This document shows positions 1-64,000 of a stretch of DNA of 64,000 nt, piece by piece (positions within the stretch are counted from its first letter, which is position 1; every line of letters starts with the position of its first letter). Source of the DNA: Propionispora vibrioides (GTDB taxonomy: Bacteria; Bacillota; Negativicutes; Propionisporales; Propionisporaceae); NCBI RefSeq assembly GCF_900110485.1, contig NZ_FODY01000022.1, positions 1 to 64,000 on the forward strand. Reading direction: 5' to 3'. Position numbers and translations under genes: made by a program. The notes under the pieces are model-generated. The model saw only the letters and a program-made list of their open reading frames with translations, did not search any database and was not told the origin of the DNA.

Positions 1-150
1 ATTCACACTGCACATCCTGGCGGATCTTTTTCCGTCTGGCTGCGTCAGCAAAACCTTGAAATAGGGACCGCTATTCCTGCGGTTTTACTTCCTTGCCAGC
101 CGAAAAAATCTCTCGCCAGGCCGGCAGACTCATTAAATCAGCGGTTCCCC
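1..150 (-). repeat. Family A foldback repeat, copy 1 (cut by window start)
   Basis: Intergenic repeat of the family also found at 12567-12733, 34640-34745, 37924-38088, 40371-40454 and 48059-48219. The right end carries the terminal inverted repeat AAATCAGCGGTTCCC; the other end lies before base 1. The interior contains the shared block GTCTGGCTGCGTCAG and an arm pair that folds into a long hairpin. It codes for nothing visible. It is inverted relative to the copies at 37924 and 48059. Confidence 0.8.
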
Positions 151-257
151 AGGGAAATCCCCTTATATAAAATATACCGTGCTTAATTTGGCTTTTGTTG
201 TTTTGTTTTTAGTGTTGGTTTATATTAGTACTGAATTGACAAAAAGGCGGTATAGCT

Positions 258-1769
258 ATGGGAATTCGGGATGTATCGGTTAGAAAGAAATTGATGTTTT
301 CCAACTTTATGATGATTTTTATTCCTGTGTTGTTGATATTGCTAATTGGTATGAGCGTAATCGTAGGGCTGCGGCTGACTGGAAATGCGCGGCAAAGCGA
401 AATTTCGCTGTTATGGCCGGAAAGAGGACCGGCTTTGTCCGTTCAATTGGCGGTCAGCTCTTTGCGTGTGCAGGTTGACCGGGCGAAGGGGCTTGATATG
501 CACGAAGTCCTGGAAGCCTGTCAGGCTTTGGAGGCACACGGCATTCAGGTGGCCATCGTGCGTGGCGGCAAGGTTCTTTATATTACGCAAGGCAGTGATG
601 CATCGACAGTCATGGATAAGCTGAGTAATCGTTATACCGGAAGCGGATCGGTTTTTCTTTGGGATGAAGATGGTTTTGCTTTTCGTTATGGATCTTCGAG
701 AAATGATGTTACCGCTGCGGCCGTGGGAAATGTACCATTCCTTGCCCAGGGGGAAAGGGTAGAGTCGACGATTAAAAATATTCTGGAAATCATAGCTCTT
801 GCGGTAATTGGCTTTACCATATTCATCATCGTGGGTACGGGGGTGTTTCTTTCACGCCAATTGTCTAAACAGCTTATAATACCTTTGGAAGAGCTGCGTC
901 GTGCCGCCGGTGAAATAGGACGGGGCAATTTGGATTATGCGCTATCTACGGAGACAAAAGACGAGCTGGGGATTGCTTGCCGCGAGTTTGACCAGATGAG
1001 GGTGCAGCTTAAAGCTGCCAGAGAAACACAGGAAAAATATGAGGAAAACCGTAAAGAGCTTATAGTCGGCATATCCCATGATCTTTCTACACCGTTGACT
1101 TCTGTCAAGGGGTACGCAAGCGGTCTTATGGATGGGATTGCTAAAACTACCGAGAAGAAAAGGCATTATCTCAATATGATTTATCAGACAGCTTGCAATA
1201 TGGAGAAGCTGGTAGAAAGCCTGTTTCTATTTTCCAAGCTTGATTTGGGGCGGGTGGAATTTTGTCTGGAGACAGTGCCACTGCATGACTATATAACAGA
1301 CTATGTAGCTGAAAATGCTGACCGGTTTTTGGCAAGGGGACTGCGGCTGATCGTTCAATCTCATAGCCTGCATTCTCAGGTGCTTATTGATCGCATGCAA
1401 TTCCAGAGAGTGGTGGAAAATATACTGGAGAACAGCCTGAAATATAAACGAGGTGAAATCGGCAATTTGACGGTTTCTCTTGAGAATGAGGGCGAGCAGC
1501 AATTGCGCCTGGAATTTGCTGATGATGGTCCGGGAGTTACGACGCCGGAGTTAGCCAAGCTATTTGACAGTTTTTACCGTACCGATCCGGCACGGACCAA
1601 TGTCAGCAAGGGAAGCGGTCTGGGGCTGGCAATCGTAAAGCAGATCATTACCACGATGCACGGAAACATTTGGGCGAAAAATGGGAAAAGCGGCGGCCTG
1701 ACCATATGCATTTTGCTGCCCATTGCCAGGGAGGAACGACATGAAGAAGATTTTGATCATGGAAGATGA
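258..1769 (+). CDS. Sensor histidine kinase (HAMP-HisKA-HATPase)
   Basis: Membrane sensor kinase of 503 aa that should phosphorylate the response regulator encoded next. Residues about 13-37 form membrane helix 1, followed by a roughly 140-aa extracytoplasmic sensor region, helix 2 at about 176-198, a HAMP linker, the H-box GISHDLSTPLTS with phospho-acceptor His274, and an HATPase domain with ADDGPG and GSGLGLAI boxes. The start has the ribosome site AAAGGCGG at 243-250. Its end overlaps the regulator start by 29 bp, so the two are co-translated. Because PAP2, DedA and ArnT-like genes follow, it probably senses envelope stress or cationic peptides (inference). The ligand is unknown. Confidence 0.93.
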   Translation: MGIRDVSVRKKLMFSNFMMIFIPVLLILLIGMSVIVGLRLTGNARQSEISLLWPERGPALSVQLAVSSLRVQVDRAKGLDMHEVLEACQALEAHGIQVAIVRGGKVLYITQGSDASTVMDKLSNRYTGSGSVFLWDEDGFAFRYGSSRNDVTAAAVGNVPFLAQGERVESTIKNILEIIALAVIGFTIFIIVGTGVFLSRQLSKQLIIPLEELRRAAGEIGRGNLDYALSTETKDELGIACREFDQMRVQLKAARETQEKYEENRKELIVGISHDLSTPLTSVKGYASGLMDGIAKTTEKKRHYLNMIYQTACNMEKLVESLFLFSKLDLGRVEFCLETVPLHDYITDYVAENADRFLARGLRLIVQSHSLHSQVLIDRMQFQRVVENILENSLKYKRGEIGNLTVSLENEGEQQLRLEFADDGPGVTTPELAKLFDSFYRTDPARTNVSKGSGLGLAIVKQIITTMHGNIWAKNGKSGGLTICILLPIAREERHEEDFDHGR

Positions 1770-2433
1770 TATCGGCATCGCCGAATTAGAGCGGGATTAT
1801 CTGGAGGCAAACGGTTTTGCCGTGGAAATTGCTGCCGACGGAAACCAGGGATTACAAAAGGCGCTGGCTGAAGAGTATGCGCTTATACTGTTGGATATTA
1901 TGCTGCCTGGACAAGATGGCTTTCAGGTGTGCCGCCGGGTGCGCGAACGCAAGAACACGCCAATTCTTCTGGTATCAGCCCGGCGGGAGGATATTGATAA
2001 AATTCGCGGCTTTGGCCTTGGCGCCGATGATTATATTGTGAAGCCGTTCAGCCCGAATGAGTTGGTGGCGCGGGTGAAGGGACATATTGCCCGTTATGAG
2101 CGGTTGACTTGCGGAGAAAACTCCGGCGATAAGATACTGCGCTATGCCGGCCTGGAAATCCAATTGGATGCACGCCGTGTTTTTGTTGAGGGAGAAGAAA
2201 TGACGTTGAAAAACCGGGAGTTTGAGTTGCTGGCATTTTTGGCGGAGAATCCGGGGATTGTCTTTAGCCGGGAAAAGATTTTTGACCGTGTTTGGGGGAT
2301 GGAGGCCATTGGCGACAATGCCACGGTCATGGTTCATATTAACCGTATTCGTGAAAAAATTGAGCCTGATCCGGCTCATCCGGTCTACATTGAGACGGTT
2401 TGGGGGACCGGTTACCGGTTTAATAAATTTTAG
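1741..2433 (+). CDS. OmpR-family response regulator
   Basis: DNA-binding response regulator of 230 aa, partner of the kinase just upstream. The receiver domain shows the acidic pair D9/D10, phospho-acceptor D52 in LLDIMLPG and the conserved K101 in VKPF; a winged-helix Trans_reg_C domain follows, ending WGTGYRFNKF. I place the start at 1741 because CAGGGAGG lies just before it; an upstream TTG at 1723 has no such site. A terminator follows directly. A tandem 14-bp repeat before the PAP2 gene downstream is a natural target for this or the second regulator at 9235 (inference). Confidence 0.94.
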   Translation: MKKILIMEDDIGIAELERDYLEANGFAVEIAADGNQGLQKALAEEYALILLDIMLPGQDGFQVCRRVRERKNTPILLVSARREDIDKIRGFGLGADDYIVKPFSPNELVARVKGHIARYERLTCGENSGDKILRYAGLEIQLDARRVFVEGEEMTLKNREFELLAFLAENPGIVFSREKIFDRVWGMEAIGDNATVMVHINRIREKIEPDPAHPVYIETVWGTGYRFNKF

Positions 2434-2455
2434 ATTTTGCATCGATGGTAATGAG

Positions 2456-2506
2456 AAACGAGCTATTTTGCCAAAGCTTTTAGTTGGCAGATAGCTCGTT
2501 TTTTTT
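2456..2506 (+). terminator. Rho-independent terminator after the first two-component pair
   Basis: Inverted repeat AACGAGCTAT / ATAGCTCGTT followed by a run of eight T. It separates the kinase-regulator operon from the PAP2-DedA-ArnT operon, which therefore needs its own promoter. Confidence 0.85.
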
Positions 2507-2541
2507 GCTTTCGGCAGAGTTTAGTTTCTGGCGAAAATAGT

Positions 2542-2599
2542 TTTAGGAAATGTTTTTATTCTGTTTAGGAACTGTTTAGCTTTAGTACCTATACTAAAG
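2542..2599 (+). promoter_or_regulatory. Activator-type promoter with tandem regulator site
   Basis: Two near-identical direct repeats, TTTAGGAAATGTTT at 2542-2555 and TTTAGGAACTGTTT at 2564-2577, are 22 bp apart, about two helical turns. The second covers the place where a -35 box should lie, 17 bp before a -10 TATACT at 2590-2595, and no good TTGACA is present. This is the usual form of an OmpR-family activated promoter. The -10 lies inside the inverted repeat CTTTAGTA/TACTAAAG (2580-2599). Regulator identity is inferred. Confidence 0.6.
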
Positions 2600-2626
2600 C
2601 TATTCTAGAAAAGAGGTAGAGCTACT

Positions 2627-3229
2627 ATGGAATGGATAGTGACTTTAGATCAAACCATATTGTTTTGGATACAAAATCACTTGGTTAGCAGTGTGCTCAA
2701 TCCGTATATGATATTTCTTTCGGCGATAGGAAATTCAGGAATTATCTGGATTGTACTGGGTATCGCATTACTGGCGGTAAAAAAATATCGCTGGCTGGGT
2801 GTGACCGTTTTGCTGGCACTGGTGATGAGTCTGGTTTTGGGTAACGGCATCTTGAAGCCGCTGGCAGCGCGCTTGCGGCCGTGTACGGTTTTTCCGTGGA
2901 TGCCTTTGCTGATATCGTTACCGACGGATTATTCTTTTCCCTCAGGACATACTTTCGCCTCCTTTGCAGCAGCGGCAGCAATTTTCTGCCGAAGCAGGAA
3001 ACTGGGGGCTACAGCTTTTTTACTGGCAACCGGAATCGGGTTTTCCCGGTTGTATTTGTTTGTGCACTATCCCAGTGATGTTCTGGCGGGAGTGCTGCTG
3101 GGTACCCTATCAGGTGTGGCTGCTCACAGGCTGAGCAGTCATTTATCGACAGTCCGCTCCTGGCACTGGCAACAGGTATTGCCGAAATCTGTGATTGTTG
3201 TGCGTAAAGATGAATTTAATAAGCAATAG
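2627..3229 (+). CDS. PAP2-family membrane phosphatase
   Basis: Integral membrane lipid phosphatase of 200 aa with the three PAP2 motifs: KPLAARLRPC, FPSGHTF (near residue 105) and SRLYLFVHYPSD. All expected catalytic residues (Lys, Arg, the two His, Arg, Asp) are present. Family members dephosphorylate undecaprenyl diphosphate, phosphatidylglycerol phosphate or lipid A. First gene of an operon continuing with DedA (18-bp gap) and an ArnT-like transferase, which favours a role in undecaprenyl-phosphate supply or lipid A phosphate editing; the exact substrate cannot be read from the sequence. Confidence 0.9.
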   Translation: MEWIVTLDQTILFWIQNHLVSSVLNPYMIFLSAIGNSGIIWIVLGIALLAVKKYRWLGVTVLLALVMSLVLGNGILKPLAARLRPCTVFPWMPLLISLPTDYSFPSGHTFASFAAAAAIFCRSRKLGATAFLLATGIGFSRLYLFVHYPSDVLAGVLLGTLSGVAAHRLSSHLSTVRSWHWQQVLPKSVIVVRKDEFNKQ

Positions 3230-3247
3230 ATTGGAAAGGAGCGGGGT

Positions 3248-3850
3248 ATGGAACAAGTTACCATGATATTTCTTAATTTTATTGATACGTGGGGCTATCT
3301 GGCAGTTGCTGTACTTATGGGATTTGAAAATGCCTGCATTCCCATTCCCAGCGAGCTTATCTTAGGTTTTGCCGGCAAAATGCATTTTACCGGAGCTTTG
3401 GTTGCCGGTATGGCCGGTGGTATGGCCGGCTCGGTTTTTGCCTATGCAGTTGGTCACTGTGGCGGACGTTCTTTTGTTCAACATTACGGTAAGTATTTTT
3501 TGGTGAAGGAATCCCATGTGGCATTTGCCCAGCGCTGGTTTGATCAATATGGAGTAAAGGCGGTCTTTCTCAGCCGTATGCTGCCGGTTGTGCGTACGTT
3601 TATTTCTCTCCCGGCGGGTTTTGCCCATGTGAATGTAAAAAAATTTCTCTTTTATACTTTTATGGGTTCACTGCCCTGGACGGTATTAATGCTTTGGGCG
3701 GGTATGATGCTGGGGGAAGGCTGGCGGCTTTTAACTGACATTGGTCATGAAGCAAGTATTGCCTTTATTGGCTTGTCTGTAGTGGTTCTGTCCGTATTAT
3801 ATGTGCGGTATAAACGCTACAGAAATGTCCGGGACGATGGCAGCAGGTAA
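3248..3850 (+). CDS. DedA-family membrane protein
   Basis: Polytopic protein of 200 aa in the DedA/SNARE-associated family, whose members move polyprenyl phosphate or phospholipids across the inner membrane and are linked to polymyxin resistance. Seen here: the early motif ENACIPIPSELILGFAG and the arginine-bearing FLSRMLPVVRTFISLPAG. A GGAAAGGAG ribosome site precedes the ATG. Its position between a PAP2 phosphatase and ArnT-like enzymes fits recycling of the undecaprenyl carrier used by GT-C transferases (inference). Confidence 0.92.
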   Translation: MEQVTMIFLNFIDTWGYLAVAVLMGFENACIPIPSELILGFAGKMHFTGALVAGMAGGMAGSVFAYAVGHCGGRSFVQHYGKYFLVKESHVAFAQRWFDQYGVKAVFLSRMLPVVRTFISLPAGFAHVNVKKFLFYTFMGSLPWTVLMLWAGMMLGEGWRLLTDIGHEASIAFIGLSVVVLSVLYVRYKRYRNVRDDGSR

Positions 3851-3888
3851 GGGAATAGACATGATAGGGACAGCTAGAGAGGGGAAGT

Positions 3889-5343
3889 ATGACAACTACA
3901 AAAAAACATATATTGATTCTTTTGGCTATAGGTGCGGTTTTGTTTTTCCTTGGCAATTCTTTCATTGCGATCACAGATCCGGTTGAGTCAAATTATACGC
4001 TAACCGCGGCGGAAATGTTCGCGTCAGGTGATTATATATCACCACGCATTTACGGTAATTATTGGTATGATAAGCCGGTTTTCTTTTATTGGGAACTCAT
4101 TGCTGCGTTTAAGGTCTTTGGCGTCAATGAATTTGCTGCCCGCTTTTTTCCGGCTCTTGCCGGAGTTGCCGGCTTGTTTATGGTTTATGGTTTTGCCCGC
4201 AGAGTTTACGATGCCAAGACAGGTCTTTTCTCAGCATTGATCCTGGGCACTTCCTTTGAGTATTGGCTTATTTCAAAGACGGTCATTACCGACCTCAGCT
4301 TATTTCTCTTTTTCAATGCCGTGCTTGTCTTTTTTTATCTTGCCTATACGAGCCAGCATAAAAATTATTACTATCTTTGTTATTTGTTTGCGGGGTTGGC
4401 GGTGCTTACCAAGGGGCCGGTCGGAATTTTACTGCCTGGCTTTATTATAACGGTATTTATTCTCTGGTGTCGTGATTTTGCTGAGATCAAGCATATGAGA
4501 TGGTTGGGCGGTATGGCAATTTTTCTGCTTGTGGGAGGCGGTTGGTACTATATCATGTATCAACTGCATGGGCAGATTTTTCTCGACACCTTCCTTGGTA
4601 TTCACAATGTGCTGCGGGCCACAGTGTCGGAGCATCCGAAGTTTAATGTGTGGTATTACTATACGGTTATTTTCTTTCTGGGCTTCTTTCCCTGGTGCTT
4701 TAGTCTGCCTATGGTTATTCGGAAATACTGGAAAAAGCGTCAGTGGCCGGTCCTTGATCAGACAACGGTCTTTCTGTTGCTTTGGGCGTTTTTGGTCAAC
4801 GGATTCTATCAGTGTATGGCAACAAAGTATACGACATACACTCTGCCGGCCTTGATGCCGACTGCTATTTTAGCTGCACGCCTGCTTTACGCACAGGAAA
4901 GACTGGTTAAGCGTCTTGTGGCATTCAGTATTTGCTTTTATCTGGCTTTGACATTTTTGGTGGCTGTTCCACTTTGTAATAGCTCTTATTCGGGACGGAA
5001 TATTGCCGTTGCTTTGCAAGGTCATGTGCAAACCGGGGATATGGTTATCAATTACGGTGATTATAAGGCATCGGTTGTCTTCTACGGGCATAAAACGGTT
5101 TATAATCTGGTGCATGCTAATGAGTTGGAAAAGGTTAGACCTAAGGCGATGAGCTGGAGCAGTAAGAATGTGATGCCGTTTATTTCCTTTGAAGAACTTC
5201 CTGACAACAAGAATTTGTATATCATCGTGGATAAAAACAAACGCAGTGATTTTGATAAATCATTCAAAACAGACGAGTGGAAAGTGGTTAAAATGTTGCC
5301 CGAGGCAACGATATATTACCGACCGGCTCAAGGGTCCGACTAG
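3889..5343 (+). CDS. ArnT-like GT-C glycosyltransferase, copy 1
   Basis: Membrane glycosyltransferase of 484 aa, PMT/ArnT (GT83-like) superfamily. Members move a sugar such as 4-amino-4-deoxy-L-arabinose from undecaprenyl phosphate to lipid A on the outer face of the inner membrane. Seen: about 10-12 hydrophobic helices, first-loop motif DPVE (D30-E33), the block SPRIYGNYWYDKPVFFYW, and the mid-protein LTKGPVGILLPG. The usual DPDE motif reads DPVE here. Closely related to the copies at 6027 and 7580, and closest to the latter. RBS GAGGGGAAG precedes the ATG. The sugar donor cannot be told from the sequence. Confidence 0.88.
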   Translation: MTTTKKHILILLAIGAVLFFLGNSFIAITDPVESNYTLTAAEMFASGDYISPRIYGNYWYDKPVFFYWELIAAFKVFGVNEFAARFFPALAGVAGLFMVYGFARRVYDAKTGLFSALILGTSFEYWLISKTVITDLSLFLFFNAVLVFFYLAYTSQHKNYYYLCYLFAGLAVLTKGPVGILLPGFIITVFILWCRDFAEIKHMRWLGGMAIFLLVGGGWYYIMYQLHGQIFLDTFLGIHNVLRATVSEHPKFNVWYYYTVIFFLGFFPWCFSLPMVIRKYWKKRQWPVLDQTTVFLLLWAFLVNGFYQCMATKYTTYTLPALMPTAILAARLLYAQERLVKRLVAFSICFYLALTFLVAVPLCNSSYSGRNIAVALQGHVQTGDMVINYGDYKASVVFYGHKTVYNLVHANELEKVRPKAMSWSSKNVMPFISFEELPDNKNLYIIVDKNKRSDFDKSFKTDEWKVVKMLPEATIYYRPAQGSD

Positions 5344-5430
5344 CTTGAAGACACGCCTTAGCAAAAAAAAATTCCAACATAGGCGGTAGCTGGTTAGACA
5401 GATAGTTGCGAATGAAAGGAGGTGAGTGGT

Positions 5431-5780
5431 ATGAACATTAATGCCGTTTCTTCAGCAAATCGCTATTTAACTCTTCAGCGAGCCGCAGCTACGGCTAGAA
5501 GCAAAGACAATAACGGCGACTATGATAATGGCACAGGCGGGGATGTTGCTGCAACAGCAAAGGCTCTGCAAGCTGGGCAGCCATCATTGACGGCAAAAAA
5601 GCCAGAATCTATATAGTCCTCAATGGTGTTGCCGGAGCGCTGTCGTGGTTATTTAATAGTTCTTATGCTGTGAAGGCCAGTAGGCGGTTTCGGGAGGAAG
5701 GTGATGACGAGGCTTATCCCGTTGTTGGTATCCAGGAGCGGTTTATTTTTGACAGGGCCGGCGGAAACGAAGGTGAATGA
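5431..5780 (+). pseudogene. Small gene of unknown function, split by a one-base frameshift
   Basis: The first frame starts at ATG 5431 after a strong AAAGGAGGT (5415-5422) and stops at 5616 (61 aa, starting MNINAVSSANRYLTLQRA). From about 5578 the -1 frame is open and continues with protein-like sequence (IIDGKKARIYIVLNGVAG, then YAVKASRRFREEGDDEAY) to a TGA at 5778-5780. Adding one G to the GGG at 5575-5577 joins both parts into a product of about 116 aa. Either a real mutation or a base missing in the assembly. I do not recognise the family. It sits between ArnT-like copies 1 and 2. Confidence 0.6.
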
Positions 5781-5843
5781 TGCGATAGTCCTGCTATAAC
5801 AATGATCTGGCGGCGAAGCAAGAATAGAATGGTTTGGCAAAAA

Positions 5844-5882
5844 CCGGAAGAGCGGATTGGACCGTTCTGCCGGCTTTTTTTA
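5844..5882 (+). terminator. Probable terminator before ArnT-like copy 2
   Basis: Imperfect stem CCGGAAGAGCGG / CCGTTCTGCCGG followed by seven T. The 140 bp between it and the next gene (5883-6026) hold no other clear signal. Confidence 0.7.
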
Positions 5883-6026
5883 TGACTGAGAGGTTTTCAG
5901 TCTTTTTTCAGAATCTGCTTTTATACTTGGGCTAACCAGAGGAACCGGCAAGCTTTTTATGACGGGCAGCAAGATTTTGCCTGATAACAGCGGTTTCTTA
6001 AGCAAGACTGGAAGGGTAGGACAAAT

Positions 6027-7583
6027 ATGATGAAATGGGATAGAAAAGCAGAATTGACTATTGTTGTGCTGGTGGCAGCGTTTATTATGTTTTTTCAATT
6101 GGGACATTTGCCGCTTTTGGATCCGGATGAACCGGTTTATGCCCAGACGGCAAGGGAGATGCTGCAAACGGGGGACTTCATATCACCCCGGATCTACGGT
6201 GATTTTTGGTATGATAAGCCGCCCATGTATTATTGGCTGGTAGCCGGTTCGTTTAAGCTGTTCGGGCAGAGCGAGTTTGCCGCCCGATTTCCCTCGGCCT
6301 TGCTGGCCGTTTGTGGCGTACTCCTGGTTTATCGTTTCGGCAAATCAATCTTTGGCCGGCGGGCCGGGCTTATTGCTGCCTTGGTGCTGGCGACCAGTGT
6401 GGAATATTTTTACTTGGGCAAGGCGGCTGTAACCGATATTACGTTGACTTTTTTTATGACGGCTTCCTTGTTGCTGTACCTAAAAGGAAGGTACTATCCG
6501 GCTTATGCGGCTGCCGGACTGGCGGTTTTAACCAAGGGTCCTGTAGCTATTGTTTTACCGGCAGCCATTGTTCTAGCCCATCTTGTTTGGACAAGGGGCT
6601 TTGGGGAGATAAAACGGATCAAACTAGTTAGCGGAACACTATTGATGTTGTTGGTTGCCTCTCCCTGGTATTTGGCCATGTACCATTTTCATGGCATGGA
6701 CTTTGTAGATACCTTTCTCGGCTTTCATAATGTAACCCGGTTTCTTAAACCGGAACATCCGTCCGGGACGCTTTGGTATTACTATATTCCTGTGCTTTTA
6801 CTTGGTTTTTTTCCCTGGACAGTGTTTCTTGGCCAAACCGGTAAACGCATCTGGCAGGAACGGAAAGGACTGGTTGGCCGGGAGTTGAGTTGTCTGGCTA
6901 TCTGGGCGGGAGCGGTGTTTGTTTTTTTCAGCCTGTCGCAGACTAAGTTGATTTCGTATATTTTACCGATGTATCCCCCCTTAGCCCTGCTAACCGGCTG
7001 GTATATCGATCATTGCATCTCCCGGGAGGCGGTACAAGGCGTGTTTGGCAAACCGGTTATTTTACTGCTGTTATTCTTTGGTTTGCTGGAAGGTGGGCTT
7101 GTTTGGGGAGCCTTGGAGTATCTGCCGGCTCTTGTCCCGGGTGTCGTTCTGACCGGCTTGGTTTTTGGTCTGACTGCTGCCGGCGCCTGGCTGGCGGTGA
7201 AACAGGGGCAGGCGATACGGCTTGTTGGAGTGCTTACCGGCGGCATGCTGTTATTTGTTGTTGTTTTGATGACCTGTCTGTTTCCGGCGGCAGCGCCGGC
7301 CTTGTCGGTTAAGGATGTGGCCGCTGATTTTAAGGCCCAGTATGACGGGCAGGCGCCGGTCTATGTGGAGAAGTTTCTCCGGCCGGGTTTTGCTTATTAT
7401 ATGGAGCAGCCTGGTGAGGAGCTTACCTCGATCAACCAGGTGCTGGCCGAAATGAAAAATGCGTCAAGGCCAATCTATTTTGTTGTTAAGGAGAAAAATT
7501 ACCGGAGCTTGCCGCCAGCAGAGCAGCAACAATTGCAGCTTGTTGCGGTAGCGGACAATGTGGTAGTGCTCAGGAAAGAATGA
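6027..7583 (+). CDS. ArnT-like GT-C glycosyltransferase, copy 2
   Basis: Membrane glycosyltransferase of 518 aa in the ArnT/PMT superfamily. It keeps the standard first-loop motif DPDE (D32-P-D34-E35, then PVYAQTAREML), unlike its two neighbours. Further blocks: SPRIYGDFWYDKPPMYYW, LTKGPVAIVLPA and a C-terminal extracytoplasmic domain after the last helix. RBS GAAGGGTAGGA lies before the ATG; a second ATG follows directly. The end overlaps copy 3 by 4 bp (ATGA), so the two are translationally coupled. Likely glycosylates lipid A or another envelope lipid; donor sugar unknown. Confidence 0.9.
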   Translation: MMKWDRKAELTIVVLVAAFIMFFQLGHLPLLDPDEPVYAQTAREMLQTGDFISPRIYGDFWYDKPPMYYWLVAGSFKLFGQSEFAARFPSALLAVCGVLLVYRFGKSIFGRRAGLIAALVLATSVEYFYLGKAAVTDITLTFFMTASLLLYLKGRYYPAYAAAGLAVLTKGPVAIVLPAAIVLAHLVWTRGFGEIKRIKLVSGTLLMLLVASPWYLAMYHFHGMDFVDTFLGFHNVTRFLKPEHPSGTLWYYYIPVLLLGFFPWTVFLGQTGKRIWQERKGLVGRELSCLAIWAGAVFVFFSLSQTKLISYILPMYPPLALLTGWYIDHCISREAVQGVFGKPVILLLLFFGLLEGGLVWGALEYLPALVPGVVLTGLVFGLTAAGAWLAVKQGQAIRLVGVLTGGMLLFVVVLMTCLFPAAAPALSVKDVAADFKAQYDGQAPVYVEKFLRPGFAYYMEQPGEELTSINQVLAEMKNASRPIYFVVKEKNYRSLPPAEQQQLQLVAVADNVVVLRKE

Positions 7584-9193
7584 GCGAAGTTGGTGAAACT
7601 ATGAAAAATATATACCGAGTGCTTCTCTTTATTGCTGTATTTGTGCTATTTGCCAGTTTTGGGCAGCAACTTCCCATTACTGATCCGGTGGAATCCAACT
7701 ATGTTTTGACGGCCAAGGAAATGCTGACAGCCAATGACTGGCTGTCACCGCGGATTTACGACCATGTATGGTTTGATAAGCCGGCCATGGTTTACTGGCT
7801 GCTGAACCTTTCTTTTACGCTCTTTGGTGTGAGCGAATGGGCGGCCCGGCTGGTACCAGCCTTGTTTGGGGCCGGCGGGGTAGTGCTCATGGAATGGTTT
7901 GTTTCTCAGGTGGCTTCGCCGCGCCAGGGACTGCTGGCTGCCGGGCTGTTGGCAACTTCTTTCCAATATTTCTTATTGTCGAAGCTGCTGATTACCGATA
8001 TGATTCTCTTCGTGTTTGCCAATGCGGCAGTGGTGTTTTTTTATTTAAGTTATACGCGACGGGATAAGGCGAGATACCGCTACCTGGGAATGTACCTTTG
8101 CATGGCGCTGGCGGTACTAACTAAGGGGCCGGTTGGCCTGGTGCTGCCGGCATTGATTATTGTGCTGTTCCTTGTTTGGGAGCGAAATTGGCCGGAACTG
8201 AGAAATCTGCGCCCTTTCTCCGGGGGATTGCTATTTTTGGTGGTAGTACTGCCCTGGTATGGGTATATGTTTTTTGCCTATGGCGATACTTTTTGGAATT
8301 CCTTCTTTGGTGTTCATAATTATCTGCGGGCTACAGTGTCGGAACATCCTAAAGATGATGTGTTTTACTATTATATTGTAATATTTTTTGTCAGCACACT
8401 GCCGTGGAACGGATTGGCCCTGGGTGGACTGTACGCCGGGGTGAAAAAACTGGGCAAAGACTCTCTGCATACTCTGCTGGCCTTATGGATCTTGCTGTAT
8501 TTGGTCGTTTATTCCTGCATGGCCACTAAATATCCGACCTATACCTTCCCGCTATTGTTTCCGGTGATTATTCTGGCGGTGCTGTTTGTAACGGAACGGA
8601 GAATAAGAAACAGCGTCGCCTGGATACTGGCGCCGTTTGCCCTGGCTTTTGCTGTCTTTCTCGGCGCCAGCTACCCTTTTATCTCTTTTGAGGTTTTTAG
8701 CGGACTGGCGGCAGTTAGTCTGGCACTTATTGGTTATACCTGGTGGCGCGGTTGTAAGCGCGGTGCCGAGGCCATGGTTTGGGTCGGTTGTGCCGGAATG
8801 CTCTGCTTTTATTTTCTCGTTTCGGTTTTAGTATTACCTGGTGCAGCCCGGGAGCGGTCGGGAAAGGAGCTCGCCGAATTGCTCCGCCCCTATGCCGGCT
8901 ATACGATCGGCACTTATCAGTTTTATAGTACATCGGCCGTTTTTTATAGTGGCAGCCTTTTGGTAAAAATGCAGTCCCCCGAACAGGATAAGCCTTCGCA
9001 AGCGGGACTGAACTGGTCTTTGAAATATACTATGCCGGAAAGTACCTTGCCGGAGTTATACAAGCAAGCTGGACCGGTCCTGGTAGTTGTAACCGCTGAT
9101 AAGACGAATGATTTTGAACAAGAGGCGAAAGGCTATGCCTATGCTAAAGTGGGTGTTTCCGAAGAGTATTGTTTGTATAAACTGGAAAAGTAA
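7580..9193 (+). CDS. ArnT-like GT-C glycosyltransferase, copy 3
   Basis: Membrane glycosyltransferase of 537 aa, resembling copy 1 more than copy 2: both carry ITDPVESNY (here D35-E38) instead of DPDE, and both share RATVSEHPK in the middle. The ATG overlaps the stop of copy 2; AGGAAAG lies 2 bp upstream. An internal ATG at 7601 is possible but has a weaker ribosome site. Many hydrophobic helices, then a soluble C-terminal segment. With its neighbours it suggests several distinct decorations of an envelope lipid, or a transferase plus variants with another donor or acceptor (inference). Confidence 0.88.
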   Translation: MSEVGETMKNIYRVLLFIAVFVLFASFGQQLPITDPVESNYVLTAKEMLTANDWLSPRIYDHVWFDKPAMVYWLLNLSFTLFGVSEWAARLVPALFGAGGVVLMEWFVSQVASPRQGLLAAGLLATSFQYFLLSKLLITDMILFVFANAAVVFFYLSYTRRDKARYRYLGMYLCMALAVLTKGPVGLVLPALIIVLFLVWERNWPELRNLRPFSGGLLFLVVVLPWYGYMFFAYGDTFWNSFFGVHNYLRATVSEHPKDDVFYYYIVIFFVSTLPWNGLALGGLYAGVKKLGKDSLHTLLALWILLYLVVYSCMATKYPTYTFPLLFPVIILAVLFVTERRIRNSVAWILAPFALAFAVFLGASYPFISFEVFSGLAAVSLALIGYTWWRGCKRGAEAMVWVGCAGMLCFYFLVSVLVLPGAARERSGKELAELLRPYAGYTIGTYQFYSTSAVFYSGSLLVKMQSPEQDKPSQAGLNWSLKYTMPESTLPELYKQAGPVLVVVTADKTNDFEQEAKGYAYAKVGVSEEYCLYKLEK

Positions 9194-9234
9194 TTGAAAC
9201 AATGGTAGTATGAAAATAAAAACGGAGAATGGCT

Positions 9235-9912
9235 ATGCACATTTTGTTGGCGGAAGATGACCGGCGGCTGGGAAATTTGATCCAGCATATGCTGCAAAAA
9301 GAGGGAATGACGGTAGACTGGGTGGTAAGGGGTGATACGGCACTTGAGTATGCAGCCTATTCGCCTTATGATGTCATTATTTTGGACTGGATGATGCCAG
9401 GGCAGACGGGATTGGCAGTTTGCGAGCAACTGCGGGAGCAGGGTTATCATCAGGCTATTTTGCTGCTGACCGCCAAGGATGCGGTGGAAGACCGGGTGCT
9501 TGGCCTGGATACCGGCGCCGATGATTATCTGGTGAAACCCTTCGAGTTTTCCGAACTGTTGGCGCGTCTGCGGGCGCTTTGCCGGCGAAGTTCTCATCAG
9601 CTGAAAGAGGATGTCATCGAGTTTGGCGGACTGGCTCTGGAACGAACCAGCCGGGTGCTGCGCCAGCCTGACGGGAATAAGATTCAGCTTTCCGGCCGGG
9701 AATTTCAGATTCTGGACATGCTGCTGCAAAATAAGGGACAGGTTGTGCCCAGGGAGCTGATTCTGGACCGGGTATGGGGCCTGGAGGCGGAGGTCACGTC
9801 CAATAATTTGGATGCCTATGTTCGCCTGTTGCGCAAAAAAATCGACCCCAGCGGCGGCAACGGCTTGCTCCAAACGGTACGGGGTATCGGCTATAAACTG
9901 GAGGAAGCGTAG
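9235..9912 (+). CDS. OmpR/PmrA-like response regulator
   Basis: Response regulator of 225 aa: MHILLAEDDRRLG receiver start, phospho-acceptor Asp in VIILDWMMPG, Lys in VKPF, then a winged-helix effector domain ending GIGYKLEEA. Start at ATG 9235, seven bases after GGAG (9224-9227); the ATG at 9229 is too close to that site. Its stop touches the start of the kinase at 9913 with no gap. This second two-component system closes the envelope island; PmrA-like function is inferred from context only. Confidence 0.93.
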   Translation: MHILLAEDDRRLGNLIQHMLQKEGMTVDWVVRGDTALEYAAYSPYDVIILDWMMPGQTGLAVCEQLREQGYHQAILLLTAKDAVEDRVLGLDTGADDYLVKPFEFSELLARLRALCRRSSHQLKEDVIEFGGLALERTSRVLRQPDGNKIQLSGREFQILDMLLQNKGQVVPRELILDRVWGLEAEVTSNNLDAYVRLLRKKIDPSGGNGLLQTVRGIGYKLEEA

Positions 9913-11211
9913 ATGTTCACCAAGATCAGATGGCGGCTCACTTTTTTGTATTCCGGTTTTATGGGTTTTTTCTTACTGGCCTTTGTGGTGAGCACTTATT
10001 TTGGTTTGTCGTGGGTGGTGTATTCAAACGAGAAGGATGAAGTACTGCTGTTTGCCGAGGAGGAAGCCCGTGAGCACGCTGCCGTGATGATGCATGGTGA
10101 GCTGCTGCAACAGGCCTTCCAGGATCAGGAGAACCGGGACATGGGTAGAATGTTTGCCTATGCGTTTGATAATACCGGTAAGATGATTACGGCGGAAAAG
10201 CCTAATTCTGTCGTTGAAGATGCTGTACTCGACGAAATTGCTCACTGGAATGCGCCGATGGGCGAAGTGGTGCGGTTGCCGGTGGATTTGCCAAATACCG
10301 ATAAGGATCTACTGATGATGCTGGTAGCCCTGCCGGTCATGCATGGGGAGGAGCAGCTGGGGACGGTGTATGTCGGTCGTGACAGCAGTCAGTACTATCA
10401 GCTTTTACAGACGCTGCTGTATATTCTGGTGCTGGTTTCACTGGTGTTTTTGCTGGTTGCCTCGGCCGGCGGCTATATTATGGCTGGCCGGGCGATGATT
10501 CCTATAAAAAAATCCTATGAGCGGCAGCGGGATTTTGTGGCTGATGCCTCGCACGAACTAAGGACGCCACTCAGCGTACTGATGGCTTCAGTGGAAGCGG
10601 TTCAGGCTGAGCAGCAGAATGAGGAACAGGGTTTTGTACGGCAGGTGCTGGCCGATATGAAGGACGAAATCAGGCGAATGACCAGGCTGATCAGCGATTT
10701 GCTGACCCTGGCCCGGGCAGATGCCGCCGTAATCAACCTTTTTAAGGAAAATTTTGACTTAGTGCCACTGGTGGAGCAGGCCGTTCGGGCCATGCAGCAC
10801 CTGGCGGTGGAGAAGACTATAAAAATTGATTTTAGTGCCGCCGAAACTTCACTGCTTATTTTTGCTGATAAGGAGCGAATTAATCAATTATTGCTGATCC
10901 TGCTGGATAACGGAATAAAATATGTGCCAGCCGGCGGCCGGGTAGTGGTCAATTTGGAACGGGCTGCCAAGGCGGAAGAGGTAGTGTTGGGAGTGACCGA
11001 TAATGGTCCCGGTATTCCCGAGAGTGAGCAGGCGATGATCTTTGAACGGTTTTACCGGATGGATAAGGAACGGTCCCGTGAAATGGGCGGCAGCGGTCTG
11101 GGGCTGTCGATCGCCAAATGGATTACCGAGGCTCATGGCGGAACAATTACGGTAAAAAGCCGGCCAGGCCAGGGGGCTTCCTTTATTGTCACACTGCCCC
11201 GGGCTTTCTAG
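9913..11211 (+). CDS. Sensor histidine kinase, partner of the upstream regulator
   Basis: Membrane kinase of 432 aa. Helix 1 at about 12-34, a sensor region of about 130 aa, helix 2 near 167-189, a short linker without an obvious HAMP, the H-box DFVADASHELRTPLSV and HATPase boxes (TDNGPGIPE, GGSGLGLSIAK). Begins one base after the regulator stop, so the two are certainly one unit. The sensor region is acidic (for example NEKDEVLLFAEEEAREH), which in PmrB/PhoQ-like sensors can bind metals or cationic peptides; that comparison is an inference. Confidence 0.93.
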   Translation: MFTKIRWRLTFLYSGFMGFFLLAFVVSTYFGLSWVVYSNEKDEVLLFAEEEAREHAAVMMHGELLQQAFQDQENRDMGRMFAYAFDNTGKMITAEKPNSVVEDAVLDEIAHWNAPMGEVVRLPVDLPNTDKDLLMMLVALPVMHGEEQLGTVYVGRDSSQYYQLLQTLLYILVLVSLVFLLVASAGGYIMAGRAMIPIKKSYERQRDFVADASHELRTPLSVLMASVEAVQAEQQNEEQGFVRQVLADMKDEIRRMTRLISDLLTLARADAAVINLFKENFDLVPLVEQAVRAMQHLAVEKTIKIDFSAAETSLLIFADKERINQLLLILLDNGIKYVPAGGRVVVNLERAAKAEEVVLGVTDNGPGIPESEQAMIFERFYRMDKERSREMGGSGLGLSIAKWITEAHGGTITVKSRPGQGASFIVTLPRAF

Positions 11212-11244
11212 GGAATGAACTATCATGGATATATGCCCAAACAC

Positions 11245-11337
11245 AAAAAAAGCAAGCCGATCGAAGTGACCGGCTTGTAAAGTGGGAGAGGAGAAAGTTT
11301 AGAAAATCTTCATGCACTACTATTATTGCGCTATTTT
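11245..11337 (-). ncRNA. Candidate small RNA between the kinase and mutY
   Basis: On the minus strand a -10 TATAAT (11344-11349) is followed by about 90 nt with no ORF, a C/U-rich stretch TTTCTCCTCTCCCACTTT that could pair with ribosome binding sites, and a terminator: stem AAGCCG/CGGCTT with seven T (11245-11277). The terminator is oriented only for minus-strand transcription, although both flanking genes are on the plus strand. The -35 (TTTATT) is weak, so this is tentative. Confidence 0.3.
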
Positions 11338-11381
11338 GGATGAATTATACATTGTACGAAAAAAATAATAAAAATTTTTCT

Positions 11382-11423
11382 AGTACCTTGGCCGGAGATC
11401 TGGTCAAGGTACTATGGTATAAT
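11382..11423 (+). promoter_or_regulatory. mutY promoter with inverted repeat
   Basis: Inverted repeat AGTACCTTG / CAAGGTACT (11382-11412, 9-bp arms) lies just upstream of an extended -10 TGGTATAAT (11415-11423). No good -35 is visible. The repeat is placed to act as an operator or activator site for mutY. Confidence 0.4.
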
Positions 11424-11460
11424 ACGTAACATAAGATGTACGGCGTAAAGGAGAACAGGT

Positions 11461-12516
11461 ATGAAGATTGCGGCCCTGCTGCTTGACTGGTACGATAAAA
11501 ATGCCCGTGATTTGCCATGGCGGCGGGACAAGGACCCCTATAAAATATGGGTATCGGAAATCATGTTGCAGCAAACCCGGGTGGAAGCGGTCAAAGACTA
11601 TTACGAGCGCTGGATTGCCCGCTTTCCCACCCCCGGCGAGCTGGCACGGGCCTCGGAGCAGGAGGTGCTGACCTATTGGCAGGGGTTGGGCTATTACAGC
11701 CGGGCCAGAAATCTGTTGGCCGGTGTCCGGGAAGTTTGCGCGGATTATGGCGGCAGCATGCCGGAGGAGAAGGAACAGGTTCGGGCGTTACCGGGTGTTG
11801 GTGATTATACGGCCGGCGCGATTTTAAGCATTGCCTATAATCGCCGTGTTCCGGCGGTGGATGGCAATGTCCTGCGGATTTTCAGCCGGTTGTTTTGTTT
11901 GGAAGAGGATATTTTAAAGGCGCCGGCCAAGCGGGCCGTTTACCGCCTGGTGCAGGAGCAAATAGACCGGGACCGGCCGGGGGATTTTAATCAGGCGTTG
12001 ATGGATTTGGGAGCCATGATCTGCGTGCCGCAGCGGCCCCGCTGCCCGGAATGTCCGGTCCGGGAGCTGTGTCTGGCTTATGAACGGGGCGTACAGGAGG
12101 TACTGCCCGTGCGGTCTCCTAAGAAAGCGCCGGCTAAGGTCAGGCTGGCCGCCGCGCTGCTGGAACAGGACGGCCGCTATCTGATCTGTCAGCGTCCGGC
12201 CGCCGGCTTGCTGGCCGGCATGTGGGAGTTCCCCTCGGTAGAGCTTAAGGATGCGTTACCGGAGGCGGACCAACTGCGGAACTGGCTGCAGTCGGTATTT
12301 CTTTTGGAGGTCCGGGTAATGGAGGCAGAAAAACAACTGATTCATACCTTTAGCCACCGCCAGTGGCATATGACTTTTTATCGTTGTCGCCTGCTGTCCG
12401 CTGCGCCGGAACTGCCGGATAAAGCCCGCTGGTTCAGCTTGAACGACGGGGACCGTCTTCCCTGGGCCGGTCCGCATCACAATGTAGCGGTGGCCTTACG
12501 GGGCAATAAAGAATAA
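11461..12516 (+). CDS. mutY: A/G-specific adenine DNA glycosylase MutY
   Basis: Base-excision repair enzyme (351 aa) that removes adenine opposite 8-oxoguanine. HhH-GPD catalytic domain: E33 in SEIMLQQTRV, the hairpin LPGVGDYTAGAI, catalytic D134 in PAVDGNV. The 4Fe-4S loop is C188-x6-C195-x2-C198-x5-C204. A C-terminal NUDIX-like domain (from about 225) for 8-oxoG recognition contains RPAAGLLAGMWEFP. Length is normal. RBS AAAGGAG at 11448-11454. Single gene between its own promoter and a strong terminator. Confidence 0.96.
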   Translation: MKIAALLLDWYDKNARDLPWRRDKDPYKIWVSEIMLQQTRVEAVKDYYERWIARFPTPGELARASEQEVLTYWQGLGYYSRARNLLAGVREVCADYGGSMPEEKEQVRALPGVGDYTAGAILSIAYNRRVPAVDGNVLRIFSRLFCLEEDILKAPAKRAVYRLVQEQIDRDRPGDFNQALMDLGAMICVPQRPRCPECPVRELCLAYERGVQEVLPVRSPKKAPAKVRLAAALLEQDGRYLICQRPAAGLLAGMWEFPSVELKDALPEADQLRNWLQSVFLLEVRVMEAEKQLIHTFSHRQWHMTFYRCRLLSAAPELPDKARWFSLNDGDRLPWAGPHHNVAVALRGNKE

Positions 12517-12560
12517 AAAAGGAGTTTTCTTTGCAAGATAGCAAAGAAAACTCCTTTTTT
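12515..12560 (+). terminator. mutY terminator
   Basis: Perfect 20-bp arms (AAAAAAGGAGTTTTCTTTGC and its complement) around a 6-base loop, ending in six T. It overlaps the mutY stop and is symmetric enough to work on both strands. Confidence 0.9.
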
Positions 12561-12566
12561 AGCCTT

Positions 12567-12733
12567 AGGGAACCACTGATTTATTCACACTGCACAGCCT
12601 GGCGAATCTTCTTCCGTCTGGCTGCGTCAGCTAAACCTTGAAATAGGGACCGCTATTCCTGCGGTTTTACTTCCCTGCCAGCCGAAAAAATCTCTCGCCA
12701 GCCTGGCAGGCTTATTAAACCAGCAGTTCCCCT
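12567..12733 (-). repeat. Family A foldback repeat, copy 2
   Basis: Complete 167-bp copy with ends AGGGAACCACTGATTTA and AAACCAGCAGTTCCCCT. Nearly identical in the middle to copy 1 and in the same orientation. It fills the gap between the mutY terminator and the end of the convergent gene at 12745. The left end is preceded by T, giving a TA junction. Confidence 0.85.
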
Positions 12734-12744
12734 GGGACAGACCA

Positions 12745-13173
12745 CTATAACCAGGAACGGGCGGCTCCGTAAAAAAAACTCCCCAGCATATCGAGACAAT
12801 AAGCAAGATAGAGCAAGGCAAAATAGACTTGCAAAAAGAACATGCCGGCGGCGATAAAATCACCGGACTGTTCTAGCATTTGATCGGAAGCTTTGATAAG
12901 CAGGAACATTTCCGCGATGAAAAAAAGCGGCGCTATCGAATATAAGATGCCGGATAGTGGTGTATGTACCGTGTAGTAGACATAGCCCATCCAGCCGAGA
13001 TTCATCACGGCCGACAGCAGAAGGGACATGAGCTCGCTTTCCCTGGTAACGAATTCGGCATCCTCCTCCTCGGCGAATGCTTCGCCGGCGGAAGCCGGTG
13101 AAAATATGTCAATTACGGTGTTCCAAAGAATAAAGAAAGAGAAAGCAAAAGAAAAAATACTTAACAAACCCAT
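12745..13173 (-). CDS. Hypothetical membrane protein
   Basis: Protein of 142 aa with four likely membrane helices: one at the start (MGLLSIFSFAFSFFILWNTV), an acidic loop at about 29-45 (AFAEEEDAEF), then three more. The ATG at 13173 has AAGGA upstream. No family recognised. Its 3' end lies 12 bp from a family A repeat. Confidence 0.6.
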   Translation of the reverse strand: MGLLSIFSFAFSFFILWNTVIDIFSPASAGEAFAEEEDAEFVTRESELMSLLLSAVMNLGWMGYVYYTVHTPLSGILYSIAPLFFIAEMFLLIKASDQMLEQSGDFIAAGMFFLQVYFALLYLAYCLDMLGSFFYGAARSWL

Positions 13174-13378
13174 AAATCAGGATGGTCCTTTCTTAGCAGC
13201 AAGATGTCGAAGCAAGTATCTTGTTAATGGTATCATAAATTCGAAAATACATAAATAGCTTTCCTGATAAAACGCTGACATGATTTTTTGGTAATAAATC
13301 CGTATTATCTTAATATCCGGGCGATTTATCACGATATATATAGTAGAAGGTATTATATGAGCCAAGGAGGGCGAAAAT

Positions 13379-13543
13379 ATGATTACCAGAGTTATGGCGA
13401 TACAACCTGTTCAAAGGATTGACCTGCAATATCGTGATAATGACCGCCGGCAAAATGGCATGGCGGGGAAAAGAAAATCGTCGGGCAGTTTTAAGGACGT
13501 GCTGTCCAAATCTGCGGCGCAAAAACCGTCTGCCACAAACTAA
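13379..13543 (+). CDS. Short ORF, 54 aa, unknown function
   Basis: Begins ATG 13379 after a strong AAGGAGGGCG and ends TAA 13541-13543. The product starts MITRVMAIQPVQRIDLQYRD and has a basic middle and an SFKDVLSK segment near the C-terminus. Supported only by the ribosome site, the open frame and the terminator-like palindrome after it. Short N-terminal segments followed by FKDVL-like motifs occur in small flagellum-associated proteins, but I would not name it on that. Confidence 0.5.
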   Translation: MITRVMAIQPVQRIDLQYRDNDRRQNGMAGKRKSSGSFKDVLSKSAAQKPSATN

Positions 13544-13590
13544 GCTCTGTATAAGTGCTTGTCTGGGCTATCTATATTTGCATACAGGTC

Positions 13591-13632
13591 ACCTAACAAA
13601 AGCTTTGCCTTAAGGCAAAGCTTTTGTTAGGT
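13591..13632. terminator. Perfect 42-bp palindrome
   Basis: Every base of 13591-13632 pairs across the centre TTAA (arms ACCTAACAAAAGCTTTGCC). It lies 48 bp after the 54-aa ORF. As RNA it gives a stem of about 19 bp, but there is no clean T run, so it is either a bidirectional terminator or a DNA palindrome with another role. Confidence 0.6.
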
Positions 13633-13884
13633 ATTTGTCATTCATAATAGTAAAGTGGTGTGGTGATGAATTTTTAACAAACTCATGGAAGTTACGAGGA
13701 AAATATCAATATGGGGCAGGACTGTGGGTTTGCTTGGCGAATGAAAATTTTAATTTGTATTCTCAGATCACGGAGTCGGCGATGGCGTGAAAAATAAATC
13801 AGCATGTGGAGATCATTGGAGCGCACATGCCGCTTTATTATTTATAGGGTTGTGTTTTTCTAGCGGAAAAAGGGGGAAATCCTA
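13633..13884. other. Gene-free stretch before the orphan kinase
   Basis: No ORF supported. At 13791-13847 an imperfect hairpin joins ATAAATCAGCATGTG and CACATGCCGCTTTATTATTTAT. It may be a 5' leader structure of the kinase at 13888. No clear sigma-A promoter seen. Confidence 0.4.
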
Positions 13885-13887
13885 TTG

Positions 13888-15354
13888 ATGCCGATAGCTG
13901 TTCATAAGCGTGCCTATCTGGTAATCACAGTGGTACTGACTGTTGGTTTTCTTTGCTTTGCTTTAGTTCATCTGAACGATCAGCGACAGCTTGATCTAGC
14001 GAAGAAAGAGCGGGAATTATTAAAAATTGCCGCCATACTGGAAGGAAGGCTTTTGCCGGTGCTGGAAAGGCTGGACAGCCAGGGAAAATTGCCGGCCGGC
14101 TTTTCGGAGCGGGAGAAACGGGCCCGGATCAATGCGGCTTTGCAGCCGGTGCTGGATGAATTTGCCGAAGGATATCCGCTTTATTCCCTGGGACTTTATC
14201 TGGAGGACCTGCAGGTTGTGGCTGTGACGCCTTTTAACGGCAGCCTGCTGGGGAGAACGTTGTTGTTTGACCCGCTGCGGGATTTTGAACTGCAGCGCGT
14301 TAGCATGCCTTATGTAGAAAACGATTTCACCTGGGACGGGAAGGAGCAACTGCTGTTAACCTATCCGGTGACGCTAGGCCATGTACGGGGCCATGTGTGG
14401 ATCAATTGCAAGGCGCGGCCTTGGGATGCCGCGGTGATGTGGCCGGCGGCCGAGCGGCTGGCGGTATTTTTTATTTGCTGGTTTTTAGCGATGATTTTGT
14501 TATGGCATTTATTTAGAAGGATGGAAACCGGTCTGCGTCAACTGGTGGAGGAGTGGCGGCAGTCCGATACATTACCGGTGCGGCTGCGGGAGTACCCTGT
14601 GCTGGTGCCGCTGTTTGAACGGCTGGTTCAATTGCAGACAGCAGTACAAGCCGAAGTGGCAACGAAAGAAAAACTGGGCCGGGAAATCAGCCGCCTGGAC
14701 CGGCTGCAACTGGTATCGCAAATGGCGGCTGGCGTAGCGCATGAAATTCGCAATCCCATGACGGTAGTGATGGGGTTTGTTCAGATGATGGCGCAAAAGG
14801 CGGAGGAAAGGTCGAAGAGTAAGTTTGCCCTGATTATGGACGAACTGAAACGGGTTAACGACATTATTTCCGATTTCCTGTCGCTGGCGCGGGACAAAGA
14901 ACTCGAAAAGGGGCGGTACAGCCTCAATGATATTATCCAGGGGCTGTATCCGCTTATTTATGCCGACACCATCAAGCAGGGCATTGACCTGCAGGTGGAA
15001 TTGGCCGATCAGTTGCCGGCGGCCTATTTGGACAGCAAGGAAACCAAACAATTGATTTTAAACCTGACGCGCAACGCCATTGAAGCTATGGTTGGTCGGG
15101 GAAACCTGCTGATCCGGACCGACCGGGAAGGCGACAGAGTCCGGTTGTGCATTGCCGATACGGGCTGTGGAATTCCCCAGGATATTCTCGACAAGGTGTT
15201 TGATCCGTTTTTTACGACCAAAGCGGAGGGGACCGGTCTGGGTCTGGCTGTTTGCAAAAGCATCGTAGAGCGTCACGAGGGAACGATTGAGGTAGAATCC
15301 TCACCGGGCAAGGGGACGGTTTTTACAATTTATTTTCAGGTTGCTGGTAGCTAG
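13888..15354 (+). CDS. Orphan sensor histidine kinase, sporulation-kinase-like
   Basis: Kinase of 488 aa without an adjacent regulator. A membrane helix at about 10-30, an extracytoplasmic domain of about 160 aa, a second helix near 190-212, then a coiled linker, the H-box [15 protein letters not shown] and HATPase boxes ([24 protein letters not shown]). The HEIRNP H-box is the type found in phosphorelay kinases feeding Spo0F/Spo0A. With spoVB and spoVD-like genes next to it, a sporulation kinase is plausible (inference). A TTG at 13885 is better spaced from AGGGGGAAA than the ATG, so the start may be 3 bp earlier. Confidence 0.85.
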
Positions 15355-15559
15355 TGCAAGATAATGGTTTAAAAAATGAGTGGAACAAGGTAAAATGTAA
15401 GTATTGGCGCACGGTTAGTGCGGTTTGATTATATCCTGACAAAAGTTTAGTGCTGACGGGTGATTTTTCCGCAGATTGAGGATACTATGGCTATGCCGCA
15501 GATGTAATCATGATTATTTGAAGAAATGTCAGAAAAAGTGGAACGGAGACATAGGATAG

Positions 15560-17155
15560 ATGAGCAATGCGTTTTTAAAGGGGACACTGGTATTGACCAT
15601 TGGCGGCGCCATTGTCAAGGTGACCGGTGCGCTAAACTGGATGATTTTGTCACGGGTGCTAAGCGCGGAAGGGATTGGAATTTATCAACTGGCGTTTCCT
15701 ATTTATGTACTGGCCTTTACCGTATCGTCGGCCGGCTTCCCGGTAGCCATCTCCATCGTTACGGCGGAAAAGCTGGCTAACAATGATTTTAAAGGGGCCA
15801 AACGGGTATTTACCGTTTCGCTGTCCGTTATGGCCATTACCGGCCTGATTATGAGCCTGCTGATGTACTTTGGCGCCGGCTGGCTGATCGATACACATTT
15901 TGTACGGGACGCCCGGGCCTATCATTCGTTGATCGCCTTGGCGCCGGCCGTGTTTTTTGTGACCCTGCTTTCCAGCTTCCGGGGATATTTCCAGGGCTGG
16001 CAGTTTATGACTCCTACAGCTGTGTCGCAGATCGTGGAACAACTGGTTCGGGTGGTGACGATGATTGCCTTTGCCAGCATGCTGTTGCCGCAGGGCCTGG
16101 AATATGCGGCGGCCGGTGCCACCTTTGGTGCCGCACCTGGCGCCGTGTTCGCCCTGGGAGTGCTGCTGGCCTATTACTGGCAGCTCAAGAAAAGATACCG
16201 GGAAAAGCTGAAGGATCAGGTGGCTTATGCTGTCCAGGAGACTAAACGCAGCATTATCCGGCGGATTGTCAAGCTATCCATTCCGGTGTCACTGGCCCAG
16301 ATGCTGCTGCCGGTGGTGGCTATTTTAGATTTGCTTATTGTGCCGCTGCGCCTGGAGGCGGCCGGATTTTCCGTCGAACGGGCGACCGAGTTATACGGCT
16401 ATCTGACCGGCATGGCGCTGCCGTTGGTCAATATGGCCACTATTCTGACGGCATCCCTTGCGCTAAGCCTGGTGCCGGCCATTTCGGAAGCCGCCGCCCT
16501 GGGTGACCGGCAGATGTCCTATCAGAGAGTGGCAACAGCTATGCGTATTTCCAATTTAATTACCATTCCTGCCTGTATTGGGCTTAGTATTCTGGCGACG
16601 CCGGTGTCGCAGATTTTTTATGGGGCACCGGAGGCGGGGACTACCGTCGCCGTCATGGTTATCGGCATATTTTTTCTGGGTATGCAGCAGGTTTCCACCG
16701 GTATTTTGCAGGGCTTAAGCCATACCAGTATCCCGTTGGTTAATATGGTGATTTCCCTTCTGGTAAAAGTGCTGATTAACTGGATTCTGGTGGCACTTCC
16801 CTGGTGGGGGATTGTCGGTGCCGCCTGGGGAACGGTGGCCGATTATGCGGTGGCTGCCATACTGAATATTTATTTTGTGAAGCGCTATACCGGCTTTAGC
16901 ATTGATCTTGTGGAAACAGGTAAAATGCTGGTTGCCGGTGTCGCCATGGGCGGCGTGATTTACACTGCTTTTGGCCTGCTGTCAGCCGGTGGCGTATTTA
17001 TCGCTACCGCCGTCGCTATTGTGGCTGGCAGTCTGGTATACGGGGTTGTCTTAATCCTGACCGGCGGTCTGGTGGAACAGGATATTCGTATTTTGCCCTA
17101 TATCGGTCAATGGCTGGCCGAGTTTTTGCAAAGACGGAAGTGGCTGAAAAAATAA
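15560..17155 (+). CDS. spoVB: Stage V sporulation protein B (MOP flippase)
   Basis: Polytopic protein of 531 aa, MATE/MurJ-like lipid flippase superfamily, with about 14 helices. The N-terminus FLKGTLVLTIGGAIVKVTGA and the run SAEGIGIYQLAFPIYV are typical of SpoVB, which is needed for spore cortex peptidoglycan synthesis. The downstream spoVD-like gene strengthens the assignment. The 205 bp upstream hold no signal I can name. A strong terminator follows. Confidence 0.88.
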   Translation: MSNAFLKGTLVLTIGGAIVKVTGALNWMILSRVLSAEGIGIYQLAFPIYVLAFTVSSAGFPVAISIVTAEKLANNDFKGAKRVFTVSLSVMAITGLIMSLLMYFGAGWLIDTHFVRDARAYHSLIALAPAVFFVTLLSSFRGYFQGWQFMTPTAVSQIVEQLVRVVTMIAFASMLLPQGLEYAAAGATFGAAPGAVFALGVLLAYYWQLKKRYREKLKDQVAYAVQETKRSIIRRIVKLSIPVSLAQMLLPVVAILDLLIVPLRLEAAGFSVERATELYGYLTGMALPLVNMATILTASLALSLVPAISEAAALGDRQMSYQRVATAMRISNLITIPACIGLSILATPVSQIFYGAPEAGTTVAVMVIGIFFLGMQQVSTGILQGLSHTSIPLVNMVISLLVKVLINWILVALPWWGIVGAAWGTVADYAVAAILNIYFVKRYTGFSIDLVETGKMLVAGVAMGGVIYTAFGLLSAGGVFIATAVAIVAGSLVYGVVLILTGGLVEQDIRILPYIGQWLAEFLQRRKWLKK

Positions 17156-17171
17156 GGCCTTGGAAGAAGGT

Positions 17172-17205
17172 GAAGAGGACGCGCCGCTGCGTCCTCTTCG
17201 TTTTT
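17172..17205 (+). terminator. spoVB terminator
   Basis: Stem GAAGAGGACGC / GCGTCCTCTTC with a short loop and five T. Confidence 0.88.
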
Positions 17206-17313
17206 CCCCTTTGCTTTCGCTGCTGTTTGACGGCACCCGGCAGGTAAAGACAGCCTTCATATAGTATATATAATCATAGTTTGCGAATACTTCCAAGAAA
17301 GGCTTGAAAATAC

Positions 17314-19299
17314 ATGAGCATACGTCAACCGATACAAACCTCGGCGCCGCGGGTGCAGCGCCGAATGGCGATATTGTTTACTCTGCTGCTGCTGGCAGTT
17401 ACCGGTCTGATTGGTCGAATTGCCTGGATTCAGTTTGTCGACGGTAAAAACCTGGCTTTGAAGGTGCAGCACCAACTGGTCGACAATAAGGTGCTGCAAT
17501 CGCCGCGCGGTACGATTTACGACCGCAACGGACGGGAACTGGCACTGAGCTGTCTGACGAAGTCTCTTTACGCCGATCCGGGCATGCTGAAACCGGATAA
17601 GGAGTCGGTTGCTGCTGTTCTGGCGCCGGTATTAGGCATGAATGTGGGTGCCTTGCAGGAAGCGCTGGGGCGGGAGGGCCATTTCGTCTGGTTAAAGCGC
17701 ATGCTGGATGCCGATGTTTCTCAGAAAGTGGCCGAACTGATTGAAAAGAATAATATTAAAGGCTTAGGCTTCATTGAGGAAAGTAAACGCTATTATCCTA
17801 ACGATATGCTGGCAGCCCATGTACTCGGCTTTGTCGGAACCGACGATGTTGGGCTGGAAGGCATGGAACTGGCGCTGGACAATGTCATCAAAGGCAAGCT
17901 GTCGGAAGCGACTATTGAGACGGACAGTCATGGTACTCCCATTTTTAAGTCCATCTTTAATTTTCTGCCCCGCAAGGAAGGCAAAAGTGTTAGGCTGACC
18001 TTGGACAGCACCATTCAATTTATCGTGGAGCAAAGCCTGGATAAGGTAATGAGCGCCACCAAAGCCAACGCGGCTACGGCAATTGTCATGAACCCCCGCA
18101 CCGGGGAAGTGCTGGCCATGGCCAGCCGTCCGGGGTATAACCCTAATTACTTTGGCCAGTACAGCGAAAAGGAATGGAAAAACCGGGCCATTTCAATTAT
18201 TTATGAGCCAGGTTCCACTTTTAAAAGCATTGTTGCCGCCGCGGCCTTGCAGGAAGGGCTCGTAACACCGGAGGAACGGTTTGTCGATACGGGCGTTGTT
18301 GAGGTGTCCGGCCGGCGTATTCGCAACTGGAGTGGTGAAGGCTACGGCAATATTTCGTTTACCGATATAATAAAGCAATCAATCAACACCGGCTTTGTTC
18401 AGGTCGGAATGCGGGTTGGCGCCGTTAAGCTCAATGATTATGTACGGAATTTCGGGTTTGGCAAAACAACCGGCATTGAGCTGGAAGGGGAGGAAAGCGG
18501 TATTTTGTTTGATCCTCATGAGATGAGGGATTCCGATCTGGCGACTATGTCAATCGGGCAGAGTATTGCCGTAACGCCGCTGCAACTTATTACCGCCGTA
18601 TCGGCCATTGCCAATGACGGTGTATTGCTAAAGCCGCATATTGTAAAAGAAATGCTGAATGCTGACGGCAGTGTATTCAGCGCAACCCCGACCGATGTCG
18701 TCCGGCAGGTAATTCGATCCGATACAGCTCATACGCTGGCGGGCCTGATGGAAAAGGTCGTGTCTGAAGGCGGCGGGAAAAATGCGTTCGTTCCCGGCTA
18801 TCGCTTTGCCGGCAAAACGGGTACGGCGGAAAAATTGAATGAAAAGAGCGGCGGCTATGAAGACGGCCATTACATTGCCTCTTTCATAGGCTTTGGTCCG
18901 GTGGACGATCCGCAAATCAGCGTCCTGATTGTCATTGACGATCCTGACGGCATGTATTATGGCGGCGAAATTGCAGCTCCGGTGTTTAGCGAGATCGCTT
19001 CCCAGATTATGCGGTATTTGAATATTCCTCCTTCGACCAATGCACTGCCGACGACCGGTACTGCCGCACCGGCCCAAACACCGCCGCCGGCAGCGCCGGC
19101 TGTGGCGGCGTCAGCGTCAGGGACGGTGACGATGCCTAACTTGTCCGGCAAAACGGTGCGGGAAGCGGCGGAAATCCTGGACAGGCTTGGGTTGGCCATG
19201 CTGCCGGTGGGAAGCGGGGTGGCGGTAAGCCAAAGCATTGCGCCGCAGACGTCGGTCAACGCCGGTAGTGAAATAACCGTAACATTTGGGGCAAGGTGA
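17314..19299 (+). CDS. spoVD: Class B penicillin-binding protein with PASTA domain, SpoVD-like
   Basis: Transpeptidase of 661 aa anchored by one N-terminal helix (about 20-40). PBP dimerisation region with SPRGTIYDRNGRELA, then the catalytic motifs S301-T-F-K304, S356-I-N358 and K501-T-G. A proline/alanine-rich linker leads to one PASTA domain (about 604-661) containing MPNLSGKTVREAAEIL. SpoVD (cortex) and division PBP2b/FtsI share this layout; a single PASTA domain and the neighbouring spoVB favour SpoVD. The stop overlaps the PolX-like start, so both are probably co-transcribed. Confidence 0.87.
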   Translation: MSIRQPIQTSAPRVQRRMAILFTLLLLAVTGLIGRIAWIQFVDGKNLALKVQHQLVDNKVLQSPRGTIYDRNGRELALSCLTKSLYADPGMLKPDKESVAAVLAPVLGMNVGALQEALGREGHFVWLKRMLDADVSQKVAELIEKNNIKGLGFIEESKRYYPNDMLAAHVLGFVGTDDVGLEGMELALDNVIKGKLSEATIETDSHGTPIFKSIFNFLPRKEGKSVRLTLDSTIQFIVEQSLDKVMSATKANAATAIVMNPRTGEVLAMASRPGYNPNYFGQYSEKEWKNRAISIIYEPGSTFKSIVAAAALQEGLVTPEERFVDTGVVEVSGRRIRNWSGEGYGNISFTDIIKQSINTGFVQVGMRVGAVKLNDYVRNFGFGKTTGIELEGEESGILFDPHEMRDSDLATMSIGQSIAVTPLQLITAVSAIANDGVLLKPHIVKEMLNADGSVFSATPTDVVRQVIRSDTAHTLAGLMEKVVSEGGGKNAFVPGYRFAGKTGTAEKLNEKSGGYEDGHYIASFIGFGPVDDPQISVLIVIDDPDGMYYGGEIAAPVFSEIASQIMRYLNIPPSTNALPTTGTAAPAQTPPPAAPAVAASASGTVTMPNLSGKTVREAAEILDRLGLAMLPVGSGVAVSQSIAPQTSVNAGSEITVTFGAR

Positions 19300-21029
19300 T
19301 GGCGATGGACAGACAGGAACTGGCGGAACTGCTGGCAAGTATGGCGCTGCTGCTCGAACTTGCCGGAGAAAATACTTTTAAAATACGGGCCTATCAGGGT
19401 GCCTCCCGGACAATTGGCAAGTTAACGGAGGATTTGGATGAATTGTACCGGAGCGGCAAGCTGGAAACAATCAAAGGGATTGGCCGGGCTATTGCCCGGC
19501 ATATTGCGGAATATGCCGAAACCGGCACGATTGAAGAATATCGGCAGCTTAAATCGACAGTGGCGCCGTCCTTGCTGGAATTGGTCAAAATTCCGGGACT
19601 GGGACCGAAAAAGGCAATGGCCGTTCACGCGGCTCTCGGCGTCAACTCCATCGGCGAGCTGGAATATGCCTGCCGGGAAAACCGGCTGATCGCCCTGAAC
19701 GGATTTGGCGAGAAAACACAGCAGGCCGTACTGCGGGGGATTGAATATATGAAAAAATTCCAGGGAAGTTTATTGCTGGCTGAGGCGTGGCCTTTGGCAG
19801 AACGCGTAGCCGCTTATTTGCTGGAGCAGGACGGCCTGACGGCCGCTCAGGTAGCCGGGGAGGTCCGGCGGCGTTGCCCAACCGTACGGGAAATCGTCGT
19901 TGTAGTACAGGCCGATGCGGCCGGATTAGCCGCGCTGGAGGGAATTTTGACCGCCATGCCCGGTGTAGAACAGGTAACAAGCCCGGAAACAGGCTGTTTT
20001 GCAGCTACTTTATCGGTTGGAATTTCACTGCTTATCCGGGTAGCGGCGGTGGCGGAGTTTCCGACGGCTTTATGCCTTTTTACCGGCAATGAGCGGCATG
20101 TGGCGGAACTTATCCGCCTGGCTGGTGAACAGGGGTGGACCTTGGCCGGTGGCCGGCTGGTGACTGCTGACGGGAAGGCGGTGCCGGTGGCGGCTGAGGC
20201 GGATGTATACCGAAAGCTGGGGCTGGATTATCCGGAGCCGGAGCTGAGAGAAGGCCAGGATGAAATTGCGCTGGCTGCGCGGCAGCGCTTGCCGGTGTTA
20301 GTACAGCCTGGCGATCTGCGTGGCGCCTTTCATATGCATACCACCTATTCGGACGGTACGGCCAGCTTGGCCGCTATGGGCGAGGCTGCGGCGACACGCG
20401 GCTGGTCTTATATAGGAATAACCGACCATAGCCGGACGGCCGTGTATGCCGGTGGCCTTTCGCTGGGGCAGATACAGGCACAGCGGCAGGAAATCGAGCG
20501 GCTTAATGCCAACCGGCCGGACTGCCTGATTCTGGCGGGAATTGAAAGCGATATTTTGCCGGACGGTTCGCTGGATTATCCGGACGATATACTGGCTCAG
20601 TTTGATTTTGTTATTGCTTCGGTGCATTCGGCGTTTCGTCAAAGCGCGGCGGAGAAAACCAAGCGGTTGAAAAAGGCTATGCAAAATCGCTATGTCACCA
20701 TGCTGGGGCATCCTACCGGACGCATCCTGCTGGCCCGCGAGGAGTATCCCTTGGATATGCCGGAGATCATTCAGACAGCGGCGGATACAGGGACTATCAT
20801 TGAAATTAATGCCAGCCCCTACCGGTTGGATTTAGACTGGACCTGGTGCCGGGTGGCCAGGGAAAAAGGAGTTCTTTTGTCGGTAAATCCCGATGCCCAT
20901 GGTGTGGCCGAGCTGGATTCTGTTGTTTACGGTGTGGCGGTTGCCCGTAAGGGAGGGCTAACGGCGGCCAATCTCTTAAATACCAGAGAACGGCCGGAAA
21001 TGCTTACGCTGCTAAAGCGCAAAAGATAA
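19299..21029 (+). CDS. PolX-like protein: helix-hairpin-helix, degenerate polymerase palm, intact PHP domain
   Basis: About 576 aa. N-terminal PolX 8-kDa-like domain with two HhH motifs (IKGIGRAIARHI, IPGLGPKKAMAV). The palm region, near residue 185, reads GEVRRRCPTVREIVVVV where active PolX has GSxRR...GDIDxxV: both metal-binding Asp are missing, and the third Asp strand is also lost. The C-terminal PHP domain (from about 345) keeps its metal ligands: HMHTTYSDG, GITDHS, GIESDI, ASVHSAF, GHPTGR, NPDAHG. It likely retains 3'-5' exonuclease or phosphoesterase activity but not polymerase activity (inference). The start could be ATG 19299 or 19305; both overlap the spoVD end. Confidence 0.85.
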   Translation: MAMDRQELAELLASMALLLELAGENTFKIRAYQGASRTIGKLTEDLDELYRSGKLETIKGIGRAIARHIAEYAETGTIEEYRQLKSTVAPSLLELVKIPGLGPKKAMAVHAALGVNSIGELEYACRENRLIALNGFGEKTQQAVLRGIEYMKKFQGSLLLAEAWPLAERVAAYLLEQDGLTAAQVAGEVRRRCPTVREIVVVVQADAAGLAALEGILTAMPGVEQVTSPETGCFAATLSVGISLLIRVAAVAEFPTALCLFTGNERHVAELIRLAGEQGWTLAGGRLVTADGKAVPVAAEADVYRKLGLDYPEPELREGQDEIALAARQRLPVLVQPGDLRGAFHMHTTYSDGTASLAAMGEAAATRGWSYIGITDHSRTAVYAGGLSLGQIQAQRQEIERLNANRPDCLILAGIESDILPDGSLDYPDDILAQFDFVIASVHSAFRQSAAEKTKRLKKAMQNRYVTMLGHPTGRILLAREEYPLDMPEIIQTAADTGTIIEINASPYRLDLDWTWCRVAREKGVLLSVNPDAHGVAELDSVVYGVAVARKGGLTAANLLNTRERPEMLTLLKRKR

Positions 21030-21108
21030 GGGCCCGGCTTACCGGTGACCTTGTTTTTTTGATCATATAAATAGCCGGCAAAATAGTAAGCCGGCCGGAA
21101 AATCATAA

Positions 21109-21131
21109 CAAGGCGGTTATTAGCCGCCTTG
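21109..21131. terminator. Bidirectional terminator between convergent genes
   Basis: CAAGGCGG / CCGCCTTG with a seven-base loop, between the PolX-like gene (plus) and the SASP gene (minus). T-rich flanks on both sides are modest. Confidence 0.65.
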
Positions 21132-21148
21132 TTTGTATGGGGAGAGGA

Positions 21149-21412
21149 TTAAGACTTGTTGTTCGCGTCGTACTGAGCAGTCAGCGTACCGCTGGTGCTG
21201 CCAGTGCTGCCACCGCCCATGCCGGATTCATATTGTTCGATCATCTTGCGGACCATATGTCCGCCTACACGACCGCAGTCGGCAGAGGTCATGGTCGACC
21301 AGCCCTGCGAGCGGACGCGGTCGGCGATGCCCAGTTCAGAAGCTATTTCCAGCTTCATGCGATCTAAAGCGTTTTCCGCAGCGGCGTTTACAGGTTTGTT
21401 GCTTCTTGACAT
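21149..21412 (-). CDS. Small acid-soluble spore protein, alpha/beta type
   Basis: DNA-binding spore protein of 87 aa that coats and protects spore DNA. Both family signatures are present: MKLEIASELGI (the germination-protease cleavage region) and the GRVGGHMVRKMIE segment. The C-terminus is a Gly/Ser/Thr-rich tail (GMGGGSTGSTSG). Strong ribosome site AAGGAGGTGA before ATG 21412. Made in the forespore; a sigma-G-like promoter lies upstream. Confidence 0.95.
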   Translation of the reverse strand: MSRSNKPVNAAAENALDRMKLEIASELGIADRVRSQGWSTMTSADCGRVGGHMVRKMIEQYESGMGGGSTGSTSGTLTAQYDANNKS

Positions 21413-21444
21413 TGATAATCACCTCCTTGATTTCGTAGTAAGGT

Positions 21445-21474
21445 TATTATCAACCAAAATGAGCAGCCTTATGC
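21445..21474 (-). promoter_or_regulatory. Possible sigma-G promoter of the SASP gene
   Basis: Minus strand: GCATA (21470-21474), 18 bp, GATAATA (21445-21451), near the sigma-G pattern. The position, 33 bp before the ATG, is suitable. Assigned by pattern and gene type only. Confidence 0.4.
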
Positions 21475-21629
21475 CGCAAGTCGGGCGTTAAATAGTGCCA
21501 GTACTGGTAATAACTCCGGCTGTTTTTGTTATATTACCGGGCCGGATTAAGTCTGATTCGTGGTACTTGCCGAACTTTTTCGCCCTTTTGGCCGTCGAAA
21601 AACAAAGGGGTATTGGACAAAATTTGCTA

Positions 21630-21658
21630 TTGAACAGTGCCAAGGCACAAGTTATAAT
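21630..21658 (+). promoter_or_regulatory. Sigma-A promoter of the spo0E-alr unit, palindrome in spacer
   Basis: TTGAAC (21630-21635), exactly 17 bp, TATAAT (21653-21658). The spacer holds the 12-bp palindrome GTGCCAAGGCAC (21637-21648), placed where a repressor would block RNA polymerase. Transcription from about 21665 gives a leader of roughly 180 nt before the Spo0E-like gene. The rest of 21475-21629 shows nothing I can name. Confidence 0.65.
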
Positions 21659-21845
21659 GAGGTATATTATGGAAGTAAAGGCAGCAGATTCTATATTAGA
21701 GAAAAAAATCAATTGCTGTCTGCCATTCCCGGCAGGGGAATTGGAGAAAAAGCGTACTCGGAGAAGCGCGGGTGACGTCAAACTGTCTTAGGGGGAGATA
21801 CCGGAGGGTAGGACAGAAGCAAAGCAGGGGGAAAGGAAGAAATGA

Positions 21846-22037
21846 ATGTTTGACCTGACAAAACAGCAGCAATTAATCGAGAAGGAGCGTTCCAGGCTGC
21901 ATGAGCTGGTAATTGCCAAGCGGGGCAATTTGGCAGACCCGGAAGTAAATGAATTAAGCGCCCATTTGGATAGGTTGATTGTAGCGTACGAACGGAGTAA
22001 AATGGAAAAGAACAAAAGGCGGCAGTTTCAGCTATGA
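21846..22037 (+). CDS. Spo0E-like aspartyl-phosphate phosphatase
   Basis: Protein of 63 aa, Spo0E family. These two-helix proteins dephosphorylate Spo0A~P and so hold back sporulation. The signature appears as VNELSAHLDRLIVAYER, matching the family pattern SxxLDxLIxxY. Length is typical. RBS AAAGGAAG lies just before the ATG. The alanine racemase gene begins 32 bp later, probably in the same transcript. Confidence 0.8.
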   Translation: MFDLTKQQQLIEKERSRLHELVIAKRGNLADPEVNELSAHLDRLIVAYERSKMEKNKRRQFQL

Positions 22038-22069
22038 CGAACTGAGGTTGCGCCGGAGGAGGGATTCGT

Positions 22070-23182
22070 ATGCTGACTCGGCCGGTATGGGCTGAAATCA
22101 ATATGGCGGCTATTGAGCACAATATCAGAAATATAAAGGCATTATTACAGCCTAAGACTAAATTTTGTGCCGTGGTAAAAGCCGATGGCTATGGCCACGG
22201 CGCGGTGGAAGTGGCCAGGCTGGCCCTGAAGGAAGGGGCCGATTATCTAGCGGTAGCACTTTTGAGTGAGGCTATTGAATTGCGTCAGGCCGGCGTGACG
22301 GCGCCGCTCTTAATTTTGGGTTATACGCCGCCGGAGCAGGCGCAGTTGCTCGTCGCTTATCAGATTACCCAGACAGTCTATAGTGAGGATATGGTCAGGG
22401 CTTTGTCGCGGGCAGCCACACACAGCGGCAAGCTGGCCAAGGTCCATATAAAAATAGATACAGGTATGGGGCGCATCGGCATCCGGCCGGAGGAAGCGGT
22501 GGTTTTTGCCCGGTTTGTCAGGGACTGTCCGGGACTCGAGCTGGAAGGGGTATTTTCACATTTAGCGGCAGCCGACAGCCAGGATAAGAGCTATGCTTAC
22601 CGCCAGTATGCACTGTTTACGGCGGCGCTCCGGATGATTGAGGAGGCCGGCATTGCGGTGCCGCTCCGGCATATAGCCAATAGTGCCGCTATTTTAGACC
22701 TGCCGGACATGCAACTGGATATGGTCCGGCCCGGCATTATTTTGTACGGCCTGTTGCCTTCGGCGGAAGTACAGCCTTCTTTTTTGCTTGAACCGGCGAT
22801 GAAGCTGAAGGCGCGAATCAGTCATATCAAGGAAGTACCGGCCGGTACGGCTATCAGCTATGGCTGTACCTTTGTGACGGACAAGCCCAGTGTGATTGCC
22901 ACTTTGCCTGTAGGCTATGCCGACGGTTGGAGCCGTCTGATGGCCGGTAAGGCCAGCTTGTTGGTAAGGGGCCGGCGGGCCCCATTGGTCGGCCGTGTAT
23001 GTATGGACCAGTGCATGATTGATGTTACCCATATTCCGGAAGCCGGCGGCGGCGATGAGGTGCTGCTGTTTGGCGGGGCGGAACTGCCGGCCGACGAAGT
23101 GGCCCGCCATATGGGGACGATTAATTATGAAGTGGTTTGTATGGTCAGCAAACGAGTCCCTAGAATCTACATTCGGGCCTAG
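22070..23182 (+). CDS. alr: Alanine racemase
   Basis: PLP-dependent enzyme of 370 aa interconverting L- and D-alanine for peptidoglycan. Schiff-base lysine K37 in VVKADGYGHGA; catalytic Y264 in AISYGCTF; substrate loop GRVCMDQCMIDVT; dimer and PLP region MVRPGIILYG. Normal length. RBS GGAGGAGG precedes ATG 22070. The TAG stop is formed at the very start of a family B repeat. In a spore former the enzyme may also limit germination by L-alanine. Confidence 0.96.
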   Translation: MLTRPVWAEINMAAIEHNIRNIKALLQPKTKFCAVVKADGYGHGAVEVARLALKEGADYLAVALLSEAIELRQAGVTAPLLILGYTPPEQAQLLVAYQITQTVYSEDMVRALSRAATHSGKLAKVHIKIDTGMGRIGIRPEEAVVFARFVRDCPGLELEGVFSHLAAADSQDKSYAYRQYALFTAALRMIEEAGIAVPLRHIANSAAILDLPDMQLDMVRPGIILYGLLPSAEVQPSFLLEPAMKLKARISHIKEVPAGTAISYGCTFVTDKPSVIATLPVGYADGWSRLMAGKASLLVRGRRAPLVGRVCMDQCMIDVTHIPEAGGGDEVLLFGGAELPADEVARHMGTINYEVVCMVSKRVPRIYIRA

Positions 23183-23341
23183 TGTCTCATCCGGCAGAAA
23201 TCTGCAGCAGGCCACCGGCCTTTTTGCCGTCAGTCTTCGTTGTCGTCGACTTGCATATAACCGATATGCGCGTCTCCTCCGTCTTGCCTGACGGCAAAAA
23301 TTCTCGGTGCCATCTACATCTTTCCGCCGGATGAGACACTA
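23180..23341 (+). repeat. Family B foldback repeat, copy 1
   Basis: Perfect 15-bp terminal inverted repeats AGTGTCTCATCCGGC / GCCGGATGAGACACT, flanked by TA on both sides; the left TA is part of the alr stop codon. An inner stem pairs TTTTTGCCGTCAG with CTGACGGCAAAAA, and a core hairpin carries GCATATAACCGATATGC. No ORF. The same core with other ends recurs at 29456, 30770, 44357 and 48332. Confidence 0.85.
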
Positions 23342-23409
23342 AATGGAAACATAAGTTTCCAAAGGAAACGAATCATACCTGATATGGAATTAAAAGTAAC
23401 CAAAATAGT

Positions 23410-23447
23410 GAAACTCATCAAGCTTTTGGCTGGTGAGTTTCTTTTTT
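23410..23447 (+). terminator. Terminator between alr and ald
   Basis: GAAACTCA / TGAGTTTC, then six T. It lies downstream of the family B repeat. Confidence 0.8.
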
Positions 23448-23582
23448 GTCCATGAAATAGATGCTATTAGTAAGGGTGATAAAAAATATTTTATTTTTTT
23501 ATTGTTTTTATAAAGTTGGCATGGATCATGCATAATATAAGAACGTTCCATTACTTTGTACATTCAGTTGGGGGAGATAGCA

Positions 23583-24701
23583 ATGATTATTGGTGTGGTA
23601 AAAGAAATCAAAAATAATGAAAATCGAGTCGGTCTGACGCCGGCGGGAACTGAGGCGCTCTGTAAGGCGGGGCATGTTGTACTTGTGGAAAAATCGGCCG
23701 GTGTAGGCAGTGGTTTTTCCGACGAAAGTTACCAAAAAGCCGGTGGCACCATTCTGGCCGACAAAAAGGAACTGTTTGATAAAGCGGAAATGATCATTAA
23801 AGTAAAAGAGCCGCAACCGTCGGAATACGACTTGTTCCATGCGGGCCAAATTCTCTTTACCTACCTGCATTTGGCGCCAGAACCGGAATTGACCAAAGCG
23901 TTGCTGGATAAAAAGGTAGTGGGGATCGCTTATGAAACGATTGTAGGCCACAATAATTCCTTACCCCTCTTGTCTCCCATGAGTGAGATTGCCGGCCGTA
24001 TGGCCGTGCAAATCGGCGCTCAGTTTCTCGAAAAGCCGAACTCCGGCAAGGGTGTCCTGCTAGGCGGTGTTCCCGGTGTAGAATCAGCTCAAGTGGTCAT
24101 TATCGGCGGTGGTATCGTCGGCACTAATGCCGCTAAGATTGCGGCAGGTATGGGAGCCCGCGTAACCGTAATAGACCGTTCGGTGGAGCGGCTGGGTTAT
24201 TTGGACGACATTTTTGGCGGACGGATTGTTACGGTCATGTCCAACAGTTATAATATCGCCCACTGGGTGCAAAAAGCCGATCTCTTGATCGGTGCCGTAT
24301 TGCTGCCTGGGGCGAAGACACCGAAACTGGTGACGGAGGCCATGGTAAAATCGATGGAACCGGGTTCGGTTATTGTCGATGTGGCTATTGACCAAGGTGG
24401 CTCGGTGGAAACGATTGACCGCGTTACGACGCATAGTGAACCGACCTATACAAAATATGGCGTAGTCCATTATTCGGTGGCCAACATGCCGGGAGCGGTT
24501 GCCCGTACCTCGACGCTGGCATTGACCAATTCCACCTTGAATTACGCTTTGCAGATCGCCAACAAAGGCTATGTTCAGGCTGTCAAGGATGATGCCGGGC
24601 TGGCTAAGGGCGTTAACGTGATTGACGGCAAGTTGACCTATCAGGCTGTGGCTGAGGCACTGCAACTGCCTTACACACCGCTAAATGACGTATTGAAATA
24701 A
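23583..24701 (+). CDS. ald: Alanine dehydrogenase
   Basis: NAD-dependent enzyme of 372 aa that deaminates L-alanine to pyruvate and ammonia. Start motif [20 protein letters not shown], substrate residues in [12 protein letters not shown] (Lys) and [11 protein letters not shown] (His), Rossmann loop [18 protein letters not shown], and C-terminal [18 protein letters not shown] 23583 follows GGGGGAGA. The A+T-rich upstream DNA has no clear promoter; GCATG-GAT-CATGC at about 23519 is a small inverted repeat. Its own terminator follows. Confidence 0.96.
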
Positions 24702-24716
24702 TTGTAAATACCGGAA

Positions 24717-24790
24717 GAACTCTCCCCATTGCCAGTGGGGCAGACCGCTTGTAGCGCGGGCTGCCTGCCGGTGGTGGGGAGTTTTTTTTC
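24717..24790 (+). terminator. ald terminator, long branched hairpin
   Basis: Outer arms CTCCCCA / TGGGGAG close an inner imperfect stem GGCAGACCGC / GCGCGGGCTGCC, followed by eight T. Confidence 0.8.
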
Positions 24791-24794
24791 ATTG

Positions 24795-24861
24795 TTCGAC
24801 AGAAAATTTATTTTTTTTCATTGTGTCGAATATTTTGTAGTCATTGCGAGGATTTTATAAT
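24795..24861 (+). promoter_or_regulatory. Two inverted Spo0A boxes and a promoter before the HD-GYP gene
   Basis: TTCGACA (24795-24801) and TGTCGAA (24824-24830) are the two orientations of the Spo0A box core. The second ends just upstream of the -35 region of a TATAAT at 24856-24861. The leader of about 130 nt to 25005 shows no other named feature. Direct Spo0A control is inferred. Confidence 0.5.
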
Positions 24862-24992
24862 ATACCGGAGAAATACGTAGTACATAACTTTGCCGTGCCA
24901 TATATTTTGGAGTAGCATAGATGACGAATTAGCGAGGCATACCGGCGGCTCGCCTTTTCAGCCTGCAGGCATCTGACCGGAGTAGGTCTTGT

Positions 24993-26060
24993 GTGGAGGG
25001 TGTCGTGTTTTCTAATCAATACAGGGTAAAAACGGAAGAATTGAAACCGGGGATGATTGTGGCGCAGACAGTTGTCTCCGAGACCGGGCAGGTTTTACTG
25101 GAACAGGGCACATTACTGACGGAGGGCTTTATCCAAAACCTCATTAAATGGCAGGTGCCTTATGCGGTAGTGGTCATGCCCTATAAAATCCGTTCTGTTC
25201 AGCGTCGCTTTTTTTCTTTTTACGAAGATACACTAAGCATGATTACACAGACCTTTGAACGGGTGCGGACCTTTAATGAGGTGCCTGTTGCCGAGTGCCG
25301 GGAACTGGTGGACAGCTATATTGAATTGCTTGTCAATGTGGTTGGTGTGGTTGACCGGCTGTATCGGGTAAAAGCCCATAACGAGTATACCTTTCAGCAT
25401 TCACTGAATGTGGCCATCTTGTCGGGCGTCTTGGGAAAGTGGCTGGGATTTAAGGGACAGGAGCTGAAAGATATCATTCTGGCCGGACTACTCCATGATG
25501 TGGGTAAATTGCTGATTTCCCAGGATATACTGGATAAGCCGGGCCGACTTACTGATGAGGAGATGCGGATTATCAAAACCCATCCGGCCCATGGCTATGA
25601 TCTTTTGTCCAGATGTCCGGAGCTTCGCGAGGAGGTGCGGCTGGCCGCTCTGCAGCACCATGAACGGGAGGATGGCAGCGGCTATCCGGTGGCTTTGGCG
25701 GGTAAGGAAATTCACATATATGCTAAGATTGTGGCTCTGGCCGATATTTATGATGCCATGAGCTCGCAGCGGGTATACCGGCAAAGATTGCGTCCGTTTA
25801 CAGTAGTGGACAATATCCTGCAGGATATGCAGGGCAAGCTGGACCCCCGCATCTGTATTACCTTCCTGTCCAACTTGCGCCGGTTTCTCTTGGGCAGTTC
25901 GGTGTTGCTGAGTGATGGAAACAGGGCTAAAATTGTCTGGCTTAATGATCTGCTGCGCATCAGGCCGGTAGTAAGGCTGGACTGCGGCAGTGTGGTGGAT
26001 TTGGCAGAAGAGAAACAACTGGAGGTTGTGGCGCTGTTGGATGACAGTCCGGAAGTGTAG
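24993..26060 (+). CDS. HD-GYP domain protein, probable c-di-GMP phosphodiesterase
   Basis: About 355 aa. N-terminal region starting KPGMIVAQTVVSETGQVLL, a pattern common before HD-GYP domains, then the HD domain with HSLNVAILS and LLHDVGK and the motif HHEREDGSGYP. Both HD and GYP residues are present, so c-di-GMP hydrolysis is likely. The first GTG (24993) has GGAG 11 bp upstream; the GTG at 25005 follows TGGAGGG by 4 bp and is an alternative. Compare 40672-41700, where GYP is changed. Confidence 0.85.
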   Translation: MEGVVFSNQYRVKTEELKPGMIVAQTVVSETGQVLLEQGTLLTEGFIQNLIKWQVPYAVVVMPYKIRSVQRRFFSFYEDTLSMITQTFERVRTFNEVPVAECRELVDSYIELLVNVVGVVDRLYRVKAHNEYTFQHSLNVAILSGVLGKWLGFKGQELKDIILAGLLHDVGKLLISQDILDKPGRLTDEEMRIIKTHPAHGYDLLSRCPELREEVRLAALQHHEREDGSGYPVALAGKEIHIYAKIVALADIYDAMSSQRVYRQRLRPFTVVDNILQDMQGKLDPRICITFLSNLRRFLLGSSVLLSDGNRAKIVWLNDLLRIRPVVRLDCGSVVDLAEEKQLEVVALLDDSPEV

Positions 26061-26248
26061 CGGAAATACTGTCGATTGATGACAACATATTTGGCAGAAG
26101 CATTGAAAAGTAAGGACATAATGCGTAGGTTAGGTCAAGACTGTTTGCTGCTATAACTGCCAGGTTGCTGTTGAGGTCGTTGGATGGATAGCAGACCAGC
26201 TGTCCATTTTTATTTGAATAGATGAGGAACAGGGGAGATTTGAGAGCT

Positions 26249-28282
26249 ATGAAAGTAAAAAATATGCAAAACCGATTATTGATCATGCTATTGCCATTGG
26301 TATTGGTGGGACTGAGCATCCTGGCCGGGGTCAGTTATTATCTGTCCGCCGGCGCCTTGCGCGACAGTGTCGATCAAACCGCCAAGGCGGTGGGCACCGA
26401 TTACGCCAATCAGATTCAGGGTGATGTCCGGCTGATGATGGCGCAATTGGCCGATCTGGCCAGTGTGCAGCGTATCCGGTCAGGAACTGACAAGGGGCAG
26501 ATCGTGGCGGCCATGGCTGAGGCTAAAGACCGGCTGGGAGCTTTTGATGCCGTGGTATTCATTTTTCCGGACGGCACGGGGCTTAACAGCGAAGGCAATA
26601 CGGCCAATTATGGCGAGCGGGATTATTTCAAAAAGGTAAAAGCCAGCAGGGACGCGGCGGTATCGGACCCGCTGGTCTCCAAGACGACCGGCAAGCTGTC
26701 GGTGGTACTGGCCGTACCGGTGATCTATAATAATCAGCTTACCGGTGTGCTGGTGGGGACGGTTTCGGTGGAAAGGCTGACTGCCAAGATTAAGGACCTG
26801 ACTTTTCTGGACTCGGGCTACGGTCAGATTAGTGACGATTCAGGGCTTATCATTGCCCATCCGAAACGGCCCGATCTGGCGGGTAAGCTTAGCCTCCGGG
26901 ATAAAAAGATTAATTCCGAGTTAAAGCTGCAGCAGGATGAGCTGGACGACCGGCTGATTCAACTGTTTAAAGCAGCCGCCGACGAAGGAAAACAGGCTCG
27001 CGGGGTATATTCCTTTGTGGATGGCGTGACCAGGATAGCGGTGACCACACCGGTTGATTTGCCGGGCGAGCAGCGCTGGGTGGTAACGGTAGCAGCGCCG
27101 GAGGTGGAAGCTACCCGGCAATCGTCAGCGCTGGCGAAAGCCATGCTGATCATCTCGATTATCTCGCTGCTGGTGGTTGGCTCTTTCATTGTGCTCATCG
27201 CCAGACAGTTGGCCGGACCGATTGCGATTATCCGTGATGAATGTCTCTTGCTGGCGCAGGGTGATTTGCGTGACCGGAAGGCTAGGGTTAGAACCGAGGA
27301 TGAAATCGGCCAGTTGGCGCAAGGGTTCCGGCAGATGCGGGACAATCTACGGGCGCTGGTGATGAAAATTCACTCCCAGTCGGATCAACTGGCCGCTTCC
27401 AGCGAGCAACTGACGGCCGGTGCCGGACAGTCGGCACTGGCGGTTAACCAGGTGGCCGATTCGATTACCACGGTGGCGGCCGGTTCGAGCGAACAAATGA
27501 CAGCGGTCAGAGAAACCGTCCAGGTGGTCGAGCAGATGTCAGACCATATTCAAAGGCTGGCGGAAGATACCGTTACCGTTGCCGCCCAGTCGGCCCAGGC
27601 TGCCAGCCAGGCCAATGACGGCGACGCGGCGGTCAGCCGGGCTATTGAACAGATGAATCAAATTGAAGAGACTGTTACCGGTTCGGCCCGGCTGGTAACC
27701 GAACTGGGTGAACGGTCAAAGGAAATCGGGCAAATTGTGGCCACCATTTCCGGTATTGCCGGCCAGACTAATTTGCTGGCGCTCAATGCCGCTATTGAGG
27801 CGGCACGGGCTGGTGAGCAGGGCCGGGGCTTTGCCGTCGTGGCGGAAGAGGTGCGCAAACTGGCCGAGCAGTCGCAACTGGCGACCGAACAGATTGCCGC
27901 TTTGATCAATAGCATTCAGACGGAAACGGATGAGGCTGTAACGGCGATGAATAACGGCACGAAAGAGGTCAAGCTGGGAGCAGAGGTTGTCGATGCCGCC
28001 GGCCAGGCTTTCCGGGAGATTGTTACGCTGATCAATCAGGTTTCCGGTCAGGTGGAGGGGTTCTCGGTAGCTATTGGGCAGTTGACTCAGGGCAGCCAGC
28101 AAATCGTGGAGTCGGTCAATCAGATCGAGAATCTGAGCCGGAAGACGGCCGGCGAGGCCCAGACTGTATCGGCTGCCAGCGAGGAGCAGTCGGCTTCAAT
28201 GGAGGAAATCGCTTCCTCCAGTCAGAGCCTGGCTAATCTGGCCACGGAGCTTAGAGATTCGGTCAGCAAGTTCCAGGTATAG
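26249..28282 (+). CDS. Methyl-accepting chemotaxis protein, dCache sensor
   Basis: Chemoreceptor of 677 aa. Helix 1 at about 5-30, a Cache-type extracytoplasmic domain of about 250 aa (contains GERDYFKKVKAS and VVLAVPVIYNNQLTGVLVG), helix 2 near 290, HAMP, then a long coiled signalling domain whose tip reads NAAIEAARAGEQGRGFAVV. I prefer ATG 26249 to the ATG at 26222, which has no ribosome site; AGGGGAG lies 11 bp before 26249. Ligand unknown. A terminator follows at 28461, and cheR comes next. Confidence 0.92.
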   Translation: MKVKNMQNRLLIMLLPLVLVGLSILAGVSYYLSAGALRDSVDQTAKAVGTDYANQIQGDVRLMMAQLADLASVQRIRSGTDKGQIVAAMAEAKDRLGAFDAVVFIFPDGTGLNSEGNTANYGERDYFKKVKASRDAAVSDPLVSKTTGKLSVVLAVPVIYNNQLTGVLVGTVSVERLTAKIKDLTFLDSGYGQISDDSGLIIAHPKRPDLAGKLSLRDKKINSELKLQQDELDDRLIQLFKAAADEGKQARGVYSFVDGVTRIAVTTPVDLPGEQRWVVTVAAPEVEATRQSSALAKAMLIISIISLLVVGSFIVLIARQLAGPIAIIRDECLLLAQGDLRDRKARVRTEDEIGQLAQGFRQMRDNLRALVMKIHSQSDQLAASSEQLTAGAGQSALAVNQVADSITTVAAGSSEQMTAVRETVQVVEQMSDHIQRLAEDTVTVAAQSAQAASQANDGDAAVSRAIEQMNQIEETVTGSARLVTELGERSKEIGQIVATISGIAGQTNLLALNAAIEAARAGEQGRGFAVVAEEVRKLAEQSQLATEQIAALINSIQTETDEAVTAMNNGTKEVKLGAEVVDAAGQAFREIVTLINQVSGQVEGFSVAIGQLTQGSQQIVESVNQIENLSRKTAGEAQTVSAASEEQSASMEEIASSSQSLANLATELRDSVSKFQV

Positions 28283-28460
28283 AGCCGGGGGCGCCGCTAC
28301 AGTCTTAAAACAGTAGATACTGGCGAGGTTAGTTTACAGCCCAGAGCGGCGGGAGGCATACCAGGAATGCTGACTGACGGCATTGAAGGAGTGGGGAAGA
28401 TAGACCGCCAGCATTCACTGGTTTAAGGGCTGATAGGGTAACTAAGATTGGACAATAGGA

Positions 28461-28496
28461 AAAATACCGGTACTGTAGTGTGCCGGTATTTTTTTA
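28461..28496 (+). terminator. Terminator after the chemoreceptor
   Basis: AAATACCGG / CCGGTATTT around a 12-base loop, then T-rich. It lies about 180 bp past the gene end; 28283-28460 hold nothing else I can name. Confidence 0.75.
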
Positions 28497-28512
28497 GTAG
28501 GATTATTGAGGA

Positions 28513-28590
28513 TTATGTCGAATAGATAAAAAGATTATACAGCCTAATACTTTATCAGTCTTAAAACGGTGGATTAAGACTGATAAAGTA
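28513..28590 (+). promoter_or_regulatory. Possible Spo0A-dependent promoter and 5' hairpin before cheR
   Basis: TGTCGAA (28516-28522) overlaps the -35 position of a TATACA -10 (28536-28541), as in Spo0A-activated promoters. The predicted start, about 28548, coincides with the first base of a 16-bp perfect hairpin (28548-28563 with 28575-28590, arms TACTTTATCAGTCTTA), so the mRNA would begin with a stem-loop. Confidence 0.4.
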
Positions 28591-28668
28591 CTAGTGCGGG
28601 GCGGTCTTCGCTACAGGACGGATAACCGGATACGAAGCAGACTATAAGAAAATTTGGGGGTCGTGTAC

Positions 28669-29448
28669 ATGGACGAGAAAGACTGGGAGAGCTTTAAGCA
28701 AAAGCTGAACAACAAGTCGGGTATTAACCTGAACGATTATAAACCGGCTCAAATGCAGCGGCGGATTAGCAATTTAATGACCCGCCACGGCGTACATACC
28801 TATATGGACTTTTTTGCTCTCATTGAGCGTAATCCAGTGCTATATAAGGATTTTATCGACTACCTGACCATCAACGTTACCGAGTTTTTCCGGACGCCGG
28901 AAAAGTTCAGCGAGCTGGAGAGTAAGGTTCTGCCCGAGCTATTGGCGAAAAGTCCGAAGCTGAATATCTGGAGTGCCGGCTGCTCTATTGGGGCTGAGCC
29001 TTATTCGCTGGCGATGATTCTGGCCGACATGACGCCCAATACCAGACACCGGATTCTGGCAAGCGATCTGGATGTGGAAATTCTGGCCAAAGCACAGAAA
29101 GGCATCTATACCAGCAATGAATTTAAGAATATTTCCCAAAGCCGGGCCAGCAAGCATTTCAAGCAGGAAAATGGTCAGTATGTGATCAGCAATGACATCA
29201 AATCCCGTGTGGAATTTAAGCGGCATAACCTGCTCTTGGATAAGTTCGATTCCGGTTTTGATCTGATACTCTGCCGCAATGTGGTTATTTATTTCACGGA
29301 AGAGGCCAAGGATGCCCTGTACCGGCGGTTTTTGGCAGCCCTTAAACCGGGCGGCGTGCTGTTCGTCGGCGGTACCGAGGCTATTTTGAATTTCCGGGAG
29401 ATTGGCTTCCAGCAATACCTGCCGTTCTTCTATCGTAAGCCTTTTTAG
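28669..29448 (+). CDS. cheR: Chemotaxis methyltransferase CheR
   Basis: SAM-dependent glutamate methyltransferase of 259 aa acting on chemoreceptors. Small N-terminal helical domain, then NVTEFFRTPEKF, SAM motif IWSAGCSIGAEPYSLAM, ASDLDVEILAKAQKG and CRNVVIYF. ATG 28669 lies 8 bp after GGGGG; TTG 28654 and GTG 28663 are weaker choices. No CheA, CheB or CheW is nearby, so this is a small outlying chemotaxis pair with the receptor upstream. Confidence 0.93.
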   Translation: MDEKDWESFKQKLNNKSGINLNDYKPAQMQRRISNLMTRHGVHTYMDFFALIERNPVLYKDFIDYLTINVTEFFRTPEKFSELESKVLPELLAKSPKLNIWSAGCSIGAEPYSLAMILADMTPNTRHRILASDLDVEILAKAQKGIYTSNEFKNISQSRASKHFKQENGQYVISNDIKSRVEFKRHNLLLDKFDSGFDLILCRNVVIYFTEEAKDALYRRFLAALKPGGVLFVGGTEAILNFREIGFQQYLPFFYRKPF

Positions 29449-29455
29449 ACACCTT

Positions 29456-29549
29456 GATAAGCTTGTAGGGATTATTTCGTCCCCAAGGCGGCGGAAAGGC
29501 CGCACATATCGGACCTATGCGATGAGCGGAAAAAGGCTGTAAGCTTATC
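29456..29549 (-). repeat. Family B foldback repeat, short copy 2
   Basis: 94 bp, ends GATAAGCTTGTA and TGTAAGCTTATC (inverted). The core AAGGCGG...GCACATATCGGACCTATGC matches the family B core. It lies eight bases after the cheR stop and may also serve as its terminator. Confidence 0.6.
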
Positions 29550-29578
29550 TATGTAGTTAGATGACGCAAGATGCCGGT

Positions 29579-30742
29579 CTAGAGGGCACCCCAGTCGGAT
29601 AGCAGGCGGAACATAGCCGTCAACTGGTTGAGCAGCACTCGCGGCAGCGTGCGTTCCTCAATCGCCTGAGCGGCGACGATATCCACCGTTTTTACCGGCT
29701 GATCGTTGACGTAAAAAATAATTTCCCCGATTTTTTGCCCCTGGTATACAGGGGCTTTTAGTTTATCCGGCAGGTCGGTTTTCACAGTTACGTGAGGCAA
29801 ATCCTCGGTCGCCACGGTTAGAGCGGCATAAGTTGTCGCTAAGGCATCCACCTCACCGGCAAAGCCGTCCTCAACGGGAAGTACGGCGACGATTTCATTC
29901 TCCTGGGCAAATTCATAGAGATCAAAGGCGTTGAAGCCGTATTTGAGCAACTGCATGGAATCGTACCAGCGGTTATGATCATGGAGCACTACGGCGATAA
30001 GCTTCTGATTGCCCCTGGTGGCACTGGATACCAGGCAGGGGCCGGCTTCACCGGTCGTGCCGGTCTTGACTCCGTCGGCATCGTCCAGCATCCATAGCAG
30101 TTTGTTGGTGTTGCGTAAGTTTACGTCATGGCCCTGGCCCCGTTTGTCCAGCCATTCGATGGTAGTTTCTTTCGTATTGACAATGTCAGCAAAGATAGGA
30201 TTATTTAGAGCATAGCGGGACATCCAGGCCAGATCGAAGGCCGTGGAATAGTGACCGGCGGCGCTTAGACCGTTGGGGTTGCAGAAATGACTGTGCAGCG
30301 CGCCTAAGGCCGCCGCCTTTTGATTCATCAAATCGACAAAAGCCTCGCTGGAACCGGCCAGATATTCGGCAATGGCGACAGCAGCGTCGTTGCCGGAACG
30401 GAGCAATAGGCCTGTCACCAGTTCACGAAGGGAGATGAGCTGACCGGGATACAGGTGCATGGAGGAGCCTGGCGTGGACGAGGCTTTGACGCTGACTTTG
30501 GTCATTTCATCCAGCCGGCCGCTTTCGATGGCCAGGATCGCGGTCAGAATTTTGGTGGTGCTGGCCGGGGCGCCCCGTTTGTTCATATTTTTGTTATAGA
30601 GAACCTGCCCTGTTTTGGCATCCATTAAGATAGCGGCGTTGGCCTTGATGTCCGGCACCGCCGCTGCTGCTGCCCCGGCTGCTGGATAGAGGAGCAGGAC
30701 CAAGGCGAGCAGGCAGGAGCAAAGACAGTTTGTAACAGCCAT
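29579..30742 (-). CDS. dacF: D-alanyl-D-alanine carboxypeptidase (DacF/PBP5-like)
   Basis: Low-molecular-weight PBP of 387 aa trimming pentapeptide side chains. N-terminal signal sequence (LLALVLLLYPAAGAAA), then S61-T-T-K64, the SGN motif in LRSGNDAAVAIAEYL and KTG in GVKTGTTGEAG; a C-terminal beta domain of about 100 aa follows. Start set at 30742 because GGGAGGG precedes it; the longer frame to 30769 has no such site. A family B repeat begins 28 bp upstream of the start, so the promoter lies inside or beyond the repeat. The dacF name is by similarity of type. Confidence 0.9.
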   Translation of the reverse strand: MAVTNCLCSCLLALVLLLYPAAGAAAAAVPDIKANAAILMDAKTGQVLYNKNMNKRGAPASTTKILTAILAIESGRLDEMTKVSVKASSTPGSSMHLYPGQLISLRELVTGLLLRSGNDAAVAIAEYLAGSSEAFVDLMNQKAAALGALHSHFCNPNGLSAAGHYSTAFDLAWMSRYALNNPIFADIVNTKETTIEWLDKRGQGHDVNLRNTNKLLWMLDDADGVKTGTTGEAGPCLVSSATRGNQKLIAVVLHDHNRWYDSMQLLKYGFNAFDLYEFAQENEIVAVLPVEDGFAGEVDALATTYAALTVATEDLPHVTVKTDLPDKLKAPVYQGQKIGEIIFYVNDQPVKTVDIVAAQAIEERTLPRVLLNQLTAMFRLLSDWGAL

Positions 30743-30769
30743 GATAACCCTCCCGGCAATAGTAGTCAC

Positions 30770-30926
30770 TAGTACTTTGGCAGCTCCAAGCCGGTGAATA
30801 CTGACGGTCTATTTGCCGCAACCCTTCGTTGTAGTCAGTCTGCATACTTCCGGTATGCTTTTACGTCTGGTGTTGTGAAAAATAGCCTCGCCATGATCCT
30901 GCCGTTTGAGGACCGACAAGGTACTC
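30770..30926 (+). repeat. Family B foldback repeat, copy 3
   Basis: Ends TAGTACTTTGGCAG and, inverted, CTGCCGTTT...GGTACTC; imperfect. The core CTTCGTTGTAGTCAGTCTGCAT with inner hairpin GCATACTTCCGGTATGC matches copy 1. It separates the dacF-like gene from the minus-strand gene upstream. Confidence 0.65.
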
Positions 30927-31006
30927 GCCTCTTTCTTTATCCATATATATTTAGCAGGTGGCAGGTTCATGCCGGATGTTGTAGAGAAAGAAGGCATTTG
31001 GCCGGA

Positions 31007-31399
31007 TTATTCGTAAGGGTACGGTTTTAGCTGTTGCCAGTGGTTTTGGATCAATTGTTCATAGCGCATCATAGCTGCTGTCCGTTCGTTGCGCAGAGCC
31101 TGAATGGAGCTTAAGAGCTGCTGATTAAAGTGGTATATCTTGTGCTTGGGAATTACGACCGGTTTGGCGTATTCCTGCAGCTTGGTGGCTACCTTGGCAT
31201 TGCTTCGCCCGCATTTTAGGAAAACAGCCGGCTCCAGCAAGTCCGAGCCATCATAGCGGTTAATCAGGCAATTGGGCTCCAGGCGGTCAAGGATATTTTT
31301 GGTTTCTCCCTCATAGATCAGAGCCTGTTGACAACCAGGGCAGGTATTGGTCGCAGGGGAAAGCCAGGTATTACAATTAAGACAGATAAAGCCGGTCAT
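31007..31399 (-). CDS. Hypothetical protein with zinc ribbon
   Basis: 130 aa. Residues about 6-22 form a CxxC...CxxC zinc ribbon (FICLNCNTW, NTCPGCQQ). The rest is basic and helical with no recognised domain. The ribosome site is GGAGGTGCC before ATG 31399. The 209 bp upstream contain a GGCCAG/CTGGCC hairpin near 31430 and are shared with the divergent regulator gene. Confidence 0.6.
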   Translation of the reverse strand: MTGFICLNCNTWLSPATNTCPGCQQALIYEGETKNILDRLEPNCLINRYDGSDLLEPAVFLKCGRSNAKVATKLQEYAKPVVIPKHKIYHFNQQLLSSIQALRNERTAAMMRYEQLIQNHWQQLKPYPYE

Positions 31400-31608
31400 G
31401 ACGGCACCTCCGTAGCTTTTCGCGGCGACCGGCCAGACGCCTGGCCGCCGTAGATATTGTCAGTAGTAAACTGCCCGGAAAGGAAGAAAAATATTTACTC
31501 CCCACGGCGCTGGGAATAAAACCTAGGTGATGCTTGCAGGATTTAGGCTACCGCTTCACTAATTATTATGTAGTAGTAGGCCATTTCTGTCATATTGAGG
31601 TGTAGTGT

Positions 31609-32283
31609 GTGAAACAGTTGAATGAAATACCGATATTTTCCGATTTGGCGGAAGAACAATTGAGGCAGATTGAGACTTGTACCACCGATCGGCTGTATCG
31701 TAAAGGCATGATTATTTTTATGGAAGGCCAGCCTGGCGAAGGGTTCCATTATATACAGCAGGGAAGAGTTAAAATCGTTAAAATATCCGATGACGGGCGG
31801 GAACACATTATTCATCTGCTAGATGAAGGCGATATTTTTGCCGGTGTGGTCCTGTTTAACACCGCGCCTTATCCGGCGACTGCCGTGGCGTTGGAGGATT
31901 GCCGGATCGGCGTGATAAAAAACAGCGATTTGGAACAGCTGGCACTGCATAACAACGCGCTGGCCATGCATCTGATCAAGGCGATCAATCAGCGGCTGCT
32001 TTATGCCCAGCAGAAAATCGCCAATCTGGCGCTGCATGATGTTACAGCCCGGACGGCGGAAGTGCTGCTGCGGCTGGGTAAAGAAAAAGGGCGGCGCAAT
32101 GCCAACGGCCAGATTATCATTGAAATGACGCTGTCGCGGCAGGATTTGGCCAGTTTGGTGGGGACGACGCGAGAGACAGTCACCCGTACGCTAAGTTCGC
32201 TGAAAAAGAGTAAGGTCATTGATTTTGACAGCGGCAGCATGGTCATTCTGGACGAAGCGGCCCTGACGGAATATTTGCCTTAG
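31609..32283 (+). CDS. Crp/Fnr-family transcription regulator
   Basis: 224 aa. A cyclic-nucleotide-binding-type beta barrel (about 10-120; FMEGQPGEGFHYIQQGRVKI, DEGDIFAG) is followed by a long dimer helix and a winged HTH (SRQDLASLVGTTRETVTRTL). No N-terminal cysteine cluster as in Fnr, so oxygen sensing by Fe-S is unlikely. Start GTG 31609 with GAGGTG seven bases before. Ligand and targets unknown. Confidence 0.88.
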   Translation: MKQLNEIPIFSDLAEEQLRQIETCTTDRLYRKGMIIFMEGQPGEGFHYIQQGRVKIVKISDDGREHIIHLLDEGDIFAGVVLFNTAPYPATAVALEDCRIGVIKNSDLEQLALHNNALAMHLIKAINQRLLYAQQKIANLALHDVTARTAEVLLRLGKEKGRRNANGQIIIEMTLSRQDLASLVGTTRETVTRTLSSLKKSKVIDFDSGSMVILDEAALTEYLP

Positions 32284-32287
32284 AATG

Positions 32288-32336
32288 AAAAAGGCTGACG
32301 TTTTTGCCTGGTGAAAGCATAACGTCAGCCTTTTTT
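32288..32336. terminator. Bidirectional terminator
   Basis: AAAAAGGCTGACGTT / AACGTCAGCCTTTTT between convergent genes, with A and T runs suited to both strands. It reaches the stop of the minus-strand gene. Confidence 0.88.
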
Positions 32337-34473
32337 ATTCGATAATAGTTTTTAAACTGTCGCCCTGTTTTATGGGAGAGGTATACTCGGTGGGCTGGTC
32401 ATTTAGGAGCAGGGTGACTTTGGCTGTTGGCGGCAGGGAACGGGGATTGAATCGGGCCGCCAGCAGCGCGTCGCTGATGATCGGGGCGGGCCTTTCCAAT
32501 GAGGTCAGTTCCAGCACGCTGCCCGAGGGGACCGGGGTGTTCGGCGTGCAGGGCTTACCGTTTAAGGTGATGGTGTGCTGCACAGTGGGGATGGAGCAGG
32601 GTTTGCCGTTAAAGTTGATAACAATCTGCCGTTCCGTTGCCGGGGCGATGCCGAGAATGTCGCTGGCTGTTGGCGCAGCAGGCGGCGTGAGGGTAATGGC
32701 ATCGCCAGGCTTGACTTTAGTCGACAGGCGGGCGGCTAATTCCTGGCCGCTACGGTGAATAACCGGCTGGGGGCGGACCTGGTAGCGCCGTTCTGTACCG
32801 TTGATTTGATAAATATACTCTATAGAGGAACCGGTGTGGCCGGTTGCTGCCAATACTTCGGCCAATGTGACCGGCAGTTGACAAATAACGGAGGCACGGT
32901 CGGTCAACTGGGTGTCGGCGGCGGCCGGTTGTCCGTTGACGGTAATGACCGGTTCAATGAGGCATTGGCTGTCGTTAAGGGTAATGGTATAAGGGGCGGG
33001 GATATCCATCACCTCGCTAAGGGCCGGCGACGGTGTGGTTCCGTCGATGCCGGGCGTGACGCGGAGAATATCGTTTTCGGCGACAGCATCGTCGTAGGAG
33101 GCCGGCTGGCCGTTGAGCAGAATAGAGCCTGGTGTACAGCGGGTGCCTGGTATAAATTTGGTCTGTCCGTTCACGCTAATGGTGATACCGAGGCCTGGCC
33201 GACCATGGAGACTGCGGATGTCAATGCCTGCTGCCAGCAGAGCGTCGGCGACTGTTAAATTGCCGAGGTTGAATAAATGGAGCGGAGTATCGTTTAAGGT
33301 AACGTTGACAAAGTTGAGTGTCCGGCTGCCTGACAGCTTTAAAATGCCCAGGGGAGTGACGGCGTCCGGTGTTTGGAGCGGCGCCGGAATGTTGACCAGG
33401 CCGTCGATGGTTTCCGGACGGCGGATGGCTACGCGCCCTGCTGGTACGTCCAAGGCCTGAGCCAGCGCTTCGGGCAGCATGGGTGTCAGTGAACCGCCGC
33501 CGACGAGCAATACTGCCTGTGGTGCCGTTGTATTGAGTTCGAGAATTTGTGTGGCAATCGCCTGGGCCAATTGGCCTACGGTGGGAGCGATGGCGTCGAG
33601 GATCTCCTGTACGCTTACTTTGTGTGTACAGCCGAGCACATCGACAAAAGACACTTTTTTTGTTTTACCGCTTAACTGGCGCTTTAATTTTTCCGCCACG
33701 TTGAAATCCAGCAAGTAGGATTGGGAAATGGCCTCGGTAATTTCATCGCCGGCACAGGGAACCATGCCGAAGCCGATGACCGAACCTTCCCGGGTAATGG
33801 CAACGTCGGAGGTGCCTGCCCCGACATCGACCAGCGTCAGGTTCAGGTGGCGCATGGTGGGCGGGATCAACACGCTGATGGCGGCAATCGGTTCGAGTGT
33901 AAGAGTTGCCATTTCCAGACCGACCGTCTGAATAGCCGATTGCAGGGAGTCAATAACCTGGCGCGGCAGGAAGGTTGCGATAATTTCAATGGTGGCGATT
34001 TTCCCGCGCTGCCCGATCAGACTTTTCAGCACCGATTGATCCAGTGAAAAAGTTACGACACTGTAGCCTACACAATAATACAGGGTAGGATCGGCTACGG
34101 CATTGGAGGTGGCCAGTTGGTGCTGGGCCGCCTGAATGGCGGCAAGCTCCAGGGCGTGTTCGTCCTCGGCGGTCAGAAGCCGGCCATGGGTTTCCAACTG
34201 GGCTGTCGAACGGATGGTGCATAAAGCCCGGCCGGCGGCGGCCACCGATACTTTTTTCAGCGGGCCGCAGTTTTGCTCCAACCGTTTTTTAACGCTGTCC
34301 AGGATGCTGGCGACTTCCATGACGTCGTGAATTTGTCCGTCCAGCATGGCCCGTGTGTGATGCTCCTGGCGGTCGGAGGCCAGCAGCCGGATGGCTGTAC
34401 CGGTTTGCTCGCCGACCAGGCCGATAACGCTGCGCGTGCCGATATCCAGAGCGAAAAACATTTGTTTTTGCAT
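32335..34473 (-). CDS. FtsA-like actin-fold protein with long repeat tail
   Basis: 712 aa, far longer than division FtsA (about 420). Residues 1-380 are an actin/HSP70-type ATPase: FALDIGTRSVIGLVGE (phosphate 1), an FtsA 1C-like insert, VDVGAGTSDVAI (phosphate 2), VLLVGGGSLTPMLPEALA (adenosine motif). From about 385 to 712 come several units of one pattern, a TVADALLAAG-like helix and then VNGQP...GDxI strands, resembling small beta-grasp (ubiquitin/ThiS-like) modules. No C-terminal membrane helix such as FtsA uses. Good RBS (GAGGTG) before ATG 34473. Function unknown; a cytoskeletal or envelope role is possible. Confidence 0.75.
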   Translation of the reverse strand: MQKQMFFALDIGTRSVIGLVGEQTGTAIRLLASDRQEHHTRAMLDGQIHDVMEVASILDSVKKRLEQNCGPLKKVSVAAAGRALCTIRSTAQLETHGRLLTAEDEHALELAAIQAAQHQLATSNAVADPTLYYCVGYSVVTFSLDQSVLKSLIGQRGKIATIEIIATFLPRQVIDSLQSAIQTVGLEMATLTLEPIAAISVLIPPTMRHLNLTLVDVGAGTSDVAITREGSVIGFGMVPCAGDEITEAISQSYLLDFNVAEKLKRQLSGKTKKVSFVDVLGCTHKVSVQEILDAIAPTVGQLAQAIATQILELNTTAPQAVLLVGGGSLTPMLPEALAQALDVPAGRVAIRRPETIDGLVNIPAPLQTPDAVTPLGILKLSGSRTLNFVNVTLNDTPLHLFNLGNLTVADALLAAGIDIRSLHGRPGLGITISVNGQTKFIPGTRCTPGSILLNGQPASYDDAVAENDILRVTPGIDGTTPSPALSEVMDIPAPYTITLNDSQCLIEPVITVNGQPAAADTQLTDRASVICQLPVTLAEVLAATGHTGSSIEYIYQINGTERRYQVRPQPVIHRSGQELAARLSTKVKPGDAITLTPPAAPTASDILGIAPATERQIVINFNGKPCSIPTVQHTITLNGKPCTPNTPVPSGSVLELTSLERPAPIISDALLAARFNPRSLPPTAKVTLLLNDQPTEYTSPIKQGDSLKTIIE

Positions 34474-34639
34474 CAGTACACCTCGAATGGAGAGTATCTT
34501 AAAATATTTACTATTTCGAGTTTAATAGACAATTTCCTCTTTGTTGTATGGGAAATTAAGCAGCCGTTGATTTATTTCCGGACATGTTTCTTATTGTCAG
34601 ACTTCGTTTGGGACGGTATGGAAAAAGCAAGTGAAATAT
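34474..34639. other. Gene-free stretch between divergent genes
   Basis: Holds the promoter regions of the FtsA-like gene (minus) and, further on, of the DegV gene (plus). No clear -35/-10 pair could be named. A decayed family A repeat begins near 34640. Confidence 0.4.
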
Positions 34640-34745
34640 CCCGGGGAACCGTAAAAACAGTTGGGCTAGTTTCGGGGTTTTGCTGACGTAGCCAGGCAGA
34701 AGGGATTCGTCTGGATGCACAGTGCGAATAAATCAGTGGTTCTCA
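34640..34745 (+). repeat. Family A foldback repeat, decayed copy 3
   Basis: The right end AATAAATCAGTGGTTCTC and the interior GGTTTTGCTGACGTAGCCAG match the family. The left part is shortened and altered (GGGGAACCGTAAAAACAG). Confidence 0.6.
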
Positions 34746-34798
34746 GCTAAATATGGTAAAATAAGAAAAACAGGAGGAGCGTTGGGGAGGTTAGTGTC

Positions 34799-35638
34799 AT
34801 GGCAGGTATTCATTTTGTGGTGGACAGTACGAGCCGGGTACCGGCAGCTATGCTGGCGGCTCATGACAATATTCATGTGGTATCTTTAAAAATTATTTAT
34901 GGCCGGGAAGAGTATCCGGAAACGGCGCTGGACGCCGCTGCCGTATTCCGTCTGTCCGGGGAGCATCATCAACATCCCCGGACATCCCAGCCGTCACCCG
35001 GCGATTTTATGGCCGTCCTTGAACCGTTGGCGGCGGCCGGTCAGTCGGTCATTGTTCTGACGCTGGCCGGTGGCTTGAGCGGTACCTTCCAGGGAGCGCA
35101 GGCGGTGACGCGGCAGTTGGCGGGAGCCAATATCTATGTGGTGGATTCCCAGTCGGTGGCCGGCGGTATGGTTAGCCTGCTCCAGGCCGGTCTGACGTTG
35201 GCTGAAAATAATTTGGAGGCCGGGGCGATTGCCGTCCGGCTGCGGCAAATGGCGGAAAAGAGCCAGGCCATTTTCATGGCCGGAACGCTGCAATATTTGC
35301 ACAAGGGTGGCCGGATCGGCGGTGCCGCGGCGTTGGTGGGCAGCATCCTGCAGATCAAGCCGCTGCTGTATTTGGGTCGGGACGGCCGGGTCGGCGTGCT
35401 GGATAAGGTGCGGACCCAGGGGCGGGCGTTGGCCCGTCTGGCCGATGAGTTAAACCGCTACAGCGGTCTGGAGTTCATTTCGGTGGCCCACATCGGCATG
35501 GAAGAGGAGGCGCAAGCCATGAAAGCGTTGCTGGGTGAACGCTTTCCCGGCGCAGCCGTGACTTTGGAGGAGTTGGGGCCGGTGCTGGCGACCCATCTGG
35601 GACCCAAGGTATTGGGGATTATCTATCGGGAACAATAA
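34799..35638 (+). CDS. fakB: DegV-family fatty-acid-binding protein (FakB-like)
   Basis: 279 aa. DegV proteins hold a fatty acid that the kinase FakA phosphorylates for phospholipid synthesis. Seen: FVVDSTSRVPAAML, TSQPSPGDFMAVL (the Ser/Thr pocket), LTLAGGLSGTFQGA and the GRIGGAAALVGSILQIKPLL stretch. RBS GGGGAGG at 34784-34790. The partner kinase gene begins 38 bp downstream, which supports the name. Confidence 0.88.
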   Translation: MAGIHFVVDSTSRVPAAMLAAHDNIHVVSLKIIYGREEYPETALDAAAVFRLSGEHHQHPRTSQPSPGDFMAVLEPLAAAGQSVIVLTLAGGLSGTFQGAQAVTRQLAGANIYVVDSQSVAGGMVSLLQAGLTLAENNLEAGAIAVRLRQMAEKSQAIFMAGTLQYLHKGGRIGGAAALVGSILQIKPLLYLGRDGRVGVLDKVRTQGRALARLADELNRYSGLEFISVAHIGMEEEAQAMKALLGERFPGAAVTLEELGPVLATHLGPKVLGIIYREQ

Positions 35639-35676
35639 GGGCTGCAATGATTTATTGCAGTCAGGGAGGGATTTGC

Positions 35677-37281
35677 ATGCCGCAGGCGGTAGAACTTATT
35701 TCCGGCAGTGATTTCCGGCGCATGATTGCCGGAGCGTACCGGACCTTTATGCGGGAGCATGAATATATCAATAATCTGAATGTATTTCCGGTGCCGGATG
35801 GCGACACCGGCACCAATATGCTGCTGACTCTGGGGGCGGTGGCCAAGGCGTTGGGTGATATAACCGAAGGCGATATCGGTGCGGCCAGCAAGCGGGCTGC
35901 CGACAGTGCCATTATGGGGGCCCGGGGAAATTCCGGGGTCATTCTTTCCCAACTGTTCCGGGGTATTGCCCGTGGTCTGGCCGGCAAGGAGCAGGCCACT
36001 TCGTCCGGACTGGGCAAGGCTTTTCAGTACGGTGTGCTGTATGCCTACCGGGCAGTGACCAAACCGGTGGAAGGGACTATTCTTACAGTGGCTAAGGGCA
36101 TTGCCAAGGGAGCCCATCAGGCTGTACGGGACGGGCGGCCTTTTGCCGACATCCTGATCGCCGCCATTGCCGCCGGGGAAAGTGAACTGCAAAGAACGCC
36201 TGAACTGCTGCCGACCTTAAAAGCGGCCGGTGTGGTGGATGCCGGCGGTTATGGCCTACTGGTCTTCTTACGAGGTTGCCTGGACGGGCTCAATGGAGAA
36301 TATGCCGGACCGGAGAGCGAAATGGCGAGGGAGCTGATCCTGGCTGATGGCGTGTCGGCCGAGGTGGTTCACCCATACTGCACCGAGTTTATTGTCAAAC
36401 CCTGCAGCATCACGGTAAAAGAGGCTCGCCGCGTGTTGTCGCCGCTAGGCGATTCGCTGATCGTGGCCGAAGGGACCGAGCTGTTGAAGGTTCATATTCA
36501 TACCGCTCAACCCGGCCGGGTGCTGGAGTCGGCCATTACCTGGGGCACTCTGCATGATATAAAAATCGACAATATGGCCGATCAAAAGGAACACCATGCC
36601 GGAGCAACTGGTAAGGTACCAGCCGGTGCCAAGCCGGCAGCCCTGATTTGTGTGGCGGCCGGTGAAGGGTTGACCGCCATGCTGCGGGAACTGGGGGCCG
36701 ATTTTATTATCACCGGCGGCCAGACGATGAACCCTTCGGTGGAAGACATGGTAGACGTCATTCATACCGGTAAGGCCGAGCGTTATATCCTGCTGCCGAA
36801 CAATAAGAATATTGTGCTGGCTGCCACGCAGGTGCAAAAACTGCTGCCTGACCGGGTGTCTATTGTGCCGACTGTTAACATTCCACAGGGGATGGCGGCG
36901 CTGCTGGCCTTTGATCCGCAACAGGACGTGGCTGCCAATGTGCGGCGGATGACCGAAGCGGCGGCCCAGGTGCGGGCAGCGGCCGTAACGGTGGCGGTAC
37001 GGGACAGCCACCTGGGAGAAGAGCTGGTGTCGGCAGGTTCCTATATCGGTGTCATTGAGCATCAGGTTCTGGTGCAGGCTCCGTCGCTGCAACAAGCGGT
37101 GACCAGCCTGCTGCAGGCCATTGTCCAGCCGGAAGATGAGCTGGTTAGTCTATATTACGGTGAAGGGGTAACCGCCGATGAGGCGCAGCAGATTGTGGAA
37201 CAAATTGGTTTGCCGCAGGCGGAAATTCAGCTCTACTATGGCGGGCAGCCCCATTATCTCTTTTTGGTCAGTGTGGAATAG
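35677..37281 (+). CDS. fakA: Fatty acid kinase FakA-like (DAK2/DegV-linked)
   Basis: 534 aa. The N-terminal DAK2/DhaL-type ATP domain has FPVPDGDTGTNMLLTL (metal-binding Asp residues) and MGARGNSGVILSQLFRG; the middle and C-terminal domains are typical of YloV/FakA. It would phosphorylate FakB-bound fatty acid. I take ATG 35677 after CAGGGAGGG; the in-frame ATG at 35647 lacks a site. Forms a unit with fakB and the FchA-like gene 29 bp downstream. Many Firmicutes place fakA beside recG and asp23 instead. Confidence 0.88.
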   Translation: MPQAVELISGSDFRRMIAGAYRTFMREHEYINNLNVFPVPDGDTGTNMLLTLGAVAKALGDITEGDIGAASKRAADSAIMGARGNSGVILSQLFRGIARGLAGKEQATSSGLGKAFQYGVLYAYRAVTKPVEGTILTVAKGIAKGAHQAVRDGRPFADILIAAIAAGESELQRTPELLPTLKAAGVVDAGGYGLLVFLRGCLDGLNGEYAGPESEMARELILADGVSAEVVHPYCTEFIVKPCSITVKEARRVLSPLGDSLIVAEGTELLKVHIHTAQPGRVLESAITWGTLHDIKIDNMADQKEHHAGATGKVPAGAKPAALICVAAGEGLTAMLRELGADFIITGGQTMNPSVEDMVDVIHTGKAERYILLPNNKNIVLAATQVQKLLPDRVSIVPTVNIPQGMAALLAFDPQQDVAANVRRMTEAAAQVRAAAVTVAVRDSHLGEELVSAGSYIGVIEHQVLVQAPSLQQAVTSLLQAIVQPEDELVSLYYGEGVTADEAQQIVEQIGLPQAEIQLYYGGQPHYLFLVSVE

Positions 37282-37310
37282 GCGGCAGCAGCTTAAAAGG
37301 AGAGTGCCTG

Positions 37311-37925
37311 ATGATTACAACACTTAGTATCCGGGATTATGCCCAAAATATGGCATTGCGGCAGCCGCCGCCCGGCGGCGGCAGTACGGCGGCACTCAGT
37401 GGTCTTTTGGGCGTCAGTCTGTTGGCGATGCTGATCAATTTGGTGCTGCCTGGCGCCGCAGCGGCGCTTGACGAACCGCAACAGCAATTGGCGGCGCTTC
37501 GTGAACGGCTGCTGTCGCTGGCAGAAGAGGACGCGGCTGTTCTGGCTGACGTGCTGGCTGTATTTCAATCAGGTGCGTCAGCCGTTCATGCTGATGACCG
37601 GGCGCAGGCGGTGCTGCTGCAGGCCGCTTGCGTTCCGCTGTCCATTGCCGAGAACTGCCTGCAGGCGCTGCAGGTGGGGGAGCGGGTATTGGCGGCGCTG
37701 CCACCTCACGCGCAAGGAGATTTGCTGACGGCTGCCCTGGCTTGCCAGACCGGCATTAAGGGGGCGCTGCTAAGTGTTGCCGCCAATCTTCCCTGGCTGG
37801 CCGATGCCGGTCAGGTGGAGGAGCTAAAAGCGCGGCTGCAGGCGGTCAACGAAAACCAAGGCCGGCTTGTGGCCGGTTTGACAGACAGTATATATGCGGT
37901 GCAGCCTTATCAAATATTGCGTTAG
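37311..37925 (+). CDS. FchA/FTCD-C-like protein (methenyl-THF cyclohydrolase or cyclodeaminase)
   Basis: 204 aa, formiminotransferase-cyclodeaminase C-terminal-like family, all helical. The family motif PPPGGGSTAALSGLLG sits near the N-terminus, and LAEEDAAVLADVL follows. Family members convert methenyl-tetrahydrofolate or release ammonia from formimino-THF; the activity here is not certain. RBS AAAGGAGAG. The stop TAG is formed together with the first bases of a family A repeat. Confidence 0.8.
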   Translation: MITTLSIRDYAQNMALRQPPPGGGSTAALSGLLGVSLLAMLINLVLPGAAAALDEPQQQLAALRERLLSLAEEDAAVLADVLAVFQSGASAVHADDRAQAVLLQAACVPLSIAENCLQALQVGERVLAALPPHAQGDLLTAALACQTGIKGALLSVAANLPWLADAGQVEELKARLQAVNENQGRLVAGLTDSIYAVQPYQILR

Positions 37926-38088
37926 GGAACCGCTGATTTAATGAACCTGCCGGCCTGGTGAGAGATTTTTTCGGCTGGCAAGGAAGTAAAACCACAGGAA
38001 TAGCGGTCTCTATTTCAAGGTTTTGCTGACGCAGCCAGACGGAAAATGATCCGCCAGGCTGTGCGGTGTGATAAATCAGTGGTTCCCT
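37924..38088 (+). repeat. Family A foldback repeat, copy 4
   Basis: 165 bp, ends AGGGAACCGCTGATTTA and AAATCAGTGGTTCCCT (inverted repeats with one mismatch), flanked by TA on both sides. An inner stem pairs CGGCTGGC with GCCAGACGG. The left end shares two bases with the stop codon of the FchA-like gene. Confidence 0.88.
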
Positions 38089-38102
38089 AGACAGCCACAA
38101 AT

Positions 38103-38143
38103 AAAGCCAGCCGATGCTGCTTATAGCAGTGCCGGCTGGCTTT
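38103..38143. terminator. Bidirectional terminator
   Basis: AAAGCCAGCCG / CGGCTGGCTTT with an inner GCTGC/GCAG stem, between the family A repeat and the end of tex. Confidence 0.75.
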
Positions 38144-38174
38144 GTGTTTGCGTTGAATGATAAATCCACCTATT

Positions 38175-40361
38175 TTATTGTTCTGTTTTGGCTTGTCTGA
38201 GGCTTAAACCGATCCGCTTGCGTTCTTCCTCCACGCTGATGACCACTACTTCCAGAATATCACCGACGGAAACGATGTCCAGCGGGTGACGGAAGGCCTT
38301 ATGGCTCAGCTCGGAACGGTGAATAAGGCCGTTTACTTTAATGCCGATATCGACAAAGGCCCCAAAGTCGGTCACATTCTGGACTGTTCCCTTAAGCCTG
38401 GTGCCGGGAGTGATATCGGACAGTTTCATGATATTCTTACGGGTCAGCGGCAGCGGTGTATCTTCCCGCGGGTCCCGGCCGGGTTTGGCCAGAGCGGCCA
38501 AAATGTCACGGACAGTCGGTTCGCCGGCCGCCAGTTCCCGGGCCAAAGCAGCGGCATCAGCAGACTGCAGCTTAGCCTGCAGGGCCGGCAGGCGGTCCCT
38601 GTCCTTCAGGTCGCCCGTGGTAAAGCCCAGACGGGACAGGATGTTTTCGGCTAATTCGTACGATTCTGGATGCACCGGGGTGTTGTCCAGTGGGTTGTCG
38701 GCATTGCGGAGCCGCAAAAAGCCGGCGCACTGGGTGAAGGCGGCCGCACCTAAGCGGGGGACTTTCAGGAGTTGCCGGCGCGATAGGAACGAACCGGACT
38801 GGTCACGGTAGGCCACGACATTTTTAGCAACGCTGGCGTTGATGCCGGCCACATGCTTCAACAGTTCAATCGAGGCAGTGTTCAGCTCGACGCCGACGTG
38901 GTTGACGCTGGATTCGATCACCTGGTCAAGCGTGTCACCCAGCTGTTTTTGATTTACGTCATGCTGGTACTGGCCGACACCGATGGATTTTGGGTCGATT
39001 TTAACCAGCTCGGCCAGCGGGTCCTGAACCCGGCGGGCAATGGAGACGGCACCACGGATGGACACATCCAGTTCGGGCAGTTCCTCTTTGGCCAGCTTGG
39101 AGGCCGAATAGACCGAAGCGCCGGCCTCATTGGTGATGATATAACGGACAGGCAGGTTGTGTGTATTGATCAGGCGGGACACACATTCCTCGGTTTCATA
39201 GGAAGCCGTACCGTTGCCAATCGATATCAGGCTGACGCCATGGGTTGTAATGGCGTCATGCAGCGTTACCAGGGCCCTTTCCTGCTGGGCGGCGCCCAGT
39301 GTGAGATAGAGAGTGTCTGTAGCCAGTACCGTACCGGTGGGACTGACAATCGCCATTTTGCAGCCTGTCCGGTAGCCGGGATCGAGTCCCATGATGGTAT
39401 GACCGGCTAGCGGCGCCTGCAGTAAAAGCTGACGGAGGTTGAGGCCGAACACCCGGATGGCCTGCTCTTCGGCATTTTCCGTCAACTGGGAGCGGATCTC
39501 CCGTTCCATGGCAGGGAACAGGAGACGTTTATAACCGTCAGCGATGGCCACTTGCAGGGTCTCGCTAAAAATTGAGCTGCCTGTAACGGTTTTCCGGACG
39601 ATAAAGGAAATCAACTGTTCATGGGGAGCGGTCAATGTGACTTTTAACATTTCTTTCTTCTCGCCGCGATTGACTGCCAGTACGCGGTGGGAGGGAATGC
39701 GCTTGACCGGTTCATGGTATTCCCTGTAGGTTAAGAAATCAGCGCCCTGTTCCTCCGGTACGGCCAGCTCGGTGGCCAGTTCAGCGTTCTGCCAGAGCTG
39801 CTTGCGAATGGCACTCCGGATATCGGGCTGTTCGCAGACTGTTTCGGCGATAATATCCATGGCTCCCGTCAAGGCGGCTTCGGCAGTGGGAATATCCTTG
39901 TCCGGGTTTATAAAGGCGGCTGCCTCCTCCAGCGGTGTACCGCTTTGCAACTGTTGAGCCAAAACAAGCATTGCCAGTGGCTCCAGACCCCGTTCCCGGG
40001 CTGTCTGGGCTCGGGTGCGCTTTTTGGGACGGAACGGCAGGTAGAGGTCTTCCAGGTCCTGCAGCTTACTACAGGACTGAATGGCTGTGGTAAGCTCAGG
40101 GGTTAGTTTTCCCTGTTCCTCAATGTTGCGCAGAATTTCTTCCTGCCGTTTAACCAGGTTGCGTAAATATTGCAGCCGTTCTTCGGTTGTGCGGATTTGT
40201 TCCTCATCCAGCTCACCGGTGGCTTCTTTCCGGTAGCGGGCGATAAAGGGGACGGTGTTGCCGTCGTCCAGCAATTTAATGACAGCCTCGATTTGGTAGG
40301 GTTTTACCTGTATTTCCCGGGCAATGAGCAAGGGAAGATCTTGTAACAGCAAAAAAATCAC
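38175..40361 (-). CDS. tex: Tex-family RNA-binding transcription accessory protein
   Basis: 728 aa, normal for Tex. N-terminal helical region with VPFIARYRKEATGELDEEQI, the YqgF/RNase H-like domain (GLDPGYRTGCKMAIVSPTG), HhH segments (HVAGINASVAKNVVAYRD, VPRLGAAAF), and a C-terminal S1 domain (GTVQNVTDFGAFVDIGIKVN). Binds nucleic acid and influences transcription; exact role unknown. The first codon is GTG at 40361; a TTG nine bases later, spaced better from AGGTGA, is an alternative start. A partial family A repeat lies just upstream. Confidence 0.95.
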   Translation of the reverse strand: MIFLLLQDLPLLIAREIQVKPYQIEAVIKLLDDGNTVPFIARYRKEATGELDEEQIRTTEERLQYLRNLVKRQEEILRNIEEQGKLTPELTTAIQSCSKLQDLEDLYLPFRPKKRTRAQTARERGLEPLAMLVLAQQLQSGTPLEEAAAFINPDKDIPTAEAALTGAMDIIAETVCEQPDIRSAIRKQLWQNAELATELAVPEEQGADFLTYREYHEPVKRIPSHRVLAVNRGEKKEMLKVTLTAPHEQLISFIVRKTVTGSSIFSETLQVAIADGYKRLLFPAMEREIRSQLTENAEEQAIRVFGLNLRQLLLQAPLAGHTIMGLDPGYRTGCKMAIVSPTGTVLATDTLYLTLGAAQQERALVTLHDAITTHGVSLISIGNGTASYETEECVSRLINTHNLPVRYIITNEAGASVYSASKLAKEELPELDVSIRGAVSIARRVQDPLAELVKIDPKSIGVGQYQHDVNQKQLGDTLDQVIESSVNHVGVELNTASIELLKHVAGINASVAKNVVAYRDQSGSFLSRRQLLKVPRLGAAAFTQCAGFLRLRNADNPLDNTPVHPESYELAENILSRLGFTTGDLKDRDRLPALQAKLQSADAAALARELAAGEPTVRDILAALAKPGRDPREDTPLPLTRKNIMKLSDITPGTRLKGTVQNVTDFGAFVDIGIKVNGLIHRSELSHKAFRHPLDIVSVGDILEVVVISVEEERKRIGLSLRQAKTEQ

Positions 40362-40370
40362 CTATTTTCT

Positions 40371-40454
40371 AAGGAACCGCTGTTGTAAGGTGCCTGTCGT
40401 CCCGATGAAAAAAGAACAGCCAGGACGCGCAGGGTGAATAAATCAATGGTTCCT
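40371..40454 (+). repeat. Family A foldback repeat, internally deleted copy 5
   Basis: 84 bp. Both ends are kept (AAGGAACCGCTG and CAATGGTTCCT), half of the interior is missing. It lies in the promoter region of tex. Confidence 0.7.
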
Positions 40455-40622
40455 AAAATTCTTCCATTATTATACCATATTCTTTATGGAATATAGCCGG
40501 TCTGGTGCCTTATGCCACTTAAAACATAGGAAAAGCTTTGTAAGACTTTTTCGTTCCCTCGGATGGAGGAACCGGGCATATCTAAGCAATGGCAGCAAAG
40601 AGGGACCGGAAAAAGGTGAAAA

Positions 40623-40673
40623 AACAGGCTCCTTTAGTCTGGCGACGGGATCGCCGGCTGGCAGGAGCCTGTT
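40623..40673 (-). terminator. Terminator of the HD-domain gene
   Basis: AACAGGCTCCT / AGGAGCCTGTT with an inner GGCGA/TCGCC stem; on the minus strand it ends in six T. It overlaps the stop codon at 40672-40674. Confidence 0.85.
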
Positions 40674-41700
40674 AGGCTTCAATTAACTCGGTAATGGTCA
40701 GCGTGGGCCGATAGACCAGGTTGATGTCCATTGCGGTCTGTCCCTGATTGTTAACAAGGCGGATGGTGGGCCGTAAAGGAAAATGCATCCGGTTGTTGAT
40801 CACATAGCCGGTTTGTCCGGTATTGAGACGGACCAGAGAGCCAACCGGATAAACCACTACGGTATGGAAAAAAGCCTTCAGCAAGTTCAAATCATATAAG
40901 GTATTGCCGGCGGACATCATCCGCTCCGATATTTCATGCAGCGGGGTTCCGTCCAGCATAGCCTGGGCAACATCCCGGTCATAGCGATTGGCAATCGCCA
41001 CCAGACGGGCCAATGGATGAATGGCCTGTCCGGACAAACCATTCGGTACGCCGGTGCCGTCATAATGCTCATGATGTTGGGCCGCGATGCCGGCAACGGT
41101 CTTACCGACACCTGCCTTCAGCAAAAACTGATAGCCCAGTGAGGTATGGAGATCCCCGGCCGGCAAGTTGTCGTCAGAGGCCAGGGGTATGACGTTCTTA
41201 CCGGTGTCGTGCAGAAGCGCCCCCAGTGCCAGGTCCCGCAAGATCGGGCGCGGCATCTTGAGATACAGCCCGGTAATAACGGACAGCAGGCAAACATTAA
41301 TGGCATGGTTGCTGTCATCCGGTGAAGGCTGGCGGACTTGGCAATTCATGATTTGCGGCATTTGCTGTTCCAAATGGGTAATGGTGCTATCGGTTGCTGT
41401 TGTCAGCCGGCGAAGTAAGACGCTGCGCTGCTCTGACTGCAGAAATTCCTCGGTAGTGGCTTTGAAAATATATGTAAAGCAATGGAGTAGTTCGGTTCGC
41501 AGGGAGGCCGTGATGACATCGGGCGGCCGCAGGGAATCGGCATAGGGATCGGTAACATACACATGTGGAATTCCAAGCTGTTTTAGACGATGAATATATG
41601 CCTCGGTTAAGGTAATTCCTTTTTCCAGTAATAGTTTGCCGGCTGTATCAGTGAGATCCTTGGCAAGCACCATACCGGTTTTCGCGTTTTCCACACGCAT
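40672..41700 (-). CDS. HD-domain protein with degenerate GYP motif
   Basis: 342 aa, same layout as the HD-GYP protein at 24993 (N-terminal AKTGMVLAKDLTDTAGKLLL, then HD). HD motif LLHDTGK is present. The GYP position reads DGTGVPNGLSG, with Val for Tyr, and HHEHYDG precedes it. The change may weaken c-di-GMP hydrolysis or shift substrate. Start ATG 41700, seven bases after GAGGTG; GTG 41709 is too close to that site. Single gene. Confidence 0.82.
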   Translation of the reverse strand: MRVENAKTGMVLAKDLTDTAGKLLLEKGITLTEAYIHRLKQLGIPHVYVTDPYADSLRPPDVITASLRTELLHCFTYIFKATTEEFLQSEQRSVLLRRLTTATDSTITHLEQQMPQIMNCQVRQPSPDDSNHAINVCLLSVITGLYLKMPRPILRDLALGALLHDTGKNVIPLASDDNLPAGDLHTSLGYQFLLKAGVGKTVAGIAAQHHEHYDGTGVPNGLSGQAIHPLARLVAIANRYDRDVAQAMLDGTPLHEISERMMSAGNTLYDLNLLKAFFHTVVVYPVGSLVRLNTGQTGYVINNRMHFPLRPTIRLVNNQGQTAMDINLVYRPTLTITELIEA

Positions 41701-41905
41701 TTTGATCACCTCTAAAAAGGTATTATCCGTGTAAACCTATTATACAATAATATTTGTCAAAGAGAATGCCCCTAGGTCCCGGAGTGCTAGGACTTAAGTC
41801 TTATCTTATGTCACTTTTTGCAACTTGTAAGATTTATTCTGACGAACCATCGCAGGTTTACTTTCATATTATGTAAAAAAAGGGAGTTGCAGGGGAGGGA
41901 ATGGA

Positions 41906-44272
41906 ATGTCCCCATTGCTAGACAAAGCAAAAATCAAGTTAAGTTTGCTGGCAGTCGGGCTTGTCCTGTTCGGAATTCTGGGATTAATATCCTGGCGGCC
42001 GGAGCTATTTTATTTTGTTTTTCCGGTAGAGACATACTTGTTTATGCATACTATATTCGAGTTTTCCAGTATCATTATTGGCATTTCCGTTTTCTTGATT
42101 GTTTGGTATAGCTGGCCGCAAACCCATAATGGACGGGATTTGGTAATTGGGATATCCTTTCTTGCCGTTGGCTTGTTTGAATGGGCCCATATTCTGGCCT
42201 GTAATGGAATTGCTGACAGTTTTCTCATTAACCGTGAAAACCAGACTGCGGCTTTTGCCCTGGCAAGCAGGTTTTTTGCGGCAGCCGGGCTTTTTTTTGC
42301 CGCCTTCACTCCCCGGCGCGGCCGTTATAGACCGTCTGACCGCCTGCATTTTACCTGCTCGGGAATCGGTGTTGCGGCCGGGGTGATGCTGGTTATTCTC
42401 GGATTTTCTAACTACCTGCCAACCATGTATCGCCATGGCCAGCCTGATGGTGCTTTTCTTGTAGGAGTAGAGAGTGTGATCGTTGGCTTGCATATTGCCG
42501 CCTTATACCGGTTTGCCCGGCGAAGTCCCGGTGAACAGCATGTCTGCCAGTTGCGCACCGCTCTCGTCTGCAGCCTGGCCGGCGAGATCGCTGTCATGGG
42601 CTTTGGCACAGGCGGTCATGACAGCTATGAACTTTTGGGCAGTCTGTACCGGCTGGGCGCCTACTGTTTTGTCCTGAAAGCGCTGTTCGGAACTTCGGTG
42701 CTTCATCCCTATATCCGGATTTCCCGGCTGGCCAGATCGCTGCGCAACTTGTCGGTGCGCAATGCCAAGCTGTACAAAGAGGCGCAGAACAACCATCAAT
42801 TGCTTAAAGAAACGTTGGTTCAGCTCGGTGCTATGGTGGCTTCCAAGAACAATCTGGAGGAGATGCTGGAACAGGTTATCCGTTCGGCGGCTGCTGTATT
42901 TAAATGTGATCATGCTTATCTGGCATTGGCCGAGGGTGAACCGGCCAGACTGAAGCTGGTTGCCTATATCAGCAGCTTTAAACCGCCGGCCGAGTTATTG
43001 CCGGATCAAAGCCTGCTGGGGGAGGTATTTGCCAGTAGGCAGGCCATCGTCATCGACAGCTTTGCCCAAGCGCCCAAGAAAGTCGCCCATGCGCTGGATG
43101 CGGCCGGACTTCACTCCATGGTGGGGGCGCCTATCCGGCATAATGGAGATATCATCGGTGCGATCGGACTTTTCTCCCGGCGGTTCGGCAATTTTACCGA
43201 CAGCGATGCCGCTCTTTTGACAGTGTTTTCCCATCAGGCCGGCGAGGCGATCAAGAACGCCCGGTTTTTTGCCCACACCGTGCAAAGCCTGAATGATCTT
43301 AGGGTACTCTACGACATTGTCAAAGAGATTGCCGTGCAGTTGTCGCCAAGCGACCTATTGTGTCAGGTGACGATGAAGCTGCAAAGTCTGTTTCAGGCTG
43401 ACGGGGCGGTTGCCTTTATCATGCATCACCGGGATGACGGTTTGCATACGGAAAAAGTATTTAGTGAGAATTTCACCGACGGGGAGATCAAAAACCTGGG
43501 CAAGGTGTTTTCGGATAATAAAACCAGCTGGCCCTGGGGCGATCTGGAGGAAAGCCTTGTTACCATGTCTATTCTCAATCAGCGGCGGTTGCATATTATG
43601 CCATTAATATCGGGGGGCATTCTGCAGGGCCTGCTGGTATTTAGCTGGAAAGACCCGAAAATCGAGATTCCCTCCGGCCTGGAGATTATTTTAAGTACCA
43701 TTGCCCGCCAATCGGCAGTGGGGCTGGAGCGGGCCTATCTATATGACAGCATCCGGGAAATGGCTCTGACTGATGCCCTGACCAGGCTGCCCAACCGGCG
43801 GCAGTTTGACAGTTGTCTGACGAAAGAGTTTAACCGGGCTGTAGTATACCGCCGACCGATTACCCTGGTCATGCTGGATATCGACTTTTTTAAAAAAGTC
43901 AACGATACCTGGGGGCATTTGGCGGGAGACGCTATTTTACAACAACTGGGCACAAAAATAAAATCCCTGTTCCGTAATACCGACTTTCCGGCCCGTTACG
44001 GTGGCGAGGAGTTTGCCGTCATCCTGCCGGAGACAGCCGAGGCGCAGGCCTGGGAACTGGCGGAACATTTCCGTCTGCAGATCGCGGCAGAATCTTTTCA
44101 GGTGGAGGATAACTGCATCAAGATTACCGTAAGCCTGGGACTGGCGACAGTGTCCGATGATATGCTGGGCAAGATGACGGCTACCCGCTTGCTGGAGGCG
44201 GCTGATCAGGCATTGTATGAAGCAAAGCAAAGTGGCCGTAACCGGGTGGTTGCCTGGCAAAAGAACGCGTAA
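41906..44272 (+). CDS. MASE3-GAF-GGDEF protein, probable diguanylate cyclase
   Basis: 788 aa. The N-terminal membrane sensor of MASE3 type (seven or eight helices, about 1-270; HTIFEFSSIIIGISVFLIVW) is followed by two GAF-like regions (about 300-450 and 460-610) and a C-terminal GGDEF domain. The active site is G699-GEEF703, and the product-inhibition I-site R690-N-T-D693 stands five residues before it. Both favour active, feedback-controlled c-di-GMP synthesis. RBS AGGGGAGGG before ATG 41906. Together with 24993 and 40672 this makes three c-di-GMP-type proteins in the window. Confidence 0.88.
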   Translation: MSPLLDKAKIKLSLLAVGLVLFGILGLISWRPELFYFVFPVETYLFMHTIFEFSSIIIGISVFLIVWYSWPQTHNGRDLVIGISFLAVGLFEWAHILACNGIADSFLINRENQTAAFALASRFFAAAGLFFAAFTPRRGRYRPSDRLHFTCSGIGVAAGVMLVILGFSNYLPTMYRHGQPDGAFLVGVESVIVGLHIAALYRFARRSPGEQHVCQLRTALVCSLAGEIAVMGFGTGGHDSYELLGSLYRLGAYCFVLKALFGTSVLHPYIRISRLARSLRNLSVRNAKLYKEAQNNHQLLKETLVQLGAMVASKNNLEEMLEQVIRSAAAVFKCDHAYLALAEGEPARLKLVAYISSFKPPAELLPDQSLLGEVFASRQAIVIDSFAQAPKKVAHALDAAGLHSMVGAPIRHNGDIIGAIGLFSRRFGNFTDSDAALLTVFSHQAGEAIKNARFFAHTVQSLNDLRVLYDIVKEIAVQLSPSDLLCQVTMKLQSLFQADGAVAFIMHHRDDGLHTEKVFSENFTDGEIKNLGKVFSDNKTSWPWGDLEESLVTMSILNQRRLHIMPLISGGILQGLLVFSWKDPKIEIPSGLEIILSTIARQSAVGLERAYLYDSIREMALTDALTRLPNRRQFDSCLTKEFNRAVVYRRPITLVMLDIDFFKKVNDTWGHLAGDAILQQLGTKIKSLFRNTDFPARYGGEEFAVILPETAEAQAWELAEHFRLQIAAESFQVEDNCIKITVSLGLATVSDDMLGKMTATRLLEAADQALYEAKQSGRNRVVAWQKNA

Positions 44273-44356
44273 AATCCTTTCCTGACCGACCCGTATATTC
44301 TGACTGTGCCGGGTAATGCTATGGATGAGCGCAGGCGCTCTAAAATAGCGGCCCGC

Positions 44357-44519
44357 TAGTGCCTCGGCGGGCGGAATAATGGAGTATAGCACCCGGGAAT
44401 TTTTGCCGATAGGCAAGGCGGAGCGGTGCGCATATCGGATATATGTAAACCGGCGACAACAAAGCCTGATGGTAAAAAGGCCGGCGATATACTCCGGGTT
44501 TTCGCTCGACGAATCACTA
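44357..44519 (-). repeat. Family B foldback repeat, copy 4
   Basis: 163 bp. Ends TAGTGCCTCGGCGGGCG and, inverted, TAGTGATTCGTCGAGCG, flanked by TA. Inner arms GGAGTATA / TATACTCC. The core matches copy 1 in reverse (GCATATCGGATATATGT, CGGCGACAACAAAG). It lies between the GGDEF gene and the CotF pair. Confidence 0.8.
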
Positions 44520-44544
44520 GGGCTACCGGAAGGGAGGGATCAGG

Positions 44545-44742
44545 GTGTTATCACAAAAGGAGCTAATGCAGGTTGAGGATTTTCTGGGCATGGAGCAAAC
44601 TAGTGTGAAAATGTTGAATTACTTCGCCACCAACGTACAGGATAATCAGGTGAAGCAGTTATTCCAGCAGATGGCCCAAAAAAATCAGCAGCATTTTCAA
44701 ACCATCAGCAAGCATCTGAACGCAGGACAAACGCTGCAATAA
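44545..44742 (+). CDS. Small spore-coat-like protein (CotF-related)
   Basis: 65 aa, GTG start after GGAGGGATCAGG. A single helical hairpin (VEDFLGMEQTSVKMLNYFA, then QLFQQMAQKNQQHFQTI) like half of a CotF/ferritin-like bundle. The CotF-like gene follows 21 bp downstream, and such pairs are common in spore-forming Firmicutes. The coat role is inferred from family and neighbour. Confidence 0.7.
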   Translation: MLSQKELMQVEDFLGMEQTSVKMLNYFATNVQDNQVKQLFQQMAQKNQQHFQTISKHLNAGQTLQ

Positions 44743-44763
44743 ATTGTGAAGAGGTGAAGACAC

Positions 44764-45084
44764 GTGGCACAAGGTCAGCAAAAAGGCGGAAATCAGTCCA
44801 ACCAAATGGTCATCAACGGCCAGGGGATGCAGTATACCGATCGCGATATTCTGCAGGTATGCCTGAATGAAACAAAACACACGGCCGAATCCCTGAACAC
44901 TTATATCCTGGAGGCCTGCAGCGATCAACTGCGCCGGGACTATATGACTGTTTTGGGTGATTTATATAGCCAGCAAAAACAACTGTTTGATGTGATGCAG
45001 CAAAAAGGCTATTACGACGTGAAAAACGCCAATGCCCAGGATATTTCCCAGGCGGCCAGCAAGTTTAGCAGCCAAAACGGCTAA
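44764..45084 (+). CDS. CotF-family spore coat protein
   Basis: 106 aa, GTG start with GAGGTGA nine bases upstream. A Gln/Gly-rich N-terminus, then YTDRDILQVCLNETKHTAE and LRRDYMTVLGDLYSQQKQLF, the CotF pattern of a helical bundle, ending with a YYDVKNA segment common in the family. Likely a spore coat or outer layer component. Strong terminator after it. Confidence 0.82.
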   Translation: MAQGQQKGGNQSNQMVINGQGMQYTDRDILQVCLNETKHTAESLNTYILEACSDQLRRDYMTVLGDLYSQQKQLFDVMQQKGYYDVKNANAQDISQAASKFSSQNG

Positions 45085-45095
45085 CACTTCCTATA

Positions 45096-45137
45096 AAAAG
45101 GAATCCCGTGAAATTTTCACGGGATTCCTTTTTATTT
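45096..45137. terminator. Terminator of the CotF pair
   Basis: 18-bp perfect stem AAAAAGGAATCCCGTGAA and complement with A/T runs on both sides; also serves the convergent lipid kinase gene. Confidence 0.9.
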
Positions 45138-45159
45138 TAGGAAACAGAGGCAAAATGAG

Positions 45160-46044
45160 CTATAGCGGCATAAATACTTTCACCCGGTTGGGAATGACCG
45201 AAAGCGTCAGCGGCAGATAGGGGCCCCGCTCGCCGTCCAGATCGCTTTCCAGCATTTCGTCGCAGGTGATGGTGATATTCCGGGCCTGCAGATAGGTGAT
45301 GTTTTTGTGATTGGTATGGTTGCCGGTGGCCAGGTTGATCAACAGGCGCATAAACTCGGTGACATTACAGCGGGTTACAATCAACAGGTCCAGTTTGCCG
45401 TCATCCAGTCTGGCTTTCGGAGCCAGATTGGGAAAGCCGCCGGCGGCGCCACTGTTCATAACCAGAAAAAGCAGAATGTCATCTTTGATCACCATGCCGT
45501 CAGCATTGATTTCAATCGGCAGGGAGCGGAAATAAGGGATGGTTTCCAGGGTTTTCAGGTAGTAGGCTACTTTGCCCAAGGTGTTTTTTAAGGCCGTATC
45601 GGTGTTGTGGACTACGGAAGCCAGCAGTCCGGCACAGGCCACGTTGATAAAGTATTTATTATTGATCAGGCCGACATCAATGGTTTGCCAATGGCCCTGA
45701 CAGATAATCTGAACGCATTGCTCAATGTCGCGGGATATTTTTAAAAAGGTGGCAAAGTCGTTGCTGGTACCACAGGGAATAATCCCGAGTGGCAGAGCTG
45801 TTTCGGCCTCCAGCATGGCATTGATAACCTCATGCAGGGTGCCGTCGCCCCCGGCGGCGATAATCCCGTCGGCTTTTAGCTCTTCGGCAAGCTGGACAAA
45901 GCGCGGCGTGTCCTCCTTGCTTTCGGTGCGTGCCGGGATTAGCAGGCACTGTTGGCGTTGAAACAGACGTATGGCGGCGTCCAGCTCGTTTTTAAAATAA
46001 GCATTGCCGGAAAGTGGATTGTAAATTAGTAAGAAACGCTTCAC
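45160..46044 (-). CDS. Diacylglycerol/lipid kinase (DgkB/YegS family)
   Basis: 294 aa. Nucleotide loop AAGGDGTLHEVINAML, substrate segment PLGIIPCGTSNDFATFL and the C-terminal DLDGERGPYLPL. These kinases recycle diacylglycerol to phosphatidic acid or phosphorylate related lipids. RBS GGAGGTTACTGTG before ATG 46044. Single gene on this strand. Confidence 0.9.
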   Translation of the reverse strand: MKRFLLIYNPLSGNAYFKNELDAAIRLFQRQQCLLIPARTESKEDTPRFVQLAEELKADGIIAAGGDGTLHEVINAMLEAETALPLGIIPCGTSNDFATFLKISRDIEQCVQIICQGHWQTIDVGLINNKYFINVACAGLLASVVHNTDTALKNTLGKVAYYLKTLETIPYFRSLPIEINADGMVIKDDILLFLVMNSGAAGGFPNLAPKARLDDGKLDLLIVTRCNVTEFMRLLINLATGNHTNHKNITYLQARNITITCDEMLESDLDGERGPYLPLTLSVIPNRVKVFMPL

Positions 46045-46214
46045 AGTAACCTCCTGATAGAATCGGAAAATTTGCGTATCCTTAATCTTACCATTTACAG
46101 GAAGAAAAAGATAGCGTTTTGTTCGAATGAACGGCTACGTATTGATTGTACCTGTCTGGCTGCCCGGTTGCAAGGGCTTGTCAAGAGTTTGTAAAGTTTT
46201 TGTAAATGTTTTTC

Positions 46215-46273
46215 TTGACAAGAAAAATCAAGCTAATGTAAAATAAATATAACTAAACAATAATTATTATCTA
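46215..46273 (+). promoter_or_regulatory. Sigma-A promoter with PerR-type box
   Basis: TTGACA (46215-46220), 18 bp, TAAAAT (46239-46244). Downstream, ATAAT-T-ATTAT (46260-46270) is the centre of a PerR/Fur-type inverted repeat, placed over or just after the start point. Suggests autoregulation of the next gene. Confidence 0.6.
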
Positions 46274-46296
46274 TAAAAAATTAAGTTGGTGAATGT

Positions 46297-46725
46297 ATGG
46301 ATTCAATTACAACGTTACTCAGGAACAGAGGGTTTAAAGTTACTCCCCAGCGACTGGCCATTTACAAAGTGCTGGTCAATACCAGGTCCCACCCTAGTGC
46401 CGAGATGATTTTCAATGATTTGCAGCCCGTATATCCTACGATGAGTCTGGCAACCGTGTATAAGACAATTGAGATTTTGCAGGAGCTTGGTTTGGTGCAG
46501 CGCCTGAATGTCGGCGAGGACAGTTTCCGCTACGATGCCATCGTGGATAGTCATCCGCATATCCGATGTCTGGGCTGCGGCCGGGTGGATGATTTGGAGG
46601 AGGTCGATTCCCAGGAGTTCGTGAAATCCATTGACGAGGCAACTTCCTATAAAATAACCGGGCAGCAATTTTATTTCTTTGGCTATTGCCCGGTTTGTCA
46701 GAAACAAAAGAAGCACCAAAATTAG
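46297..46725 (+). CDS. perR: Fur-family regulator, PerR-like
   Basis: 142 aa. DNA-binding wing (TVYKTIEILQELGLVQRL), regulatory metal site with His and Asp residues in the SHPHIRCLGCGRVDDLE region, and two CxxC pairs (CLGC, CPVC) for structural zinc. The HPSAEMIF segment holds the His that becomes oxidised in PerR. PerR rather than Fur is suggested by the box upstream and these residues, but Fur cannot be excluded. Terminator follows. Confidence 0.85.
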   Translation: MDSITTLLRNRGFKVTPQRLAIYKVLVNTRSHPSAEMIFNDLQPVYPTMSLATVYKTIEILQELGLVQRLNVGEDSFRYDAIVDSHPHIRCLGCGRVDDLEEVDSQEFVKSIDEATSYKITGQQFYFFGYCPVCQKQKKHQN

Positions 46726-46731
46726 TTTTAT

Positions 46732-46761
46732 AAACCCGGAACTTCCGGGTTTATTTTTTTT
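46732..46761 (+). terminator. perR terminator
   Basis: AAACCCGGA / TCCGGGTTT with a very short loop, then eight T. Confidence 0.85.
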
Positions 46762-46888
46762 GCCTATGGAGCGGTAGCGCGGAACGCAATCTGCTTGTTT
46801 ACATAATTTACTGGTAGTAAATTTCCTGGCGAGTAGTTATAATGGATATTTGCTAGTTGTTATGTAAATTAAAAAAGGAGGTGCCGTT

Positions 46889-47776
46889 ATGCGCATGGCA
46901 GGAAACCAGCAGGAAGTGACCTTGCTGGCTGGTGTTATCGGTTTGGCTTTACTGTTTTTACTGCTACTCCATGGGCCGGTAAGGCTGCAAGCCTGGCTGT
47001 ATCCGCTGGCAAGACAGGCGGCACAAGCCAAAATACAGTTTGAGACCCGTCACATGGAGCGGTTTGAAACCGAACATTTTGTGATTAAATATACTCCGGC
47101 CGATCAGGCTTCGCTGGCTTTGGTGGGCGAAGCCGCCGAAGCGGCCTACCAGCCGGTCACCCAAATGATGGGTTATCAGCCGGCCGGTAAGACGCTGATC
47201 GTTATCTATCCGGACAAAACAGAGCTGCGCAAAGCCTTTGGCTGGTCCGGCGACCAAAGTGCTATGGGCGTGTACTGGGGCGGTGCTATTCAGCTTTTGT
47301 CACCTCAGGCCTGGCTGCAGCAGGATGGCGATCAGAAGGAGCAGTTTGTCCGGACCGGCCCGATGGTCCATGAATATACCCATCTGGTCTTTGACTACAT
47401 GACCAACGGTAATTATCCACGCTGGTTTACTGAAGGCCTGGCCCAGTATGTGGAATACCGGGTCAACCGGTATGAGTGGGTAACGCCACAAAACAAACTG
47501 ACCGGCAATCTGTACTCGATGGCGGAACTGGAAGGCGGCTTTGACGATTTGCCTAATCAGGCGCTGGCCTATCGTGAATCACTGGCGGCAATTCGCTATA
47601 TTGCCGAAGTGCATGGCCAGGATAAGCTCAACGGCATTATTAGCCGTCTGCAGCAGGGTGTTCCCGTCAAAACGGCGATCGAAACGGTACTGAGTATGGA
47701 CTATGAACAGTTTAACCGGGAATGGCCGGCCTGGGGCAAAGACCATATGCAGCAGGATACTTGGGACGTGAAATAA
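46889..47776 (+). CDS. Membrane-anchored gluzincin-type metallopeptidase
   Basis: 295 aa. One N-terminal membrane anchor (about 10-28), then an extracytoplasmic domain with zinc motif H161-E162-Y-T-H165 and third ligand E182 in RWFTEGLAQYVEY. This is the HExxH-(16)-E layout of the peptidase MA clan. Strong RBS AAGGAGGTG before ATG 46889. Substrate unknown; position outside the cytoplasmic membrane suggests envelope processing. Confidence 0.75.
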   Translation: MRMAGNQQEVTLLAGVIGLALLFLLLLHGPVRLQAWLYPLARQAAQAKIQFETRHMERFETEHFVIKYTPADQASLALVGEAAEAAYQPVTQMMGYQPAGKTLIVIYPDKTELRKAFGWSGDQSAMGVYWGGAIQLLSPQAWLQQDGDQKEQFVRTGPMVHEYTHLVFDYMTNGNYPRWFTEGLAQYVEYRVNRYEWVTPQNKLTGNLYSMAELEGGFDDLPNQALAYRESLAAIRYIAEVHGQDKLNGIISRLQQGVPVKTAIETVLSMDYEQFNREWPAWGKDHMQQDTWDVK

Positions 47777-47799
47777 CCCAGAGAAGTATAAACTCCGGG

Positions 47800-48018
47800 T
47801 TATGGCTCGTCTGCGGTGTCTTCCGGCAAAGCGGAGTCCGGTTCGTCCGTGTCGTCGTTGCGGTTATCCAGCTTACACAAGATTTGGGAAAGCAAGTCGA
47901 TAATCTGCTTGTTTTGGGCGACAACCACATTTTGGTCCTGGGCGATGTTCTTTAGCAGAACCAGATTTTGGTTCAACTCGCCCAGTACATATTTTATAAT
48001 TTTTTCCGGAGAAGCCAT
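47800..48018 (-). CDS. Small acidic protein, unknown function
   Basis: 72 aa with a very good ribosome site (AGGAGGTACGCT) before ATG 48018. A predicted coiled helix (NLVLLKNIAQDQNVVVAQNK) is followed by an acidic tail (DDTDEPDSALPEDTADE). Convergent with the metallopeptidase gene; no family recognised. Confidence 0.6.
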   Translation of the reverse strand: MASPEKIIKYVLGELNQNLVLLKNIAQDQNVVVAQNKQIIDLLSQILCKLDNRNDDTDEPDSALPEDTADEP

Positions 48019-48058
48019 AGCGTACCTCCTTGGGTATGATTTAGGGCTTTCTTTTTTT

Positions 48059-48219
48059 GAGGAATCACTGATGTAATGAGTCTGCCGGACTGGTGAGAGA
48101 TTTTCTGTTGGGAAGAAGGTAAAACCGAAAGAATAGTTAGGCTATTTCAAGGTTTTACTGACGCAGCCCAACAGGAAAAATCCACCAAGACGTGCAGGGC
48201 GAATAAATCAATGGTTCCT
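48059..48219 (+). repeat. Family A foldback repeat, copy 6
   Basis: 161 bp, ends GAGGAATCACTGATGTAATG and AATAAATCAATGGTTCCTT. The inner stem TTTTCTGTTGGG / CCCAACAGGAAAA replaces the CGGCTGGC-type stem of other copies with changes on both arms; GTAAAACC / GGTTTTAC is the next stem inward. Confidence 0.85.
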
Positions 48220-48284
48220 TCGTACTATATATGATATGCACGATCGGACCAAATAGTTCCGGAAAATGGGGTGAGGGAGGTTGC

Positions 48285-48314
48285 TTGTATTTAGCCGGGG
48301 GCTCGTGCTACAAT
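48285..48314 (+). promoter_or_regulatory. Promoter upstream of the phosphomannomutase gene
   Basis: TTGTAT (48285-48290), 18 bp, TACAAT (48309-48314). A family B repeat lies between this promoter and the gene, so the leader RNA would contain the whole hairpin. Confidence 0.5.
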
Positions 48315-48331
48315 AATCTCGGAGAGGGCTC

Positions 48332-48494
48332 TAGTGCAGTAACCAGCTCATATGCCGCCAAATGACTTGTCTGAATTTCCGTCTGCTGCCTTGTCGTCAA
48401 TCGGCATAGGACCCCGCTATGCCTCATTCCTCCGCCTTGCAGGCTGAAAATTCATCCTGCGTCCTTTAGCGGCATATGAACTTGTCACTACACT
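48332..48494 (+). repeat. Family B foldback repeat, copy 5
   Basis: 163 bp, terminal inverted repeats of about 25 bp with few mismatches (TAGTGCAGTAACCAGC... and the matching GACAAG...CACTT arm, both continuing into TCATATGCCGC). Core: CCTTGTCGTCAATCGGCATAG, inner hairpin GGCATAG/CTATGCC. It ends two bases before the ribosome site of the next gene. Confidence 0.8.
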
Positions 48495-48508
48495 TGAAAG
48501 GAGATTGT

Positions 48509-49861
48509 ATGAGCATATTTCACGCATGCGATATTCGCGGTATTGCGGATACCGAGCTTACGGAAGCTGTGGCGCGCAAGATTGCCAGGGCTGTGGGGGT
48601 TAAATTGACCGGGCGAAGAGTTGTGGTAGGCGGCGATGTGCGGCTGTCTACGCCACGGCTGCAGACGATCATGGTAGAAGAACTGGCTGTTGCGGGTTGC
48701 GAAGTCATGGATATAGGCACGGTAGCCACGCCTGTTTTCTATTTTGCGTTAAAAAATATGGACGCCTTTGGCGGTGTTATGGTCACGGCGTCGCACAATC
48801 CGGCTCCCTATAACGGCTTTAAGCTGGTGCTCGGGCCTCAGCCGGTTACGGAAGCGGATATCCGGGAAATTGAGCGTCTGGTCAATGATGGCGCGGGCGT
48901 CCGGGGCAAAGGCTCTGTGACGAAGGTGAACATTATTGATCGGTACATAGAATATACGGCCGGCAGAGCCCGGCAAAACGGAATGAAGGTTGTGCTGGAT
49001 GCCGGCAATGGCGCTACGGCTGCTATTGTTCCCCGGCTGTTTCGCACACTAGGTTATCAAGTGGAGGAGCTTTTTTGCCAGCCCGACGGGAGCTTCCCCA
49101 ACCGGTCGCCCAATCCGGCGCTGGCGGAAAACCTGGCAGCTCTCGGTGCTAAGGTCTGCGAGGTCGGCGCTCAAATCGGCGTGGCTTTTGACGGCGATGG
49201 TGACCGGGTGGCGTTTGTTGATGAAAATGGACGGGCTGTGGATAATGACGATATCATGGTGTTGATTGCCCGCTACTATCTGGAGCAGCAGCCGGGGACG
49301 ATCATTTACGACGCCAAATGCTCGATGGTCGTACCGGAGGAGGTGGCCAAAGCCGGTGGCAAAGCCGTTATGGCCCGCGCCGGCCACACGTTCAGCAAAG
49401 CGGCGTTCCTCCGGGAAAAGGCGTTGTTTGCCGGCGAGATCAGCGGCCATTTCTTCTTTTCCGAAATGGGCTATGACGACGGCATGTTTGCCGGGTTGAA
49501 GGTTTGTGAATTTGTGGCTGAACATGGCTCGCTGGCGGCATTGATTGACGCTATTCCCAACTACAGCCTGACGCCGGACATCCGGGTTCGCTACACCGGG
49601 ACGGACAAGGCGGAGATTCTGGCCGGTGTGGCCGAACGGCTGGCAGCATACCTGCCTAACCTGATTGACGGTGTGCGGGTGGAATTCGCCGATGGCTGGG
49701 GCATGATCCGGGCCTCGGTTACCGAACCTTTATTTACCCTGCGCTTTGAGGCTAAGACGCCGGCGCGGCTGCGGGAGATTATGGACCTGGTGGTTACCGC
49801 GTTGCCGGCAAACTTACAGACGCCGGTCAGTGAAGCGATAAACCGGCTGCAAGGCGAGTAA
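48509..49861 (+). CDS. Phosphomannomutase/phosphoglucomutase
   Basis: 450 aa, alpha-D-phosphohexomutase family, interconverting hexose 6- and 1-phosphates for surface polysaccharide or LPS synthesis. Phospho-serine S95 in TASHNPAPYNGFK, metal loop D228-G-D230-G-D232-R, sugar-recognition GEISGHFFFSEMGYDDG. Start at ATG 48509 after GAAAGGAG; an upstream in-frame ATG at 48476 lies inside the repeat. Mannose or glucose preference cannot be told. Confidence 0.92.
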   Translation: MSIFHACDIRGIADTELTEAVARKIARAVGVKLTGRRVVVGGDVRLSTPRLQTIMVEELAVAGCEVMDIGTVATPVFYFALKNMDAFGGVMVTASHNPAPYNGFKLVLGPQPVTEADIREIERLVNDGAGVRGKGSVTKVNIIDRYIEYTAGRARQNGMKVVLDAGNGATAAIVPRLFRTLGYQVEELFCQPDGSFPNRSPNPALAENLAALGAKVCEVGAQIGVAFDGDGDRVAFVDENGRAVDNDDIMVLIARYYLEQQPGTIIYDAKCSMVVPEEVAKAGGKAVMARAGHTFSKAAFLREKALFAGEISGHFFFSEMGYDDGMFAGLKVCEFVAEHGSLAALIDAIPNYSLTPDIRVRYTGTDKAEILAGVAERLAAYLPNLIDGVRVEFADGWGMIRASVTEPLFTLRFEAKTPARLREIMDLVVTALPANLQTPVSEAINRLQGE

Positions 49862-49896
49862 TTAATGATTTTTTAGGAAGCAAGAGGAGCTTTTTT

Positions 49897-50673
49897 ATGC
49901 AAGTGCATGTATTGGCAAGTGGGAGTAAGGGCAATGCAACCCTGCTGCAAGGCAAAGATGCAAATATTTTAATTGACGCCGGCATCAGCACCCGGCGGAT
50001 TAAACAGGAACTGGCCAAGCTAGGCACCGGACTGGAAGCACTTGACGGCATTTTGCTTACCCATGAGCACCGGGATCATATTGCCGGCTTGACGACGCTG
50101 ACAAAACGGTACCGTTTGCCCGTGTATACCCGTCCGGACACCTGGCTGTCCATGACCCTAAAAGACACCATACCACCGGAATGCTGCCGGGATTTAAACA
50201 ACAGCCTGGACCTTGGCAGCCTGAAAATCGAGCCCTTTGCCATTTCCCACGATGCGGCTGATCCGGTAGGCTTTAATTTCTTTGAAGACGCCTGCAAATG
50301 CAGTGTGGTGACCGACCTGGGTTTCGTTACCGATTCGGTGAAAAGGGCGTTGTCGTTGTCCGACATTATGGTATTGGAAGCCAACCATGACCTTGACATG
50401 TTGAAAAACGGTTCTTATCCGTGGTCGTTAAAGCAGCGCATCATGAGTAACCGGGGCCATTTGTCCAATATGGATGCAGGCTGGACTTTAGCCCGTTTGG
50501 ATAGAAAAAACCGGACCGATGTCTTTCTGGCCCATTTGAGTCAGGAGAATAACCGGCCCGACATTGCGAAAAATACAGTCAGCAGTATACTGGCAGAGCA
50601 GGGTTGTGAGGTTGGCGAAGATGTCCGTCTCTATCTTACCTATCCGGATCGCTGCGCCAGTATGGATGAATGA
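49897..50673 (+). CDS. walJ: Metallo-beta-lactamase-fold hydrolase, WalJ (YycJ)-like
   Basis: 258 aa. MBL fold with SGSKGNATLLQGKDANILID and metal motif THEHRDHIAGL, later HDAADPVGF and ANHD. YycJ/WalJ members are exonuclease-like and usually follow the walRK genes; those genes are not here. RBS AAGAGGAG. The next two genes are htrA and rlmH, the same order as in Bacillus after walJ. Confidence 0.9.
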   Translation: MQVHVLASGSKGNATLLQGKDANILIDAGISTRRIKQELAKLGTGLEALDGILLTHEHRDHIAGLTTLTKRYRLPVYTRPDTWLSMTLKDTIPPECCRDLNNSLDLGSLKIEPFAISHDAADPVGFNFFEDACKCSVVTDLGFVTDSVKRALSLSDIMVLEANHDLDMLKNGSYPWSLKQRIMSNRGHLSNMDAGWTLARLDRKNRTDVFLAHLSQENNRPDIAKNTVSSILAEQGCEVGEDVRLYLTYPDRCASMDE

Positions 50674-50689
50674 TAAGGGGGCTTTTGCT

Positions 50690-51808
50690 ATGGCACAGTA
50701 TAAAAGGATTACTTCTTATATTATTGTTGCTGTCATTGCCGCGTTGCTGGGCGGCGGCTTTGTCTGGGGTTACAGCAATAAGCTGGCTAAAAATACGCCG
50801 CAGGGCTCTGGCGGCAGTTCCGCCAATCTGGCTCAACTGCCATCCAACGGAGCTTCGATATCTGATGCCCGTAACACAGCGGTGGTTCGGGCCGCCCAGC
50901 AGGTAGGCCCGGCTGTGGTAGGGATCACCAATAAGGCTTATGCTAATGATTCTCGGGAAGGGAAAGTGCTGGTGGAACAGGGAACCGGTTCGGGTGTGAT
51001 TTTTGATGCCCAAGGGCATATTGCCACCAATTATCATGTAGTGCAGGAGGCCCAGGAAATCTCGGTATCGCTTTCTGACGGGCGGGTGGTAGACGGCAAA
51101 GTGCTGGGAACCGATCCGGCCACCGACCTGGCGGTTGTCAAAATTGACGCTGATAATCTGCCTGCTGCCACACTAGGTGATTCGGACAGCCTCTTGGTCG
51201 GCGAGCCGGCCATTGCTATTGGCAACCCACTGGGACTGGAGTTTAAAGGCAGCGTGACGGCCGGGGTAATCAGTGCGCTTAATCGTTCCATTGAAATCGG
51301 TGATCGGAAATTTAAGCTGATTCAGACCGATGCCGCCATTAACCCGGGCAATTCCGGCGGAGCCTTGGTCAATGCCGACGGGTTGGTCGTGGGGATTAAC
51401 AGTGCCAAAATCGCCGTAGCCGGTGTCGAAGGCATCGGATTCTCCATCCCGATTAATACCGCCCGCCCCATTTTGCAGTCGTTGATTGAGAAAGGGAAGG
51501 TAATCCGGCCCTATCTGGGCATTGGTGTATGGGATAAAAATTCGGCGGCTCAATACGGCTATAGCTTAAATATTGACAAAGGCGTCTACGTTGCCAAGCT
51601 CTACAAGAACGGAGCGGCCGCCAAGGCAGGCATCAAACAGGGCGATGTCATTTTGAAGGTGGCCGGCACCGACACCAATACCGTGGCCGATCTGCGTTCG
51701 GTTACTGATGCCCAGGCCGTAGGCAGCAGTGTGGAGGTGGTCATTCAGCGAAACGATAAAACGATGACCGTAACCGTAACTTTAGAAGAGATGCCGGAAC
51801 AGCAATAA
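50690..51808 (+). CDS. htrA: HtrA/DegP-like serine protease with PDZ domain
   Basis: 372 aa. N-terminal membrane anchor (about 8-28), trypsin-like domain with catalytic H116 (TNYHVV), D146 (DLAVVKID) and S222 (NPGNSGGAL), then one PDZ domain with GAAAKAGIKQGDVILKVAG. Acts on damaged proteins at the cell surface. Start ATG 50690 after AAGGGGG; the frame is open further upstream but overlaps walJ. rlmH starts just after the stop. Confidence 0.94.
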   Translation: MAQYKRITSYIIVAVIAALLGGGFVWGYSNKLAKNTPQGSGGSSANLAQLPSNGASISDARNTAVVRAAQQVGPAVVGITNKAYANDSREGKVLVEQGTGSGVIFDAQGHIATNYHVVQEAQEISVSLSDGRVVDGKVLGTDPATDLAVVKIDADNLPAATLGDSDSLLVGEPAIAIGNPLGLEFKGSVTAGVISALNRSIEIGDRKFKLIQTDAAINPGNSGGALVNADGLVVGINSAKIAVAGVEGIGFSIPINTARPILQSLIEKGKVIRPYLGIGVWDKNSAAQYGYSLNIDKGVYVAKLYKNGAAAKAGIKQGDVILKVAGTDTNTVADLRSVTDAQAVGSSVEVVIQRNDKTMTVTVTLEEMPEQQ

Positions 51809-51809
51809 A

Positions 51810-52289
51810 ATGAAAATCACTGTAGTTGCTGTAGGAAAAATAAAAGAAAAATATCTTACTGCCGGCATTGCCGAATTTGCTAAACGTTTGACTCCCTATT
51901 GCAAATTTAGTATTGTCGAAGTAGACGAAGAAAAAATGCCGGATAACCCCTCGGCGGCTGAAAAGGTCAAAGCCCTGGCCCGCGAAGGGGAACGGATGCT
52001 TAAATACATTAAGGCTGACAGCTACCTCATCGTACTGGATGTGGCCGGCAAACTGGCTTCATCGGAGGAACTGTCCGCTAAACTGGACCACCTGGCGCTC
52101 ACTGGCAAGAGTGATATCACCTTCGCCATCGGCGGCGCCTTCGGCTTGGCTGATAACATAAGGACAGCCGCTAACGAGCGACTGTCCTTTTCCAAGATGA
52201 CCTTTACCCACCAAATGATCCGCCTGCTGCTGACCGAACAAATCTACCGGGCGTTTAAGATCAGCCGGGGGGAACCGTATCACTGGTAA
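51810..52289 (+). CDS. rlmH: 23S rRNA (pseudouridine1915-N3)-methyltransferase RlmH
   Basis: 159 aa SPOUT methyltransferase acting on helix 69 of 23S rRNA. Hallmarks: the start KITVVAVGKIKEKYL, the SAM-knot region FAIGGAFGLADNI and the C-terminal YRAFKISRGEPYHW, which matches RlmH exactly. It begins one base after the htrA stop. A perfect terminator closes the walJ-htrA-rlmH unit. Confidence 0.97.
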   Translation: MKITVVAVGKIKEKYLTAGIAEFAKRLTPYCKFSIVEVDEEKMPDNPSAAEKVKALAREGERMLKYIKADSYLIVLDVAGKLASSEELSAKLDHLALTGKSDITFAIGGAFGLADNIRTAANERLSFSKMTFTHQMIRLLLTEQIYRAFKISRGEPYHW

Positions 52290-52305
52290 CGGTGCTGGTT
52301 TTTGA

Positions 52306-52343
52306 CCTCAAGTCCTGTTTTTGCAGGACTTGAGGTTTTTTTT
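52306..52343 (+). terminator. rlmH terminator
   Basis: CCTCAAGTCCTG / CAGGACTTGAGG, 6-base loop, eight T. Confidence 0.92.
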
Positions 52344-52496
52344 ATGCCTGGCTTTTAACCATAGGGAGGGTAACCGCCCTCATTGCCCTGCAACTAAGAA
52401 TGAGAAAAGTCGAAAAAAAAAGCTTGAAGTGTTAATTAAGACTAGTATACTGATAGTAACGGCGCCGTAAATAAATAGAAACGGAGAGATTTATTT

Positions 52497-52973
52497 ATGG
52501 AACAATTTAAATTAAGCTCAATAGGGACGATCCAAATCGATGATGATGGCATGAAGGTGGTATTGGATAGAGAATATATTCCGGCCATTACGAATCTAGC
52601 GGATTTTAAGTATATCAATGTACTATGGTGGTTTGATAAATATGATAGTGCCGCATCAAGGACAAAACTTATTGAAAAGAAGCCTTACAAAAATGCCCCG
52701 GAGGTATTAGGAACTTTTGCAACACGTTCTCCGGAACGGCCAAACCCTATAGGGGTTACCTGCAGCTATGTCACGTATGTTGATTATCAAAATGGTATTA
52801 TTGGCTTGGCCTATATGGATGCCGATCATGGTACGCCTGTTCTTGATATTAAGCCCTACATGCCCAGCCTTGACAGGGTAGAAGCGCCCTTAATGCCGGA
52901 ATGGTGCTCAAATTGGCCTAAAAATGTGGAAGATTCGGGAGAGTTTGATTGGAGTTCAGTCTTTAACTTTTAG
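52497..52973 (+). CDS. TrmO/TsaA-family tRNA methyltransferase-like protein
   Basis: 158 aa, TsaA/YaeB-like beta-barrel family. TrmO methylates N6-threonylcarbamoyladenosine at tRNA position 37. The signature FATRSPERPNPIGVT is present, as is LDIKPYMPSLD. It lacks the extra C-terminal domain of E. coli TrmO, as many short TsaA proteins do, so the substrate may differ. RBS CGGAGAG before ATG 52497. Confidence 0.85.
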   Translation: MEQFKLSSIGTIQIDDDGMKVVLDREYIPAITNLADFKYINVLWWFDKYDSAASRTKLIEKKPYKNAPEVLGTFATRSPERPNPIGVTCSYVTYVDYQNGIIGLAYMDADHGTPVLDIKPYMPSLDRVEAPLMPEWCSNWPKNVEDSGEFDWSSVFNF

Positions 52974-52988
52974 CTTATAATGGTAAAG

Positions 52989-53029
52989 AAAGTCCTCAAG
53001 TCTTGAAAACTTTAAGGCTTGAGGACTTT
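52989..53029 (+). terminator. Hairpin after the TrmO-like gene
   Basis: AAAGTCCTCAAG / CTTGAGGACTTT; related in sequence to the rlmH terminator (CCTCAAGTCCTG). No T run beyond TTT. The remaining 180 bp before istB hold no gene I can support. Confidence 0.6.
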
Positions 53030-53216
53030 CTGTTGCAAGTGGGAAAAAAGAGATTGTTTTCGTGGTCGAGAAGCAAGGGGAAACATCTATGTTCAGGCCG
53101 TCTATCTACTCGTCGATAAAAAGACAGGGACGGGAGTTTTGAATATTCTTGTTGAACGGTACCGGTCGTCCGGTGAGGTGGATACCGCCTGTCCGGACGC
53201 ACGATACCGCTAAAAA

Positions 53217-53993
53217 TTATTCGCTTAGCCTTTTATCCAAACCATAAACCTCTCTCATTGATAAATCTTTCGTTGGATCGACGCTTTCGATGTTAATCTT
53301 GTAGGCATCATGGACAATACGATCAAGAATGGCATCATCCAGTGGCGAATCATCACCGCCAAGCTGCTCATACCAACCTTCATGGCGGTATTGGGAGCAA
53401 AAAATCGTAGATGAGCGTTTCCTGCGTCGATGAAGGAGTTCAAAGATATCCTTTGCCTCATTCGGTGTTGGTTTTAAGAGTAACCATTCATCGATAATCA
53501 GAAGTACGGGATTGGAATATTTCTGCATGACCTTCTTGTAAGTGCCTTCATTTCTTGCATGCTCCAAGTCCAACAGGAGATCAGGAAGCCGAACGTACTG
53601 CGTTTTGTAATAGTGCTTGCAAGCTTCCATTCCGAAGGCATTGGCCAGATACGTCTTGCCGCAGCCGGTTGCGCCGGTAATGAAAACATTTCGGAATTCT
53701 GCGATGTACTCACAAGTTGCCAAGCGTTTAACCAGGTCTTTATTGATTTTTCGTCCAGATGAATAGTTGATTCCGATGATACTTGCATCAGGTTGCTCAA
53801 ACTCAGCACTTTTAATGAGTCTATGCAAGCGATTGTTTTTTCTTCTGGTGTATTCGATATCGACCATCATGCCTATGCGGTCTTCAAAGTCGATCTCCTT
53901 CATGTTAGGCTCAGATAGTTGCTGAAGGTAGGCTTCAGCCATTGCAGTCAAACGCATGCCTATCAGTTTATCAATGGTTGGATTATTGATCAT
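53217..53993 (-). CDS. istB: IS21-family helper ATPase IstB
   Basis: 258 aa, the AAA+ helper needed for IS21 transposition. Walker A TGATGCGKTYLANAFG, Walker B VLLIIDEWLL, plus the sensor FCSQYRHEGWYEQLG. Full length. Its start overlaps the istA end by 4 bp, the usual arrangement. With istA truncated, the element cannot move by itself. Confidence 0.93.
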   Translation of the reverse strand: MINNPTIDKLIGMRLTAMAEAYLQQLSEPNMKEIDFEDRIGMMVDIEYTRRKNNRLHRLIKSAEFEQPDASIIGINYSSGRKINKDLVKRLATCEYIAEFRNVFITGATGCGKTYLANAFGMEACKHYYKTQYVRLPDLLLDLEHARNEGTYKKVMQKYSNPVLLIIDEWLLLKPTPNEAKDIFELLHRRRKRSSTIFCSQYRHEGWYEQLGGDDSPLDDAILDRIVHDAYKINIESVDPTKDLSMREVYGLDKRLSE

Positions 53994-55306
53994 TGCCCTT
54001 TACCTCCATAGTAGTTTGCGCCCCGTGTCACGCCATAATGGTTCTTTGTGGGTTTTGCTGCGTCTGGCTTTGATGGCTCTTTTGTCCCGGTGGAAAGAAT
54101 GTTTTTGATACTCTTATAACTTGGACTTGCCGTATAACTCAAAGCTTTTTCACAAGCTGCTTCTAGGCGCGATTCTGAGTGCCTAGAAGCTAATTTAAGT
54201 AAACCCATGCAACTCTTATAGGTTTGTTGTTCCACGGAACTGGAGGATAAGATGGCAATAATGGATTTGTGGGTGCCAGGCCCAATTTTCTGTGCCCAAT
54301 GCTTGAAACGATCGCCGTTCCACTCCAAATACTTCTGGTGGTCGGGTGGCATGTGTTCCAAGAGGGTGCTGTATTGCCCCTTTCGACCATAAAGTCGCTT
54401 ATGGGATGCAACACGATTATGATTATAAAAGATTTCTAAAACCCTATCAGTAATCCTCACATCGACCTTGCGTTTGATATATTCATATGGTACGGAATAT
54501 AGCATTCCCTCAAGTGATATGTGATAATTGAACTGAACGGTGGCTTGTTTCCAATCCGCCAGTTCATAAGAGGTAACTGGTAGTGGGCTTAGGAACGGCA
54601 ACTCTTCGTGGTGGAAGAGACTCCACCGGCTACCTTCTTTCTTTTGAAACTCCTTTGAATTAAACACTTTAAGTTTTTCTCGGATTGCAGTATTAAGTTC
54701 TACCAACGAGAAGAATTGCTCATTTCTGAGTGCAGCAGTAATCCAAGTAGAAATGTTGCCAACGGTACCCTCGACACTTGCTTTATCTTTAGGTTTCCGA
54801 ACCCTGGCTGGGATTATTGCTGTATTATAGTGCTCCGCCATTTCGTGATAAGTGACATTGAGCTTGGGTGTATACCAATCTTTCGTATGAACCACAGCAG
54901 TTTTACAGTTATCAGGAACAAGAATTTTAGCGGTACCGCCGAAAAGGTTGTACATATGGACGTGTGCTGTAATCCAAGCCCTCTGCTTTTCATTGATAAA
55001 TGCTTCAACATAAGCGTACTGACTATAGGTCATAACACCAACAAAGAGAAATGCCTCAGTAATTTCTCCTGTATCAGGATCAATAATCTTGGCGGGATCT
55101 CCCGCCCAGTCCACTTCGATCTGTTCGCCAGGTTTGCGGCTAATGTGCATGGTTGCGCGACGCTTTTGTTCATCAAGCTGAATGTAATGACAAAACTGTG
55201 AATACATCAGAGATTCTTCATCGTTAAGTCGACATTCTTCCATATACTCAGTCCAGAGCAACTTTTTACTGACACCATTTTTCAATAGTTCGTTACGAAC
55301 GTAGAA
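53990..55306 (-). pseudogene. istA: IS21-family transposase IstA, N-terminally truncated
   Basis: The DDE catalytic core is present: EVDWAGD, VPDNCKTAV and the Glu in KDKASVEGTVG, plus the C-terminal beta-barrel. The longest frame starts only at a TTG (55285); recognisable family sequence (YVRNELLKNGVS) goes on to 55306, where an in-frame TAA occurs. About 80-90 N-terminal residues, including the helix-turn-helix that binds the IS ends, are missing. The break lies five bases from the family C repeat at 55312, so the deletion or insertion occurred at that junction. Confidence 0.85.
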
Positions 55307-55311
55307 TTATC

Positions 55312-55425
55312 GGGGACGGTCCATTCGATTCATAGAATGTAAGTATATAAATATAACTATATAACTATACAAATTTAACGAGAGATTATCTAAGCCAGAT
55401 AATTAGACTCAATGGTACCGTCCCC
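55312..55425. repeat. Family C (REP-like) inverted-repeat element
   Basis: 114 bp, A+T-rich, with ends GGGGACGGTCCATT and AATGGTACCGTCCCC. Inner stem ATTATCT/AGATAAT. Similar GGGGACGGT ends are known from REP-type repeats in clostridial genomes (general recollection, not checked). A partial relative lies at 61978-62046. Confidence 0.7.
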
Positions 55426-55437
55426 TGTAGGGTGTAG

Positions 55438-55473
55438 AAGCGGCAAGGTTCAGGATACTGAACTTTGCCGCTT
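55438..55473. terminator. Hairpin after the LysR gene
   Basis: AAGCGGCAAGGTTC / GAACTTTGCCGCTT with one bulge; no clean T run. Confidence 0.45.
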
Positions 55474-55516
55474 GGCGGTTTGTAGTATTTGTAGGCTATC
55501 TATATGCTGTGGCGGT

Positions 55517-56398
55517 TCATGGTGTAAGTATGGTATTTTCTACATAGGCCTTGAAATGTGTTGCAGCAGGCGACATATAGCTATTTGTTCGCCATACCAT
55601 TTGAATTACTGTTAAACAATGAGGAATACGGACACGAATAATTGAGATTTTTTGCATATCGAGTCCTGGTATAAAGGGGATTAAAGCAACGCCGTACTTA
55701 GCTCCGACAAGTCCGGCAATGGTTCTTTCCTCAAATGCCTCGAAAGAGATCTTTGGATGAAAGCCAGCATCCCGGCAAAAATCCACAACTATATCATGGA
55801 GTGCTGTTTCAGGTTTATAAAGAACAAATGGATCATTGGCCACTTCGCACAAATCAACTTGCTCCTTAGTGGCAAGTCTATGATCTTTATGAACAATTAA
55901 AAATAGCTCTTGTTTCATGATGGGGATTGAACTCAAAGTCTCCATTGGCTCTTGCTGCGTACAAAAACCAATATCTATTGTTGTAGACTCTAATTGGCTT
56001 AGAATTCTCTTTGTGGTATCTTGGTTCAACTGAAATTTAATCCCGGGCGCCTGTTTCTGAAAAGCACTAATCAGATCTGGAACAAAACTTGAGCCAAGTG
56101 GCTGAATGAAGGCAATTAAGATCGTGCCATGAGAAGGATCGATCATATTGTGTATTTCTTTCTGAGCATCTAGCAGTTCTTTTAAAGCAATATCAACATG
56201 TCTGAGGAAAACTTCTCCGTAACGGTTTAAGACCACACCTCGACTTTTACGTTCAAATAATGGAATGCCTAGTTCTTCTTCCATTCGAGCTATTGACCTG
56301 CTCAGGGCAGATTGCGACAGAGCTAAGTCATCTGCGGCCTTTGTAAAATTGCGTTTGTTGGCAAGCGTCTGAAAGTATTTAAGTTGATGTAAGTCCAT
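55517..56398 (-). CDS. LysR-family transcription regulator
   Basis: 293 aa. N-terminal winged HTH (MDLHQLKYFQTLANKRNFT, then AADDLALSQSALSRSIARM), then a periplasmic-binding-like effector domain (ILIAFIQPLGSSFVPDL). Transcribed away from an MFS transporter gene with 110-130 bp between; the usual arrangement is control of that neighbour and autorepression. Effector unknown. Base composition is more A+T-rich than in the genes before 52 kb. Confidence 0.92.
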   Translation of the reverse strand: MDLHQLKYFQTLANKRNFTKAADDLALSQSALSRSIARMEEELGIPLFERKSRGVVLNRYGEVFLRHVDIALKELLDAQKEIHNMIDPSHGTILIAFIQPLGSSFVPDLISAFQKQAPGIKFQLNQDTTKRILSQLESTTIDIGFCTQQEPMETLSSIPIMKQELFLIVHKDHRLATKEQVDLCEVANDPFVLYKPETALHDIVVDFCRDAGFHPKISFEAFEERTIAGLVGAKYGVALIPFIPGLDMQKISIIRVRIPHCLTVIQMVWRTNSYMSPAATHFKAYVENTILTP

Positions 56399-56442
56399 GG
56401 AAATGCACCTCTGATAAAATAGTGATATTACAATTATGCATT

Positions 56443-56479
56443 AAAGCCATGCAAAAGACAATTAGTTATGCATGGCTTT
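56443..56479. promoter_or_regulatory. Inverted repeat between the LysR and MFS genes
   Basis: AAAGCCATGCA and TGCATGGCTTT, 11-bp perfect arms with about 14 bp between, in the divergent promoter region. A likely LysR-regulator binding site (inference). Confidence 0.55.
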
Positions 56480-56527
56480 TTGATGTATAATGAACAAGCC
56501 GCATAAAACATGTATGGAGTGATTAAC

Positions 56528-57730
56528 TTGAACAACGAGAATTTATGGACTAAGAATTTTATTAGCATAACTTTCCTCAGCTTTAGTATTTTTTTTGCCT
56601 TTTATATATTACTTGCAATCCTTCCCTTATATATGCTAGGCTCACTTAATGCTAGCACAGATAAAGTAGATCTAATGGTTACGTTATTTCTAGGGGCGGC
56701 TATACTCATTCGACCTTTTGCGGGGCAATGGGTGGGTAGGTGGTCTCAGAAAAAGATCTTAATGTATTCAACTATTGCATTTTTTGCATCTACGCTTCTA
56801 TATCCCTTTGCAACGAATATTAAGGCATTGCTTATTCTGCGTGGTTTTCATGGTCTGGCATTTGGTGTTATTACGACTGTAAAAGGCACTATCTGTGCTG
56901 AAATCATTCCGCCTTCTAGACGTGGTGAAGGTTTAAGCTATTTCTCACTGGCTATGTGTCTGGCCATGGTATTAGGGCCATATATCGGGCTGACTCTTGC
57001 TAATAGTAATTCTTACAATATTGCTTTTGCGATTTGTATGGGTATTTCAGCTGCAAATATTGGCCTTGTTATTATCACGAGAATTCCACAAGAGGCTAAA
57101 GAACAGAAAGAGATGTTAAGGGAGAGTAAATTTTCCTGGAATGACCTCTTCGATAAAAATGCAGCGCCATTTGCTTGTGCAATATTTATTTTAGCATGTG
57201 CCTATTCAGGTATTTCAGCCTTTCTAGCGCTGTACGCGAAAGAAATAGGCCTGGTAAAAGTAGCCAGTTATTTCTTCCTTGTTTATGCAGCATTTATGAT
57301 GGTTTCCCGTCCATTTACGGGACGATGGTGTGATAGATTGGGCAGTAAAGTTATCATTTATCCTTGTTTGGCCCTCTTTGCGGTAGGAATGCTTTTATTA
57401 AGCCTGGCTCATTCAAGTGTACTAATTTTATTGGCTGGGGCTATCATTGGTATTGGTTATGGTTCTGTAACACCAGTATTTCAAACGCAAATTATTAATT
57501 CAGTTGAACGTCATAGAGTTGGAATCGCAAATTCCTTATTCTTTAATTCGATGGACGCGGGTATGGCTATTGGTGCGTATGTATTGGGTATTATAGCGGG
57601 CTCTTTTGGCTATGGTGGTATTTATATGACGGGATTTATTTTGATTGTGGCCGCTACACTGCAGTACTTTGTTCTAACTTCCAGAGTGAAGTCCGAGCCG
57701 TTCTTAAAAGAGGAAGAATTTGCAGAATAA
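56528..57730 (+). CDS. MFS transporter
   Basis: About 400 aa, 12 helices. MFS loop motif near residue 73 (GQWVGRWSQKKILMYST) and a second-half copy (RPFTGRWCDRLGSKVI). Resembles drug or metabolite exporters. Start TTG 56528 follows GGAGTG by 7 bp; ATG 56510 has no ribosome site but is in frame. The Usp gene follows 14 bp downstream. Substrate unknown. Confidence 0.88.
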   Translation: MNNENLWTKNFISITFLSFSIFFAFYILLAILPLYMLGSLNASTDKVDLMVTLFLGAAILIRPFAGQWVGRWSQKKILMYSTIAFFASTLLYPFATNIKALLILRGFHGLAFGVITTVKGTICAEIIPPSRRGEGLSYFSLAMCLAMVLGPYIGLTLANSNSYNIAFAICMGISAANIGLVIITRIPQEAKEQKEMLRESKFSWNDLFDKNAAPFACAIFILACAYSGISAFLALYAKEIGLVKVASYFFLVYAAFMMVSRPFTGRWCDRLGSKVIIYPCLALFAVGMLLLSLAHSSVLILLAGAIIGIGYGSVTPVFQTQIINSVERHRVGIANSLFFNSMDAGMAIGAYVLGIIAGSFGYGGIYMTGFILIVAATLQYFVLTSRVKSEPFLKEEEFAE

Positions 57731-57744
57731 TAAATTAAAGAAAC

Positions 57745-58191
57745 ATGAGTGAAGGCATGTTTAGTAAAATTTTAGTTCCTGTTGACGGGTCGACGGAAGC
57801 GATAGAGGCGGTAAAATTTGCTAGGAAAATTGCTGAGAAATTTAGCAGTGCTGTAACCTTGATTCATATCATTCAACATGCGGCGTACATTGATTCAGAC
57901 GCTCATTCGATGGTAAGCTCCATAATTAAAAGCTTGGATGAGCGAGGTAATCAAGTGCTTGCACAAGCATTAGAATTTTATCAGGACTATGAAGGTCGAG
58001 TAGCAACATGCATCGAACATGGTCATCCGGGTGTAAAAATAACGGAAATCAGTAAGGAGCAAAATTATTCATTAATCGTTATGGGACGGCGCGGTATGAG
58101 TGATATCGGTAAGCTTTTAATAGGCAGCGTTAGCAATTACGTACTTCATTATGCTGACTGCCCAACCTTAATCATTCGCGGGCATAAATAG
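57745..58191 (+). CDS. Universal stress protein UspA family
   Basis: 148 aa. Start FSKILVPVDGSTEAIEAV and the ATP-binding loop VMGRRGMSDIGKLLIGSVSNYVL (G-x2-G-x9-G-S/T type), so it probably binds ATP. Probably co-transcribed with the MFS gene. The ribosome site is weak. Confidence 0.9.
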   Translation: MSEGMFSKILVPVDGSTEAIEAVKFARKIAEKFSSAVTLIHIIQHAAYIDSDAHSMVSSIIKSLDERGNQVLAQALEFYQDYEGRVATCIEHGHPGVKITEISKEQNYSLIVMGRRGMSDIGKLLIGSVSNYVLHYADCPTLIIRGHK

Positions 58192-58841
58192 GGTATAGTT
58201 TAACTAAAACCGCGAAATGTAAATCAGAGGTTAAATGCTTTCAAGTGATCCCGGGTTTTAGTGAGATCAATGTCACAGACTGATACTATTGCCGTTCCGC
58301 TACACTTTCATTACGTTAATTATTGAGTTAGATACGATATGTCGGAAAGTATCTGTATCCAAGAACTTAATACCGTTAATTTCAAGGATATAGTTGCCAG
58401 TCTTTAATCCAATTTGCTCAGCCAGAGACCTTGCAGCAATATCAACACTCACAATATAAAATCCTATATCAAAATATTGAGGGCAATGAGGGCGATTTCA
58501 TTGCCCTTTCCAGCACCGTTTGACCCGATACGGAGAACCTGTACCATTGGTAAAGGTGAAAAATGGCCTCAATCCTTCCCAATGCGGGGTTAGAGGAACT
58601 TTTTTGCGGACCTAAGCGAGAAGAAAATATAAGTATCCTGATCGCCTTACAAATGTGGAAAGTCAATGCATTTTTGGGAGACGGAAAAGTCGGTAGCGTT
58701 TCAACACTGCCGACTTTTCCGTCCCAGGGGCATCTCTGTCGACATTGTTGAAAACTGATGCATAACCCAGTATAATTTAAATGGCATTCACACTTGGCGA
58801 ATCCTGTGAAGTAGTAGATTAAATAGATAGGCGGATAGGTT
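58192..58841. other. 650-bp region with remnants and hairpins
   Basis: No intact gene. It holds a PDZ-domain remnant (58300-58480, minus), a CCTCAATCC/GGGGTTAGAGG hairpin (58567-58596), a strong hairpin GACGGAAAAGTCGG / CCGACTTTTCCGTC (58682-58725), and a TATAAT (about 58773) that may serve the radical SAM gene. Confidence 0.5.
58300..58480 (-). pseudogene. Remnant of a PDZ-domain gene
   Basis: The minus strand reads, in one frame ending at a TAG (58300-58302), a PDZ-like stretch: IAARSLAEQIGLKTGN, then YILEINGIKFLDTDTF. This matches the GLKxGDxILEING pattern of PDZ domains in HtrA or S41 proteases. No start codon with a ribosome site and no catalytic domain remain. About 57 residues are readable. 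Confidence 0.5.
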
Positions 58842-59966
58842 ATGAAAATTTCCAAAAGCGATGCGTTGATATGGTTTGATTTTTTTTCACAATTGTCTGA
58901 GGACGAGGAAGTTAGTGTAAAACATGAAGAAATTATTTACGCTACCTTTGCGCAAATTGAGGCAGCAGTTGATCATCGAAATGATAGGTTGATGTCGGAA
59001 ATTAAAGGTTTAAAAACTTTGGAAAACAGAACTATTTTTGTGGGGAATGAAAGCAAATTTCCCCTAGGATGTCGTTCTTGTCTGTTGGGAACTGGGTTGA
59101 GTGCAATTAGGAAAACGAACAAATGTAATTTAGAATGTAAGTTCTGTTATAATTATGGTGAGCTAGACGCTATTCATCCGGTTGGCGAGGGTCTGTGGGA
59201 AATTGGCGGCACAAAATTTTACGAGAAGGATATTGATTTGCTTCTTTCTATTCAGCAAAAACCTACTGGTATTTCCTACGTTTATTTAGAGCCTTTTATG
59301 GAAATTGAAAAATATTATACGATTATAAAGAAATTTAGTGATGCTCAAATTCATCAGCATTTATACACAAATGGCACGTTAGCCACAGAAGAGACATTGA
59401 AAGCATTAGGGGAAGCCGGCCTTGATGAGATACGTTTCAACCTGGGTGCTTCTAACTGTTCGGACAAAGTTATTGGAAATATTGGATTAGCGAAAAAATA
59501 TATTAAAAGTGTAGGCATTGAAACCCCAATGACTCCGGAGTTTTTCGAAGCATTTTTTAAGAAAAAGCAAGCAATCTTCGAAACAAAACTCGATTTCATC
59601 AATTGCGCCGAATTACATTTAAATGAGAATAACATAGGCAATTACTATGGAGAAAATATGTATATTTCCCGACATGGCTATATATCCCCAATTTGGAGCA
59701 GGGAATTAACTTTGAAATTCATGAAAATAGCCGAGGAAGAAAACTGGGATTTAGCCATTCATGATTGCTCAAACTATACAAAATTTGCAAGAGGTTTAAA
59801 CTTGAGCAGCAAAGAGGGTATGTGGTTCGGCGCCAGTAATTATGCCTGTGAATTTTCTATGATTCCATACGAAATATTTATACCGATACTGAATGATGAC
59901 AGTTTCCAATTTTTAAATGAAGAAGAATTGCCTGATGACTATAAACCGGAAATTATAGATTTTTAG
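58842..59966 (+). CDS. Radical SAM protein of unknown product
   Basis: 374 aa. The radical SAM cluster C95-x3-C99-x2-C102 (KCNLECKFCYNYGEL) is preceded by another pair, C77-x2-C80 in GCRSCLLGTG. Later features are typical of the TIM barrel (YLEPFMEIEKYY, HLYTNGTLATEETLKALG, EIRFNLGASN). No SPASM or B12 domain is clear. RBS GATAGGCGG upstream is modest. Neighbours are a gene remnant and a DHA2 exporter, so a modified metabolite or peptide is possible, but nothing names the substrate. Confidence 0.8.
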   Translation: MKISKSDALIWFDFFSQLSEDEEVSVKHEEIIYATFAQIEAAVDHRNDRLMSEIKGLKTLENRTIFVGNESKFPLGCRSCLLGTGLSAIRKTNKCNLECKFCYNYGELDAIHPVGEGLWEIGGTKFYEKDIDLLLSIQQKPTGISYVYLEPFMEIEKYYTIIKKFSDAQIHQHLYTNGTLATEETLKALGEAGLDEIRFNLGASNCSDKVIGNIGLAKKYIKSVGIETPMTPEFFEAFFKKKQAIFETKLDFINCAELHLNENNIGNYYGENMYISRHGYISPIWSRELTLKFMKIAEEENWDLAIHDCSNYTKFARGLNLSSKEGMWFGASNYACEFSMIPYEIFIPILNDDSFQFLNEEELPDDYKPEIIDF

Positions 59967-60289
59967 AAGGGCGTGTCTTTTAGGAATACTCTTAACCAAA
60001 CAGAAGGCATGGAAAATCGTCAAGAGGGGTATGTTTTTCCTGTTCGCCAATGGAAATTACCGTCGCTGAATCTTTAGCGCTGAAAAGCGGCGCAAAAGGA
60101 TCGTTTGACTAAAACATTCGCCTAGGTCCGATATAGTGAATGTAGCATTGTAAGGGCGAAAAACGGCCTCAATCCTTGACATAACAGGGATTGGGGCATT
60201 TGTCTTTGCTAAATAGAAATCAAATAAAAATCAATATGTTGTAGCTTAAAATAATGTAAGTATTGCCGGTGCAACGGAAGGAGAAAGAA
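59967..60289. other. Gene-free stretch before the DHA2 exporter
   Basis: Contains a CCTCAATCC / GGATTGGGG hairpin (60167-60196) that shares the block GGCCTCAATCCTT with 58565-58577. No promoter could be named with confidence. Confidence 0.4.
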
Positions 60290-61735
60290 ATGAATGTAAC
60301 GTGTAATAATCTCAAAAACTCTTCCCATATTCGTTGGTTTATTTTAGCCGATGTTTTATTGGGTACATTTATGGCTACTTTGGATAGCAGTATTGTTAAT
60401 GTTGCTTTACCTACTATTTCAACCCAATTGAATGTTACGTTGTCCATTGTGCAGTGGATCGTTGTTTCTTATCTGCTGGCTATTGCAAGTCTGTTGCCGA
60501 TTTTTGGCCGTTTGGCTGATATGTGGGGTAGAAACAAAGTTTATTCCATGGGTTTTCTTGTTTTTACGTTGGGGTCAGTGCTTTGCGGATTGTGCAATAC
60601 TATCGGAATGCTTGTGGGAATGCGGGTCTTTCAGGCAGTTGGAGCTTCGATGATGATGGCTACGAATCAAGCTATTATTGTATCTAGTTTTCCTGTTAGC
60701 GAAAGGGGGCGGGCATTAGGTTTGCTAGGTACTTTTGTTGCTTTGGGTTCACTGACAGGACCGGCACTGGGTGGATTCTTAGTAAGCTGGGTAGGTTGGC
60801 GATATATTTTCTATGTCAATGTACCGATCGGAATCATCGGCTATTTGTTGGCAAATATTATTTTACCTGCCGATAAAGACAAGAAAGCTGCATCCTTTGA
60901 TTACAAAGGAAGTATTCTTTTTACGATGGGTTTAATAGGAATACTATTTGCGATTAATGACGGAAATGTTTTTGGCTGGAATTCACCGATCATTCTTGGT
61001 TCTTTATTCTTGGGAGTTATCTTGTTAGCAGTATTCACTCTGGTGGAGTTTCGGTTGGAAAATCCCTTGATAAATTTCAGTATTTATCGCAACCGTGTTT
61101 TTATGTTAGGCAACTTTTCTGCATTTCTTAATTTTGCCGCTACTTTTGCTAATGCGATTATTATGCCCTTTTTCTTACAGAATGTCTTACATTATTCCAG
61201 TCTCCGAGTAGGACTAATGATGGCTTCTTTACCCGTTTGTATGGCCATCGCAGCACCGTTCAGCGGCTATGGTTCGGATAAATTCGGTCCGATATGGTTT
61301 GCTACCGGTGGGTTGTTGCTTAATACATTAGGTTATCTGTTCCTGCTGTCTGTTACAACCCATTCAACTTTTGGGGGCATTATCCCCAGTCTTATTTTAG
61401 TGGGTGTGGGAACAGGTATGTTTCAGCCTCCTAATAATAGCTTTGTTATGAGTTCGGTTAGCAAAGATCAAATCGGGATAGTAAATGGCCTGAATGCACT
61501 AATACGAAACCTGGGTATGATCATGGGGGCATCCTTATCGGTGCTGATTCTTGAAAAATTGCAAGCCGCCATATTATCAGGGATTGCCAATCCTACACAA
61601 ATTCAGGTGGATAGTAGCTTTGTAGAAGCTTTTCACATTGTTATGGCTTTTGTGGCCGGAATCTCTGTATGTGCCGCAATTATTTCTTTTAGCAGGAAAA
61701 ATTATAGTTTGTTAAAGGGGGGATTACAGGAATAG
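60290..61735 (+). CDS. DHA2-family (14-helix) MFS drug exporter
   Basis: 481 aa, EmrB/QacA type. Start at ATG 60290 after GGAAGGAGA; the frame upstream to 60263 has no such site. Motifs: the helix-1 motif LDSSIVNVALPTI, loop motif GRLADMWGRNKVY and motif C SLTGPALGGFLV. Proton-driven export of drugs or a product. It shares orientation with the radical SAM gene but 320 bp separate them. Confidence 0.92.
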   Translation: MNVTCNNLKNSSHIRWFILADVLLGTFMATLDSSIVNVALPTISTQLNVTLSIVQWIVVSYLLAIASLLPIFGRLADMWGRNKVYSMGFLVFTLGSVLCGLCNTIGMLVGMRVFQAVGASMMMATNQAIIVSSFPVSERGRALGLLGTFVALGSLTGPALGGFLVSWVGWRYIFYVNVPIGIIGYLLANIILPADKDKKAASFDYKGSILFTMGLIGILFAINDGNVFGWNSPIILGSLFLGVILLAVFTLVEFRLENPLINFSIYRNRVFMLGNFSAFLNFAATFANAIIMPFFLQNVLHYSSLRVGLMMASLPVCMAIAAPFSGYGSDKFGPIWFATGGLLLNTLGYLFLLSVTTHSTFGGIIPSLILVGVGTGMFQPPNNSFVMSSVSKDQIGIVNGLNALIRNLGMIMGASLSVLILEKLQAAILSGIANPTQIQVDSSFVEAFHIVMAFVAGISVCAAIISFSRKNYSLLKGGLQE

Positions 61736-62184
61736 CTTTGCCTGGAGAGAGCTTGGTGTTAGGCCTGAATTATTTGGCTATTAAGGGATAGAATCAATAT
61801 GTTGTTACAGAAACATAACGATTCTTTTTCGAGCGATAAGAGATTAAATGTATAAATTTAAATAATACACAATTTACATAACAAATCGTTGATAAGAAGG
61901 AAAGAGAAAATCATCGAATTATCGCAAGTCCGCAGGAAAAAGGTAATACGGAATTATAGGGGATGATTCATTTTACATAAGTATAGTTATACAAATTTAG
62001 TGAGAGATTATCTAGAAAGAAATAATTGGACTCAACAGTGCCACTGCCTTTGCGTTCGGAACAAAAAGGAAAAACGTTAGCATTTATTCATATAAGTGAT
62101 TTGCTTTTGGAAATAGTTCGTCTGATTTTAAGGTCAGCGTTTTTTGAAGTGGTCGATAATGAAAAAAATGATTCAACTTTTAAG
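61736..62184. other. A+T-rich stretch between convergent genes
   Basis: No gene supported. Contains the partial family C repeat (61978-62046). No terminator hairpin was recognised for either flanking gene. Confidence 0.4.
61978..62046. repeat. Family C repeat, partial decayed copy
   Basis: TATACAAATTTAGTGAGAGA and following ATTATCTAGAAAG...ATTGGACTCAACAGTG align with the right half of the element at 55312-55425. The GGGGACGGT end has decayed to GTGCCACTGCC. Confidence 0.55.
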
Positions 62185-63438
62185 CTATTTAGTACAAGGA
62201 ATCTTTTCATGAGGGATATTGCGATTATTTTGATTAGATTTCATACTACTATCGTATAACTGGATGCTCCCTAAGGCGATAATAGCAAAAATTAATAACA
62301 CTATTTGTCCGCTGAATATTTGTAGCAAAACTCCACCAATGACCGGCCCAATAGCCTTTCCTAAGTATTGGAATCCTAAAGAGCCAAAATATGCGCCTCG
62401 CAGATTCTCTGGTGCTATATCATCAATAAAAATTCCACCTATAGAAAAAACAAAAATTTCTCCTAAGGTAAAAATAATCTGGCTTATTATATATGAAATA
62501 TAACTCAATCCGGAAAAACCCATCCCTATAAGCCCGCCCGCAATGAAAAAACTACCTATCTTCATTAACCATAACGGACTTTTTCTTTTCAAGCAATAAC
62601 TTGTAATTGGTATCTGCAATGATACTACTGTAATTGCATTTGTAGCTAAGATCATTGTAAAAACCTCTGTGCCTCCAAAACGCTGCATAAGTATCTGTCC
62701 TAATGTTGATTCTTGCTGGACATATGCTAAATAAGAAATAATTCCACCTACTATGTAAAGCCTCAATGACTTATCATGAAATAACGTTTTTGCAGCCATA
62801 CGTATTGATATTCTATTAGTATTTGTTGCTTGCCTTTCCCACTGCCTCTTTGATTTTGAAGCTATTAGTAGCAGTAGAGATAGGTAAGCCCAACACATAA
62901 CACCTGTAAAATAAAAACTATCTATAGTTCCTGAAAAACCTATCCATGCGCCTAAAATCGGTCCTAAGGCACTCCCTATATTAGCTACCGTATATCGTAG
63001 ATTAAATGCGATAACTTTTTGCTCATTGGTTACAACATCTGCTAACATGGCTTGAGTTAGAGTATCAGACCATATACGAAACAATCCGGCAAATAAATTC
63101 AAAGTACAAAACATCCCTGCCACTACCACTTTCGAAGTGTCAATAGAAGCTGCTATCCCAAAACCGCAAAAAATTAAGCCATAACATAGCAGTGAAATTC
63201 CAAGTGTTTTTTTTCTCCCATATCTATCAGATAGGTAACCGCCTAAAAATCCACCCAACGTATATGATAAATAAGAAGTTCCTACGATTATACCGGTAAT
63301 AGAAAGCGATATTCCTACTTTAAAATGTAGAAATATCGCAAGAAAAGGTACCGTCATTGATGTTCCAATTCTTAAAAAAAGTACTCCTATAATAATAATC
63401 CATATTAATGGATTAAATTTGTAAGCATTAAAATTCAT
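62185..63438 (-). CDS. MFS transporter, probable product exporter
   Basis: 417 aa, 12 helices. Loop motif GGYLSDRYGRKKTLGIS near residue 65; LRYTVANIGSALGPILGAWIG in the middle. Strong ribosome site AGGAGGTAATT before ATG 63438. Upstream on the same strand, 100 bp away, ends an ATP-grasp ligase; such pairs make and export dipeptides or similar amides, as in bacilysin-type clusters (inference). Very A+T-rich. Confidence 0.85.
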   Translation of the reverse strand: MNFNAYKFNPLIWIIIIGVLFLRIGTSMTVPFLAIFLHFKVGISLSITGIIVGTSYLSYTLGGFLGGYLSDRYGRKKTLGISLLCYGLIFCGFGIAASIDTSKVVVAGMFCTLNLFAGLFRIWSDTLTQAMLADVVTNEQKVIAFNLRYTVANIGSALGPILGAWIGFSGTIDSFYFTGVMCWAYLSLLLLIASKSKRQWERQATNTNRISIRMAAKTLFHDKSLRLYIVGGIISYLAYVQQESTLGQILMQRFGGTEVFTMILATNAITVVSLQIPITSYCLKRKSPLWLMKIGSFFIAGGLIGMGFSGLSYISYIISQIIFTLGEIFVFSIGGIFIDDIAPENLRGAYFGSLGFQYLGKAIGPVIGGVLLQIFSGQIVLLIFAIIALGSIQLYDSSMKSNQNNRNIPHEKIPCTK

Positions 63439-63538
63439 AATTACCTCCTTAAACCATCTATATTCTCGATAAGAATAGGTTTAAAGAAATGAATTCTCTA
63501 AACCTATTTTACGTAAAGTAGAACACGTTTATTTGCTA

Positions 63539-64000
63539 TTATTCAAAATCTATATCAAATAAATTCTTTTCTTTTAATACGCTCTGAATATCTGTTCGAA
63601 CTTTGTTAAAATCATCAGAATAACATTCCAAAGTCCAAAAATGCATATATCCATTTTTAGAAGGACCGACTATTGTTCCAGCTTCTATTGATAAACGCTG
63701 ATCATAAAATGAGGGTAAACTTAAAATCTTATCAATATTATTTAATCCCCTGAATACTCCTCTTTTGGAAGGAAGCGGTCTAGCAAATGCAAATCCTTTC
63801 TCCCATTTTACTTTTAATTCTTCTTCAAAATTTTTACCTTGAAGCATTTTGGCATAGGCTGGGACTAAATCTATTCCAAAGGCTTTATTCAACATTTGTG
63901 CTCTACTACCACCAATTCTCGCACCAACTTCTAGTAATTTTGGTCCTTGACTAGTAAATACAAGCTCTACGTGAGCTAGTGAGCTTGTAATACCCAAAGC
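63539..64000 (-). CDS. ATP-grasp ligase, C-terminal part (runs off the window)
   Basis: At least 152 aa of the C-terminal half. The stretch VELVFTSQGPKLLEVGARIG, then GSRAQMLNKAFGIDL, is the ATP-grasp catalytic strand and loop (the metal-binding Glu and Arg) seen in carbamoyl-phosphate synthase-like and L-amino acid ligases. The following beta domain (FAFARPLPSKRGVFRGL) is like that of dipeptide ligases. The N-terminal part lies beyond base 64000. Probably co-transcribed with the MFS gene at 62185. Confidence 0.75.
   Translation of the reverse strand, partial: ALGITSSLAHVELVFTSQGPKLLEVGARIGGSRAQMLNKAFGIDLVPAYAKMLQGKNFEEELKVKWEKGFAFARPLPSKRGVFRGLNNIDKILSLPSFYDQRLSIEAGTIVGPSKNGYMHFWTLECYSDDFNKVRTDIQSVLKEKNLFDIDFE

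Follow-up and report, generated by a model that had tools for sequence, protein, structure and literature searches.

Foldback elements of Propionispora vibrioides are MITEs with a structurally conserved hairpin

The foldback elements dispersed through the DNA of Propionispora vibrioides are MITEs (non-autonomous DNA transposons), as judged by their anatomy and by insertion demonstrated at sites that are empty in a congener. For these elements we demonstrate mobility, duplication of the target, conservation of structure, an asymmetry between the two strands and, in relatives, ends that match those of IS. The hairpin appears to be what evolution keeps, the ends of relatives being different. The reading that we favor, and consider likely, is that IS5-type transposases move these non-autonomous elements in trans and that the elements are organized around a portable, structurally conserved core.

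Results

Foldback elements in the 64-kb window

The stretch of DNA analyzed here (positions 1 to 64,000 of contig NZ_FODY01000022.1; hereafter the window) contains at least 10 related elements, four of which have a second type of end (type B, TAGTGYCTC... or similar) (Table 1). The original prediction had listed six copies of the first type (type A), and related sequence is indeed found at all six places, but the count was too low and some of the boundaries needed revision: the third copy, previously placed at 34640-34745, is degenerate and starts further to the left, the fifth is an internal-deletion derivative, and the first is truncated where the contig begins. The elements are small non-coding DNAs of ~165 nt (154-169 nt) with no gene inside, and each folds into one hairpin that is paired right to the termini. 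The copy at 37923-38089 (hereafter the named copy) forms a single end-to-end hairpin of -90.1 kcal/mol, compared with -47.4 ± 3.8 kcal/mol for shuffled sequences (z = -11.1; 0 of 200 shuffles equalled it). The copy at 48058-48221 also folds end to end (z = -8.9), using the different stem CTGTTGGG/CCCAACAG, which bears out the earlier observation that the inner stems of these two copies differ. In relatives, the T run of the core begins ~43 nt from the left end of the element. The elements thus have the size (<500 bp), the terminal inverted repeats and the lack of a transposase by which MITEs are recognized, and the window ORFs that were scanned contain no transposase, as had been stated.

Table 1. 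Foldback elements and related features in the window
Feature	Position	Strand	Remarks
Full-length type A element, named copy, ends TA-GGGAACCGCTGATTT...	37923..38089	+	R1 score 189 bits
Type A element, truncated by contig start (C22 begins within element)	1..151	-	
Full-length type A element	12566..12734	-	
Degenerate type A element	34557..34745	+	Also in congener G002
Type A internal-deletion derivative, 87 nt	40370..40456	+	Identical deletion in congener G002
Full-length type A variant, CTGTTGGG/CCCAACAG stem	48058..48221	+	
Full-length type B element, ends TAGTGTCTC..., same core architecture	23180..23341	-	-93.6 kcal/mol
Diverged element, type B ends	30770..30926	-	
Full-length type B element, ends TAGTGCCTC...	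44357..44519	+	G002 orthologous site: end remnant only
Type B element, 159 nt	48332..48490	-	G002 orthologous site: internally deleted copy
Left core motif region ATTTTTTCGGCTGGCAAGGA of named copy	37966..37985	+	

No Rfam 15 covariance model matched the window at the gathering threshold, and nine representative loci gave one sub-threshold match only, at chance level. The phage and plasmid collections contained no useful match to the elements, and the open-access PMC literature (a scope outside which subscription journals and ISfinder lie) yielded analogues only and no description of the hairpin core. We note separately that draft contigs start inside copies, both at position 1 of the window (C22:1) and in the congener (G002 C20:1); hairpins of this kind break short-read assemblies.

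Copy number, placement and distribution

A search of the genome with a covariance model had been proposed together with the original prediction, and such a model built from 30 copies (R1) finds about 147 copies in the 4.43-Mb genome of P. vibrioides. Shortened derivatives of 63-64, 84-89 and 138 nt also occur. When mapped against genes, 93 of 97 copies are intergenic and lie at a median of 21 nt from gene 3' ends. They have no preferred orientation, copies between tandem genes being 39 sense to 30 antisense. The proportions of tandem, convergent and divergent spacers occupied by copies are close to those of other spacers.

R1 also matches dozens of copies in the congener G002, as well as in four genomes from a different family of the class. 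A deeper covariance model (R2), made from 31 diverse copies, finds elements in 139 of 380 genomes of the class (41 of 102 genera), with 137 matches in genome G154, and in 25 of 398 genomes sampled across the phylum. Throughout these relatives the length of the element is nearly constant, mostly 162-168 nt. When named genomes were scanned for the core motif TTTTTTCGNCNGGCAAGGAA as a pattern, matches came from Schwartzia, Selenomonas and other Selenomonadales, from Oscillospiraceae/Clostridia, repeatedly from Desulfobacterales and from one Planctomycetota MAG; the matches outside Selenomonadales have the same kind of hairpin with different terminal repeats. A single match in Akkermansiaceae looks like chance. 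In four loci of Desulfobacterales MAGs (L219, L249, L261 and L271), a ~142-nt form carries extra stretches of ~20-45 nt within the hairpin, giving forms of 164, 165 and 188 nt.

Pairing is conserved, and on one strand

The original prediction proposed that pairing rather than sequence is kept, and comparison of many relatives strongly supports this. In an alignment of 31 sequences, both members have changed in 34 of 43 pairs. The paired fraction of cells is 90.9%, compared with 71.4% after shuffling and 40-51% with the partner slid, and covariation scores 0.556, compared with at most 0.144 in the controls. The excess of paired changes persists when more copies are aligned: the 31 diverse copies contain 243 double-change cells, compared with 71.5 ± 7.4 after shuffling and 41-62 with the partner slid. 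In the 97 copies of the home genome there are 234 such cells compared with 131 expected under independent arms, most of them being inherited subfamily differences. A set of 92 diverse sequences (42 effective) gives standard pairing in 82% of the cells of 65 pairs, compared with 38-46% with the partner slid. The outer stem displays all four Watson-Crick types at many positions. The inner part is also conserved in sequence, with T5/A5, GGCAAGGAA facing TGACGCAG, and an unpaired A, and the apical stem is GGAATAG or GGCGTAG with compensating changes. Two mismatches are conserved across phyla, namely G62.A108 in 80 of the 92 sequences and A63.G107 or C63.A107 in 89 of 92 (A.G in 59 and C.A in 30).

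The conservation is not the same on the two strands. With pairs picked by Watson-Crick complementarity only and both strands treated alike, the top strand has 129 G.U compared with 58 A.C cells, although the deep relatives and their orientation come from a G.U-tolerant covariance model, and marginal matches could inflate this asymmetry. Counted per sequence, G.U is in the majority in 67 and A.C in 12, and in 90 of 92 sequences the top strand has the more stable fold, by a mean of 18 kcal/mol. The excess of G.U over A.C on one strand indicates that it is the fold of a single strand, as RNA or single-stranded DNA, that is constrained, and a cruciform, which had been suggested as one possible selected structure, is disfavored by this asymmetry, which would not be expected of a double-stranded palindrome either.

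The home genome, in which copies were collected by sequence profile only, indicates when the constraint acts. Private changes, those found in one or two copies, show no bias (25 G.U and 21 A.C), whereas variants common to at least four copies stand at 206:82 (G.U:A.C) when counted in cells; variants present in at least three copies, each counted once, give 36:30, which is no clear bias. Because the private changes are unbiased, the constraint seems to act on the spreading lineages of elements rather than on each resident copy after insertion. Together with the lack of gene-orientation bias, this speaks against the other structure that had been suggested, a selected RNA, as something at work in each resident copy.

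In the complete genome G029, the orientation of the elements follows the GC-skew halves (33:8, p = 1e-4); in G154, orientation relative to replication is only weakly biased (61:46). Among the matches listed for G029, copies are concentrated near the inferred origin (~0.63 Mb), at 0-1.7 and 3.38-3.53 Mb, and their orientation flips at the origin.

Insertion at TA and empty sites in a congener

The joined flanks of 20 copies were searched in G002, in which ten of the sites were occupied and six or seven were continuous. Clean empty orthologous sites with duplication of TA were found for L004, L006 and L019, and less clean ones for L005, L016 and L026. At L004, the empty site in G002 reads ATTTACTAGGAGG, and the filled site reads ATTTACTA, followed by the element (GGGAACC..GGTTCCC) and TAGGAGG; the empty sites for L006 and L019 are TCTAGA and TTACC, respectively. 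The last of these is compatible with a 2-bp TA duplication and not with a 4-bp one. Further, in 31 copies the bases beyond TA vary (C/T/A and G/A/T), whereas the inner G..C is fixed, the commonest target being CTA/TAG. These observations rule out a 4-bp YTAR duplication in this lineage and indicate insertion into TA, with CTAG preferred and TA duplicated. Near-identical copies in G251 and G284 differ in this respect and have a 4-bp YTAR-type duplication on both sides (TTAA, TTAG, CTAA, CTAG and, once, CTTG). Target-site duplication and a site that is empty elsewhere, two further marks of a MITE, are thus found as TA in comparison with G002 and as YTAR in G251 and G284. The empty sites with their target duplications indicate that the elements are mobile, in agreement with the mobility that the original prediction had raised; the dependence of that mobility on folding, raised with it, is at present the best inference. 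No clean empty site was found in G002 for the five copies of a synteny block of the home genome, all of which are shared or internally deleted there.

Two insertion sites in the window coincide with the end of a gene. The stop codon of ORF 22070-23182 (alanine racemase) is the terminal TAG of an element (23180-23182), as is that of ORF 37311-37925 (FTCD_C family; 37923-37925), insertion at both ORFs being at the TA of the stop codon. Nested insertions at the TA or TTAA of a terminal repeat were also seen, either within other elements of the superfamily or precisely at their ends (L366, G251 C12; L032, G000 C1:342062; L011, G000 C14:69255).

IS5-type IS in relatives share the ends of the elements

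In G284, in which the elements have ends GGAARC..TGATTAA and 4-bp YTAR duplications, we found an IS of 1273 bp with ends TTAAGGAAACACTGATTAAGTC and an intact IS5-family transposase (NF033581, 318 bits against a cut-off of 140). An IS in G154 has ends GGAATCACTGATAAA, which are identical to those of a local element. An autonomous IS with the same terminal repeats is therefore present for the elements of G284 and of G154; none was found for those of the home genome. Hairpins are carried by 17 of 21 genomes with this IS compared with 122 of 359 others, as raw counts that ignore relatedness. The interior of the G284 IS is without the hairpin core. This implies that the foldback elements are not fragments of a known IS, an origin that would have undone the original prediction, and that the core is not required by the transposase for movement of its own IS.

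Other ends are found on the same core. Elements with GGGCGTGT ends have TA duplicated, and several Desulfobacterales copies with GAGACCTTTGCA ends are flanked by direct repeats of ~5 bp (ACCTC, TTTGC and AATAC), so that one core is joined to at least three kinds of transposon ends. A scan of the sequence flanking Desulfobacterales, Oscillospiraceae and Planctomycetota ends for transposases found no IS within the stretches scanned.

In the home genome we found no IS with type A ends, no DDE_3 (IS630-type) transposase and no relative of the G284 transposase (L322). An IS630/Tc1 origin, which the TA duplication might suggest, was set aside, there being no DDE_3 transposase in the genome and IS5-type ends having been found instead. 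The DDE_Tnp_1 genes of this genome were rejected as mobilizers, being either fragments or IS1182-like with unrelated ends. Copies of the IS1182-like transposase lie at contig ends (G000 C4:242336-243046, C12:153-863 and C45:153-863) and have ends CTCAGGCTGTCGAAGAACCC..., unrelated to the foldback elements. Loci with unpaired type A ends contain no IS, the scanned ORFs being ordinary genes or unmatched.

Discussion

In the reading that we favor, the outer ~20 bp would be the terminal inverted repeats on which IS5-type transposases provided in trans act, and insertion would occur at TA, with CTAG preferred, duplicating TA in the lineage of P. vibrioides and YTAR in relatives. Between the ends would lie a hairpin core of constrained length, with selection on its top strand to fold (the conserved A5/T5 stem, the G.A and A.G/C.A mismatches and the GGAATAG-type apical stem), and this core has presumably been joined to the ends of different transposons in different bacteria. 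An IS5-type transposase probably moved the copies of the home genome, its own IS being now absent or unseen. Counting against this is the 2-bp duplication of this lineage, since the families linked to an identified IS duplicate 4 bp. We infer that the element needs the fold of its core for propagation, in the form of RNA or single-stranded DNA, and that the fold is not a service to the host at resident sites; it might act by keeping the ends together in single-stranded DNA at the fork, by contacting a protein or in an RNA step. More tentatively, the core itself may be the replicating unit: a portable, strand-specific core, with mismatches conserved across phyla, could raise the spread of transposons with YTAR 4-bp, TA 2-bp and ~5-bp duplications, selection keeping the fold while the ends are exchanged. 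If true, structure and not terminal repeats would be the defining feature of such a mobile module.

Other explanations account for part of these observations. Paired changes could arise from the mechanics of palindromes, template switching or intra-hairpin repair copying one arm onto the other with no selection on the fold. Such events do occur: in one copy (L031, G000 C1:48491-48672), an inverted copy of the right arm has replaced part of the other arm and left a fresh, perfect palindrome inside the element, as a mark of template switching. Internal deletions of the hairpin are common, both as the shortened forms described above and as orthologous deletions in G002. Arm copying would, however, erase the two conserved mismatches, which persist across phyla, and does not predict an excess of G.U over A.C on one strand; we consider it unlikely as the explanation of the paired changes. 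We think it very unlikely that each copy is a working RNA element (an mRNA stabilizer, RNase III site, attenuator or terminator) that is retained because it serves the adjoining host gene. Although very stable RNA folds in intergenic positions near gene 3' ends are what such a role would lead one to expect, the sense to antisense ratio, the ordinary spacer proportions, the private changes without pairing bias and the lack of an Rfam match all argue against it.

It is also improbable that the elements move as single-stranded hairpins through an HUH-type (IS200/605, RAYT-like) or other hairpin-recognizing enzyme, the terminal repeats then being marks at the hairpin base. HUH enzymes are not known to make target duplications, whereas TA, YTAR and ~5-bp duplications are present here, the ends match those of IS5-family IS and the orientation bias in G154 is weak. 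The strand-specific fold and the orientation that follows the direction of replication in G029 would suit such movement, as would the parallel with REPINs, hairpins thought to be mobilized by RAYTs (PMC3116915, PMC3733652).

The elements stand beside the known bacterial MITEs (Correia/NEMIS, RUP, ERIC, Nezha and Chunjie; reviewed in PMC10969869 and PMC3733652), which they resemble in being short, non-coding and intergenic, in having terminal inverted repeats, target duplications and a folded transcript, and probably in being moved in trans. MITEs are usually regarded as products of IS decay that keep the ends of the parent but no conserved interior, and the interior is usually held to be unimportant. 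Here, in contrast, one core of near-constant length is common to several phyla while the ends and the duplication length vary. In Bacillota, Desulfobacterales and Planctomycetota alike, it is the interior that is ancient and conserved and the ends that vary. This makes it testable whether a foldback structure itself aids the spread of small elements, and on which strand; further, the R1 and R2 models would let annotators recognize copies now left blank and explain the assembly breaks that occur there.

Among individual families, YPAL/RU-2 of Yersinia (~167-168 bp; PMC2759123) is similarly palindromic and near-equal in length, with TA ends and TA duplication, but has no sequence relation to the foldback elements; nhmmer with a 92-copy profile gave no match to RU-2 or RU-3. 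IS5-family IS of the NF033581 group share GGAARCACTGATTAAGTC-like ends and the 4-bp YTAR duplication with the elements of class relatives, although the foldback elements do not encode a transposase, the IS lacks the core and the P. vibrioides lineage duplicates TA only. REP and REPIN sequences (GTAG or CGTC tags; PMC3733652, PMC3116915) are also dispersed hairpins that evolve within genomes, and CGTC-REPs are likewise without a known transposase, but they are 20-40 bp long with an unpaired tag, whereas the foldback elements are ~165 bp long, are paired to their ends and have target duplications.
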